Shown here one piece after another: positions 1-47,682 of a stretch of 47,682 nt of DNA. The translations under genes and the position numbers were made by a program. Every line of letters starts with the position of its first letter. Within the stretch, counting starts at the first letter, position 1. The DNA comes from Phycisphaerae bacterium (GTDB lineage: Bacteria; Planctomycetota; Phycisphaerae; UBA1845): contig JANQHN010000219.1 in NCBI GenBank assembly GCA_028282665.1, positions 1-47,682 of the forward strand, given 5' to 3'. The notes under the pieces are model-generated. The model made no database searches, was not told the origin of the DNA, and saw only the letters and a list, made by a program, of their open reading frames with translations.

Positions 1-582
1 GGTGTAAGTCATGCGACGAAGTGAGATTATATGTGCATCCCCAGTCCTGACAAGCGCTGCGGAGAGGTTGAATTGTCGTTTCCGTCTCGTTGGCACTACC
101 TCCGGTGTGTCTTTAAAGGTCAACAGTGCTTCGGCTTTGCCGCCATCAGATGGTCATTTTCAACTTAAGGAAAGATTTTTCAGTGACAGTGGCGTGCTTG
201 TCTCAAACCGCTCAGGTTACTATAAGCATAAGCATCTGCATGTAATCCGGAGAGAGAAGGCTGGGCCTGGGGCGGTTGCACCGCGAAAGCGATGCAAAGC
301 CCCAATATGCTTCATCGATAGAGGCCAGGTTCAAGCTCAGTCCCACCGTAAGTCGGCATTCGCTAAAGTTCGAATCCAGAAGGACATAAAAGATTTTTGG
401 GGTTTGGTGCATGGAAGTTTTGAGCGAGGGCTTGCGGCAAGAACCAAGCGTTGGTGATGACGTTGTATCCGTAACGCTGCGCGATAAAGGTGGTTTAATG
501 CTGCATTATAAGATTCGTTGTTCGTTACTCTGCCCTCATGAGGAGAGCCTTCCGACTCAATCCTGAGGAGTTCTATAAGCCT
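1..582. other. Left end without a confident gene
   Basis: No gene can be supported here. An open frame on the plus strand (11-457, 148 codons) has no recognisable domain, no ribosome-binding site at its ATG and unbiased codon use, so it is probably chance. The C45 hydrolase gene ends at 583 on the minus strand, so this stretch is its downstream region together with whatever lies to the left of the window. Confidence 0.4.
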
Positions 583-1827
583 TTAATTGCCCGGCCTAGG
601 CGCGAGCAGGTTATCAAATTCGATTGTGATCGGCTTGATTTCGGTTGCCTCGATGACTTTACCACTTCGTTTGGCGAACGAGAGTTCCAGGCGGCGTTTC
701 TCTGGATAAACCACGACCGCGTGCAAGGTGACGCTTCCTGTTCCGCTATCGCCGACGGATTTCAAAGCCTCCCACGGATCTTTCAGCGCGCTGCCGGATT
801 TTACTCTGTCAGCCAGCTTCTTGTGCCGAGCGAGCGTTCCCTGATACGCATTTTGGGCGGGTTTCCCATCCTGATCGATGTAGTGATTGGTCGTGACGCA
901 GGTGCCATTCTTCGACGGATTTTCCGTTACATTACCGCTCGGGTCGATGCGAAAAACGTGTGCGGGAATATGCTCTGCGAGTCGAACCCGCGGCGTGACT
1001 ACGCGGACCATGTAGCTGAATGGGTAGGGGGAATTCTTCTGCATGATCTTTTGTACGCTCTTTGGGGCTTTGCTCGCATCGGTTGTTTCCAACACTTCGG
1101 TAAGCGCTAGTGCGAGCGGCATGCAACGCCTGGTCGGCGCCCTGCTGATACCTCCCGAGCCATCGTGCATAAACGTGCAAACACCCGCATCGTTGATGCC
1201 AGTAAGACCGCCTACGAAACAAGGCCAGGCGATGGTAGCGACGCTACGTCGATTTTCGGGTTGGCGTACGATTAGAAGTTGCGATTCGACCATGCTGGGC
1301 GCAAGGATCCAGAAGTCGAAATTCCTCGTTGTCATTACGCCGTGCTTGCCCGCCTTGTCACCCCACAGCGTGTAACCCGAACAGCCAAAGGCGCGAGTCA
1401 TGTCTTTGGCGTTGTACAGGATTAGATCTTCCAGATTCACCGGTCGGCCGAGAGCTTTGATTGTAGGTAATTTTCCGCCGTTTTTAGCCTTCATGCCTTC
1501 GAGCATGCCTTCAAGTTCCATACGGGTTCGATCTGTGATTTCGATGAACTGTACGAGCTGGCTTTGGGCTGCGATGACCACCGCACGCTGTTGCTGCGGT
1601 AATGGTGCAAGCATTTCTTGCTGCAACTTGATGAACTCATCACCCACAAGGTATCCTTGCGCGAAGCCCATCTGCTGAGGTGTTCCCCAGACGTGCAACG
1701 CTCGAATCGAGCCGATTTGGTCGAGTTCCCCATTTATTTTTGGCTCGGTTGCGATAGCTGGCAGTGTCAGCGAGAGCAACAAGGTCGCAATCAGCCGGCG
1801 CGGTTTTCTACCGTCTATGGTTAGCAT
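583..1827 (-). CDS. Exported C45-family autoproteolytic Ntn hydrolase
   Basis: A 414-residue protein with a basic N-terminus and hydrophobic stretch (about residues 11-27) that looks like a signal peptide, so it probably acts outside the cytoplasm. The motif AFGCSGYTLWG places a Cys at position 149 where C45 peptidases and acyltransferases (acyl-CoA:6-APA acyltransferase, phospholipase B-like and acid-ceramidase-like Ntn hydrolases) cut themselves to expose the nucleophile. TTRNFDF and the GGLTGINDAGV block downstream also fit this fold. Such enzymes hydrolyse or transfer amide-linked acyl groups; the substrate cannot be predicted. The start is well supported: AAGGAGG lies just upstream of the ATG. 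It is monocistronic as far as can be seen, with about 160 bp between it and the next gene upstream. Confidence 0.82.
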   Translation of the reverse strand: MLTIDGRKPRRLIATLLLSLTLPAIATEPKINGELDQIGSIRALHVWGTPQQMGFAQGYLVGDEFIKLQQEMLAPLPQQQRAVVIAAQSQLVQFIEITDRTRMELEGMLEGMKAKNGGKLPTIKALGRPVNLEDLILYNAKDMTRAFGCSGYTLWGDKAGKHGVMTTRNFDFWILAPSMVESQLLIVRQPENRRSVATIAWPCFVGGLTGINDAGVCTFMHDGSGGISRAPTRRCMPLALALTEVLETTDASKAPKSVQKIMQKNSPYPFSYMVRVVTPRVRLAEHIPAHVFRIDPSGNVTENPSKNGTCVTTNHYIDQDGKPAQNAYQGTLARHKKLADRVKSGSALKDPWEALKSVGDSGTGSVTLHAVVVYPEKRRLELSFAKRSGKVIEATEIKPITIEFDNLLAPRPGN

Positions 1828-1991
1828 TCATTCCTCCTTGGGAATCCTACTTATCAATCGAGACCAGCCACATAGCTGCAATTATTCGCCCAATCTTTCA
1901 GACAGGCACAATACACGGAGGTTAGCAATTCCGCGTCAAAAAGACTAACTGGAAAACGACCGTTTTGTGGTGCGAATTGAACGGAGTGGAG

Positions 1992-2609
1992 TTAAGGCTC
2001 GCCGCATTGCCAGCAGGATTCAAAATTGTCCGGATTCTCCTCACCGCAATTTTTGCAGACCCAGTGAGGCTCTTCTTCGCCCGATTCGCGAAGCTGCTCC
2101 CGCTCAAACATTTTTTTGGCGGTATCACGAGTGACCCAAAGTACGTCAAAATAGAACTCGCTGGGAACGAAGCAGCGGTCGGGCAACGCCACCCACGGAC
2201 TGAGTTGGGGTACGGTAAGGTAGGGTATTTTTTCCAATTCCAAGGCCATCATAACCGCCTGAATCGGTACACCCTTCAGCTCGCGCGAAGTGATCGAAAA
2301 CCAGGATTTTTTCGGTCTGTAGATCTCTAGGTCAAATCCAGTACCGCATTCGCGACAACACCCGTCCTCCGCTCCAGCCAGTTCGCAACTGCATTTTTTG
2401 CAGGTGATGCCGAAATCGGGCAGCGGGCTCCGAATTTTGTCAAAACGGGGTTCGCGTAATCGGGACCAGGTTGCAAGGAGGGATTCGATGTTGAATTCCC
2501 GTCCGCACTCCGGACACCGGTGGATAGACAGTCCGTTGAGTGAGTAGGCGCAGTTTGGGCAGTTCAAGTCCCAGTGGGGCACGGGAAGTTGGTGGGGGTC
2601 GATCTCCAT
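1992..2609 (-). CDS. Zinc-ribbon protein with central DUF2007-like domain
   Basis: A 205-residue protein built from several CxxC knuckles: CPNCAYSL...CPEC at about residues 16-35, CKKC...CREC at about 70-90, and CKNCGEE...CWQCGEP at the very C-terminus. Between them lies a stretch (KGVPIQAVMMALELEKIPYL to LPDRCFVPSE) that resembles DUF2007, a small domain annotated as a putative signal transducer. The start chosen is the ATG at 2609, where the conserved cysteine pattern begins. The frame stays open to 2882, but that extension has no cysteines and would run through the end of the neighbouring YgbA-like gene. There is no clear Shine-Dalgarno sequence. Role unknown; metal binding is inferred from the CxxC pairs. 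Confidence 0.75.
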   Translation of the reverse strand: MEIDPHQLPVPHWDLNCPNCAYSLNGLSIHRCPECGREFNIESLLATWSRLREPRFDKIRSPLPDFGITCKKCSCELAGAEDGCCRECGTGFDLEIYRPKKSWFSITSRELKGVPIQAVMMALELEKIPYLTVPQLSPWVALPDRCFVPSEFYFDVLWVTRDTAKKMFEREQLRESGEEEPHWVCKNCGEENPDNFESCWQCGEP

Positions 2610-2677
2610 CACGTAATTATAACGGATTATCGCGGAGGGTTGTGACTGCTTCCTGCGGAGTTGACGAAGGCGCTGCC

Positions 2678-3190
2678 TTAAAACAGCAAATGCAGCAGGT
2701 AATCGATCCGGCCTCTCAGAACCAAGTGACGGCCGGAGAATTTCATCACTTCGCGCATCTGCTGCCGGTAAGTGGGGGCGTAACAATGCTTTGGGCATTT
2801 CTTGCACGAAGGTTTGGGATCGAATGGGCAGTGAGTTCGTTTCGCGAATGCGTGCATGAGTAAGCGGCGACACCCCGAGCAAAGTAGGACTTCTTTACCG
2901 GCGATGGATGTGACATCGGGGGTTTTCATTTGGACCTTCTCGCGCGGCGCATCCTTGTGCTTGCAGTCGCAATAGACGCGCACGAACTTCACCAGAAGCC
3001 TGAGATCTTGGCGTAACTTCTTCGAGTTGATGTTCAGTGAGCGCGGAGATGTGTTATTCCGCTTGCTCGAGCGCGTGCAAAGCGGAAGCGGTTGTCCAAT
3101 CGCCTCCAAGGTGCGTCCGGCATTTCGCGGTGATGATTTCATTAGCTTCTGCACCATTTCATCCGTGTTCGCTACATTTGAACCAAACAT
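2678..3190 (-). CDS. YgbA-type (nitrous-oxide-stimulated promoter family) protein
   Basis: The C-terminal two thirds match the small cysteine family typified by E. coli YgbA. The pattern YCDCKHKD, then LCSGCRRLLMHAFAKR, then CPFDPKPSCKKCPKHCY, then RQQMREVMKFSGRHLVLR follows the family's C/H spacing and its conserved MR-x-AG-R-like end. In enterobacteria ygbA belongs to the nitric-oxide-responsive NsrR regulon; whether that holds here is unknown. The first 50 or so residues are low in conserved features and the upstream ATG at 3190 has no ribosome-binding site, so the true start may lie further in, near residues 50-60. The cysteine clusters suggest a metal or Fe-S site (inference). Confidence 0.72.
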   Translation of the reverse strand: MFGSNVANTDEMVQKLMKSSPRNAGRTLEAIGQPLPLCTRSSKRNNTSPRSLNINSKKLRQDLRLLVKFVRVYCDCKHKDAPREKVQMKTPDVTSIAGKEVLLCSGCRRLLMHAFAKRTHCPFDPKPSCKKCPKHCYAPTYRQQMREVMKFSGRHLVLRGRIDYLLHLLF

Positions 3191-3378
3191 CGCGATGAGA
3201 GGGGCTTACGACATTTCATCGCTCGCAGCATAAAGATAGATGATTTCCATTGCGTTGATTCAGGTCAACCTGTGCTAATTAATCGGACGCCGATCATTTT
3301 GCATCTATAAGCTGATACGACGGCCGGATAGCTTTCAACGCCATGTGGTTGACAGAGAGCCATTCACTCCGTCAGCCG

Positions 3379-3522
3379 TTAGACCTCGGCGTAGCGATTG
3401 CCTCGCTCCAACCGTTGTTCGAAGGTCGTCCGGTCCGTCGCCGCCTCACCGGCTGTCAGCTTCCTGCCCGTCACGCACACGTAGCTGGACACACTCGCCA
3501 AATCGATGCCACAATAGTCCAT
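3379..3522 (-). pseudogene. IS110-family transposase, 5' stub only
   Basis: On the minus strand a 47-codon frame begins MDYCGIDLASVSSYVCVTGR and stops at a TAA. This is the N-terminus of IS110-family DEDD transposases, including the first catalytic Asp in the GIDLAS motif. Intact enzymes are about 320-420 residues, so almost the whole gene is missing; nothing resembling the rest of the DEDD or the C-terminal serine domain follows. A very strong AAAGGAGGT ribosome-binding site sits directly upstream of the ATG and has survived, which suggests a recent deletion or insertion scar. IS110 elements carry their bridge RNA upstream of this start, so 3523-3660 may keep part of the left end. Confidence 0.78.
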
Positions 3523-3669
3523 AAGCCAACCTCCTTTCGCGACCAGTGTTCAGATGTCCACGAAACCTCAAAAAATAGCCTAACGACCCGGCCGGGGTCG
3601 GCTCACTACATCGCTTTTCCTTTTCGGGCCAGTTGAAAAACAACGGAGTCTAATGCGAGGTATGGTCAG

Positions 3670-4512
3670 TCAGATAGCTTCCAGTTCTTTGACAAATTCT
3701 TGTATGATCCACTCGGGCGTGGAGGCTCCCGCAGTCACGCCGGCGATCTTTTTTCCTTCCGTCATGGAAGGGGTGAGTTGGGCTGCGGTTTCGAGGTGAT
3801 ACGTCTCGCAGTCCTGTTCTTTGCACAATCGGGCAAGTTCTCGCGTGTTGGCGCTATGCAGGCCGCCCAGCACGAACATGACATCCACCTCTTTGCTCAG
3901 TTCAACTGCCGCCTGCTGACGGCGCGTTACTTCGAGACAAAGCGTGTTGACGATTTTCACTTCGCGGTAGGGGCGCTTGAGAATTTCCGCGATCATTTCC
4001 GCGACGTGTTCGGGGGCGTGAGTCGTTTGTGCGACAATACCAAGCCGCTCTTTGTAGGGTAACGCTTCTTCCAAGTCGACACCGCGATCGATGACCGTGA
4101 CTTTCGGCGCGTAAGCGATCACGCCTTTCACCTCGGGGTGTTTGGAATCGCCGATCATCACGACGTGATACCCATCTTCGTGCAGTTGCTTCACGACGTT
4201 TTGCGCTCTTTTTACCAGCACGCACGTCGCATCGATCACGTTGAGTTTGCGTTCCTTCGCGCGTTGAAAAGTTTCCGGTGTTGCACCATGTGAGCGGATG
4301 AGTACTGCCTGATCGGGTTCGATCGTGTCGAGTTTGCCGCTTTGATTGAGTCCTTTGTTTTCCAAGCGCTCAACGAGTTGTTTGTTATGGATGACGGGGC
4401 CCAGCGCGACGACCTTGCCTGCACCATGCTTCACAACGGCCTCCTCAGCCAATTCGATCGCGTCCTCCACGCCGAAACAAAAACCTCTCGAACTCGCCAG
4501 CCTGACTTCCAT
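3670..4512 (-). CDS. ispH: 4-hydroxy-3-methylbut-2-enyl diphosphate reductase IspH
   Basis: This is the last enzyme of the MEP isoprenoid pathway, reducing HMBPP to IPP and DMAPP with a [4Fe-4S] cluster. All family landmarks are present in the 280-residue product: cluster cysteines at 12 (GFCFGV), 97 (DATCVLV) and 192 (NTLCLEVTRRQ); substrate-site His42 (PVIHN), His75 (RSHG) and the acid-base Glu127 in KHPEVKG; and the C-terminal SANTREL and GASTPEW blocks. The ATG at 4512 was chosen because GAGGTG lies at proper spacing and homology begins there. The in-frame ATG at 4539 lies inside the terminator of the preceding gene. Reads away from that terminator; no own promoter was recognised with confidence. 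Confidence 0.95.
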   Translation of the reverse strand: MEVRLASSRGFCFGVEDAIELAEEAVVKHGAGKVVALGPVIHNKQLVERLENKGLNQSGKLDTIEPDQAVLIRSHGATPETFQRAKERKLNVIDATCVLVKRAQNVVKQLHEDGYHVVMIGDSKHPEVKGVIAYAPKVTVIDRGVDLEEALPYKERLGIVAQTTHAPEHVAEMIAEILKRPYREVKIVNTLCLEVTRRQQAAVELSKEVDVMFVLGGLHSANTRELARLCKEQDCETYHLETAAQLTPSMTEGKKIAGVTAGASTPEWIIQEFVKELEAI

Positions 4513-4537
4513 CGAAAAGCACCTCGACCTAGCATCC

Positions 4538-4570
4538 AAGAAAAAACCGGTCCAAAAGCTAGGACCGGTC
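4538..4570 (-). terminator. Rho-independent terminator after trans-sulfuration gene
   Basis: On the minus strand a perfect 8-bp stem ACCGGTCC/GGACCGGT (4562-4569 with 4546-4553) closes an 8-nt loop and is followed at once by TTTTTT. It ends only about 25 nt before the ispH start, so it would separate the two genes or attenuate read-through into ispH. Confidence 0.9.
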
Positions 4571-4683
4571 TGGCCGAAAGATTGTATGCGCAGAACGAAT
4601 ACGCTTCCAGAAACAGCAAGCGTCGAATGAATCTGTCAACACCGCGCTTACGCCCGGAATGCATTTGTCTCCGCGTTGCCGGT

Positions 4684-5907
4684 CTAACCCACGCCGACTT
4701 TGGCAGGCGATCCGCAATCACTCGTTGTGCAGGCGAGTGCTTGGTCCAGGTCGGCAATGATGTCGTCTACGTCTTCCACGCCAACGGAAATACGAACCAG
4801 ACCATCAGTGATATTCGCGCGTTTTCGAGCTTCCGGCCCCATCGATGCGTGCGTCATGCCTGCAGGGTGTTGAATCAATGATTCCACACCACCAAGGCTC
4901 ACCGCTAATCCACAAAGCCGGACGCAGTTCATCATGCGCTTACCCGCTTCGAGTCCGCCTTTCAGTGAGAAGCTCACCACCGCGCCTCCGCCGCTCATCT
5001 GTTTTTTCGCAATCTCCTGCTGAGGGTGCGAATCAAGCCACGGGTATCGAACCCATTCGACGGCAGAGTGCGATTCAAGGTACTGGGCCACTTTCATCGC
5101 ACTTTCACAGTGGCGTTTCATGCGCAGGCTGAGCGTTTTGATGCCGCGATGCACAAGAAACGATTCGAACGGAGGAAGTACGCCACCGAGGTGATTGAGC
5201 ATCTTGCGAAATTCGTAGCATTGCTCCTCGCGCTTCACGACGATCATGCCGCCGACCACATCCGCGTGCCCATTGAGGAACTTGGTCAGGCTATGAACGA
5301 TCACGTCCGCCCCGAGTTTGAACGGTTGTTGCAGGATTGGGCTCATGAATGTATTGTCGATGACTACCTCTGCTCCATGCGCGTGCGCGATCTTGGAGAC
5401 AGCAGCGATGTCGGTGATGACCAGTGTCGGATTTCCGGGAGACTCGAGATAGACCACTTTGGTATTCGGGCGCATGGCCTTTTCGACGGCCTCCAGATCG
5501 GATGTGTCGACAATGGTCGACTCCACACCCATCTGGCTTAATATCGACTCGACCAGCGTACAGGTCGGGCCGTACACCGCATCCGCGCAGACGATGTGAT
5601 CGCCGGACTTGAGTAGAGTAGCAAGGGCTGTATGAATCGCCGCCATACCGCTGCCGCATGCGAGGCCTGCGTATCCGCCTTCCAACGCCGCCACGTTCTT
5701 TTCGAGTGCTTCGACCGTTGGGTTGCCCATCCGCGAGTAGATATAGCCTTTTTCTCGCCCAGCAAAGAGCGACGCGCCGTGATTCGCGCTTTCGAACGAG
5801 AAAGTCGAAACCTGGTAGATGGGCGGAATGACGGGGTGGTTTTCATATTTTCCGATTCCCGCGTGAACGACCAGACTATCGACAGACAGATTTTTCAGAT
5901 CCTCCAT
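4684..5907 (-). CDS. PLP-dependent trans-sulfuration enzyme (cystathionine/methionine lyase family)
   Basis: A 407-residue Cys/Met-metabolism PLP enzyme, fold type I. Schiff-base Lys209 lies in HSLTKFLNGHADVVGG, Asp184 in VVIDNTF, and the phosphate-binding YIYSRMGNPT and CGSGMAAI motifs are intact. The family includes cystathionine gamma-synthase, cystathionine lyases, O-acetylhomoserine sulfhydrylase and methionine gamma-lyase. The residue after the active-site Tyr-Gly (Y112-G113-P114) is Pro, not the Cys typical of methionine gamma-lyase, so the exact reaction stays open. The ATG at 5907 was chosen because homology starts there and GAGG lies just upstream; an extension to 6072 has no conserved features. 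It ends before a strong terminator and stands about 240 bp from the next gene. Confidence 0.88.
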   Translation of the reverse strand: MEDLKNLSVDSLVVHAGIGKYENHPVIPPIYQVSTFSFESANHGASLFAGREKGYIYSRMGNPTVEALEKNVAALEGGYAGLACGSGMAAIHTALATLLKSGDHIVCADAVYGPTCTLVESILSQMGVESTIVDTSDLEAVEKAMRPNTKVVYLESPGNPTLVITDIAAVSKIAHAHGAEVVIDNTFMSPILQQPFKLGADVIVHSLTKFLNGHADVVGGMIVVKREEQCYEFRKMLNHLGGVLPPFESFLVHRGIKTLSLRMKRHCESAMKVAQYLESHSAVEWVRYPWLDSHPQQEIAKKQMSGGGAVVSFSLKGGLEAGKRMMNCVRLCGLAVSLGGVESLIQHPAGMTHASMGPEARKRANITDGLVRISVGVEDVDDIIADLDQALACTTSDCGSPAKVGVG

Positions 5908-6143
5908 ATCAGCCTCGCTGTTCTTTGAAATAAAACGACGTATGCGTTGGCGGCGCAATTCCAGGTAAGTCGAAAGCGACTTGGGAGAGTTCCCATTTAG
6001 ATTCCCAAGCAATTTGTGGGCCGACTGACGCAAGAGATGCCCAAAAGTGAGGCTTGAGGGGAGAGATTTCACATTTTCCAGATCAGAAAGGTGATTTTGG
6101 GCACAAAATGGACCATGCCGGTTATCGTTGGTGTCGTTTGCGA

Positions 6144-7901
6144 TTAGGGGGGTGGTGGAACTGATGCCGGTTCGCTTGGTTGTTCGGGTGTGAAAACCGT
6201 TGGGATTTGAGTGGGTACGAAACCAGGGATTGACGTCAGGTCAGCCCATTTCAATTTCGGATTGTTCTTAAAGGGCGTGTATAACGGATCGCCAATCAAC
6301 GCTAACTGCCAGGAATTAAAAGGCAAGGTCGCGAAATAACATTCTACGAGAGTAAGCTTGCCCGTTAGCATCAGGCCTATCAGGTGTGACGGTTTTGGGA
6401 AGCTGGAAAGGTACGGCTCAGCCGTTGGTCCCAACGTGGAGGCGGCACCGTCTCGCAATAAACCCGCACACCAGTAGCTATTATTCGCTCCTCGAAGAGA
6501 CTTCAGTTCGAAACTTGCGATGTGGTAGGCAAAGGCGCCTTTGTTGAATGCGAAAGCGGGCACGTAATTGCCAACACTGTACCAGCCGCAGTAGATCGCG
6601 ACGTCATCGCAACTGCCCGGTTTGAATACCGCCTTTTCTGCGTTCAATCGGACTGGGATGTTCGTATTCTCCTTGACCAATACGGACAAGAATTGCAGGT
6701 CGCGATCGTATTCCCGGTAGAGGTCGTTTTTGTTTGCTGCACGCAAGTCAATGTAACACTTCCCCATCAGGCCGGCACGTTCGGCCTCGATGCTGTCGTC
6801 TATAAGGCGCCGTGCGATCTCTGGGGTGGGCCCGTCAATACGCGATATCATCAACGTTCGACCTTTCGGCAGCAATCGATCGATGCTCTTTTGATCTGCG
6901 AACAGGTAATAAGCGTTGGGGACCCACTCGTAAAGTGGGTATTGCTCCAGCAGGACGAGGGTAAGTTCGTTGTCGAATGCGGCGTGGTTGTAGTTTCCGC
7001 CAAGCCAACGTGCTTGGTCGTCCACCCAAAAAGAAAGCCCCAGTAAACCCTGCCACGTGCGAACGGCGGGTAGCGCCTCGGTTGCATCGGGGTGCAACGG
7101 ACCCGCGCGGTATGCCTTGGCCAGTTCGCCCTCGACTCGCTTAGATTCCTCCAGCAGCGTCTGGAGTTGTGCGGCGCGATCGGGCAGCATTTTTTCAATA
7201 TTCGACGAGTAGAACGGCAGCACCGAGGTTTTGCCTTCGGCGAGCTCCATGAATGTGACGAGCATGGACAACAGTTTCGTACGATCTTCGTTGCTGGGCT
7301 CATTCACTTTCATAATCGCCCGCTTTTTAATGCCCTGGTATCTTTCGTACTGCTTCCACAGTTTGGAATTCTGACGGCCTTGCGTGCCTGGCTGGTCGGG
7401 TTTTCCCGCAGCCCCCCCGGGAGTGTGACCGAAGAATTTTTGCTCGAATTCGTCCATCCTGCCCTTTAGCCGTTTGGTCGACTGCTCGAGGATGAGTTCC
7501 AGTTCACTTTGCATAGAACGCGAAGCGGGCGTAGCTTTCGGTGCACTTACTTTGAGTGGTATATCGTAGAACGTTATGAGGCATTTGACCCGCTCTCCCC
7601 ATTCGGCTGATTGGATCTTGCTTCGGACTTTGGTCGCACAGCTATCGTAAGTTTCACGCGAAATGCTCTCACGTTTGGGAAGGGCGATTCCTATAAGTTG
7701 ATTGCTAGGTACGCCGCGCACTTTGGCGTAGTACTGGGCGAGCGACTGAGATTTTTCGCTTGTGCTGTTATAAAGCAAGGCGCACTGATCAGCGGTGAGT
7801 TGGGCAAATGCCCGGTGAATGCAAACGAACGGAAAGAGGCAGGCGCAAAGAAATACGACTGATTTTGTGAAGGTTCGTTGATTGTTGGTATTTCTATTCA
7901 T
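6144..7901 (-). CDS. TIGR03790-family exported protein
   Basis: A 585-residue protein with an N-terminal signal peptide (hydrophobic core about residues 15-32, likely cut after AFA). The opening LTADQCALLYNSTSEKSQSL and the block on leaving a traversed path (YYAKVRGVP, IGIALPKRE) match TIGR03790, a family of unknown function found mainly in Planctomycetota and Verrucomicrobiota. Late blocks such as ALIGDPLYTPF are also typical of it. The C-terminus is proline-rich. The ATG overlaps the stop of the upstream gene as ATGA, so translation is probably coupled and the two products may work together at the envelope. No catalytic motif is evident to me. Confidence 0.82.
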   Translation of the reverse strand: MNRNTNNQRTFTKSVVFLCACLFPFVCIHRAFAQLTADQCALLYNSTSEKSQSLAQYYAKVRGVPSNQLIGIALPKRESISRETYDSCATKVRSKIQSAEWGERVKCLITFYDIPLKVSAPKATPASRSMQSELELILEQSTKRLKGRMDEFEQKFFGHTPGGAAGKPDQPGTQGRQNSKLWKQYERYQGIKKRAIMKVNEPSNEDRTKLLSMLVTFMELAEGKTSVLPFYSSNIEKMLPDRAAQLQTLLEESKRVEGELAKAYRAGPLHPDATEALPAVRTWQGLLGLSFWVDDQARWLGGNYNHAAFDNELTLVLLEQYPLYEWVPNAYYLFADQKSIDRLLPKGRTLMISRIDGPTPEIARRLIDDSIEAERAGLMGKCYIDLRAANKNDLYREYDRDLQFLSVLVKENTNIPVRLNAEKAVFKPGSCDDVAIYCGWYSVGNYVPAFAFNKGAFAYHIASFELKSLRGANNSYWCAGLLRDGAASTLGPTAEPYLSSFPKPSHLIGLMLTGKLTLVECYFATLPFNSWQLALIGDPLYTPFKNNPKLKWADLTSIPGFVPTQIPTVFTPEQPSEPASVPPPP

Positions 7902-10057
7902 CCACCCAACGCCTTCGCTCGTTGTTTAATGCTGTTTCGTTGCGGAGCATCCTCGGGTAGGGAGTCTATCGCTTTTCGATACGCGCGGATAGCGCTAGTG
8001 GTATCGCCTTGTAGATAAAGAATTTCCGCATGACAGACCAACACCCGCCAATCGTTCGGTGCGGTTTTGATTGCCTGTGCGCAAAGAGAGCGCGCTTCGT
8101 CGAAGTCGTCCTCCCGGCGTCGTTCCATCAGCAACATGGCGAGTTCCACGAGTAGTTGTGGATTGTCGGGCGCCATGGCGACGCATTGACGGTATCGTTT
8201 TATTGCTTCATCGCTTCTTCCCGCGAAATTCAACGTCACCGCGTATTCAGCTTGGAACGTTAGAGAGTCTTCGAATTGCGACTCACGCAAAGCCAGCCTT
8301 GCTATCGCCTCGTCAAACAGTGCAAGTTCGTGCAACAATTGGATGACGGCCAGTTCTTTCTCCAAATCTTCCGGCGATGCATCTGCCCGTTTCTTGAGGG
8401 CGAACAAACGTTCGTGCGAGGATGCGACGAGCAATCCGCGCACTTCTTCGAGGGCTTGTTCCACCGGCGGGTGACCGGGGATTTGCATTTGGGCGATGCT
8501 TAAGTGGTGCAGTGCACCGTCATGGATTCCCGCGCGCATGTATGCCAAGCCCAATTCGCGATGTGCATCTGTGTAACCCAAATCGATCTGGACGGCCCGG
8601 TTCAGCACTTCGATTGCCTCTTCGTGCCGACCGGCGTTACTAAGCCATTGCCCGAAGAGAAGTTGGGCGGTTGCGGTATCCGGGTTGTCTCGATAGGCGG
8701 ATGCGTAGAGCGTACCGTTATTACGCCATTCCGTGTTTCGGACCCAGCATCGGCCTACGGCGGCGATGCACACAATCGCAAGTGCGATTCGTGCCAGTTG
8801 ATGGTTCGACACACTGCGCAATGCGAGTCCGGCGAGCAGCGCGATGGTGAACGAAGGCAAGTACCAAATTCGTTCCGCCATGAACACTTGGATTAATACG
8901 AAAGCGTTGGCGGTCGGTGCATAGCAGACTAGAAGGACAGCGGTTAACAAGGCGATACGTCGATCTCCTTTCCGCCAGGCGACAATTGACCATCCGATAA
9001 GACCGGCAGCGATGGTGAGCCCCAAAAGCACGTATGGATTCATGATGCTGGTGGCGAGACGCGTATCATTGGGAGCGTAGGCGGTGGTCAAGACGGCGGG
9101 CCAAATAGTTTTTGTCCAATACATACCCCACAGCTGAATTACGCCTAAGATGTGTTGCCAAAGCGGAGCATCCACTAACAGATTCACCGTCTTGCTAATT
9201 GCCGGTCTTTGGTGCAGCTGTCCGCCCAACGCGTGGTACCTAAGGCCGAAGTACGCGATCAACGGTAAGAAGAGGTACAAGCAATTTCTTGCGGTCTGCA
9301 AGATTGCAAGGGGAAACGAAGGAGAGCAAGATTCAACTGTGATTCGGTCTCGTGACTTTCGCTCCAAACGTGAATACAAGTCAAATAGAGGTACGACGGC
9401 GAGGACCGCGACACCGCTTTCCTTGGCGCCCATCGCCGCAAACGCACAAACCGCTACGATCACCCGCCAACCGATGGTGGCGTAAATCGTGGAACAACGC
9501 AAAGTACGCAAATGCGCGAACACGGCGCACAAACAGCCGCCCGCAGCTAGCATGTCACCGATCCCCACAATGCTCGCGACCACCTCGACGTGAATCGGCA
9601 TCACCGCAAACAGCAGGCCTGACACTAAGGGCACGGCGTTCCCATCGGCGAGCAATCGTGCAAATCGTATGACAAGCCATGTTACAATCGCATGGAGCGC
9701 CAAACAGCAGATGTGGTAAGGAACTGCGTTTGTCCCCGCGAGTATGTACACCGCGCGATAGAACGTCAACGCGACGGGTCTGTACAGCAGATCGCGATTG
9801 GGCATCGACGTGCCACTTTCCGACCAGTAATCCGTAAGCCAGATGTCGTCCCATCCGTTTGGTTCCGTGATTTTGTAGTTATACCGAATGACCGGATTGT
9901 CGTCGTTGGTGAATCCGTTGGGTAGGATGTTGATGAAGCAAATCACGGCGAGCGCGCAACAGACAATTTCTGGTCGGCGCACGGTGGATAGCGGGCGAAG
10001 TTCATTTTCAGGTGTCGTACCATTCGTTTGGAAAACCGTATGTTCGTTTTGCGTCAA
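7898..10057 (-). CDS. TMTC-like polytopic membrane protein with C-terminal TPR repeats
   Basis: A 719-residue protein. The first 440 or so residues hold about ten hydrophobic segments, and the N-terminal block FTNDDNPVIRYN followed by a YRPVALTFYRA motif is typical of the TMTC/DUF1736 group, GT-C-like proteins related to protein O-mannosyltransferases. The acidic pair in FTNDD is where GT-C enzymes have their catalytic Asp. The remaining 280 residues are tetratricopeptide repeats (for example GRHEEAIEVLNRAVQIDLGY and GDTTSAIRAYRKAIDSLPED). It begins with TTG, the only start near the conserved N-terminus, with AGGA-like bases upstream. Cotranscribed and overlapping by 4 nt with the TIGR03790 gene. 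Sugar donor and acceptor are unknown. Confidence 0.8.
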   Translation of the reverse strand: MTQNEHTVFQTNGTTPENELRPLSTVRRPEIVCCALAVICFINILPNGFTNDDNPVIRYNYKITEPNGWDDIWLTDYWSESGTSMPNRDLLYRPVALTFYRAVYILAGTNAVPYHICCLALHAIVTWLVIRFARLLADGNAVPLVSGLLFAVMPIHVEVVASIVGIGDMLAAGGCLCAVFAHLRTLRCSTIYATIGWRVIVAVCAFAAMGAKESGVAVLAVVPLFDLYSRLERKSRDRITVESCSPSFPLAILQTARNCLYLFLPLIAYFGLRYHALGGQLHQRPAISKTVNLLVDAPLWQHILGVIQLWGMYWTKTIWPAVLTTAYAPNDTRLATSIMNPYVLLGLTIAAGLIGWSIVAWRKGDRRIALLTAVLLVCYAPTANAFVLIQVFMAERIWYLPSFTIALLAGLALRSVSNHQLARIALAIVCIAAVGRCWVRNTEWRNNGTLYASAYRDNPDTATAQLLFGQWLSNAGRHEEAIEVLNRAVQIDLGYTDAHRELGLAYMRAGIHDGALHHLSIAQMQIPGHPPVEQALEEVRGLLVASSHERLFALKKRADASPEDLEKELAVIQLLHELALFDEAIARLALRESQFEDSLTFQAEYAVTLNFAGRSDEAIKRYRQCVAMAPDNPQLLVELAMLLMERRREDDFDEARSLCAQAIKTAPNDWRVLVCHAEILYLQGDTTSAIRAYRKAIDSLPEDAPQRNSIKQRAKALGG

Positions 10058-10235
10058 TTCCTGGCCTCGCCTGAGCGTTCCATGAGAAAAACGGTGTGGC
10101 GGGTGGGTTTCACCAAGCCGGTCGCACAGTCCTTATCCTATGCGCTCGCCACGTGCCACGCCACAAAACGACGCAATCCGCCCAACGACTCAATCAACTT
10201 TCTGTGTGAGACTCGCGTTCGCCAAGTCCACGTTA

Positions 10236-10537
10236 CTATTCATAATCCAGATCGGGCATCACAAGGCAGGTATCGGCGATCCGTGGATCGGCGGGATCGG
10301 AATAAGCTTCCGTGCCGGTCAGTCAGGTGGTAATTCTTTGAAGTCGGCGGGGTACAACTTGCCGTCATCACTCCAGTCGCCCGACTGGGAATCGAAATCA
10401 ACGTTCCATCACACGCTCCGTGCGGAACAATGGTCGATTATCAGTGGTGAAATCGGTCTGGAGTCGAAACCGGTTTCGTGGTCAAACGTGGCGAGTTTGT
10501 CTCCAGTAGCGACATTGAAGAATTTTAAACGGCGCCC
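10236..10537 (-). pseudogene. Possible degraded coding remnant
   Basis: Two adjoining minus-strand frames read like one protein broken by stops and a frameshift. First comes RRLKFFNVATGDKLATFDHE and onward to an in-frame TGA; the same frame continues WNVDFDSQSGDWSDDGKLY to a second stop; then a shifted frame gives LTGTEAYSDPADPRIADTC and ends about 20 residues later at TAG. The composition is protein-like rather than random, and the first part loosely recalls a WD40-type strand. There is no start codon or ribosome-binding site upstream. I do not recognise the family. Confidence 0.3.
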
Positions 10538-10540
10538 TTA

Positions 10541-11301
10541 GGGCTTGATGGAGGCGAGTGCATGCCTACCTGCTGGCCAGCACACCTCGGATCCGGATTG
10601 GCTCGACGCATCCGTAGCTAAAGGTTCAAACGGCGAGGCAAAAACCGATGCGGTCGAGATACGAAAGTGAGGTCATTAGCGGAAGTTAACCGGGACGCTC
10701 TCCCAGCAGCCCGCAGTTATAGCAGGTAGGTTCGCATTCCTTATTTCCGTTCTGTGCATGAAGTCATCTTGGAATGGATTATTTAGACAACTTGCGAGGT
10801 TAAAGGTTATGCATCAAGTTCGGCAGTTCATCCCAAAACCATCCGCAATCAACAATCACAAAAGCGGCGACCGAGGGGGTGAATTTCAAGTGCAACCGCA
10901 CTATGTGTCGCATAAACGCCATGGACTGCGCACCAATTGAAACTTTCAGTGAGTCAATCAACCGTGTCGGCAATTGACCGGTTTTCGGGCGTTGATCGTA
11001 TCGAGGCGTGCTTCCGGATAATTTCTTGAATTGGCCCGAATAAAAGCCTAAATTACTCTTAGGTATGGGGTGTCCCGCCAAGTGGGGAAGGGGTGGGACC
11101 ATTCCCCGGGGGATTCTTGAATTCGTTGATCACAAGGCTGACTGCCCACTTTGTCGACGAGCACTTTTGAATACAGGTAGTGCTCGGTTTATTTCGGTTT
11201 GTGGGATGGCGTTGGCAAAGTAGATTCCAGTTCCGCTACGAGGTTGTATTTAGCATCCTATAGAGCCGATTTTTGTCGCAAAGGATATAAGGAGATCGGA
11301 T
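10541..11301 (+). other. Long leader/intergenic stretch upstream of subtilase
   Basis: No gene is supported between the remnant at 10.5 kb and the subtilase. Short open frames on both strands (10758-10940 plus, 10800-11102 minus) lack ribosome-binding sites and known domains. The right part, after a candidate promoter at 11026-11054, would be a leader of about 240 nt. It contains a GTCCCGCC...GGGTGGGAC hairpin near 11070-11100 and a CCCCGGGGG run just after it. No known riboswitch class was recognised. Confidence 0.4.
11026..11054 (+). promoter_or_regulatory. Candidate sigma70-type promoter for the subtilase
   Basis: TTGAAT (11026-11031) and TAAATT (11049-11054) are separated by 17 nt, close to the housekeeping consensus. 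It points toward the subtilase gene and would give a leader of about 240 nt. Only sequence resemblance supports it. Confidence 0.45.
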
Positions 11302-14106
11302 ATGAAAAGGCTGACTTTGTTGGCCGTGCTGATGTTGGCGTGTACGATCGGACTTGCTCCTGTGAAAGCTGGTAGCGTCGACCCGAACCTCGAAGTCGTC
11401 ATGAACCAGCTTAACGAAGGAGAGACGGTCGAGGCCTTGGTTTACATGTGGAATCAGGTTGATCTTGTCGCTTTGCACGCACAACTGAAGGCAGAGCGGG
11501 CTTCGCGTCACGAGCGCCACTACCGGGTGGTAACGGCCCTGCGTGAACTTGCCGAGGCGGATCGCGGGCCGATTCTCGCTCGCATCAAGGAACTCTACGT
11601 CGAAGGCAAGATTGAAAGCTATAGACCCTTTAAAGCTTACAATATCATTCGTATCCGAGCGACACCTGAAGCGATCATCGAACTTGCCGCTCGCGAGGAT
11701 GTCGATACCGTTTATCTGAACTATGAAATCGAACTGATCGAGCCCGTTGATGAGACTCCGAGTACGAGTGGTGTGCAATCTGACCTTCGTGTCGTTGAGG
11801 ACGGAGTCGTAGCCGTCAATGCTCCTGAAGTTTGGGACTTGGGTTTCACGGGTACCGGCGTACTGGTCGCAAACATGGATACAGGCGTTGCTGGCGATCA
11901 CGAAGCTCTGGCGAGTCGATGGGCCGGTGTGGCCGATCCGAACTACGCGGGTCATCCGGAATGGGCGTGGTACGATCCGTACAACAACCAGAACACATTC
12001 CCTTATGACACCAACAGTCACGGCACGCACACGATGGGTAGTGTATGCGGTGGGGCTCCGGGTGACGAAATCGGTGTGGCCCCCGGAGCATTGTGGATTG
12101 CTTCCGCACCCATCGATCGTGGCGGTGGAGTCGATCAAACTGTTGCTGACGCATTGCTTTCTTTCGAATGGATGTTGGATCCCGATGGTGACCCGAATAC
12201 GTCCTGGGATGTTCCCCACGTTTGTTCGAATTCCTGGGGGGTAAGAACGAGTCACGGTTATCCCGACTGCGATCAGACTTTTTGGGCGCCAATCGACGCA
12301 AATGAAGCTGCGGGGACGATTATTCTTTTCTCGGCGGGTAACGAAGGGCCAAGCGCGACCTCTCTGCGTCGTCCTGGTGATCGTGCGACAACCGAATTCA
12401 GTATTCTCGCTGTCGCCTCAATTGATCCGCACAATCCTTCATACCCCGCGGCTAATTCCTCATCGCGCGGTCCCACGTTCTGTACCCCCGATGGGTCAGC
12501 CGCAATCAAGCCGGACATCGCTGCGCCGGGAGTAAACATTCGTTCCGCGATGCCCAGCGGCGGGTACGCGAACAAGAGCGGTACTTCGATGGCCTCACCG
12601 CACGTAAACGGTGTGGTTGCTTTGATGCTTCAAGCTTGCCCCGACCTGACAAGCGAAGAAGTTAAGCAAATCATTTATGATACGGCGATGGACCTGGGGG
12701 ACGAGGGCAAAGATAACACTTACGGTTACGGCCTGATTGATGCACTCGAGGCCGTTACTACGGCATTGGGGTATTGTGGCGAGAGCCCGCCCCGTATTTT
12801 CGACGCATCGTACGAGATTGCCGTGGCTGGTCAGCAGGTCATCGAGTTGGAAGCGACCGACTACGACGGTGGTCCGAATCCGATTTCCTTCAAGATCGTC
12901 AACCTTCCCGCCAAGGGCACGTTGATGGACATGGGGGACAATCATGTGATTGAAGCGAGCGATCTGCCATACACATTGGTGAATAATGGTAACGCTGTCC
13001 AGTTTACAGGTTTGTCTGATGCTTATGGCGCGGATTCGTTTGAGTTTGTTGCGAATGACGGTGGCGTACCGCCAGAGGGTGGTGATTCGGATGTCGGCGT
13101 GATTTCCATTTTGCTGCTCTACGGTCCGCCTACGATCGCCACAAGCGCGTTACCGGACGGTGCTGTCGACACGCCGTATACACCAGTCATGCTACAAGCG
13201 GACGAAGGCCAGCCCGAGTTGGTCTGGACATTCCTCAGTGATCTCTATTCAGAGGTCGATTTGGGAGTAAACAACTTTGCCGCGGTTGGTACGAATATGG
13301 ATTACAATGCCGATGACAACGTTTGGTCTTACACGTTGCCGTTTAGTTTCCCATTTTACGGCCAGTTGCGTGATAGTTTGTGGATTTCTTCCAACGGCTA
13401 CATCGATTTCGAAAACGACGATCCTTGGCAGCATACCAACACGACCCAACTGCTGATTGACAACGTGCGTATCGCGCCGCTATGGGACGACCTTCGCACC
13501 GACATCTTGGGTTCGGACATCTACATTGACGAATCCACGCCTGGTCAAGTGACCATCCGTTGGGATGCGGTCACTTACTCTGGAAGTCATGCGACCGATT
13601 TCTCCGTGACTCTCTTCGCGGATGGCGTGATTGAATTATCTTACTCGCAGACAAGTCCTACAATGTCGCCGACCGTTGGCGTTTCCAGCGGCGATGGAAA
13701 CGCCTACATGCTTAGCATGTACGATGCGATGCCCGATCTGTCGAACGTGAACACCGTCAAAATTTTCCTGCCTTCGCCGCTCCCTGAAGGTATGGAACTC
13801 GATACCACAGGAGAAGTGCATGGCACGCCGACCGAGGCAGGCTTGTTCGAGCCGGTCGTGGTTGTGACCGACTCACTGGGGCGGACTGACCAGCGATTGA
13901 TCACACTCCAGGTTCTTGACAGTTTTTGTCCATTGGACTTCGACAACAACGGCAGTGTCGGTCCTGGCGATGTCGGAGTCATTAAGAACCAGTTCGGATG
14001 CGACACCAATATCCCGGATTGCGCTCAATTCGACTTGGACCAGAATGGTGCGGTCGGTCCTGGCGATGTTGGCGTTGTGAAGAATGCCTTCGGTCCTTGT
14101 CCGTAG
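11302..14106 (+). CDS. Secreted S8 subtilase with dockerin-like C-terminus
   Basis: A 934-residue secreted serine protease. Residues 1-23 form a signal peptide, followed by an inhibitor-like propeptide (to about 155) and a subtilase domain with the catalytic triad Asp193 (ANMDTGV), His240 (SHGTHTMG) and Ser429 (GTSMASPHV), plus the oxyanion Asn347 (SAGNEGP). The arrangement resembles bacillopeptidase F-type enzymes. After about residue 490 come beta-rich modules: a cadherin/Ig-like block, a region with SNGYIDFENDD typical of nidogen-like bacterial modules, and a putative Ig block. The C-terminus has two calcium-loop repeats, DFDNNGSVGPGDVGVIKNQF and DLDQNGAVGPGDVGVVKNAF, as in dockerin-like planctomycete tails. 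AAGGAG precedes the ATG. It is probably a monocistronic unit bounded by a terminator. Confidence 0.93.
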   Translation: MKRLTLLAVLMLACTIGLAPVKAGSVDPNLEVVMNQLNEGETVEALVYMWNQVDLVALHAQLKAERASRHERHYRVVTALRELAEADRGPILARIKELYVEGKIESYRPFKAYNIIRIRATPEAIIELAAREDVDTVYLNYEIELIEPVDETPSTSGVQSDLRVVEDGVVAVNAPEVWDLGFTGTGVLVANMDTGVAGDHEALASRWAGVADPNYAGHPEWAWYDPYNNQNTFPYDTNSHGTHTMGSVCGGAPGDEIGVAPGALWIASAPIDRGGGVDQTVADALLSFEWMLDPDGDPNTSWDVPHVCSNSWGVRTSHGYPDCDQTFWAPIDANEAAGTIILFSAGNEGPSATSLRRPGDRATTEFSILAVASIDPHNPSYPAANSSSRGPTFCTPDGSAAIKPDIAAPGVNIRSAMPSGGYANKSGTSMASPHVNGVVALMLQACPDLTSEEVKQIIYDTAMDLGDEGKDNTYGYGLIDALEAVTTALGYCGESPPRIFDASYEIAVAGQQVIELEATDYDGGPNPISFKIVNLPAKGTLMDMGDNHVIEASDLPYTLVNNGNAVQFTGLSDAYGADSFEFVANDGGVPPEGGDSDVGVISILLLYGPPTIATSALPDGAVDTPYTPVMLQADEGQPELVWTFLSDLYSEVDLGVNNFAAVGTNMDYNADDNVWSYTLPFSFPFYGQLRDSLWISSNGYIDFENDDPWQHTNTTQLLIDNVRIAPLWDDLRTDILGSDIYIDESTPGQVTIRWDAVTYSGSHATDFSVTLFADGVIELSYSQTSPTMSPTVGVSSGDGNAYMLSMYDAMPDLSNVNTVKIFLPSPLPEGMELDTTGEVHGTPTEAGLFEPVVVVTDSLGRTDQRLITLQVLDSFCPLDFDNNGSVGPGDVGVIKNQFGCDTNIPDCAQFDLDQNGAVGPGDVGVVKNAFGPCP

Positions 14107-14146
14107 CCGTAGGTTTTGTACTAGTGTGAACAGTTTAGTCCGATAG

Positions 14147-14184
14147 GACCCGTTTTGGGGGGTTACTCCAAAGCGGGTCTTTTT
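14147..14184 (+). terminator. Rho-independent terminator after subtilase
   Basis: GACCCGTTTTGG pairs with CCAAAGCGGGTC (one G-U pair) around a short loop, followed by TTTTTA. It lies about 40 nt past the subtilase stop. Confidence 0.9.
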
Positions 14185-14393
14185 ATGCTCATTTACCTTT
14201 ATAGCTTCGTTTGATGATCGCGTTCCGGCGGGAGGGTATGCAGGGACGAAAAATAGGCTTGGTGAACCGTAGTGGACTGTTTGACCATGTGCATGGCTTC
14301 GGTAAGATGCGATAACTCTATGATATCGAAATAAGTGGCATACGGCGGCGATGTGGATAACCCGTCGTACCCTATGTTTGAGGAGATCGCATC

Positions 14394-15551
14394 GTGGCGC
14401 TTGCTGGTCCGGACGTTAAGTTGACTGACGATCAAATTGCTCTAATCGATGCCGTTCGCGATTTCGCGCGAGGCGAATTGTTGCCGCTAGATCGCAAGTG
14501 GGATGAGGACGAATCCTCGGTCGCCGAGGTTTTGCCACAGCTCGCTGAGATGGGCTTGATGAACCTGGTCATCCCCGAGGATTACGGCGGACTCGGGTGC
14601 GATTACTGTACCTATGCGTCCATAATCCACGAAATCGCCTACGCTTCGCCCAGTGCCGCGGTTACCCTCTCCGTTCACAACATGGTCGGCAAAATCCTCG
14701 CCGCCAATTCCAACAATGATGAGAAAATACAATGGGTTCGCGAGTGGGGTACACCGGGCAGTTTCGCCGCTTTTGCACTCAGTGAAGCCAACGCCGGCAG
14801 CGACGCAGCCGCAGTATCAACCAAAATCGTCGAGGACGATGAAGGATTCTGGCTTACCGGCGAAAAAATGTGGATCACGAATGGTATGCATGCTCGTTGG
14901 TTCCTCACGCTCGGCCGACTCGAAGGAGCGCCCAAAGGTGAAGACTTGGTCGCGATCTGGGTGGACGGAAACGAGTCAGGCATCAGTCGCGATAAGATCT
15001 GCGGCAAGATGGGAATCCGCGGTAGCGAGACGGCGGTCATTGCGTTCGACAACGTCTTTGCACCCAAGGCGAACCTGATCGGTGAGCGAGGGGATGGCCT
15101 GAAGGTTTTCTTGTCGACGTTGAATGAGGGGAGAATCGGTATCGCCGCGCAGGCGTGTGGCATTGCTGAAGCTGCCTTCGACGAAATGGTCAGTTACGCG
15201 AAACAGCGCGAGCAATTCGGCAAGCCGATCGGCAAATTCCAATCGATCAGCAACATGGTGGCCGACAGCGCCGTGGAACTCGCCGCCGCAAAACTTCTTA
15301 TCTGGGAAGCGGCGATGGGTGTGGACGAGAAGCGATTAGCACCGTTGGCCGCATCGATGGCCAAACTCTACGCCACCGAAGCAGCCAATACCATCGCCGA
15401 CCGTGCTGTCCAAATCCATGGCGGAAGTGGCTACGTCCGCGAATTCCGCGTCGAACAACTCTACCGCGACGCTCGCGTCACCACGATCTACGAAGGCACT
15501 AGCGAGGTGCAACGCATCGTCATCGCGCGGGAGTACCTGGGTAGGCTGTAG
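14394..15551 (+). CDS. Acyl-CoA dehydrogenase (short-chain/butyryl type)
   Basis: A 385-residue FAD-dependent acyl-CoA dehydrogenase of standard length that oxidises acyl-CoA to the trans-2-enoyl form. The flavin/substrate blocks FALSEANAGSDA and EKMWITNG are present, and the C-terminal stretch QIHGGSGYVREF to IYEGTSEVQRIVIAR contains the expected catalytic Glu367 of the short/medium-chain and butyryl-CoA group. Electrons would pass to an electron-transfer flavoprotein, which is not encoded nearby. The start is GTG at 14394, with GAGGAG at good spacing. A thiolase lies 16 kb away in this window but not in the same operon. Confidence 0.93.
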   Translation: MALAGPDVKLTDDQIALIDAVRDFARGELLPLDRKWDEDESSVAEVLPQLAEMGLMNLVIPEDYGGLGCDYCTYASIIHEIAYASPSAAVTLSVHNMVGKILAANSNNDEKIQWVREWGTPGSFAAFALSEANAGSDAAAVSTKIVEDDEGFWLTGEKMWITNGMHARWFLTLGRLEGAPKGEDLVAIWVDGNESGISRDKICGKMGIRGSETAVIAFDNVFAPKANLIGERGDGLKVFLSTLNEGRIGIAAQACGIAEAAFDEMVSYAKQREQFGKPIGKFQSISNMVADSAVELAAAKLLIWEAAMGVDEKRLAPLAASMAKLYATEAANTIADRAVQIHGGSGYVREFRVEQLYRDARVTTIYEGTSEVQRIVIAREYLGRL

Positions 15552-15978
15552 GAGGCGGGGCCGACGTGTCACTGGTGCCCACCGTTGAGAAGTTCTGGTC
15601 GACCGAGGAGCCGGCCGTGCAGCCGTATCTCGCGTCAAAGAGCTCACTGTTCTTCAGCATTGGGGCCTTCCGACGATTTGCAGGATGGCAATGAAGAGTA
15701 GGAGTCCGCGCCGTGCGATAAGGTCGGGCAAGCCGCGCACGATCCTGCCGAATTCTACACCAAAAAAACGAGTTGAAGGCCAAATACAGCCGGCCCTGCT
15801 TCCCCGGGAATAAAGCGGTCAGCAAAGCGCGAAGCATGCCATCCGTATCAAGCTGGATGGCGAATCAGAACCGGTGGAAATTTCAGAGCTACTCGATTGC
15901 CTAAAGCCGATTGCCACTGGTTCGATCATACGCTACCGCCACTAAGTGCCGTCAGGGATTCGCGCGCACTTTCATGCC
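15552..15978 (+). other. Intergenic stretch with a possible coding fragment
   Basis: No complete gene is seen. On the plus strand 15814-15945 is an open, protein-like frame without a start codon that ends IRIKLDGESEPVEISELLDC and then SIIRYRH before a TAA. It may be the tail of a decayed gene. I do not recognise it. The rest shows nothing. Confidence 0.3.
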
Positions 15979-18171
15979 TCACTCACCAATCTGCTCCGCC
16001 AGTTTCTTGGGTTCTGTAGTTGGGGCCTGGCATATGTAGTTGACGCAAAGGTACGCGGTGGGTTGGTCGTTAATCATAGTCTTGCCCTTAAGTAGCGGCG
16101 TGAACGGCGTCTCGGCTGTGCTGACCGAGTGGATCACAACTTTGTTCGGCAGGTATCGTCCGTAGATCGCCTTTACGAAAGCTTTCGTGCTGTCACTCTC
16201 AGCCGGGCCGATCAAAGCGAATTCTCGCGGTTTTGCGTGGTAGAAATCCACCGCGCAAAGCAACTTCTCAAATGCCGCCGGACTTTGCGCTGCCATGCCG
16301 CCGAACGCACGGAAAATCCCTTCCGCCTTCTCGCGATAGTCTTTACGGTCCAGGATCACCGAGAGACGCAATAGGTTCATCGCCTGCACCGAATTTCCCG
16401 AAGGAATCGCGCCATCCTGCGGATTCTTCGAGCGTGCGATCAGCTTTTCCGCATCGTCCGCGGTGAAGAAGAAGCCGCCTTCATCTTCATCAAGGTAATG
16501 CTCAATCAGCGTGTCATTCAATGCTACCGCTTCGTCAAGCCAACGTTTATCGAAGGTCGCTTCGTAGAGATTCAACAACCCGTCGATAAGGAAGGAGTAA
16601 TCACTCAGGTACGCACTGAGTCGCGATTCTCCTTTTCGGTACGTACGCAGGAGTCTTCCATCTTTCTTCAGATTTCCCAAAACAAACTCCGCCGCCGCCT
16701 CCGCCGCTTTCGCGTACTTCGGTTCGTTGAGTACGCGTGCGCCCTTCGCCAAGCTGGCGATCATCAGGCCGTTCCATCCAGTCAAGACCTTGTCATCCAA
16801 TCCTGGTGCGACTCGCTTCGACCGTGCCGCCAGCATCTTCCCACGCCAACTCACAATCTTTTCGCGCAATGCTTCTTCGCTCAATCCATGCTGTTTGGCG
16901 AACACGTGCGGCGGTTTCGTGATGTGCAAGATATTCTTCGGGCCAGCCGGTGCGTGTCCGCGCGATTCGAACCAATTGCCCGCCTCGCTGACGTCGTAAT
17001 AAGCGCAGAAGAGCTTGCCCTCCTTTTCGCCTAGAATCTCTTTCACCTGTTCGACCGTCCAGATATAGAACGCACCTTCGAGCCCTTCACTATCCGCGTC
17101 GCGTGTGGAGTAGAACCCGCCTGCGGGCGATTGTAGATCAGCGATGACGTAATCGAAAATGTCCGCTGCAATGTATGCGTAGAGGGGCTCTTTCGTCACT
17201 TGATACGCATCCAGGTAGATCGAGCTCACCAACGCCTGGTCATACAGCATCTTCTCGAAGTGCGGCACGAGCCAGCGCGTGTCCGTGCTGTAACGCGCGA
17301 TGCCGCCACCGAGATGATCGTAAATCCCACCGCGGGCCATGTTATCAAGTGTGGTGCGGACGGCGGAAAGGAGTTCTTCTTCTCCGTCACGGTGATGCAC
17401 GCGGAGCATCAGTTCCATCGCCATACTGGGCGGAAACTTGTTCGTGCCGCCGCCGCTGATTCCTCCATACGCACTATCGAACCGCTGCGCAAGCAAGTGG
17501 GCAGTGCGGTCAATCACAGCGCGTTCAAGCACACCCTCGGCCGGTTTCATACCGCCCGACCAGGAACTGAAAAACTCGTGGATCTTTGATGAATTGCCAG
17601 TCAATTGCGTTCGGTTGTTTTGCCAGGTTTCACTGATTGCTTCAAGGATTTGCAGAAAGGCGTCTTTGGGAAAATACGTCCCCGCATGAAAAGGCACGCC
17701 GTCCGGCGAGAGCCAAACGCTCATTGGCCAACCGCCGTGACCCGTGAGTGCTTGCGTATACGCCATGTAGATTTCATCGATGTCCGGCCTCTCCTCGCGG
17801 TCCACTTTAATACTGACAAAGTGCGCGTTTAGCACCTTTGCCACCACCTCATCCTCGAACGACTCGTGTTCCATGACGTGACACCAGTGGCACGCGGAGT
17901 AACCGATGCTCAGGAAGATCGGCTTGTCTTCCTGCTTCGCTTTCGTCAACGCCTCTTCGCCCCATTCGTACCAATCGACGGGGTTATGTGCGTGTTGAAG
18001 CAGGTACGGGCTGGTGGTGTCGATCAGGCGGTTTGTGTGTCGCGATTCGTCTTCCGCCGTCATTTGTTCATTCCTTTCAGCGGCTCGAATGTCGCCGTTG
18101 GGGACGGGCAGCAAGGCAATCATAAAAGCCAAAGTGACACTGGGGAGCGGTTGGTTGTAGTACTTTGACAT
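15979..18171 (-). CDS. YyaL/DUF255 thioredoxin-fold protein (spermatogenesis-associated 20-like)
   Basis: A large protein of the DUF255 group. The N-terminal thioredoxin-like domain begins [20 protein letters not shown] and carries the redox motif CHWC (Cys94 and Cys97 when counted from the ATG at 18171). A six-hairpin-glycosidase-like region follows, including [15 protein letters not shown] and [14 protein letters not shown]. The biochemical role of the family is not established. Two starts are credible. The ATG at 18171 has AGGAG upstream and adds a hydrophobic stretch ([13 protein letters not shown]) that could be a signal peptide. The ATG at 18063 has AAAGGA upstream and gives the usual cytosolic length of about 694 residues. 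I give the longer form; the choice decides the cell compartment. Confidence 0.88.
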
Positions 18172-18465
18172 GCCGCGCTCCTGTTGTAATCATTTGATTT
18201 TCCAACCTTGAAATTCGTCGTTCGATCGACGACTCATCGGTTATTGGGATTCTATGCCCCTTTCCATCAAAGCCTGGCGTCCGAAAGCGGGTTTTTGGGA
18301 TCGTGCGATTTATTCGGGCTGGATACTCCATATTGCCAAAACTTGTTTTAATGATCAGGTTGCTTTTGAGCGCGCCAAGTTAACTTCGCCGAAATATGCT
18401 TGGTTTGTTTCCCGATTGCGATGTATACTGAAAAAGGGGGAAGTGCGAAGCGGGAGGAATGAGAG

Positions 18466-18882
18466 ATGCTCATTATCGAACGCTCCAAGACAATTCAATC
18501 GCCACTCGACCGTTTGTGGAAAATCGTATCAAATCCGTTTCGTCAACGGGACTTTGTTGCTTACAAGATTATCTCCGCGACCAAGACCAACGCCGCCGAT
18601 GTTGGACCCGACATTTTATGGCATGAGAAGGGCGTTCTGTTAGGGCGACGTTACGATTGCGAATGCAAAGTGTTCGGCTGGGAGCCGCCGCAATGGTACT
18701 GTTTTGGAACGCGCGAGCTTTTCCACGTCAGCTTCGAACTCGAGCCCAACGAAAAAGATATCAAACTTCTATACCGCGTCGAGCTACCCCAAACGCCTGA
18801 TGAACGACACGGTCCACTCACAGAAGTCTGCGATCGAACCGTTTCCAAACTCAAAGCACTGGCCGAAGGGTATGAAGGCTGA
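18466..18882 (+). CDS. SRPBCC (START/Bet v1-like) superfamily protein
   Basis: A 138-residue protein with the layout of a polyketide-cyclase/START-like fold: an N-terminal strand IERSKTIQSPLDRLWKIVSN followed by beta strands rich in aromatics and a long C-terminal helix (TVSKLKALAEGY). Such domains bind hydrophobic ligands; no catalytic residue or specific ligand can be inferred. GGGAGGAATGAGAG precedes the ATG. It stands alone between the divergent DUF255 gene and the convergent histidine kinase. Confidence 0.68.
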   Translation: MLIIERSKTIQSPLDRLWKIVSNPFRQRDFVAYKIISATKTNAADVGPDILWHEKGVLLGRRYDCECKVFGWEPPQWYCFGTRELFHVSFELEPNEKDIKLLYRVELPQTPDERHGPLTEVCDRTVSKLKALAEGYEG

Positions 18883-18947
18883 TTGATGGCGCGATCGCTT
18901 TGCCTGCGTCGTCGATGAGCACAATGCCATAAGAATTGGGCAGTACC

Positions 18948-20045
18948 TCATACTGGCGGCGTGTCGCCAATATGCCGGGGAATGGAGAAAACAAAGCACG
19001 AGCCTTGACCCTGGCTGGACGTAGCAGAGATCGATCCCCCCAGTACTTGGATAATTCCGTGCGCAATTGCAAGCCCCAGCCCTCTCGCCTGTTCCGTTCC
19101 TCCGGAGAGGACGTCCTTCGTGCTCCAGAAAGGTTCGAACACGCGCGACAGAGATTCTTCATCCAACCCACAGCCCGTATCGTGTACGCGTGTCACAACG
19201 AAGTCGTCATTGACGGCAACCGATAGGCGCATTTCTCCACCACTGGGCATAGCGTCGACGGCGTTATCGATGATGTTACATAGTACGGTTTTGATTTGTG
19301 CTCTAGGGACATTCACGCCCGATAAGTCTGGAGCTTGCACGCTTAACATGATGTTTCGTCCGCGCAGCTTGCTTGCGAACTCTGCCTTGATCCGGGTGAG
19401 TAAATCACCGTAGGGGACATAATCCGTGATCGTCGATTCGCCCTCTGCGAAATGGAGTAGCCCTTTTAGCAATTGGGTTGCACGCCCGAGTGCTTCGCTG
19501 ATCATATTGAGAATGTTCAGCTTGACTGCAGGGTTGTTGCTTTCGATGGCGTAGTCTACGCTGGTGACGATTCCGCCAAGAATGTTGTTGAAATGATGAG
19601 CCATCGCGCCTGCCATTTGGCCTAACGATGCCATCTTGCGACTATCTACGAGTTGCTCCTGCACGCGGATGCGGTGCGTGATGTCGCGTATGCATGCCGA
19701 TGCGCCGCTTACCGAACCATCGCCCGCGTGGATGGGTGAGAACGTTGCGATCAAAACCCTGGTTGCACTCTCTTGGTCGACGAACTTAAATTCAAAATGG
19801 CCGACTTCTTTCACTTCAACCGCCTCGATCAGCAGTTGTACGGCCGTGTGCCGCTCATTCTCGGGGAATAGATTCGCAATGGTCGTGCCAAGCAATAAGT
19901 CGGCTGATGTTCCAAACATTCGCTCCGCAGCCTGATTGCACGAACGAATCGTGAGATTGCGGTCCGTTCCGATGATGGAAAGACCGGCACACTCCACGAG
20001 ATTGCGAAAGTAACTGTCATTCAGGCTGAAGTTTGCATCCGTCAT
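18948..20045 (-). CDS. PAS-domain sensor histidine kinase
   Basis: A 365-residue soluble kinase. A PAS domain (about 10-125) is followed by an H-box, QMAGAMAHHFNNILGG, where the first His of the pair is the phosphorylation site, and a HATPase domain with the N box (NIIDNAVDAMPSG), DTGCGLDEESLS, and GLGLAIAHGI of the G2 box. No transmembrane segment was found, so it probably senses a cytoplasmic signal. It follows the lipoprotein gene by only 11 nt and has a weak ribosome-binding site, so it is likely translated from the same message. No response regulator lies beside it, making it an orphan kinase. Confidence 0.9.
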   Translation of the reverse strand: MTDANFSLNDSYFRNLVECAGLSIIGTDRNLTIRSCNQAAERMFGTSADLLLGTTIANLFPENERHTAVQLLIEAVEVKEVGHFEFKFVDQESATRVLIATFSPIHAGDGSVSGASACIRDITHRIRVQEQLVDSRKMASLGQMAGAMAHHFNNILGGIVTSVDYAIESNNPAVKLNILNMISEALGRATQLLKGLLHFAEGESTITDYVPYGDLLTRIKAEFASKLRGRNIMLSVQAPDLSGVNVPRAQIKTVLCNIIDNAVDAMPSGGEMRLSVAVNDDFVVTRVHDTGCGLDEESLSRVFEPFWSTKDVLSGGTEQARGLGLAIAHGIIQVLGGSISATSSQGQGSCFVFSIPRHIGDTPPV

Positions 20046-20056
20046 GTGTTCGGTCG

Positions 20057-20944
20057 CTATGGCGTTTGCCCTCGCACCTCAACGGCGTAGGGGCGTGGAG
20101 TGATGCACAAAACCGTCTCCACGGGTTCCCCCGATCGAGAATCTCGGAAGAAAATGCTGCCAATCAGGTAATCGTTGTCAATCGCTTCGTCGCTTAGGCC
20201 CATCACCAGCATCTCGCCGGGGCGGAGCGCGAGCGCCGTGCTCAAATCGTTGAACCGGTAATGATCATAGGCAGGCACTTGGCGGATGACACCTCCTTCG
20301 TTTCGCCATTCCATTGTCCCGCGATCGTGGCGAATTTCCATGATCGTGGATATGTCAATGGCGCCGCTGAGCTCGGGATGCAATAGGTAGTTCAGGATGA
20401 TACGGCGGTCGCCCGGTGGAATGGACCTTCCAGACAGTCCACCCGCTCGATCGTGCATAAAAATCGTTCGCGTGTCACGCATTGTGCCGAATTCGGCTAT
20501 AAGCGGTACACCGCCTTGCAAAACGAATTGCTGCTGACCTATTCGGGCGCTAGCCGCATCAAAAACCGCTTTTAGAGCAGGCCAAGCGCCCTTCGGAGCA
20601 GCTCCAATCCGCAATCCGTTGCGAGCCAACACGCTGGACAGGCCAGGGTCAAGTCGCAATTCATCTACATGATTCCAAACCTTCTTGGCGTGTCGACCCG
20701 TTGCGGCGGGAATTTCGACGCGAAGCAGTTCAAATCGTAGTTGCAGTATGGTCTTAGGCGTGTTGGGATCGTTGATGGAGGAAGAGCCGGGCAGAACGCC
20801 GGAAGAGTCGATGGGGCGATCAGTGGGAGCGTCTTCAGAAGCGTGAGGGTTGTTCCCAAAAAGCCAAGTGGTCGACCGCCCAGGACAACCCACAAGGGCG
20901 GGCGCGAAAATCAACAAGATAAACAATCGCGCATACAACGCCAC
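20057..20944 (-). CDS. Lipoprotein of unknown function
   Basis: A 295-residue protein with a short lipoprotein signal: hydrophobic core LFILLIFAPA followed by the lipobox LVGC. The rest has no domain I recognise. It is followed 11 nt later by the PAS histidine kinase, so the two are probably cotranscribed and could form a sensing pair (inference). The start chosen is GTG at 20944, which has GGGAG just upstream and places the signal peptide correctly. The frame also allows TTG at 20968, adding eight residues. Confidence 0.62.
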   Translation of the reverse strand: MALYARLFILLIFAPALVGCPGRSTTWLFGNNPHASEDAPTDRPIDSSGVLPGSSSINDPNTPKTILQLRFELLRVEIPAATGRHAKKVWNHVDELRLDPGLSSVLARNGLRIGAAPKGAWPALKAVFDAASARIGQQQFVLQGGVPLIAEFGTMRDTRTIFMHDRAGGLSGRSIPPGDRRIILNYLLHPELSGAIDISTIMEIRHDRGTMEWRNEGGVIRQVPAYDHYRFNDLSTALALRPGEMLVMGLSDEAIDNDYLIGSIFFRDSRSGEPVETVLCITPRPYAVEVRGQTP

Positions 20945-21064
20945 AAATCTCCCACCATAACAAGTCAAGCAGTCTAAGAATCAGCCTTCCCAGCGTCAAG
21001 GCTGCCTTTGGTACGGCCCTGCCACTACTCCCGGTGGAGATGCCGCGGACGCAGAAAAATAAGA

Positions 21065-22171
21065 TTATTGAATTTGTTCGAAAAGGAACCAGGAATTCGG
21101 CGAGTTTTCGAATGTTACCAAAAGTTGCCGATCCTCATCGAGCAGACGCAAAAACGCTTGGATGGTGGTTTCACCTTGCGTAAGCGTGATAGTTGCTGCA
21201 GTACCATCGGGCATCAATACCGGACCGTCTCCTTCGACTCCCGCTACGGGGAAGGACATCAATGTGAACCCCGCAGCAGCTTGTCGGAACTCCATCGTGT
21301 CCACGTTGGGATTAGCGATTGCGTCAATTAAGGAATGCCCGTGCTTGAGACGAGTGATTGTGCCCGGTACTTTTTTCCACGTGCCGCCGAGCCTGCTCAT
21401 GTTCATACGGTTGTTCGTAGGTGCGGTTATCTCGCCCAATGGCTTTCCTTCAACCAACACCGTGAACTTATCCACCAACCGAGGCACCTTGTAGATTAGT
21501 TGAATTTGTTTTGGTGATCCGGGAGGAATGCTAATAGGCTTTGCCGAGACGGGCTTGAGCGGGCTTGGTTTTTCGACAACCTCACCGAGCGGCCCGTAGG
21601 GCTCCATGTTTGCGCGGATTAGAATTGTCGGTGGAATTCCTTCGTTTGCCTTGATCAGGACTTGCGCTGGCGCATCCGCATGCCAGGTTATGTCGAAATT
21701 GATAGTCAGGTAACGCTCACCCATCCGCGCGGGAAGAAATCGGTGTTGCAAACCGCCTTCGCTTTGGTAATCGAATAAAAACAAGCTCGAACTGACTTCG
21801 CCTGGAGCAACTTCCCAGCCTGTCAAAAGTGTTGATTTTGTGCGGGAGGGTTTAGTGCCGGGATGTTGCGAATTGCCCGGACGCGTACGGCTGAAAGAGA
21901 CGGGTTCGGAAGATTCGTCCTCGGTCTTGCTGGGTTCGCTGTCAGCGTATTCGGTGTTTGCGATCGACTCGGGCGCGCTTTTCTTCCGGTCATTGATCTG
22001 AGCGGACGAAGCATCGTTATCCGAAACGATCGGAGTTTTCTTGGCCGATTGATCGGTAGAATATGTCTTTGCCGGAGGAACGACCATCAACGCCACGACG
22101 ATGATCACCGCCACCAAAATGAGAATGAATGGGAAAAAATAATTCGGTCGGAAACGCAATTCGTCAGCCAT
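21065..22171 (-). CDS. Membrane-anchored protein of unknown function
   Basis: A 368-residue protein with one strong transmembrane segment near the N-terminus (FFPFILILVAVIIVVALMVV), then a long polar, serine- and acid-rich linker to about residue 110, then a beta-rich region to the end. The layout is that of a type II anchored envelope protein. No known motif was found. AAAGGTGGGATAGGA lies just before the ATG. It is about 100 bp downstream-facing from the lipoprotein gene and points the same way, so it could begin the lipoprotein-kinase transcript. Confidence 0.6.
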   Translation of the reverse strand: MADELRFRPNYFFPFILILVAVIIVVALMVVPPAKTYSTDQSAKKTPIVSDNDASSAQINDRKKSAPESIANTEYADSEPSKTEDESSEPVSFSRTRPGNSQHPGTKPSRTKSTLLTGWEVAPGEVSSSLFLFDYQSEGGLQHRFLPARMGERYLTINFDITWHADAPAQVLIKANEGIPPTILIRANMEPYGPLGEVVEKPSPLKPVSAKPISIPPGSPKQIQLIYKVPRLVDKFTVLVEGKPLGEITAPTNNRMNMSRLGGTWKKVPGTITRLKHGHSLIDAIANPNVDTMEFRQAAAGFTLMSFPVAGVEGDGPVLMPDGTAATITLTQGETTIQAFLRLLDEDRQLLVTFENSPNSWFLFEQIQ

Positions 22172-22347
22172 TCCTATCCCACCTTTACGTAGTTACACCG
22201 ATGAGGCATCACAGCGATGAGGCCATTATACCGCCAATTCGTAAACGCAGCGCATCGCAAGTCCACATATTTATCGTCTGTTTGTTGAAGGCAAGTTCTC
22301 GTACGGAACCCCGCAATCCGGTTTGTGAACTGCGTGCGGCCATCCGG

Positions 22348-24000
22348 CTACTGGAACGTTGCGGCAATCGGCATTCGTCGTCCGGTTCCGAAGGCTCGGC
22401 TTGTTACTTTCAAACCTACGGCAGCCTGCTTTCGTTTGTACTCGCTGAAATCCACCAGGCGCGCGATTCGTTCCGCGACGGTCCGGTCGAAGCCTGCCTC
22501 AACAATGATGTCAAGCGATTCTTCGCGCTCTACGTACCTTTCGAGGATCGCATCCAAATCTTCGTAGGGCGGAAGCGAATCCTGATCGGTCTGGTCGGGT
22601 TTCAATTCTGCGGAGGGAGGCTTGTCAATCGTTCGTTGGGGAATCCGCGGATGGCCGGCTAGCTCGTTGATGCGATTGGCGAGTTCGTACACCGCGATCT
22701 TGGGCACATCACTCAGCACTGCCAGCCCGCCGCACATGTCCCCATACAACGTGCAGTATCCGACGGCGAGTTCGCTTTTGTTGCCGGTTGTCAATAGAAG
22801 CCAACCGAATTTGTTGGAAAGCGACATTAGGATGTTGCCGCGAATTCTAGCCTGGATGTTCTCTTCCGTTACGTCCGCTTCACGCTTTGCGAAAAATCGA
22901 GCGAGCGAATTCTCCATAGCTTGATGCGCTGGTTGAATTTCAATGATCTCGAACGAGATGCCCAGGTTCTTTGCCAACTGCTTTGCATCCTCTACACTGT
23001 GGTTACTGCTATATCGCGACGGCATCGCCACGCCGTGGACGCGATCCGGTCCAAGTGCATCAACCGCTATTGCTGCTGTCACGGCGGAGTCAATCCCGCC
23101 CGACAGACCGAGAACCGCTTCGGAAAAACCGCATTTATGAACATAGTCGCGCGTACCCATGACTAGCCCGTGGTGAATGCTGTCGATCCGTTTCGGAAAC
23201 GGTTCGATTCTGCTCGCTGATAGATCGTCAGTGTCGATCACGAGTAGATCTTCTTCAAACGCCTTCGCCCGCGCGCGCAAGACGCCCCGTTTGTCAAACA
23301 CCGCACTGGCGCCGTCGAATAGAAGATCATCGTTTCCGCCCACCTGGTTGACGGAGAGTACGGGCACGCAGTGTTCTCGGGCTTGGGCGGCAAAGAGTTC
23401 GTCACGGAAGTGGGGCTTGCCCGCGGCAAAAGGGGAGGCGGATATGCAGAGGATCATGTTCGCGCCCGCCGCCACTGCTTCCTCGATCGGGTCTTTGGCG
23501 TAAACGCGCCTGCCTTCAAATTGTTCGTCGTTCCATAAATCTTCGCAAATGGTTAAGCCAAAGCGGAATTCGTTCTCCCCATCCGCTAGTTTGACAATGA
23601 CCGTCTCGTCGCCTGGCGTAAAATACCGCATTTCATCGAAGACGTCGTAAGTGGGGAGGAGTTTTTTGGCATAGGTTTGTTCAATCCGTCCATTTCGTAA
23701 GTAGGCGGCGGAGTTGAAGATACCGGTTCCTCGATCTCCTGGAACGGGTTGGGCGAAACCGACTACGGCGGTTATGTCCGTGCATTGGCGGGCGAGGTTT
23801 TCGATTGCTTCAACATTCGCTCGCACCATGTGGCGACGCAGCAGCAAGTCTTTGGGTGGATAACCGAAAATGGCCAATTCGTGGAACAGAACCAGCGAAA
23901 CGCCAGCCTGACGTGCCGCATTCAGTTTTGCACCCATTCGGTCGAGGTTCTTCTCGAAGTCGCCAACTTTTGTATTTACTTGAGCTAGGGCAATTTTCAT
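22348..24000 (-). CDS. nadE: Glutamine-dependent NAD+ synthetase
   Basis: A 550-residue fused enzyme that converts deamido-NAD to NAD with glutamine as ammonia source. The N-terminal nitrilase-type glutaminase domain has Glu41 (FHELAIFGYPP), Lys112 (AKKLLPTYDVFDE) and nucleophile Cys152 (LTICEDLW). The C-terminal synthetase domain has the ATP P-loop SGGIDS at 300-305 and the KSELAVGYCTLYGDMCGG block. The start is placed at the ATG at 24000 because the family begins MKIALAQ; the ribosome-binding site there is poor. The frame is open to 24114 without conserved features. A candidate structured leader RNA lies upstream on the same strand (24153-24350). Confidence 0.93.
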   Translation of the reverse strand: MKIALAQVNTKVGDFEKNLDRMGAKLNAARQAGVSLVLFHELAIFGYPPKDLLLRRHMVRANVEAIENLARQCTDITAVVGFAQPVPGDRGTGIFNSAAYLRNGRIEQTYAKKLLPTYDVFDEMRYFTPGDETVIVKLADGENEFRFGLTICEDLWNDEQFEGRRVYAKDPIEEAVAAGANMILCISASPFAAGKPHFRDELFAAQAREHCVPVLSVNQVGGNDDLLFDGASAVFDKRGVLRARAKAFEEDLLVIDTDDLSASRIEPFPKRIDSIHHGLVMGTRDYVHKCGFSEAVLGLSGGIDSAVTAAIAVDALGPDRVHGVAMPSRYSSNHSVEDAKQLAKNLGISFEIIEIQPAHQAMENSLARFFAKREADVTEENIQARIRGNILMSLSNKFGWLLLTTGNKSELAVGYCTLYGDMCGGLAVLSDVPKIAVYELANRINELAGHPRIPQRTIDKPPSAELKPDQTDQDSLPPYEDLDAILERYVEREESLDIIVEAGFDRTVAERIARLVDFSEYKRKQAAVGLKVTSRAFGTGRRMPIAATFQ

Positions 24001-24152
24001 GGGCGTACCGCGGCTGCCTTCGGTGGCGTGCAGGACGACAGAACAGTTCTGCCAAATGGGATTGTAAACGAAATTACGTGTCCCGCGTAGAAAGAGTTCT
24101 GTGAGGCCATTCACGCTGGCGGCGGAAAAGGCGGCTGCGCGCGATCAGCGCA

Positions 24153-24350
24153 TAAAAAGAGGTCAGCGGCACTCTCCCGTGTTCGGGCCGGAGAGAGGAT
24201 GGTGGAAGAGCGATAACCCGCTGACCTACAGTTGTGGTCATATTCGATTGTCCAAAGCGATGAAGAGCCAGAACTCGCTCCCTCGCCCTTACCCGCCGTG
24301 CGAACTCCCAACAAAAAACACTCGAAGCTGCCTGACGGTGATCGAATATG
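24153..24350 (-). ncRNA. Candidate structured leader RNA upstream of nadE
   Basis: Two long hairpins lie side by side on the minus strand. The first is closed by a perfect 10-bp stem, CATATTCGAT/ATCGAATATG (24341-24350 with 24239-24248), around 92 nt. About 11 nt later a second perfect 10-bp stem, AGGTCAGCGG/CCGCTGACCT (24218-24227 with 24159-24168), encloses an inner CTCTC...GAGAG hairpin and is followed by CTTTTT, as in an intrinsic terminator. The layout of aptamer-like domain plus terminator before nadE suggests a riboswitch or attenuator. It could also be a free small RNA. I could not match it to NAD riboswitch, SRP, 6S or RNase P consensus. Confidence 0.45.
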
Positions 24351-24807
24351 GAGCAATCCCTATGCCACAATCTTACAGTGCTTTCAGGAGATTTTCACGG
24401 TCAAAATCTGTCCGCTAGGCAGTGGAATCACGGTGGAAAATGCCGAATGAAATTATTACTGTAACCGACGTGGCTCGCCATGCCGCATATGTGTAGGAAT
24501 ACCCCCAGGTCACCAGGGGTCTAGCCACAGTCGCACCAATGTTGAGGGAAATCACGCGGCAGGCGTTGATTGACTCATAGCTCGGCATTTGCCTAGCCCA
24601 GTTCTTATGGATTGGGCGAATCGAAGGCAATCAACGGCTTCAAGTAGCCTATACCTGCCAATCGAGCGCGTGCGTGCCAAATCTTGATCACGCATTCGGC
24701 TAGCCGGTTGTTGTCCCGCGAAGAGCTACGAGAAACGGTTCAATCATGCGGGCTACCGAAGTCGGGCATTATTCGGCGACGACTGCTAAACCGCCGTGTG
24801 TTCCTCC
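24351..24807. other. Intergenic stretch without a gene
   Basis: No gene is supported. An imperfect 17-nt palindrome, CCCCAGGTCACCAGGGG, lies at about 24503-24519. Short open frames on both strands lack ribosome-binding sites. Confidence 0.4.
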
Positions 24808-24891
24808 CTATACTGTATCTACCAGAATCTGGAGAAGGTAGTAGTAAGTCACCGAGAACACCAACAAAAAACCGGTGAACCAACTCAGCAT
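24808..24891 (-). CDS. 27-residue single-span membrane micro-protein B
   Basis: A short frame starts with ATG preceded by GAGGAGTTTAGCG. The product is almost all membrane-spanning (GFLLVFSVTYYYLLQILV) with short polar ends. Its length equals that of the upstream micro-protein at 24991-25074, and the two align without gaps at about 8 of 27 positions. KdpF-like subunits have this size and shape, but no kdpA or kdpB lies nearby. It could also be a type I toxin or a small regulator of a membrane complex. Function unknown. Confidence 0.4.
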   Translation of the reverse strand: MLSWFTGFLLVFSVTYYYLLQILVDTV

Positions 24892-24990
24892 CGCTAAACT
24901 CCTCATGTTGCTGACGGCACCGAGGTCCTGCTCAATGACGCATTCGGTACCGTGTCGTAGTTATCCATCATCGGACACCATACGGTGAAT

Positions 24991-25074
24991 TTAGGCAGTT
25001 GTGATCAATCCAGTCAATGCGACGATGTACACAATCCCAAAGAATGCCAAAGCACTGAGAAACAGTCCGGTCAT
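24991..25074 (-). CDS. 27-residue single-span membrane micro-protein A
   Basis: A 28-codon frame including stop, with GGAAAGGG upstream of the ATG. It encodes a hydrophobic helix (LFLSALAFFGIVYIVAL) ending in a small polar tail. It sits 99 bp upstream of the second micro-protein in the same orientation, so the two could share a message. Too short for any domain assignment. Confidence 0.38.
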   Translation of the reverse strand: MTGLFLSALAFFGIVYIVALTGLITTA

Positions 25075-25363
25075 GTCAAACCCTTTCCGGCGCCACCTTG
25101 CGCCAATCGTGGCGAAGACTCCCTTCCATGGGAGCTATTGCGGAAGTTTACCTCACGCCGTATTGCTCGATCAAGAATAAGTTTGGTTTGTGGGCCGGCA
25201 GGCCACGTTTAATCGGACATTGAGAAAGGCAATACTTCGGTTGTTTGTCTTTGTGCTGATCGTTACCGATAGATAAGAGGTTTTCCTTGCAGGTCTATCC
25301 TGTGCCAAATTCGAAAGGTGAAACGCTCGAATTGGCTCTTCTTCAAGCGGAGTATGTGCGGTA

Positions 25364-26446
25364 TTGGCTACGCAGCGGAAAATTCGGACTTTGATCGTGG
25401 ACGACAGCGTCATGGTACGCACCGTTCTTAAAGCCGCATTGACTAGTAATGCCCAAATTGAAGTGGTAGGGCAAGCAGCGGATGGTGTGGAAGCGTTGGA
25501 AGCAATCAGGCGGTACAGGCCTCATGTGGTCACACTCGATGTTGAAATGCCTCGCATGAACGGTATTGGCGTGCTGGAGCGGGTTGTGGGCAAGGCGCCG
25601 GTCTCGTTTGTGATGATTTCAACACTGACGCAAAGTGGTGCGCAAATCACATTCGAGGCTTTGAACAAAGGGGCCTTTGACTTCATCGCCAAGCCGCAAC
25701 ATGGAGGGCTGGCGGGAAACTCAGAATTTCGTAGCGACCTCCATACAAAAATTCTCGCCGCCGCTAACAGCAAGGGACGAACACGTCGAATCATCCCCAA
25801 AGCATATGCAAAAGACACTTCGGCTCCCTCGCTTCCCCCCAATAAAGCAAAAGGATGGGTAGTTGCACTCGGCATAAGTTGCGGTGGACCTCAGACACTT
25901 ACTCAGATTATGCCTATGTTCCCGAGCGACTTTGTGCCTATTCTGATCACTCAGCATATGCCCGCAGTTTTTACCGAATCGTTCGCAAAACATCTGGATA
26001 ACCTGTGTGGCTTGGATGTGCGCGAAGCGCAACACATGCAAAAGCCAAAGCCCGGTGAGGTTCTAATTGCGCCGGGAAATCGGCACATGAAGTTAGTCAG
26101 GAAGGGGGCGAGCCTCATGGTCCACCTGGAGGACGGCGAAAAGGTCACTCGTCACAAACCTTCGGTGGATGTGTTGTTTGAGTCCGTCGCCAAAAGCTGC
26201 GGTCCGCGATCGATCGGCATCATTATGACAGGGATGGGGATGGATGGTGCGCGCGGACTGCGTGCGATGCGTGCGGCGGGCGCATGGACGATAGCGCAAG
26301 ACGAGGAAAGTTCCGTTGTGTACGGCATGCCCAAAGAGGCGGTGAATATCGAGGCGGCGGACTATATCGTAAATCTGCCCAAAATCCCCTTTGCCATTGC
26401 GAAACTCCTCCAGCGAGGACCGAAGCAGCTCCTCGCTTCAGTCTGA
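25364..26446 (+). CDS. cheB: Chemotaxis-type protein-glutamate methylesterase CheB
   Basis: A 360-residue two-domain protein of the usual CheB length. The receiver domain has Asp13/Asp14 (LIVDDS), the phospho-acceptor Asp59 (VTLDVEMPRMNG) and Lys110 (FIAKPQ). The methylesterase domain has the triad Ser172 (GISCGGPQ), His198 (ITQHMP) and Asp294 (TGMGMDGARG). It removes methyl groups from, or deamidates, glutamates of chemoreceptors when phosphorylated. The start is TTG at 25364 with GCGGAG upstream. No cheR, cheA, cheW or receptor gene is in the window, so it is an orphan copy here; its partner system must lie elsewhere. Confidence 0.92.
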   Translation: MATQRKIRTLIVDDSVMVRTVLKAALTSNAQIEVVGQAADGVEALEAIRRYRPHVVTLDVEMPRMNGIGVLERVVGKAPVSFVMISTLTQSGAQITFEALNKGAFDFIAKPQHGGLAGNSEFRSDLHTKILAAANSKGRTRRIIPKAYAKDTSAPSLPPNKAKGWVVALGISCGGPQTLTQIMPMFPSDFVPILITQHMPAVFTESFAKHLDNLCGLDVREAQHMQKPKPGEVLIAPGNRHMKLVRKGASLMVHLEDGEKVTRHKPSVDVLFESVAKSCGPRSIGIIMTGMGMDGARGLRAMRAAGAWTIAQDEESSVVYGMPKEAVNIEAADYIVNLPKIPFAIAKLLQRGPKQLLASV

Positions 26447-26451
26447 CTTGC

Positions 26452-26479
26452 TTGACAATCCGCTTATCTTCTCTAAACT
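26452..26479 (+). promoter_or_regulatory. Strong sigma70-type promoter before MATE leader
   Basis: TTGACA (26452-26457) and TAAACT (26474-26479) with 16-nt spacing. Transcription would start near 26486, three or four nt before an ATG at 26490, and run through a terminator at 26614-26650 toward the MATE gene. Confidence 0.6.
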
Positions 26480-26489
26480 CCCGGCACGA

Positions 26490-26600
26490 ATGAAATACCC
26501 TTGTGGAGAGGTTTTGCATGAATTTCTGCCCAATCCAAATACCCGTTGTTACCACGATGATAAGTGGGGGAGGTACTGCCCGGTAGATTCGTTCGTATAG
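26490..26600 (+). CDS. Candidate 36-residue leader protein, possibly leaderless
   Basis: Directly after a strong promoter an ATG opens a 36-codon frame. The product is polar with Cys and His residues spaced like a metal site (Cys5, His10, then RCYHDDKWGRYC). The expected transcript start falls 3-4 nt before the ATG, so it would be translated as a leaderless message. A competing frame, 26518-26586 (22 codons), has a proper GGAGAGG ribosome-binding site and overlaps it out of phase. Either could be a regulatory leader for the MATE gene behind the terminator. Homology is unknown. Confidence 0.4.
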   Translation: MKYPCGEVLHEFLPNPNTRCYHDDKWGRYCPVDSFV

Positions 26601-26613
26601 CGACAGGAATCAT

Positions 26614-26650
26614 ACCCCGGGAGCCTTCCTGAGCTTCCCGGGGTTTTTTG
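26614..26650 (+). terminator. Terminator/attenuator before MATE gene
   Basis: CCCCGGGA pairs with TCCCGGGG, with an inner GC/GC extension, followed by TTTTTT. It ends 36 nt before the MATE start codon, between a strong promoter and that gene. Confidence 0.85.
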
Positions 26651-26685
26651 TTTCCATCGCTATTAACATCTTCGAGTGGTAAGCC

Positions 26686-28161
26686 ATGTCACAGCAAACC
26701 GAACAACCTGCATTAGCCAATCGCACCGACCGTAAGGCCGAGTTGCGAAATGTCATTGCCATGACCGTTCCCGTGGTCATCACGACCAGTTCGCGCGCGG
26801 TCATGGACATGGCAGATTTCATTATGATTTCTCATCTCGGTGAGGATGCCAGCCAAGCGGCCATCCTCCCCGCGCAAATTGCGGTGTTTACTTTCATTGT
26901 GATCCCGATGGGGATTACCTCTGTCGCGAGTACGTTCGTTTCGCAATCGTTGGGGCGCGGCGAAGAGCGTGAGTGTGGCACTTACGCTTGGCAGGTGATC
27001 TACATTTCGATCATCTTCGGATTGCTTGCGTTTTTCTGCAGGCCTTTCCTGCCCGATTTGATCGCTCTGTTCGGCCACGAACCACTGGTACAGCAACGCG
27101 AACTCGAATATACGAGGATCACCATCTTAACGACCGGTCCGACCACGGCTGCGGCTGGACTTGCTTGGTACTTTATCGGCATTCACAAACCGTATGTAGC
27201 GATGTGGTCCGCTCTCGAAGCCAATGTCGTAAACATCCTGGCGAGTTTGGCATTTATCTATGGTATCCCGCAGTTAGGTATAGAAGGGATCGGTTTCGCT
27301 GGAGCAGCCTGGGGAACTCTGATAGGCGTGAGCTACCGTTCAGTGCGATTGGTGATCACCTTACTACTCCCGGAAATGGAACGCCGCTACGGTTCACGTT
27401 CCGGCTACCGGCTGTCGCTCCCCAAGCTGATGGGGATGTTTCGCATTGGCGTGCCCTGCGCCTTGCACTGGGTTTCTGAAATCTCCGTGTGGGCGATCTT
27501 TGTCAACATTTTAGTTGGCGGCAAGTTCGGCACGATCCACCAGATCGCGACAAATACTGCTTGGCAGTTTATGAGGGTCGGTTTCATGCCAACGATTGGT
27601 GTCGGTCAGGCGATTACATCGCTGGTGGGTAAATCCATCGGCGCGGGGTTGACCGATCGTGCGCAGCGCGAAGTGCGGATGGGCGTTTTGATTGCGTTAG
27701 GTTACATGGGAACGTTGTCTATCATCTTTGTGTTTTTCGGTCGATCACTGATCGCATTGTTCAACGACAAGCCGGAAGTGGTGCGCGTCGGCGGCTGGGT
27801 CATGGTTTGTGCAGCGATTTTCCAACTCTTCGACGCGGTCGCGATTGTGATCAACGCCGCCTTGCGAGGGGCTGGTGACACGTTTTGGCCTTCAGTGTTT
27901 TTCGTAACAAGCAGTTGGACGATGATCGTGGGCGGCGGGTACGCGATGGCGACGCTGTTTCCACATCTAGGTTGCATCGGACCTTGGATTGCCGCATCGT
28001 GCTTGATCGGTATTTCAGCCGGCTACCTGTGGTTCCGCTGGCGTGCCGGCGGCTGGAAACGCATTAATCTGTTCAAGGAACAACGGGAGCCGGGCGAGCA
28101 GGGTGCGGTTGGTCCCACTCAGCCGAAAGGTGGAGAGTCGCAGGCGCCTGCGGCTGGATAA
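26686..28161 (+). CDS. MATE-family multidrug/solute exporter
   Basis: A 491-residue polytopic membrane protein with about twelve hydrophobic segments in two homologous halves. The first helix region (VIAMTVPVVITTSSRAVMDM) and the repeat in the second half (RIGVPCALHWVSEI) are typical of MATE antiporters, which export drugs or metabolites using H+ or Na+ gradients. The C-terminal 30 residues are a polar, Glu/Gly-rich cytoplasmic tail. The only promoter I can see lies upstream of a terminator (26614-26650), so expression may depend on read-through. The ribosome-binding site (GAGTGG) is weak. Confidence 0.9.
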   Translation: MSQQTEQPALANRTDRKAELRNVIAMTVPVVITTSSRAVMDMADFIMISHLGEDASQAAILPAQIAVFTFIVIPMGITSVASTFVSQSLGRGEERECGTYAWQVIYISIIFGLLAFFCRPFLPDLIALFGHEPLVQQRELEYTRITILTTGPTTAAAGLAWYFIGIHKPYVAMWSALEANVVNILASLAFIYGIPQLGIEGIGFAGAAWGTLIGVSYRSVRLVITLLLPEMERRYGSRSGYRLSLPKLMGMFRIGVPCALHWVSEISVWAIFVNILVGGKFGTIHQIATNTAWQFMRVGFMPTIGVGQAITSLVGKSIGAGLTDRAQREVRMGVLIALGYMGTLSIIFVFFGRSLIALFNDKPEVVRVGGWVMVCAAIFQLFDAVAIVINAALRGAGDTFWPSVFFVTSSWTMIVGGGYAMATLFPHLGCIGPWIAASCLIGISAGYLWFRWRAGGWKRINLFKEQREPGEQGAVGPTQPKGGESQAPAAG

Positions 28162-28199
28162 GCCTCTTTTTGACAAACGGTTGTGGAGTTTGTTCTATA

Positions 28200-28292
28200 G
28201 CGGTTTCGGTGGATTTATAACGTTCGATGACGTGTTTTTGGACTGGACAGTGCACAGTGTCAAACCCTACGCGTTACTGAAGCTTGTTTTAG
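28200..28292 (+). repeat. Diverged copy of the 92-bp intergenic repeat
   Basis: This copy shares the opening (GTTTGTTCTATAGCGGTTTC against GTTTGTTCTATAGCAGTTTC) and the ending (CACAGTGTC...CTACGC...GAAGCTTGTTTTAG) of the repeat at 31765-31856, with the same overall length, but the middle is strongly changed. It lies between the MATE gene and the convergent epimerase gene. Confidence 0.5.
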
Positions 28293-28337
28293 TGGTTTGA
28301 AACAGTGATTTTGAATGGAGTCAAGGTGAGGTTGCAT

Positions 28338-29249
28338 CTATCGATTTCGTTTGCGAACGGCCTGAACAAGAGATGCCACCGTCTGATTCAGCAATGCCTC
28401 TCCACCAAATGACATGCCCAGCGAACGAAGCTTGGACGTTTCGATTTGGTGCTTCGGACCTTTATTGAGATTTTCGATTCTCGCATCTACGTTGGCGATG
28501 GATCGTGCAATACGGGCTACATCTTGTTCGGCGATATACATGTCGTAACAGTTGTACGCCTGGCCGGCGATACCATTCGCAGTGAGTAGAACCTCCACCG
28601 CCTTCGCGACATCGGCGGCATGAACCTCCTTGCCGCCTGCCGCGCTAGCAATGGCTTCCCCGAGCACGACGCGACTGACGAGGTCGAACCATTTGCTGTT
28701 TTGTACCGGGCTGGCTTCCCCGTAGATTCCCGTTGGTCGTAAACTGCAAATCTCATAACCTTCGCCCAGGCCGTAGCTGTGAATGAATTTCTCAATTGCC
28801 GCCTTATGTGCGCCATAGTGTGAAGTAGGCCAAAGTGGATGCGCTTCATCCAGTTTGCGATCGTCTAAGATGCGCTCGTGCACTGCGCACGTCGAGATGA
28901 AAATGAAGCGCTTCACGCCCGCCCGCTTAGCTTCCTCAACGAGCTCAATCGTGCCGAGTACATTTTGCTTGACAAATTCGGGCAAATTATCCATAGGGCT
29001 GCGAAAGCTGCTGCCCGATCGATACAAGGCGGAATGCACGACTGCGTCGCAACCCGTGACAAGTTGCTTTATCGAATCTTTATCGGTGAGATTTCCCTCA
29101 ACCCATTCGATATTGCTTTCGAAGTTCTCAAACCCACTTCGATCGGAAGTCGGGCGATACCAGCAGGGGCATCGATGACCTGCTCCAGCCAATTGTCGAA
29201 TGATGTACCGCCCCAGGAATCCTGTTCCGCCGGTGATGGCAATGCGCAT
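28338..29249 (-). CDS. NAD-dependent epimerase/dehydratase (extended SDR)
   Basis: A 303-residue extended short-chain dehydrogenase. The Rossmann motif ITGGTGFLGRYI opens the protein, the Ser of the triad lies in FISTCAVHE, and the Tyr-Lys pair in HYGAHKAAIEKF (YxxxK). Such enzymes act on nucleotide sugars or related hydroxy/keto compounds; the substrate is not evident. The ATG at 29249 was chosen over 29270 because the nucleotide-binding fold starts there and AAGGAAA lies upstream. It is divergent from the lipoprotein gene at 29421. Confidence 0.87.
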   Translation of the reverse strand: MRIAITGGTGFLGRYIIRQLAGAGHRCPCWYRPTSDRSGFENFESNIEWVEGNLTDKDSIKQLVTGCDAVVHSALYRSGSSFRSPMDNLPEFVKQNVLGTIELVEEAKRAGVKRFIFISTCAVHERILDDRKLDEAHPLWPTSHYGAHKAAIEKFIHSYGLGEGYEICSLRPTGIYGEASPVQNSKWFDLVSRVVLGEAIASAAGGKEVHAADVAKAVEVLLTANGIAGQAYNCYDMYIAEQDVARIARSIANVDARIENLNKGPKHQIETSKLRSLGMSFGGEALLNQTVASLVQAVRKRNR

Positions 29250-29420
29250 TGGGCTATTTTCCTTCCGCATAAACTTAACGCTTCCATGTCACACTAAGTC
29301 TGTTTCGCCGATAGCGATCCTTCGGAGTGTATGCGAGCTACTTGCGAAGTCGGCAAGATCGATGATACCCTTTACGCAATGAACGTACACCGTCATCACT
29401 GGATAAGCGGAAGAGGATTG

Positions 29421-30038
29421 ATGCCATGGAGGAGCGTGGCCTGCGTAATGCTGGTAACGTTAGCCTCCTGCGAACGCGAATCAACTCCCGAAACTAAAGC
29501 TCCCCCCACGCCGCCGAAACTAGAGACCCTTGTTTTCCCCACCCAGTTGCGTGTGGTGGATGAGGCAGTCAATGATTTTGTCACGATCGCAATGAATTTG
29601 TGTTCGTCCGGAGACTACGAATCGTTTCGTTTGCTTTGGAGTGTCGAACACGATCCGATTACCCGCCAACAGTTTGAGAGCGCCTGGCAGGCTGTGACGC
29701 GTATTCGCATTCTTGCTTTGGAGCGCGATCCGATAAACGACACGTACGCGATTCTCGCGCATGTTGCGCTCGATGCGAAACGATTTCCCGCAGGGCACCG
29801 TCTTCGCGAAAACCCCCAACGCAACGTAGCCCTTTTGATTTTGCAAGAACAGGGCGAGTGGCGTTTGACGCGAGCACCTATTGCGGTGCGCAATTACTTG
29901 ATCGAACTGATCGCTCCGCCCGGTAAAGTCGAGACGTTGAGCGGTGAGTCTGAGGGTGTTGCGATGGACGAGCCTGCCGCGTTTTCAAGTTCGACGAAAT
30001 CCGGATCGAAAAATATCGAAAAAAATGTCACGCCTTGA
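29421..30038 (+). CDS. Small lipoprotein of unknown function
   Basis: A 205-residue protein with a lipoprotein signal: hydrophobic VACVMLVTLA followed by the lipobox LASC. A proline-rich linker (APPTPPKLE) leads to a soluble domain of about 130 residues and a Ser/Lys-rich tail. The domain resembles NTF2-like or stress-accessory folds only in size (weak inference). The ATG at 29421 has GGAAGAGG upstream and begins just before the signal peptide. The frame is open from 29331, but that part has no function as a signal. Confidence 0.65.
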   Translation: MPWRSVACVMLVTLASCERESTPETKAPPTPPKLETLVFPTQLRVVDEAVNDFVTIAMNLCSSGDYESFRLLWSVEHDPITRQQFESAWQAVTRIRILALERDPINDTYAILAHVALDAKRFPAGHRLRENPQRNVALLILQEQGEWRLTRAPIAVRNYLIELIAPPGKVETLSGESEGVAMDEPAAFSSSTKSGSKNIEKNVTP

Positions 30039-30285
30039 CACCGACTTCTTTCCACGCTGCGATTTTGCTGTCGGCCGAGCGGTGCGGTTCAAAACGGCAA
30101 TGGTTGCATCGAGGCGTCGACCCTTATGGGACGCCTTGAATTTTCGCTGCAATCGTCCGGGCAAACGGTGGAATTGTGGACAAATAGGCGGTTTTTTCTT
30201 TGCCCATCAGTGTTTTGTAGTGCATACTGAAGATAAGACCATTTGGTCTGGTTCCGGCGTTGAAATAGCTGGGACATTATACGGG

Positions 30286-30337
30286 AGAAGCCTCGCAGGC
30301 TGTTCGGCCATAATGGGCCGCAGGTGCCGAGGCTTCT
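30286..30337. terminator. Long hairpin between convergent genes
   Basis: AGAAGCCTCG (30286-30295) pairs perfectly with CGAGGCTTCT (30328-30337), with an inner CGGCC/GGCCG stem. It lies between the convergent lipoprotein and thiolase genes. The stem end is A-rich on one side and TTCTTG on the other, so it may terminate transcription from both sides, though there is no long T-tract. Confidence 0.5.
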
Positions 30338-30443
30338 TGTATGCGCGGGCTGTCCGACGGCATTCGATGGGGGCTATAATGATAACAGCGGCACACGCCA
30401 AAGCATGCACCGCCGTCAATTGTTTTCTTTCCAGGAATTGAGT

Positions 30444-31625
30444 TTACATTCGCTCGATCGCGATCGCGATTGCTTCTCCGCCACCCAGGCATGCCGTTGC
30501 CACGCCGACCTTCTTGCCCTTCTCTTTCAGGGCATTCATTAACGTAACCACGATGCGGCAACCACTCGAACCGATAGGATGGCCGATCGCCACTGCGCCG
30601 CCCGCGACGTTCACTTTCTCGTGAGGTAGTTCCAGTTCTTTCATCGTAACCTGCGCGACAACCGCGAATGCTTCGTTTACCTCGTACAAATCTACGTCCG
30701 CCGGCTTGATTCCGATTTTGTCGCAGACAGTCTTGATTGCGCCGATCGGTGCAATCGTGAACCACTCGGGTTCGGTCGCGTAGATGCCAAAACCGAGGAC
30801 TTTCGCCTCGGGCGTGATGCCTAGGTTTTTCATCTGCTCTTCGCCGCACACCACAACCGCCGACGCGCCGTCATCGATACCGCTCGCGTTGCCCGCTGTG
30901 ATAGAGCTGTCCTTGCCAAACGCGGGCGGTAGGCTTCGCAGTTTGTCATCGCCGCGGAATTTGGCGAGATCCTCGTCATTGTCCACTACCGTAGTGCCTT
31001 TGCGTGTTGCGATTTCGACAGGTACCACTTCACGCTTATACATGCCGTTTTCCCAGGCTTCCATGGCGCGGTGGTAGCTTGCGATCGCGAATTCGTCCTG
31101 ATCTTCACGAGTGATGTTGTATTTGTTTGCACACAAATCACCGCAATTACCCATGTGCTGATTGCTGTATACATCCCATAGACCGTCGTTGATCATGCAG
31201 TCCAAGAGCACGCCATTGCCCATGCGATAGCCCGCTCGCGCTTTGGGCAGGGCGTACGGCGCGTTGGTCATGCTCTCGCAACCGCCGGCAACGACTACAC
31301 CCGCATCGCCGCATTGAATTGCGTATGAACCGAACATGATCGCCCGCATACCCGAGCCGCACACCTTGTTCACCGTTGTTGCGCCTACTTTGAGCGGCAG
31401 TTCCGCACCCAGCGTCGCCTGCCTCGCAATGTTCTGGCCTTGGGCGGCGCTGATGACGTTGCCCATAATGGCTTCGTCAACGTCCTCACCTTTGATTCCC
31501 GCCCGGTTGACCGACTCGCGAATCGCGAAGGCGCCTAGCTTCGCGGCGGTTAGGTTTGCCAGCGAACCGTTAAACGAACCGTGAGGAGTGCGGCATGAGC
31601 CTGCAAGAAAAATGTCTTTTAGCAT
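30444..31625 (-). CDS. Acetyl-CoA C-acetyltransferase (thiolase)
   Basis: A 393-residue thiolase, the usual length for biosynthetic acetoacetyl-CoA thiolases (AtoB/PhaA type). Catalytic residues are all present: Cys89 in NKVCGSGM, the NEAFA motif, His349 in GGAVAIGHPIGSSG and Cys379 in TACLGGGEA. It condenses two acetyl-CoA or cleaves acetoacetyl-CoA, and may serve fatty-acid degradation together with the acyl-CoA dehydrogenase at 14.4 kb (inference). The ATG at 31625 is followed at once by conserved sequence. The 410 bp upstream hold the repeat copy at 31748-31856 and the terminator of the Cys-rich gene. Confidence 0.95.
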   Translation of the reverse strand: MLKDIFLAGSCRTPHGSFNGSLANLTAAKLGAFAIRESVNRAGIKGEDVDEAIMGNVISAAQGQNIARQATLGAELPLKVGATTVNKVCGSGMRAIMFGSYAIQCGDAGVVVAGGCESMTNAPYALPKARAGYRMGNGVLLDCMINDGLWDVYSNQHMGNCGDLCANKYNITREDQDEFAIASYHRAMEAWENGMYKREVVPVEIATRKGTTVVDNDEDLAKFRGDDKLRSLPPAFGKDSSITAGNASGIDDGASAVVVCGEEQMKNLGITPEAKVLGFGIYATEPEWFTIAPIGAIKTVCDKIGIKPADVDLYEVNEAFAVVAQVTMKELELPHEKVNVAGGAVAIGHPIGSSGCRIVVTLMNALKEKGKKVGVATACLGGGEAIAIAIERM

Positions 31626-31682
31626 GATCCACCTTCGCCTAAGGCATAAAGTTCTACAAATGTCAATGATGGCAGCTTCGCT

Positions 31683-31697
31683 CCAGGTGTGGCGTCC
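31683..31697 (-). repeat. Short inverted partner of the repeat end
   Basis: CCAGGTGTGGCGTCC is the reverse complement, with one mismatch, of GGACGCTACACCTGG at 31826-31840 in the neighbouring repeat copy. The pair flanks about 128 bp like terminal inverted repeats. Confidence 0.45.
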
Positions 31698-31747
31698 AGA
31701 GGTGTGTGGTCCGCGGCGTCATCCACGGGTATGGGCGCAACACCTGA

Positions 31748-31856
31748 CTAGAGTTTGTTCTATAGCAGTTTCAATCCAAACGTAGCGCTGAGTGTCGACT
31801 TTCCGACAGTACAAAACACGGTGTCGGACGCTACACCTGGCTAGAGCTTGCTCTAG
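31748..31856 (+). repeat. 92-bp intergenic repeat, copy 1 with 5' arm
   Basis: The core is 31765-31856. It begins GCAGTTTCAATCCAAACGTA and ends in the palindrome CTAGAGCTTGCTCTAG. Inside, GTAGCG pairs with CGCTAC and TCCGACA with TGTCGGA, so the unit can fold into a long hairpin. This copy also has a 5' arm, CTAGAGTTTGTTCTATAG (31748-31765), resembling the 3' palindrome. About five of 92 core positions differ from the copy at 41.9 kb and about nine from that at 38.3 kb. Confidence 0.85.
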
Positions 31857-31919
31857 TGTGGGAGCATGTGAGCTTCCGCCACCATCCTATCCACTGCCTC
31901 GTTTCGTACAAGCGAGCGC

Positions 31920-31967
31920 AAAAAACGGGCCTGCTGCAAGCACCGCAAGGATGCCCGGGCAGGCCTG
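31920..31967 (-). terminator. Terminator after the Cys-rich protein gene
   Basis: On the minus strand GGCCTGC (31960-31966) pairs with GCAGGCC (31929-31935), followed by CG and a run of T. It ends about 115 nt after the stop of the Cys-rich gene. Confidence 0.75.
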
Positions 31968-32034
31968 ATGAGTCTTAAAAACGAATCGCGGGTCATTCCT
32001 GGCTTAGACCAAGCCAAACCCGCTATGGCGGCTA

Positions 32035-33183
32035 TTACATGTCTTCCTGCATGTAGTACACGTAAACAGCTTGCGTCTCACTTTCGTCTGTTTGCAAAGC
32101 GGTCTTGGATGCACAGGACTTGCCGCACTTGGCTTTGTCGCAACCACCCTTGTTGCACTTTTTGCCACAATCGCCCTTCACGCATGTCCCACAGCAACCG
32201 GGCTTTCCATCTTTCACCAAGCCGCGCGGGGACATCTTGCCCTTCGGACCGTGTGGTGGGAATCCGCCGAAACCGGGATGAGGAGGGTGAGCGGGGCCGC
32301 TGTGGAAGTTATTGTTGTTACCATAAATGTAGTAGACATAGACGACCTGTGCACAGCAACCCGGACCACTGCAGCAGGTCTTCGGGCCGCAAGAACCTTT
32401 GTTGCACTTCATTCCACAAGCGCTGCCGCACTTTGAACTACAAACGGACTTGTCGTATTTGGAGTCACAAGCGCCGCCCCATCTGGCTTTGTCACAGCCT
32501 CCCTTGTCACACTTCGAGCCGCAGGCAAATTTGTCGCACTTCTTACCGGTGGCGACTTTTTTCCCTTTGTCGCATTTGCGATCACAATCCGAAACACACT
32601 TGGATTTATCACAATCGACAGTAGCTTTCTTCGCAGCCGAGCCGCACTTCGAAGAGCAATCACTTCCACATTTTGACTTATCACATTGGCTCGCACCGCC
32701 GACCAACGTAGCCGTACCGGGTTTGCGGGCCTTCACCTTTGACCCGCAAGGCGTCGTCGCGTTTGGGGTTTTCTTGGCCGAGCCACAGCCCGTCTTGGAA
32801 CACGGTTTCGAGCAGGGCTGGGAACAACCTTGTTTCACGTTGGCGGTGGTGTTGACTTCGGTGATCGGGCGAACGTCTTTGGCTTTTAGACGCACAGGCT
32901 GAGCGGGCGCTTGACCGCACTTTTTCTTGCAGGAGCTCTTGCAGCCACGTTTGATGACCTTTTTGACCTGTTTGGATTTACTAGTATCAGATGCTTTTGT
33001 TACCTTCGACGCGGAGTCCGCAACGGAATTCGACGCGCTCGTGCTGCAGGGCGTGCCGTTGTCGGCGACGGTTGCGCTGAAATACTTGGCCAAAACAGTG
33101 TGCTTGGCCGAAGCCGTGCTGCAGAAGAAAGCAGCCACTAATGCAACCGCCATCGCGATCCCCATTATCCTATTAAACTTCAT
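32035..33183 (-). CDS. Secreted cysteine-rich repeat protein, putative metal-binding
   Basis: A 382-residue protein with a clear signal peptide (MKFNRIMGIAMAVALVAAFF, cut after STASA). The mature part has about 39 Cys in loose repeats such as CDKSKCGSDCSSKCGS and CDKGGCDKARWGG, with many Lys and few aromatics. Two cysteine blocks are each followed by a Tyr-rich stretch, AQVVYVYYIYG mid-protein and QAVYVYYMQE at the C-terminus, and a His/Pro/Gly segment lies between them. I know no family with this layout; metallothionein-like metal binding or disulfide cross-linking at the surface is inferred. GTGGAG precedes the ATG. It follows the sensor, anti-sigma and sigma genes on the same strand and is probably their target or partner. 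Confidence 0.8.
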   Translation of the reverse strand: MKFNRIMGIAMAVALVAAFFCSTASAKHTVLAKYFSATVADNGTPCSTSASNSVADSASKVTKASDTSKSKQVKKVIKRGCKSSCKKKCGQAPAQPVRLKAKDVRPITEVNTTANVKQGCSQPCSKPCSKTGCGSAKKTPNATTPCGSKVKARKPGTATLVGGASQCDKSKCGSDCSSKCGSAAKKATVDCDKSKCVSDCDRKCDKGKKVATGKKCDKFACGSKCDKGGCDKARWGGACDSKYDKSVCSSKCGSACGMKCNKGSCGPKTCCSGPGCCAQVVYVYYIYGNNNNFHSGPAHPPHPGFGGFPPHGPKGKMSPRGLVKDGKPGCCGTCVKGDCGKKCNKGGCDKAKCGKSCASKTALQTDESETQAVYVYYMQEDM

Positions 33184-33206
33184 ATCAGACTCCACAGTTA
33201 ATGGAC

Positions 33207-33395
33207 TCAATTGCGTAAGAGCGCTACCTTTAGCGATCTATTGCTGCATTGGCACCCGTACCGTTCGGTTCGGATGTGCCACGATTTTGTGATTTCATGG
33301 ATCCGTCTGATCGCAAACTCAATGCTCACGATTAAGCCGGCTAAGATGTTGAGATGAACTTCACCTGCGACAAAGTCAGGTGCTAAGAAAGCCAT
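33207..33395 (-). CDS. Possible 62-residue protein between sensor and Cys-rich genes
   Basis: An open frame starting 25 nt after the sensor gene, with GAGGAGGGG almost touching the ATG. The product has one hydrophobic stretch (NILAGLIVSIEFAI) and a basic tail with two cysteines. It may be a real member of the operon or a chance frame with a purine-rich lead. There is no homology to judge by. Confidence 0.25.
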   Translation of the reverse strand: MAFLAPDFVAGEVHLNILAGLIVSIEFAIRRIHEITKSWHIRTERYGCQCSNRSLKVALLRN

Positions 33396-33420
33396 CCCCT
33401 CCTCTAACGATCATTGTGAC

Positions 33421-34044
33421 TTAATCTTGCCCCTGGTCGCACATTGAGTTCGCCGTTGTTACGGCTGCGTTACCGCTGGTTTTCGAGTGAGTCGCATTGT
33501 TACATCTCGGTTTCTTCCCGCACGGCTTAACAACGCCGGTTGAGTTAGTTTGTCCCCCACAACCATCACAGCCAGTATCGCCTTTGGGACACTTTCCACC
33601 CACCGCGCGACATTGACGAACTTCATCAGCACACAGACTAAAGAGTCGGTGTTGCTGCTGTGGTGTGAGGTATTGGCGTACGGCGATGATGTGTTCTGCG
33701 ACACGTCGCTCAAGAGCGTTGTGAGCGGAGATTACCGCTTCCACGGTGGCGCGAATGCGATCATCGCTGGCGCTGCCATCCTCAAATGTCCGAGCGAGTT
33801 CAAGCCGTTTGCTGTTGAGTTCCGTGCGGAGTTTGCAAAGTTCAGCAGTGAACGCTTCATCCTGTTTGTTGATGGCTTCACGTTGTGTCTCGTCAAGATC
33901 AAGCCAGTTCGAAAAGAGCGCACATCCTTTTTGTTCACAGGGCGTTTTGGGGTTTTGGCTGCTTATAGCGACTGTTCCTACGAAGCTGCCCGCAAAAACG
34001 AGGGCAAAAAGTACAGCGATGAGTATTCCGCCTCTACTAATCAC
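33421..34044 (-). CDS. CnrX/Spy-like periplasmic sensor with Cys-rich tail
   Basis: A 207-residue protein anchored by one N-terminal transmembrane segment (ILIAVLFALVFAGSFVGTVA). The periplasmic part (residues 45-140) is a helical hairpin of the heavy-metal-sensor/Spy type: LDLDETQREAINKQDEAF, a heptad-like helix, and AEHIIAVRQYLTPQQQHRLF with the family LTPQQ motif. CnrX places a metal-binding His at the position of AEH. An unusual tail of about 60 residues has ten or so cysteines (for example CPKGDTGCDGCGG). The GTG start overlaps the anti-sigma stop by 8 nt and has a nearly perfect AAGGAGGTGA, so the two are translated together. It would sense a metal or redox signal and release the sigma factor. 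Confidence 0.78.
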   Translation of the reverse strand: MISRGGILIAVLFALVFAGSFVGTVAISSQNPKTPCEQKGCALFSNWLDLDETQREAINKQDEAFTAELCKLRTELNSKRLELARTFEDGSASDDRIRATVEAVISAHNALERRVAEHIIAVRQYLTPQQQHRLFSLCADEVRQCRAVGGKCPKGDTGCDGCGGQTNSTGVVKPCGKKPRCNNATHSKTSGNAAVTTANSMCDQGQD

Positions 34045-34537
34045 GACCGCTCACCTCCTTGTTGTCGTTTGAGGCCTGCGCGACGCTTTCGAATTGCGAA
34101 AGCAGGCCGGTTGCGGAAGAGTCCGTGAGCGAAACCAAACTCAGGTAGTCGGCGACGGCAGCGTTGGAATTGACCTGAGTTGGTGTTACCGGTGGCTGGA
34201 CTTGTTGAGAAGAACCCACTGCAAGCCGTCCGGCTCCGATACCCAGTCCCACCGCGAACACGATTGAGGCAGCAAAACGGAATGCTGCGCGAGATCGAGA
34301 GAGCACGAATGGGCCGGCCGGTCGTTGGTGTAAAACCTCGGCTGCTGTGACGACGCGATCAACCAGATTGATCTGCGGTATGTCTTCCAAGTGGCTCAGA
34401 AGGCTCGCGGTTTCTTCCATCGCCGCGAGTCGTGCACGACATGCCGAACAGGTTTCGGCGTGAGCCTGCAAGGGCTCTACGCCCGGTTCATTGGGGTTAA
34501 GCAGCCGCACCAGCTTGGTTGATTCACCGCAAGTCAT
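34037..34537 (-). CDS. Zinc-finger anti-sigma factor
   Basis: A 166-residue membrane anti-sigma factor. The N-terminal cytoplasmic part has the HC2-type motif His26-x3-Cys30-x2-Cys33 (AHAETCSACR) that binds the ECF sigma factor. One transmembrane segment (about 86-104, FAASIVFAVGLGIGAG) leads to a short periplasmic Gln/Ser/Thr-rich tail. It sits between the sigma gene (48 nt upstream) and the overlapping sensor gene, the order expected for a sigma/anti-sigma/sensor operon of the CnrHYX kind, although CnrY itself lacks this zinc finger. Confidence 0.85.
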   Translation of the reverse strand: MTCGESTKLVRLLNPNEPGVEPLQAHAETCSACRARLAAMEETASLLSHLEDIPQINLVDRVVTAAEVLHQRPAGPFVLSRSRAAFRFAASIVFAVGLGIGAGRLAVGSSQQVQPPVTPTQVNSNAAVADYLSLVSLTDSSATGLLSQFESVAQASNDNKEVSGRD

Positions 34538-34585
34538 TGGTATTCACCTATTGATGTAACGAACACGTATCTCACAGCCTGCGGC

Positions 34586-35128
34586 CTATTTTCGGTAAAC
34601 GGCCAAACGTTCTCTCAAGTTGGCGTAGGCGCGCGTGAGCAACGATTCTACGGCTGATTCCGACCAGCCGGTAATCTCGGAAACCTCCTTCAGGGGGCAT
34701 CCGCCAAGGCGATGGAGCAACAGGGCAATACGCTGCCGCTCACTGAGCGCCTGGACAGCCGCTATCACCGCCTCCCGGCTATCTGACTCGTATTTTTCGG
34801 GCGGCGGCGCTTCTCGCTCGGGAATGGCGTCCACGGTTACCTCGCCGCGGCGTTTGTTCTTTCGAATCGAGTCCAGGCAGAGATTAACCGTGATTCGATG
34901 AAGCCAAGTCGTAAGCTTGGCGTCCGGAGTGTACGAGCCGGCATTTCGCCACACTCGCAGGAACACATCTTGAGTAATGTCTTCCGCCAAGGAGGCATTG
35001 CCCGTGGTCCGATAAGCGAGTTGATAAACCCGTGACTGATGACGCCGAACAAGCTCCCCCAGAGCTTCGGTTTGTCCTTCTGCAATGAGAATGACGAGCT
35101 GCTGATCGCTTTGTTGGGGCAGTTTCAC
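34586..35128 (-). CDS. ECF-family RNA polymerase sigma factor
   Basis: A 180-residue sigma factor with region 2 (LGELVRRHQSRVYQLAYRTT, then AEDITQDVFLRVWRN and TWLHRITVNLCLD) and region 4 (LSERQRIALLLHRLGGCPLK, then GWSESAVESLLTRAYANLRE). Regions 1.1 and 3 are missing, as in ECF sigmas. A Pro/Glu-rich linker separates the two domains. It heads an operon with the anti-sigma and sensor genes and probably controls itself and the Cys-rich gene. A consensus ECF promoter was not confidently found in the 315 bp upstream, although GGAAACG near 35185 recalls the usual GGAAC element. Confidence 0.92.
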   Translation of the reverse strand: MKLPQQSDQQLVILIAEGQTEALGELVRRHQSRVYQLAYRTTGNASLAEDITQDVFLRVWRNAGSYTPDAKLTTWLHRITVNLCLDSIRKNKRRGEVTVDAIPEREAPPPEKYESDSREAVIAAVQALSERQRIALLLHRLGGCPLKEVSEITGWSESAVESLLTRAYANLRERLAVYRK

Positions 35129-35443
35129 ATGATGTCCTAAAGAAAGCTGAAAGCGAAGCTCGTGATCGGATTGCCGTAGCGTTTCCAGCAGTCAAAGATA
35201 ACAATTTATGATCGACGATTCTTATCGTCGTTCGTCGAATTTTACCGGCAATGTTCCCAACAAGGAGACTTGGAGTGTGTCGTCAATAAAGAGCGCGAAG
35301 TGCTACGGGGAAGATATACGCCGGCTGAACAGCTTGCTGTTGATTATTTATCAATGCCGCTAAAGAGCAACAGGCTACATCGTATCATCCCATTACTTCG
35401 GGTGTGAGTAGGGGCTCATTAAATTCATGCGAGAAAAGAGTTT
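35129..35443. other. Intergenic stretch between sigma and HU genes
   Basis: No gene is seen in this stretch of 315 bp. It should hold the sigma operon promoter and the end of the HU transcript. No strong hairpin was recognised. Confidence 0.4.
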
Positions 35444-35848
35444 CTATCGACGGCTGCCGTCGCCGGACTCGCCCGCCTGCTTTAGCGCGTGACCATCCTT
35501 GCCAATTGCGCTGGTCGCGGCGGAATCGAGTGGCAAACCCGTAGCTTCGTCGATCGTTGCCGGCACTTCAGCCAGTTTCTCTTTCATGACACGGCCGACT
35601 TTGAACTTTACGGTTCGCTTGGGAGGGACATGAACTTTGGCCATGGTCTTCGGATTTTGTGCTTGCCTAGCAGCGCGGATACGGCTCTCGAAGACACCGA
35701 AGTCTCTAAATTCCAGACGGTTATCGTTGCTCAACTCGCTGATGATCTCGTCGAGAAACTGCTGAACTACCTTCTTCACCATCACACGTTTGAATCCGTG
35801 CGCATCGGCGATTCGATCAATCAATTCCTTCTTGGTAATCGTGGCCAT
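35444..35848 (-). CDS. HU/IHF-type DNA-binding protein with C-terminal extension
   Basis: A 134-residue histone-like protein. The core (about residues 1-97) begins MATITKKELIDRIADAHGFK and holds the DNA-intercalating beta-arm region (RDFGVFESRIRAARQAQNPK, followed by VPPKRTVKFKVGRVMKEKL). HU proteins are usually about 90-100 residues, so the last 35 or so, polar and Gly/Asp-rich, are an extension. The Asn-Pro of the arm tip is present. The ATG at 35848 was chosen on homology and because AGGTGGGG lies upstream; an open extension to 35992 is not conserved. It bends or compacts DNA in the nucleoid. Confidence 0.92.
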   Translation of the reverse strand: MATITKKELIDRIADAHGFKRVMVKKVVQQFLDEIISELSNDNRLEFRDFGVFESRIRAARQAQNPKTMAKVHVPPKRTVKFKVGRVMKEKLAEVPATIDEATGLPLDSAATSAIGKDGHALKQAGESGDGSRR

Positions 35849-36099
35849 AAAGCGACCCCACCTGCTGCGGTAACCGAGACGACAAGGCAGTGCGTCCAAA
35901 AAACTTGTCGCGAATCCTTCGCCGGGGAAATGAGTCCGGCCCTGCGATGCGCGAGGTCTGACCCTATTTCTACATTGGGCCATCGAACACAAGTCATATT
36001 ACTGCAAAGACTTTACGTTCGCAAGGTGGTCAGGGTCGTGGGATAATTGACAGGTGAGTCGTGAGAAAATCGACAGTGATTTGGTGTGCAAAGCCCTAG

Positions 36100-36435
36100 T
36101 CAGCGTCGCCAGCCACGCTGCGACCGGCCGTGACGGACTTCGACGAAACTGCGGTATGTATAGTCGTAACCGTGTCGGCTTCGGCCGTGATGATCTCGGT
36201 ATCGCAAGGTGTACTCGACATGGACGCCGTCTATAGGACCAATGCTCGTTGAAGGCCAATCCGACCTCGTAAGACTCGTTTCGTCCAGAATTATGCAGTG
36301 TGGATTGAAAATTGCGTTGGTGGGTTGATGATCGGATTGGCCGAGGTGAGGGCGGCGTGCCGCGCAGCCGCAAAAGGTGCTCGTTCCGATCACCAGCATT
36401 GCCGTCAGAGTGATGGTTCCTGAACGACGCGACAC
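36100..36435 (-). CDS. Small hypothetical lipoprotein
   Basis: A 111-residue product with a short N-terminal hydrophobic segment (LTAMLVIGTSTF) and a lipobox-like FCGC. The remainder is His/Arg/Tyr-rich with no known domain (for example HVEYTLRYRDHHGRSRHGYD). The GTG start at 36435 has GGAGGGAAAGG upstream, which supports a real gene. Confidence 0.5.
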   Translation of the reverse strand: MSRRSGTITLTAMLVIGTSTFCGCAARRPHLGQSDHQPTNAIFNPHCIILDETSLTRSDWPSTSIGPIDGVHVEYTLRYRDHHGRSRHGYDYTYRSFVEVRHGRSQRGWRR

Positions 36436-36779
36436 GCCTTTCCCTCCATATCAGTGCAGGTATCTTTCTTTTCCGGGATTCATAAGGGCAATGCGCAGGC
36501 CCACGCCGCAGCAGTCTCCACGTGGACTTTACTGTCCGAGAAGATCTGAACGGAGGAACTCATGTGCGGGACGGGGTATCAATCGTGACAATTGTTCTTC
36601 GGATGGGGGGCGTGAGGGAAAATCCAGCCCGATGTGCTAAAGCAACGAAGGATGATGATCGTGCTCAACGTGCGTCCGATCTGTGGCGAGATGCGAAGTT
36701 TGCAGGTGGGAGAGCGTGGACTTACCATCGATTAGTGTTGCAGTGATTCATCATATCCTCAATCTTATGGCGTGGGCTT
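36436..36779. other. Intergenic stretch before rmuC
   Basis: No gene is supported. A GGAGGAACTCATG start near 36560 opens only eight codons. No terminator or promoter was recognised with confidence. Confidence 0.35.
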
Positions 36780-37952
36780 ATGCAGCAGGCAGTGCTGGTA
36801 ATTATCGGGTTTGTTTTGGGGGCAGGGGTGGCGTTTGCGGTCATGTTAGTGCGCCGAAAGCAGGAGCAGGCAGCAGCAAGCGAATTGCTCGAAACCACGC
36901 TGGCGGCAAGAGCCAACGAGCTCGAGAAGGTTGTCGAACAACTCAAGCTTCAATTCTCCTCGCTGTCTCGTGAGGCGCTCTCCGCCAACAGCGACGACTT
37001 CCTCAAACTCGCCCGTACACATTTTGAGAAACAGACCGCCACGGGCACCGAAATCCTCGAAGGCAAAAAGAAGCTTATCGATGCGCGGCTTGAAGAGACG
37101 AACAAGAAACTGCTCGAACTCAACACCGTGATCCAGGCGATCGAGAAGGAGCGGAGGGAGTCGCTGGGGCAGCTCAAGGGAAACCTGGATCGTCAGGTGC
37201 AGGCAACAAACCGGTTGCATGAGACGACGGCCGATTTGCAGGAAGCGCTCGCAAACCCCAAACGTCGCGGGCAGTGGGGCGAACGGATGGCGGAAGACGT
37301 TTTGAGGCTGGCGGGCTTCGTTGAAAACGTGAACTACACCAGGCAGGAAACCGCCGCTACGGGGTCGCGGCCGGATTTCACCTTTTTTTTGCCCAACGAC
37401 CGGCGCGTCAACATGGACGTCAAGTTTCCGTTGGCTAGTTATCTAAAAGTGCTCGACGCAGACACCGGCGAAGCCGTCCTCAATCATACAAAGAGATTTC
37501 TGCGTGATGTTAGAATGAGGATTAAAGAAGTCACAACACGAGAATACATTGACCCCGCATCGGGCACGGTAGACTATGTGATTGTGTTTATTCCCAACGA
37601 ACAAATTTATGGATTCATACATGAAAACGATCCGGCCATCCTGGATGACGCGTTGATTAGTAAGGTTGTTTTATGTTCGCCGCTGACGCTATACGCCATG
37701 CTCGCAGTCATTCGCCAATCCGCTGAACACTATAGGCTGCAACAGGAATCGGCGAAGATTCTCGACCTGCTCGCATCGTTCAAAAAGCAATGGGAAATGT
37801 TCGTCAAAAAGATGGACCAGATGGGCGACCGTTTGGAAAACGCGACCAAAGCCTACGGCGAACTCAGCGGTACGAGAGTGCGTATGCTGGAACGTCAACT
37901 CGACAAAATCGATGACCTCCGCGAAGAGGCGAAAGATCTTGCGGAAAAATAG
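36780..37952 (+). CDS. rmuC: RmuC-family DNA recombination protein
   Basis: A 390-residue protein. An N-terminal transmembrane segment (VLVIIGFVLGAGVAFAVMLV) is followed by a long coiled coil (about 25-155) and the RmuC nuclease-like core: NPKRRGQWGERMAEDVLRLA, then GSRPDFTFFLPNDRRVNMDVKFP, where the D-x-K of a PD-(D/E)XK fold is visible, and VIVFIPNEQIYGF. RmuC limits DNA inversions at short inverted repeats in E. coli. The length and domain order fit the family. The ribosome-binding site is weak. It stands alone, with about 830 bp to the next upstream feature's start region. Confidence 0.93.
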   Translation: MQQAVLVIIGFVLGAGVAFAVMLVRRKQEQAAASELLETTLAARANELEKVVEQLKLQFSSLSREALSANSDDFLKLARTHFEKQTATGTEILEGKKKLIDARLEETNKKLLELNTVIQAIEKERRESLGQLKGNLDRQVQATNRLHETTADLQEALANPKRRGQWGERMAEDVLRLAGFVENVNYTRQETAATGSRPDFTFFLPNDRRVNMDVKFPLASYLKVLDADTGEAVLNHTKRFLRDVRMRIKEVTTREYIDPASGTVDYVIVFIPNEQIYGFIHENDPAILDDALISKVVLCSPLTLYAMLAVIRQSAEHYRLQQESAKILDLLASFKKQWEMFVKKMDQMGDRLENATKAYGELSGTRVRMLERQLDKIDDLREEAKDLAEK

Positions 37953-38278
37953 AGGGTTTTCCCGCCACCACAACTCTTTAATGGATACTGCGCAAGCTCT
38001 GCTGTGAGACTTTCGCTGCGAAACAAAAATTCTTACCGTTTGATTTCCTTTTCGGCCGCGCCAAACAAAAGACGGTTGCAACAACGCGTTGCCCGTCTAC
38101 TGCTGTGGTGAAGACATTGCGTGTTTGGCGCGGATTTTATGGGACGGGCATGGTGTTGCTCGTGGGTTTGTGAAGGGCGAAGAGTATAACCCGTCGTGCG
38201 CACTTCAATGGATGATCGCTCTTTGAAGAGGCCTCAGACTTGAGGACGGCAGTTCCCGCGATCGGTTCGGGTCCTTAA
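37953..38278. other. Intergenic stretch after rmuC
   Basis: No gene or clear terminator is seen. Repeat copy 2 begins at the right edge. Confidence 0.35.
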
Positions 38279-38370
38279 GCAGTTTCAATCCAAACGTAGC
38301 GTTCAAAGTCGACTTTTCGGCAGCACGAAACACGGTGTCGGACGCTACGCCTGGCTAGAGCTTGCTCTAG
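38279..38370 (+). repeat. 92-bp intergenic repeat, copy 2
   Basis: This copy has the same 92-bp core as the copies at 31765 and 41874, beginning GCAGTTTCAATCCAAACGTA and ending CTAGAGCTTGCTCTAG. About nine positions differ from copy 1, including changes in the inner stem (TTCGGCAG against TCCGACAG). It lies in the gap between rmuC and a small exported-protein gene. Confidence 0.9.
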
Positions 38371-38548
38371 TATCATTCGGTGAGACTTCATTTGTGTGAT
38401 TTCGTATGACGGATTGTGGTAAACTCGAAGCCGCAGAAGGAATAACACAGTTCCGTGTGAGAATATTGCTTGGTTACGAGGGGAATTGGTGTAGAGCTAA
38501 ACGGCCTTGCGGTCTTCGTTTGAAGCGTTTGATGTGCGGAGAAGCATT

Positions 38549-38743
38549 ATGGGCAGCAAGGTAAGAGTAACTTGTTTTGTAGCGAAAGTCGTGATGGCGT
38601 TCATCATCATTTCTCCCGCTTCGGCTGAAGATCCGTGGTTCAGGATGATCGAACCGCCGATCGACAAGTCGATGTTCCTGGCCGATCTCCACCCTCTTCG
38701 CTTGCTTTTTACCGGAGAACAGAGCTTTTGGATTTGTTTATGA
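38549..38743 (+). CDS. Small exported protein, 64 residues
   Basis: A short gene with GCGGAGAAG before its ATG. A signal peptide (VAKVVMAFIIISPASA) is followed by a mature part of about 43 residues, EDPWFRMIEPPIDKSMFLAD and onward, with several aromatics and no cysteine except the one before the last residue. The stop overlaps the end of the convergent hybrid kinase by 6 nt. The product may be complete or the remains of a longer gene whose 3' part was lost. No homology is recognised. Confidence 0.45.
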   Translation: MGSKVRVTCFVAKVVMAFIIISPASAEDPWFRMIEPPIDKSMFLADLHPLRLLFTGEQSFWICL

Positions 38744-41700
38744 CCCCCTCCTCTTCCGACTGCCCTCCGGCGCGACCTTGTCCAGGACGTTTCGCACGCG
38801 CTTGAGGAGGGTGCGTCGGCTGAAAGGTTTGGGTAGGAATTCCACACCTTCGTCCAGTACGCCGTGATGTACGATAACGTTTGCGGTGTAGCCAGAAACG
38901 AAGAGTGTCTTGAGATACCCCTGTTTGCCGCAGAGTTCTTCCGCGAGTTTCTTGCCGTTGGTGTCGGGCATGATGATATCAGAAATCAGCAGGTCGAAAC
39001 GCTCGGAAAACTCATCGAAGATCTTGTGGGCTTCCTGACCGTTGGCGGCGGTGTGTACGCTGTAGCCCGCCTGCAAAAGCATCTGCTCTACAAGTTGACG
39101 AACCATGGCGTCATCCTCGCACAGCAGGATGTTCTCATTTCCGCCCTGAATGGCTTCTTCAGCCTGTCGACGCTGCGCCACGACCGAAGGCGTTTCGACT
39201 GCGGGCAAGTAGATCTTAAAAGTGGTTCCCCGATCGGGCTCACTGTAAACCATAATGTGTCCGCCGGCTTGTTTGATAATGCCATAAACCGTAGACAGCC
39301 CCAATCCCGTTCCCCGCCCCATCGGTTTCGTCGTGAAAAACGGTTCGAATATTCGTTCGAGCGTATCCTGATCCATGCCGTGCCCCGTATCGCTGATCGC
39401 GAGCATGACGTGATGGCCTGGTGTGGACACGGCGTTGTCTTCGGCATACCGATTGTCGATCCAGACGTCCGAGGTCTCCACGACAAGGGTACCGCCGTCG
39501 GGCATCGCGTCGCGGGCGTTAAGGACTACATTCATGATGACCTGCTCAATCTGCCCGGCGTCCGCCTCGATAGACGGGATGTCATCGGAAAGTTTGAGCG
39601 CAAGTCTTACGTTTTCCGGCAGAAGTCGTCCGAGCATTTTCGCGAAGTCGCGGGCGACTTGGCTTAAGTTGAGAATCTCCGGTTGGCCTATATCTTTGCG
39701 GCTGAACATGAGGAGTTGACGAGTAAGGGTCGCTGCGCGTTTTACCGCTTCCTCGATATCGGCGAGTCGTTCTTCAATGACCTCGCGGTTCAGTTCTTCG
39801 CGCTTAAGCGCAGACGCAACCAGCTCCACGCCGCCCAGCACCGCGGTTAGATGGTTATTGAAATCGTGCGCGACACCGCCAGCAAGCTGGCCTACCGCGT
39901 CCATCTTCTGTGATTGCCGGAGTTGTCCTTCAAGTTTTCTTTTTTCCGCATCTACCTGTTTCCGGGCGGTGATATCCAAGGCGGTAAACGTAACGCCGAG
40001 CGTCAAGTCGGAAATATCGATGGGGCAGGAACTGAGCAGAACGTCAATAATCGTGCCATCCTTTTGTCGCCAGTGCGTTTCGATCGTGCCGACGCCGGTT
40101 CGTTGGATGTCCTCGTACTTCACTCGGCCGACTCGTTGATACTCGCTGTCGTCGGGGTAAATCATTCGCGCGCTTTGTCCCAGCAGTTCGTTCTGTTTGT
40201 AGCCGGTCATCTCACAAACGCGGTCATTTACATGCTTGAACACGCGATCCACGACCATACCTATTCCGACCGGTGATGCCCGAAAAATGCTGCGCAAGGT
40301 CGCTTCTCGTTCCCTGATGGTCTCTTGAGCCCGTCGCCAATCCGTGATGTCGGTGACGACGCCGAACGAGCCGCCGTAACCACTTTGCGAGTCGAAGAGC
40401 TTTTGAGGGGCGACCAGCGCAATTACCTCGGAGTTGTCCGGGCGAATGATCGTGATTTCGTAAGGTTCGGTGAATTGATCGGTGCCCTTGGTTATCCGCT
40501 GCTGATAGGCTTGTGCACTTTCCGGTGTGAGAAATTCGATGACGTCTACGCCTATGATCTCTTCTCGCGGCCGGCCAAACATCTCACAGATTCGATCGTT
40601 GATGTAAGTGAAAACGCCGTCGACGCTCTGGATAGCCAGTCCGTCGCGCATTGTTTCGACAAGTGAGCGGTAACGTTCTTCACTTTCTCGTAACGCCTGC
40701 TCAGCTTGTTTACGCTCTGTGATATCGAGGATCGCACCGGCGACACGAGACGGAGCGCCGCCGTCGTTTCGTTCGACCACGCGCCCGCGAGACAGAACCC
40801 ATTTGTGGGAACCGTCGGAAAGTGTCATTCGGTACTCAGCTTCGAAGTGGGTAGATTCGCCGCGAAGGTGTTTGTTGAGCAGTTCGAGGACAAGATCAAT
40901 ATCGCCTTTGTGAATTTGAGCTCGCCATTCCTCGACGGGCATACGTAGTTTTTCGGTCGGCCATTGGAGGACGGACGCCAGTCGTTCGCTGTAACTAATC
41001 TCTCCGGATGCTATGTCCCAGTCCCACACGCCGTCGCGCGCCCCTTCCAGCGCGAGCCGCAATTGTTCTTCGCTGGCATACAACGCCGCCTGGGCGGTGC
41101 GTCTTTCGTGTTCCACCAGGTAACTCTGCCAGATGACAAACAAAGAAAGCACGGTCACGAGCGCAAGAATGAGGATCGTGGAAGTAACCAGCCGGTTTTT
41201 CAACAAACGTGATTCGCGAGCCAATTCATCCAGGTATGTGCCCGTTCCGATGATCCAGCCCCACGGCTTGAAGAGCCTGACGTGGGATAGTTTGTCGACG
41301 ACGTGGTCGGGATTGTCGCGGAGTTGCCACAGGTAATCGATAAACCCATGAGTTTCCTTTGATTCCGCAATCTGGACACTTTCTACGAAGAGCCTTTCGC
41401 CATCGGGATCTTCATAGTCGCTAAGATTGGTACCTTCCAGATCAGGCCTGTACGGATGGAGGATCATTCGTGGAGTAAGGTCGTTGATCCAGAAATAGTC
41501 CTTCATGTGGTGGCCGTATCGCATCCGCCTGATGCGCTCGGTCGCTAGATGTTGAGCCTCTTCAAGCGATAATTCGCCGCTTTGAACGCGCTCATTGTGG
41601 TCGTTGAGTACGCTCCAGGCCGTTTGGGTCAGGTGCTGGAGGCAGTTCTTTTCCCGTACGAGAAGTCCTTCTTCGAACATGGGAATAATGAGCGCGAAGA

Positions 41701-41824
41701 CCGCGAAAGTGAACAGCAACACTGACATAAATGTCGGAATCGCCACGCGAACGGCGAGCGTGATCCATAGCTTTTTCTTGTGGACAGTCTTAAGCATATG
41801 GCTTGGCTCCAGATTCGCGGACAT
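38738..41824 (-). CDS. Hybrid sensor histidine kinase: sCache, three PAS, receiver
   Basis: A 1028-residue membrane kinase. A transmembrane segment (about 26-50) is followed by an extracytoplasmic single-Cache domain (MRYGHHMKDYFWINDLTPRM to PWGWIIGTGTYLDE), a second transmembrane segment (about 213-233) and three PAS domains with PAC ends (LDITERKQAE, VTDITDWRRA, LDITARKQVD). Then come a HisKA domain with phospho-His in GGVAHDFNN, a HATPase domain (NVVLNARDAMPDGG, GRGTGLGLSTVYGI) and a C-terminal receiver (LLCEDDA, phospho-Asp in LLISDIIMPD, Lys in FLPKPFS). Cache domains often bind small carboxylates or amines. No output regulator lies nearby. A second ATG at residue 10 is possible. Confidence 0.94.
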   Translation of the reverse strand: MSANLEPSHMLKTVHKKKLWITLAVRVAIPTFMSVLLFTFAVFALIIPMFEEGLLVREKNCLQHLTQTAWSVLNDHNERVQSGELSLEEAQHLATERIRRMRYGHHMKDYFWINDLTPRMILHPYRPDLEGTNLSDYEDPDGERLFVESVQIAESKETHGFIDYLWQLRDNPDHVVDKLSHVRLFKPWGWIIGTGTYLDELARESRLLKNRLVTSTILILALVTVLSLFVIWQSYLVEHERRTAQAALYASEEQLRLALEGARDGVWDWDIASGEISYSERLASVLQWPTEKLRMPVEEWRAQIHKGDIDLVLELLNKHLRGESTHFEAEYRMTLSDGSHKWVLSRGRVVERNDGGAPSRVAGAILDITERKQAEQALRESEERYRSLVETMRDGLAIQSVDGVFTYINDRICEMFGRPREEIIGVDVIEFLTPESAQAYQQRITKGTDQFTEPYEITIIRPDNSEVIALVAPQKLFDSQSGYGGSFGVVTDITDWRRAQETIREREATLRSIFRASPVGIGMVVDRVFKHVNDRVCEMTGYKQNELLGQSARMIYPDDSEYQRVGRVKYEDIQRTGVGTIETHWRQKDGTIIDVLLSSCPIDISDLTLGVTFTALDITARKQVDAEKRKLEGQLRQSQKMDAVGQLAGGVAHDFNNHLTAVLGGVELVASALKREELNREVIEERLADIEEAVKRAATLTRQLLMFSRKDIGQPEILNLSQVARDFAKMLGRLLPENVRLALKLSDDIPSIEADAGQIEQVIMNVVLNARDAMPDGGTLVVETSDVWIDNRYAEDNAVSTPGHHVMLAISDTGHGMDQDTLERIFEPFFTTKPMGRGTGLGLSTVYGIIKQAGGHIMVYSEPDRGTTFKIYLPAVETPSVVAQRRQAEEAIQGGNENILLCEDDAMVRQLVEQMLLQAGYSVHTAANGQEAHKIFDEFSERFDLLISDIIMPDTNGKKLAEELCGKQGYLKTLFVSGYTANVIVHHGVLDEGVEFLPKPFSRRTLLKRVRNVLDKVAPEGSRKRRGS

Positions 41825-41873
41825 GTGTAGGCCTGTGGTATATCGAATGGAGCATCGGTTCAGTGTAACTATA

Positions 41874-41965
41874 GCAGTTTCAATTCAAACGTAGCGTTCA
41901 ATGTCGACTTTCCGACAGTACAAAACACGGTGTCAGACGCTACACCTGGCTAGAGCTTGCTCTAG
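41874..41965 (+). repeat. 92-bp intergenic repeat, copy 3
   Basis: This copy has the same core and length as copies 1 and 2; about five of 92 positions differ from copy 1. It is preceded by CTATA and lies about 50 bp upstream of the divergently read hybrid kinase, so it could affect that gene's promoter. Confidence 0.9.
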
Positions 41966-42532
41966 GGCGGTGAAAACGAGACACTTGCCGCGCAAACCGT
42001 ATTACACCGCATTAATCCCGTCTAGGGCTCCATCCTATGAACGGAACTTAACTGCGCGAGCTTGCCTCAACTCGTTAATGGACCTTGTTCGTTGCTCGGC
42101 TGGCATCGAAGCGATCTTTCTCATCATAAATAGGCGGTAAATCGCTTTGGTTACGATAATTGGTGCCCGGTGAAAGCGGCGTGGAGGCGGTGCAACCCTG
42201 TCGGATGTGAACTAAGACCCAACATACCGACCACACCGCTTAATGGTAACGCAAAATCACCACCTCCGGAAATTGAATTCCGTTATAGGTTCATGTTTAT
42301 GTCACACGAAACGCCGAGAACGGTTGTTCGCACTGCACGCTTGGTTTCTCTGGGGTCTACTTGCGTCTTTAGTCTAATGGGATGAAGATGGTTCAGCTTC
42401 GCATTTTTCGAAGTACAGGCAAGGTAACTGTTGCCGGAAATCAACATTAAGAGACGGCCGCAGAAAAAAGCGGCATGCCGCGGTCGCAACGCGTGACCGT
42501 GGCCTTCCAAGTGCCACTGAAGGCTCCATCAA
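41966..42532. other. Intergenic stretch before purN
   Basis: No gene is supported across about 570 bp. A GCCGC...GCGGC stem around an A-rich loop lies near 42457-42476. Short frames on both strands lack ribosome-binding sites and domains. Confidence 0.4.
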
Positions 42533-43147
42533 ATGCCATACGATCCACTTCGTATTGCGGTTCTTATCTCCGGTGGGGGAAGGACCGCCCTCAATCTGCA
42601 GAAGTACATTGATGAAGGTAAGCTGAACGCACGGATCGAGAAGGTCGTTTCCTCGCGAACGGATGCGGCAGGGGTACAGCGGGCGCGAGAGGTTGGATTG
42701 ACGGTCGAGGTGGTCGAGCGTAAGGCCCTACCGGATAATGCCTTCCAGTATGACATTACAAGTGCAGTCGGCGATGTCGATCTTGTATGCATGGCCGGCT
42801 TCCTTTCGCTTTGGTGTATTCCGGATTCGTATCGAAATCGAGTGATGAACATTCATCCCGCGTTATTGCCTGATTTTGGAGGAAAGGGGATGTACGGCGA
42901 CCGCGTGCATGCGGCAGTGCTTGAATCGAGACGGAGTATATCAGGCTGTACAGTCCATTTCTGTGACAATCGTTACGACCACGGACCGACAATTCTACAA
43001 AGGCAAGTGCCTGTTCTGCCTGCGGATACAGTGGAATCCCTTGCGAAACGGGTTTTTGAGCAGGAGTGTATCGCTTACCCGCAAGCAGTGATGCTATTTA
43101 GTCAAGGGCGATTGCGCGTGGAAGCTGGTCAGGTGATGATCAGGTAA
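42533..43147 (+). CDS. purN: Phosphoribosylglycinamide formyltransferase PurN
   Basis: A 204-residue formyltransferase of standard length that transfers a formyl group from 10-formyl-THF to GAR in purine synthesis. The N-terminal phosphate loop LISGGGRTALN is present. The catalytic residues are Asn106 and His108 (VMNIHPALLPDF) and Asp149 (NRYDHGPTILQ), with CTVHF before the last. The usual GLHTH stretch is replaced by GGKGMYGDRVH, so this belongs to a variant PurN subgroup or a related formyltransferase. A GAAGG lies about 10 nt before the ATG. No other purine gene is nearby. Confidence 0.88.
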   Translation: MPYDPLRIAVLISGGGRTALNLQKYIDEGKLNARIEKVVSSRTDAAGVQRAREVGLTVEVVERKALPDNAFQYDITSAVGDVDLVCMAGFLSLWCIPDSYRNRVMNIHPALLPDFGGKGMYGDRVHAAVLESRRSISGCTVHFCDNRYDHGPTILQRQVPVLPADTVESLAKRVFEQECIAYPQAVMLFSQGRLRVEAGQVMIR

Positions 43148-43201
43148 GAGCGTGCGCTCGATCAAACTTGCCTTGAGATGAGTGTTCAACGGTTCATGCT
43201 G

Positions 43202-43245
43202 AAAAAAACCGCCAACAAAGCTCATTGACGGCCAGGTTGGCGGTT
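43202..43245 (-). terminator. Terminator after the 34-residue peptide gene
   Basis: On the minus strand AACCGCCAAC (43236-43245) pairs perfectly with GTTGGCGGTT (43207-43216), followed by seven T. It ends the short transcript carrying the hydrophobic peptide at 43276-43380. Confidence 0.92.
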
Positions 43246-43275
43246 GTGTATTGGATCCACTGCGTAAATGAGTTG

Positions 43276-43380
43276 TTAAGCCGCAGCCGTTCCCGTGATA
43301 GCTTCCAGAACCAGTTGGATAATGACGGGAATCAGGCTTTGAAAAAGCAATCCGACAAGACTCGTAAGAAACGCTGCCAT
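43276..43380 (-). CDS. 34-residue hydrophobic peptide
   Basis: A mini-gene with a strong AGGGAGGG ribosome-binding site before its ATG and an intrinsic terminator 30 nt after the stop, which together argue for real translation. The product is dominated by SLVGLLFQSLIPVIIQLVLE, with one Glu and Gln residues on one face, and ends in GTAAA. It looks like a membrane-active or membrane-resident peptide. Type I toxins have this size and character; an antisense RNA was not identified. It lies between the 5S rRNA terminator and its own terminator, so it has a separate promoter within the 115 bp upstream. Confidence 0.55.
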   Translation of the reverse strand: MAAFLTSLVGLLFQSLIPVIIQLVLEAITGTAAA

Positions 43381-43495
43381 AGTTTACCCTCCCTGCAATC
43401 GGGTTGAGGTTATGTGGGAATGTCCACGGTACTGACCTCCGAGCAGGCCGCGCCAACCCACGTCGAAAGCTGACTTCTTGGTTTATACTTCGCGC

Positions 43496-43520
43496 AAGAA
43501 AATACCCGCCGAAGCGGGTA
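43496..43520 (-). terminator. Terminator after 5S rRNA
   Basis: On the minus strand TACCCGC and GCGGGTA form a perfect 7-bp stem capped by a TTCG tetraloop, followed by TTTTCTT. It lies 16 nt after the 5S rRNA end. Confidence 0.92.
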
Positions 43521-43535
43521 AATTCAAAGAAAAAA

Positions 43536-43643
43536 GTACGGCAGTCACCTACTCTCGCCCGAAGACTACCATCGGCCGTGCAGGCTTAACTTCCGTGTTC
43601 GGTATGGAAACGGGTGTGACCCTGCACGTATGGCCACCGCAAC
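43536..43643 (-). rRNA. rrf: 5S ribosomal RNA, stand-alone
   Basis: The minus strand carries the universal 5S core: CCATACCGAACACGGAAGTT, preceded by a loop with CACACCCGTTT and followed by GCCGATGGTAGTC and GCGAGAGTAGG. The ends TGCGGTG and TGCCGTA pair to form helix I. The estimated length is about 108 nt, shorter than the usual 115-120 but in the range known for planctomycete 5S rRNA. No 23S or 16S sequence lies beside it; the ybbR gene ends 78 bp upstream. A terminator follows. Ends are estimated from the helix. Confidence 0.93.
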
Positions 43644-43720
43644 GGCATAAGATACGCATCTTCTGCGATTCGTCAAGGACTCGATAAGTGTTTTTTTGCC
43701 CGTTTAATTTGAACGCGATC

Positions 43721-44713
43721 CTACGGCTTAATGGCCTCGAGGGTGAGTACGACGGGGGCAGGTTCTTCCGCCAGTTCTACGCCTCTGGGAAGTTGGAATT
43801 CTGGAATAAAGCTTTGCTGAACGCCAAGTGAACCTAAGTGCTCTTCTTTCAAGCGTACGATTCCAACCGGTCTTTCATCTTGGCGCATGCGTTCAATCAC
43901 CGCCGCAGGCCCCGTAACCTTGATTGTTCGTGTAATAAGGATACCACCACCTGGAGGGATTGCGCGGACAGGCCTGCCGAAATTTGCGACGCTGACCGCG
44001 ATCAGGATGGGCACGGTTCCAATTTCTGCAATCGAACGGTCTGCTTTGACCGTCGCACTGACCCGAACAGAGTTGGGTTTGAAAATCGCGCTTACGGGAT
44101 AACCCCATTCGTTCGGCACCAGCACCATATTCACCTGAGCGGGCTGCCCCGGCGTTTCTTCCTCGAGCAACCTTTCCGGATCCAGGGTCAAGTTCAGGCT
44201 CCTTCCCGCCCGTTCAAATTCCTGGTAATCGCTTTCCAGCATAGTCACCATAACGGACCGGCGATTGAGCCGAGGTCGTGCGTCGTAACTGAGTACCAAC
44301 CGATCTTTGAGTTCGAGTTGAACCGGTTTTGAAACGTAGTGATCAACAGAAATGTCCAGTTGGCTTGGTATGACTCGGATAATGTTGAGTTTCGGGAATT
44401 GCCTCCACTGCTCTTCCATAGCCTCTTTCAGATCGATCACTGCTGAGCCGGCCGCCCGATCGGTCACTTGCAGTTTTACCGTAAGCGGGGCTGCCGCCTG
44501 AGCCTGTTCGATGAGTTTGCGCGGGCCTGACAATTCCACGCGAAACTTGCGCGCATCGCCGGCTTTACTCACCACCATGCCATCTGCTTCGGGGGCGGGT
44601 ACTACTTGCAGATCGATGGGAATGCTTGCGTTTTCAACGACCAGGCTGTCCGCAGTCGCCCAGATGAGAACTGTAAGAATAATTGTTGTACTAAGTAACT
44701 TTAGCTGCTCCAT
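43721..44713 (-). CDS. ybbR: YbbR/CdaR-family regulator of diadenylate cyclase
   Basis: A 330-residue protein with one N-terminal transmembrane helix (LLSTTIILTVLIWATADSLV) and extracytoplasmic YbbR repeats. Partners of CdaA in other bacteria have this form and modulate c-di-AMP synthesis. The start at 44713 overlaps the end of cdaA by 23 nt and places the helix at the N-terminus; an upstream ATG at 44755 would add 14 basic residues. The usual third gene, glmM, is missing here; the 5S rRNA gene follows instead. Confidence 0.82.
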   Translation of the reverse strand: MEQLKLLSTTIILTVLIWATADSLVVENASIPIDLQVVPAPEADGMVVSKAGDARKFRVELSGPRKLIEQAQAAAPLTVKLQVTDRAAGSAVIDLKEAMEEQWRQFPKLNIIRVIPSQLDISVDHYVSKPVQLELKDRLVLSYDARPRLNRRSVMVTMLESDYQEFERAGRSLNLTLDPERLLEEETPGQPAQVNMVLVPNEWGYPVSAIFKPNSVRVSATVKADRSIAEIGTVPILIAVSVANFGRPVRAIPPGGGILITRTIKVTGPAAVIERMRQDERPVGIVRLKEEHLGSLGVQQSFIPEFQLPRGVELAEEPAPVVLTLEAIKP

Positions 44714-45650
44714 CTCGCTTCGCTTTCTTGGTTTTGGGCGACAGGGAGGTGGCATGGGATTGGCTTGTAGCCGGCAGGCGATTCGTTGAGCGATTCAGCC
44801 GTGGAAGCCACCGCGCGTGAGACTGTTTGGCAGCGGGCATGAGTTCTTTTTCGAGCACTTCGCGCAATGTCTGAGCCGTTAATGCCCTTCGCAGTCTGCC
44901 GCCAAGCGCGACCGAAACGGTGCCTGTTTCCTCGCTGACGATGATAACGATCGCATCCGAATCCTGGCTCATGCCGATACCCGCCCGATGCCTGCTACCG
45001 AGCGAGCGATCCACATCGCCCGATTCCGCCAGGGGGAACTGGCATCCGGCGGCGGAGATGCGACCTTGTTGAATGATGACGCCCAAATCATGCAAAGGTG
45101 TCCCAGGCCAAAAGATCGTGTCCAGAAGCTCCGCCGTTACGCGCGCGTCCAACTGTACACCGCTTTCGATCAATCCACCGACCTCGATGCTTCGTTCGAT
45201 GGCGATAAGCGCACCTATTTTCTTTTTAGAGAGCCGCTCGACTGCTGCGCACACCGGTTCGATGATCTGTGCCGCTTCCTTTGACCAGTAGCTAAAGAAG
45301 CTCCCCTCGCCCAATTTGAGCAGCATACGCCTCAGTTCCGTTTGGAAGGCCACCAGTGAAACCAAGAATACCGCCATGATGAAGTAAGGATAGATTTGGT
45401 TAATGCGTTCGAATTCAAACCGCTTGGCGAGCAGGCGAACCACCGCAAAGCTGACAGCCAAGATAATCAATACTGCCCGACCGAGTCGTGCACCGCGCGT
45501 GCCTTGCAGGAACCGAAGCGCTGTATAGACCACAAGACCAATTAGCAACATCTCGACCAGCGTCACCCATGGATTGTCTGTCACGCGTTCCAAGAAGGAA
45601 ACGATTGGTTGTAGGAAATCACTTTCGGTGATGAGTAGCGGCGCGTCCAA
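44691..45650 (-). CDS. cdaA: Diadenylate cyclase CdaA-type protein
   Basis: A 319-residue membrane protein that would make c-di-AMP from ATP. Three transmembrane helices (about 28-47, 57-73, 88-103) precede the DAC domain. The RHR motif (GSRHRAGIGM, 220-222) is intact. The other signature, normally LHDGAVII, reads LHDLGVIIQQGRI (187-190 HDLG), so the conserved Gly-Ala after Asp is Leu-Gly; activity should not be taken for granted. A basic, low-complexity tail of about 50 residues follows the domain. The start is TTG at 45650 with a poor ribosome-binding site. It overlaps ybbR. Confidence 0.87.
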   Translation of the reverse strand: MDAPLLITESDFLQPIVSFLERVTDNPWVTLVEMLLIGLVVYTALRFLQGTRGARLGRAVLIILAVSFAVVRLLAKRFEFERINQIYPYFIMAVFLVSLVAFQTELRRMLLKLGEGSFFSYWSKEAAQIIEPVCAAVERLSKKKIGALIAIERSIEVGGLIESGVQLDARVTAELLDTIFWPGTPLHDLGVIIQQGRISAAGCQFPLAESGDVDRSLGSRHRAGIGMSQDSDAIVIIVSEETGTVSVALGGRLRRALTAQTLREVLEKELMPAAKQSHARWLPRLNRSTNRLPATSQSHATSLSPKTKKAKRDGAAKVT

Positions 45651-45789
45651 TGGGCAGTCACTCGTATCGATGGGAAGCAGATCTAATATCGATTAAAAGT
45701 AGTATACGACCCGGTGAGGGTGTGGGCAATTCGCTGGTCGCCGCTTCATAGATCGTAAGTGACGACTCGCCGCGATGCCCAAAGGGCGG

Positions 45790-46791
45790 TTAAGCTGGGG
45801 GCGAATTGTGCGGGTTGTCTCTCACGTCGAGCAAATGGCGTGCATTGCGTTGAAGCATGGCAAGGGCTGCACGTTTTATGGCGCTGCCCTGCACCATCTT
45901 ATGGTAGTCCTCCTCGGACCAGGAAAGGACGTCGCGAAGTTCGATCTCGGGCGCCGGCGGTCGCGGCGAGAAATCGATTTCAACCGTGGGTTTGGCCTTG
46001 CGGTTAAATGGGCAGACTTCCTGACAGATGTCACAACCGAAAAGCCAACCGGCGAGCTTGTCGGTCAGGTCGGCGGGCAAGGCCTTTCGTCGTTCGATTG
46101 TCAGATAGCTGATGCAACGCGATGCGTCCATTTCATGAGGATTGGGAAACGCATTTGTGGGGCAGGCGTCAAGGCACGCAGTGCATGAGCCGCAGTGATC
46201 TGTTACGGGTTCGTCTGCGGCCAGTTTGAGTGTTGTGACGAGTTCGCCGAGAAAAAAGTAACTGCCCAATTCGGTATTGAGCACGAGGGTGTTTTTCCCA
46301 ATCCAGCCAAGACCCGAACGCTCCGCAATTTCGCGTTCAACGATCGGCGCGGTGTCGACACACGCCCTGGATTCAAAAGAATGGCCGAACCGTTCCCGCA
46401 TTCGGTCGGCGAGGGCGAATAGCCTTTTTTTGACCACTTTGTGGTAATCGCGCCCCCAGGCGTAGCGGGCGATTTTACCGATCGGCTTTAAGTCGGTCGA
46501 TTCGGAGCTTTCGACCGTTTGGGTTGTTGAGTGGGTGCCCGAACCGGGGTTGGGGTTGTAGGAAAGGGCGACCGCGACGACGCTCTTGGCTTCGGGTAGC
46601 AGATTTCGCGGATCTTCCCGCATGGAGAGGTGGCGGTGGAGGTAGTCCATCGTGCCCGCCCTCCCCGCTTCTAGCCAGCGCTGTAGGTAGTCTTTTCGTC
46701 CGATAGGCTCGGCGGGGGCGATTCGACAAGCGTCGAAACCCAGCATAATAGCCTGTTCTTTGATCCATTGGCTTTGCTCAATAGGTGACAT
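45790..46791 (-). CDS. queG: Epoxyqueuosine reductase QueG
   Basis: A 333-residue cobalamin and [4Fe-4S] enzyme that reduces epoxyqueuosine in tRNA to queuosine. The two ferredoxin-type cysteine sets are present: CGSCTACLDACP with a later Cys in SRCISYLT, and FGCDICQEVCPFN. The N-terminal region has CRIAPAEPIG and DTAPIVEREIAERSGLGWIG, the latter including the catalytic Asp. The ATG at 46791 was chosen because homology starts at SPIEQSQWIKEQA; an open extension to 46881 is not conserved. The C-terminus is slightly short of a HEAT repeat extension found in longer members. Divergent from the gene at 46948. Confidence 0.94.
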   Translation of the reverse strand: MSPIEQSQWIKEQAIMLGFDACRIAPAEPIGRKDYLQRWLEAGRAGTMDYLHRHLSMREDPRNLLPEAKSVVAVALSYNPNPGSGTHSTTQTVESSESTDLKPIGKIARYAWGRDYHKVVKKRLFALADRMRERFGHSFESRACVDTAPIVEREIAERSGLGWIGKNTLVLNTELGSYFFLGELVTTLKLAADEPVTDHCGSCTACLDACPTNAFPNPHEMDASRCISYLTIERRKALPADLTDKLAGWLFGCDICQEVCPFNRKAKPTVEIDFSPRPPAPEIELRDVLSWSEEDYHKMVQGSAIKRAALAMLQRNARHLLDVRDNPHNSPPA

Positions 46792-46947
46792 CAGCCCAAT
46801 GGTAGTCCCTCGATTGGCCGATATAAACACTCGGTTGGCGCGCCTGCTGCGGTGGAGTCGCGGTTGACGTCGCGGGATCAAGCGCGTACCTTGCCGCTTC
46901 GCACCACGGAGTGCTGTTAACTACACCGCGAAAGGTATCACCCGAGC

Positions 46948-47373
46948 ATGTTCGATTACGATTGGTTTCACGGCTCAGCGTTCACGCAACAACTGACGGA
47001 AGCGAAAATGCGCTGTGCCCTGCTGCATTTCGGCCTGGAAACGCGCGAAAACCTCGACGCGGACGAACACGCCAAGCAGTTCATGGAAGAGTTGGAAGTG
47101 CGAAGCTTGATCTACCTGCGCGATGGTTTTAGCTATGAAGTAAAAAGTTTCGCGACCGTGGACAGCAAGAGCCACCTGACTTTCGAGTGCGAACCCGTTG
47201 ACGAGTCGTACAAGGTGGGGGCATTCGTGGTGACCGTGCCGTTCGAGGAGATCGTGCGTGTGGAGGTCTTCGCGGTTCATCCAAGCGAGAAACCGGAAGA
47301 TTCACCGCAAATTACCGGATTCCGCGCGGCGGGTGAATCCGCCGAAGCACCGCCGCTCAAACCGGGGCGGTAG
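46948..47373 (+). CDS. Conserved-looking hypothetical protein
   Basis: A 141-residue soluble protein without signal peptide or membrane segment. It begins MFDYDWFHGSAFTQQLTEAK and continues with alternating helix and strand segments, ending in a Pro-rich tail. No domain is recognised. The ribosome-binding site is weak. It precedes priA by 65 bp in the same direction, so the two may share a transcript, or priA may have its own start. Confidence 0.55.
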   Translation: MFDYDWFHGSAFTQQLTEAKMRCALLHFGLETRENLDADEHAKQFMEELEVRSLIYLRDGFSYEVKSFATVDSKSHLTFECEPVDESYKVGAFVVTVPFEEIVRVEVFAVHPSEKPEDSPQITGFRAAGESAEAPPLKPGR

Positions 47374-47438
47374 AGCCCCATTCATTCTCTGATTCGTGGC
47401 TTTTCGACAATTCTGCAGTGGCGGTCTATGCTGAATGC

Positions 47439-47682
47439 ATGGCCCGCTGCAAAATCGACAACACGACCGGACATCTTTGGATTGAGGAAGGCGAATCGCA
47501 CATCGGACTCGTCGCTGACGTGGCGCCCATCCTGCCCATTGATAAACCCTATTCGTTTGCGGTACCCGCTGAATTGGAATCCAAGATAAGCCTCGGGCAG
47601 CGCGTGGCTGTGCCTATCGGAAAAAAAGGACGTGTTATTTCGGGGTTTGTCGTAGGTCTGGACCGGCGAATCTGGGATTCGA
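47439..47682 (+). CDS. priA: Primosomal protein N' (PriA), N-terminal part, cut by window end
   Basis: Only the first 81 codons are in the window. After a 27-residue leader the sequence VAPILPIDKPYSFAVPAELE, then GQRVAVPIGKKGRVISGFVV, matches the 3'-DNA-end-binding domain of the replication-restart helicase PriA. The helicase motifs lie beyond the window. No Shine-Dalgarno sequence precedes the ATG. TTCGAC and TATGCT, 18 nt apart, end just before it, so a leaderless transcript is possible. Confidence 0.88.
   Translation, partial: MARCKIDNTTGHLWIEEGESHIGLVADVAPILPIDKPYSFAVPAELESKISLGQRVAVPIGKKGRVISGFVVGLDRRIWDS

Follow-up and report, generated by a model that had tools for sequence, protein, structure and literature searches.

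The window, as we call the whole stretch of DNA analysed here, is contig C298 (47,682 nt) of a 4.46 Mb Phycisphaerae genome in 446 contigs. On its minus strand lie, in this order, genes for an ECF sigma factor, a zinc-finger anti-sigma factor, a CnrX-fold sensor and an exported Cys-rich protein, and our annotation agrees with an earlier sequence-only reading on their existence, order and coordinates (Table 1). The anti-sigma and sensor ORFs share 8 nt, and in the neighbourhood checked no efflux pump adjoins the operon. The sigma factor contains only sigma2 and sigma4 domains, as is typical of the ECF type (Pfam Sigma70_r2, 9.5e-22; Sigma70_r4_2, 2.2e-15). The anti-sigma factor matches an NCBIfam anti-sigma family weakly (1.1e-6, under the cut-off); it carries the Hx3Cx2C motif, the signature of class I zinc-binding anti-sigma factors (ASDI; PMC7406223), together with a transmembrane anchor, and thus has the features of this class. 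The sensor matches Pfam Metal_resist (PF13801) at 1.3e-9, over the curated cut-off, and has 11 Cys, the majority of them in its C-terminal tail.

Table 1. Features of the sigma/anti-sigma/sensor locus and the Cys-rich gene next to it (window coordinates).
Feature	Position	Strand	Characteristics
ECF sigma factor	34586..35128	(-)	180 aa, GTG start, sigma2 + sigma4
Predicted promoter motif CCGCAGG-N16-CGTTACA before anti-sigma and sensor genes	34555..34584	(-)	12/12 match
Zinc-finger membrane anti-sigma factor	34037..34537	(-)	166 aa, Hx3Cx2C = HAETCSAC, one hydrophobic anchor
CnrX-fold periplasmic sensor, membrane-anchored, with Cys-containing tail	33421..34044	(-)	207 aa, PF13801
Gap between sensor and Cys-rich gene, 237 nt	33184..33420	(-)	no promoter motif, no terminator
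Exported Lys/Gly/Cys-rich low-complexity protein	32035..33183	(-)	382 aa, 39 Cys in mature part
Intrinsic terminator 3' of Cys-rich gene	31921..31965	(-)	GC-rich hairpin + U6

How widely is this arrangement conserved? The sensor as query matched 16 of 60 related genomes. An alignment of 12 sensors (A1), then used to search larger genome sets, found matches in 38 of 397 genomes of the class, 24 of 114 of the order and 6 of 392 phylum-wide, the window's own genome included, and a DNA search of the genome contigs by back-translation added one locus only. We refer to loci with a sensor score above 115 bits, the window's kind, as type 1 (34 loci, almost all from one class of Planctomycetota) and to weaker ones as type 2 (19 loci). 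The order sigma, anti-sigma, sensor is kept in nearly every locus, the latter two genes usually overlapping by 4 nt, and sigma orthologs in the same position of close loci are 45-55% identical. Hx3Cx2C is present in all 33 type-1 anti-sigma factors examined, 23 of which show a clear hydrophobic run in a simple pattern search. The trio of sigma factor, HC2 anti-sigma factor and sensor is a conserved unit, far above chance. We found no description of such a trio, or of PF13801 proteins beside ECF sigma factors, in the open-access literature. A commoner neighbour of the trio than the Cys-rich gene is a DUF2202 protein. A search of the window's genome for DUF2202 came back empty, so the most frequent partner in other loci is not what the system produces in this organism. 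Pump-like genes are rare beside the close orthologs, with no motif demonstrated for them, and recur beside more distant sensors (loci L035, L087 and L088).

The upstream regions of the orthologous operons, searched as had been suggested, yielded a clear motif, CCGCAGG-N16/17-CGTTNNA. In 26 of 33 type-1 loci the boundary between the sigma and anti-sigma genes carries a site that matches 10 or more of the 12 positions, always 447-545 nt ahead of the sensor start; the best score in shuffled regions averages about 8.3 of 12. The site in the window is the sole exact CCGCAGG-N-CGTT match within its 47.7 kb. At the level of sequence, these are the conserved -35 and -10 boxes with a fixed spacer expected of an ECF promoter, placed at conserved positions, and the sigma factor of the trio is predicted to recognise the motif. 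Canonical EcfG sigma factors, too, use a CGTT -10 box (PMC8103513). In an exact-pattern scan of the loci, no same-strand site was seen upstream of the sigma gene, where positive autoregulation would place one; the sites found come after that gene or face away from it. With its promoter between the sigma and anti-sigma genes, the system would induce anti-sigma factor and sensor, the sigma factor itself not being induced. A second copy of the motif points away from the operon in about half of the loci, and in those examined closely it faces genes for a small lipoprotein and a DUF2202 protein.

What else might this sigma factor control? The strict motif has five occurrences in the window's own genome, where a reversed control has none. 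Over 32 genomes, strict-motif controls average about two per genome, so that single sites need support; of the 22 CCGCAGG/CGTT matches in the window's genome, the majority fall inside genes and were discounted as chance hits. One intergenic 12/12 site stands about 85 nt before the gene for an exported tandem-HMA protein, whose two domains are nearest to those of copper-ATPase, CopZ and MerP; given the control rate, this site alone could be chance. An 11/12 site precedes the gene for an exported TPR protein whose tail is rich in Cys, and next to this gene comes one for a NapH-like polyferredoxin. Among 14 trio genomes, 5 show a site matching at least 10 of 12 positions at the TPR gene and several show none there; all 15 genomes that lack a type-1 trio are without such a site (Fisher p 0.017). 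Some relatives carry DUF4405 (cytochrome b561-like) genes behind the motif. The tandem-HMA protein and the pair of Cys-tailed TPR and NapH-like proteins are thus probably further targets in the window's own genome. The trio's own promoter motif thereby points to exported metal- and thiol-binding proteins as the output, in line with what had been proposed from the window alone.

Does the Cys-rich gene belong to this regulon? It had been put forward, by inference from its position, as the target of the sigma factor, with constant adjacency to the trio and a motif shared with the sigma operon as the tests. In this form the proposal is not supported. Only 3 of 34 type-1 loci have a Cys-rich neighbour, one of them divergent, which led us to reject the gene as a constant companion of the trio, and directly before the Cys-rich gene there is no motif, even allowing one mismatch per box, so that the idea of a common motif is, taken literally, contradicted. 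What survives is a version in which the gene is reached by read-through, and it does so because of the cluster L074 from the same order but a different family. There, the motif, an anti-sigma factor, a 12-Cys sensor, a 40-Cys exported protein, a Cys-tailed TPR protein and a NapH-like protein follow each other on one strand, with no sigma gene beside them. The 40-Cys protein, which starts 49 nt after the sensor stop, is unrelated to that of the window and yet occupies the equivalent position, in a cluster with a TPR gene of the kind that carries a motif site in other trio genomes. In the window, the gap between sensor and Cys-rich gene contains no sigma-70-like site and no terminator, while a strong hairpin with U6 directly follows the Cys-rich gene. 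Together, the L074 arrangement and the placement of the terminator favour co-transcription by read-through from the motif at the sigma/anti-sigma junction, which we consider reasonably probable.

The strongest competing explanation accepts trio and motif as a real metal- or envelope-stress system, but supposes that the Cys-rich gene next to it has no connection with it and is read from a separate, non-ECF promoter within the gap. The scarcity of Cys-rich genes beside trio orthologs fits this explanation, and a separate promoter is made possible by the lack of a motif and by the distance to the sensor, which is long for an operon. In addition, a crude test on called ORFs gave no significant excess of exported Cys-rich products in the vicinity of trios (3 of 403 near, 2 of 449 far). 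However, it accounts poorly for the analogous gene in L074, with Cys-tailed TPR and NapH-like genes following, and for a gap free of sigma-70-like site and terminator ahead of a gene that has a terminator directly behind it; we therefore give it distinctly less credence than read-through, though still a serious share. Sensors that adjoin Cys-rich genes are Cys-rich themselves (p 0.006, in three cases only). At L080, a 97-aa exported protein with 10 Cys is encoded divergently behind a near-motif, CCGCAGG-N17-CGTC, and the type-2 loci L035, L091 and L032 have Cys-rich exported neighbours, partly beside pump genes. The Cys-rich protein is thus probably one output in the window's genome, yet no fixed part of the system.

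What does the sensor detect? Compared as a profile with the PDB, its top match is CnrX (E 3.2e-5), with NccX also among the best. The AlphaFold2 (AF2) model shows an N-terminal membrane helix and a core formed by a hooked helical hairpin (core pLDDT >90), for which the top 15 Foldseek matches are all CnrX or NccX (TMt up to 0.78), with ZraP and CpxP ranking next. Profile and structure agree that this is a true CnrX-fold protein. Its ligands are another matter. We aligned 27 type-1 sensors to CnrX and compared the positions H42, H46, E63, H119 and M123. The two histidines H42 and H46 are gone save for one His, and M123, described as a conserved residue that CnrX homologs require (PMC7689651), is replaced by V, L or I in nearly all sensors, with Met in two. 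The E63 position holds Asp or Glu in 24 of the 27, mostly Asp, and the H119 position His or Tyr in 25. A CnrX-type Ni/Co site was therefore rejected for type-1 sensors: as far as the alignment tells, they have the CnrX fold minus the known Ni/Co site. For the CnrX-like sensor initially proposed, the fold has thus been substantiated by the PDB profile and Foldseek, but the signal need not be Ni/Co, since the ligand set is not conserved.

The loss of H42, H46 and M123 would also suit a sensor that reports envelope misfolding or redox stress in the manner of Spy and CpxP, rather than bound metal, with the Cys-rich and Cys-tailed outputs serving as redox buffers. The sensor shares its fold superfamily with Spy, CpxP and ZraP and is also LTXXQ-like in sequence; a Cys close to the end of the core is frequent among type-1 sensors, and the NapH-like and DUF4405 genes behind the motif encode redox proteins. 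Yet both sequence and structure match CnrX and NccX best, and the membrane-anchored N-terminal helix and the shared operon with an ECF/anti-sigma pair set the sensor apart from Spy, CpxP and ZraP. The carboxylate at E63 and the His or Tyr at H119 are largely kept, and the window's own genome offers a candidate target of the HMA copper/mercury type, so that this alternative appears doubtful to us.

The Cys-rich protein itself starts with an ATG at 33183, with GGAG upstream, and has a Sec-type signal peptide containing one further Cys; the mature part has 355 residues, and its cysteines are mostly spaced as C-x3-C (14) and C-x4-C (11). It matches no Pfam or NCBIfam family above cut-off, and no homolog was detected by sequence in 60 related genomes at E 1e-3. 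Similar to metallothioneins, it is rich in Cys and presumably a sponge for soft metals, but it has neither a metallothionein family profile nor CxC/CxxC arrays. The Csp copper-storage proteins likewise have many Cys; these line a four-helix bundle. For the window protein, AF2 run on the single sequence with no alignment predicts neither a fold nor a helical bundle (pLDDT 35). It differs from both groups in being exported, in lacking a family match and in its C-x3-C/C-x4-C repeats within a Lys/Gly background. The repeats vary by lineage: K-C in the window, CGP in L074 and C-EKKEG in L080. That it is a structural, disulfide-cross-linked protein of the envelope, a matrix or an adhesive, as its Lys/Gly/Ser/Cys low complexity, a weak sub-threshold match to the New_glue family and the absence of a predicted fold might suggest, is unlikely given that the regulon around it is of the metal type and includes HMA and Cys-tailed proteins, and given, by inference, its high Cys content.

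Among known systems, the closest precedent is CnrYXH/NccYXH of Cupriavidus metallidurans, which responds to nickel and cobalt and likewise combines an ECF sigma factor, a membrane anti-sigma factor and a membrane-anchored CnrX-fold sensor. The planctomycete trio resembles CnrYXH in how it works without belonging to it: the Met123 and His42/46 of CnrX are not conserved in its sensors, its anti-sigma factor is an HC2 zinc-finger protein and not of the non-zinc CnrY type, which belongs to another anti-sigma class (PMC8103513), its genes run sigma, anti-sigma, sensor, and no RND pump for it to control lies beside the window operon, the motif instead fronting the anti-sigma and sensor genes and genes for exported thiol/metal proteins. 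The sequence-only reading was right to describe the module as CnrX-like, lacking a pump and equipped with an anti-sigma factor of another, zinc-finger kind, as checked by fold, HC2 motif and neighbourhood. The trio also resembles the ECF/ASDI pairs of RsrA, RsiW and ChrR, in which an Hx3Cx2C anti-sigma factor adjoins a sigma2-sigma4 ECF sigma factor; unlike these, it has a CnrX-fold sensor as third gene and a promoter site that stands after the sigma gene.

We are somewhat inclined towards an extracytoplasmic ECF system for metal or thiol stress with feedback on its inhibitor, in which the Cys-rich protein is a read-through member acting as thiol sponge. At rest, the membrane anti-sigma factor would hold the sigma factor via its HC2 domain. 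The sensor, from the same operon and in the same membrane, would detect an envelope signal and relieve the inhibition; a soft metal (Cu or Hg) or thiol damage would be a likelier signal than Ni/Co. The free sigma factor could then fire the CCGCAGG-N16/17-CGTTNNA promoters, and with anti-sigma factor and sensor induced, and the Cys-rich protein by read-through, but not the sigma factor, the inhibitor would be recharged. The Cys-rich protein would serve as an unstructured thiol sponge for metal. Gene content, conservation, sensor fold and the motif with its position come straight from the computations; recognition of the motif by the sigma factor, the ligand of the sensor, a transcript shared with the Cys-rich gene and the binding of metal by its product are what we infer for this system.

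More speculatively, the trio could represent a class of ECF systems that buffer soft metals extracytoplasmically by secreted, freely evolving, low-complexity Cys sponges, re-invented in each lineage, with Cys-tailed TPR and NapH-like partners and with the sigma factor kept outside the feedback; we regard this generalisation as tentative. For this ECF type of the Planctomycetota, of which we found no prior description, our analysis provides a promoter motif that can be tested and a short list of predicted targets, along with a sensor that appears to pair a CnrX fold minus the Ni/Co ligand set with a zinc-finger anti-sigma factor. The system thereby offers a way to test secreted Cys-rich low-complexity proteins as metal buffers.

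The genome of the window carries a second, paralogous trio of ECF sigma factor, anti-sigma factor and Spy/CnrX-like sensor genes (locus L036), behind which the place of the gene for the Cys-rich protein is taken by one for an EF-hand-type exported protein. The small open reading frame of the window itself may be a chance occurrence.

Coordinates of the features in the window and on contig C28 of the same genome
Feature	Location	Strand	Remarks
62-codon ORF	window, 33207-33395	-	GGAGG immediately 5' of ATG; in gap between sensor and Cys-rich genes
L036 trio	C28, 2447-5321		paralogous
Very long ORF, 63 Cys	C28 (L036), 9189-12449		downstream of paralogous trio
Very long ORF, 59 Cys	C28 (L036), 12691-15495		downstream of paralogous trio

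Several trios from family f23 and its neighbours (L077, L079-L085) have the sensor domain duplicated in tandem. At four loci (L030, L068, L071 and L077), the type-1 promoter motif, CCGCAGG-N16/17-CGTTNNA, precedes genes for DUF4405 (cytochrome b561-like) membrane proteins. In the type-2 trios L033, L034, L090 and L091, whose sensors score lower, the sigma/anti-sigma junction holds the box CCGCA[AG]GTTT-N~13-TGCT, which shares the position of the type-1 motif and is related to it, yet different, in sequence; this box is probably the promoter for a second sigma subtype.
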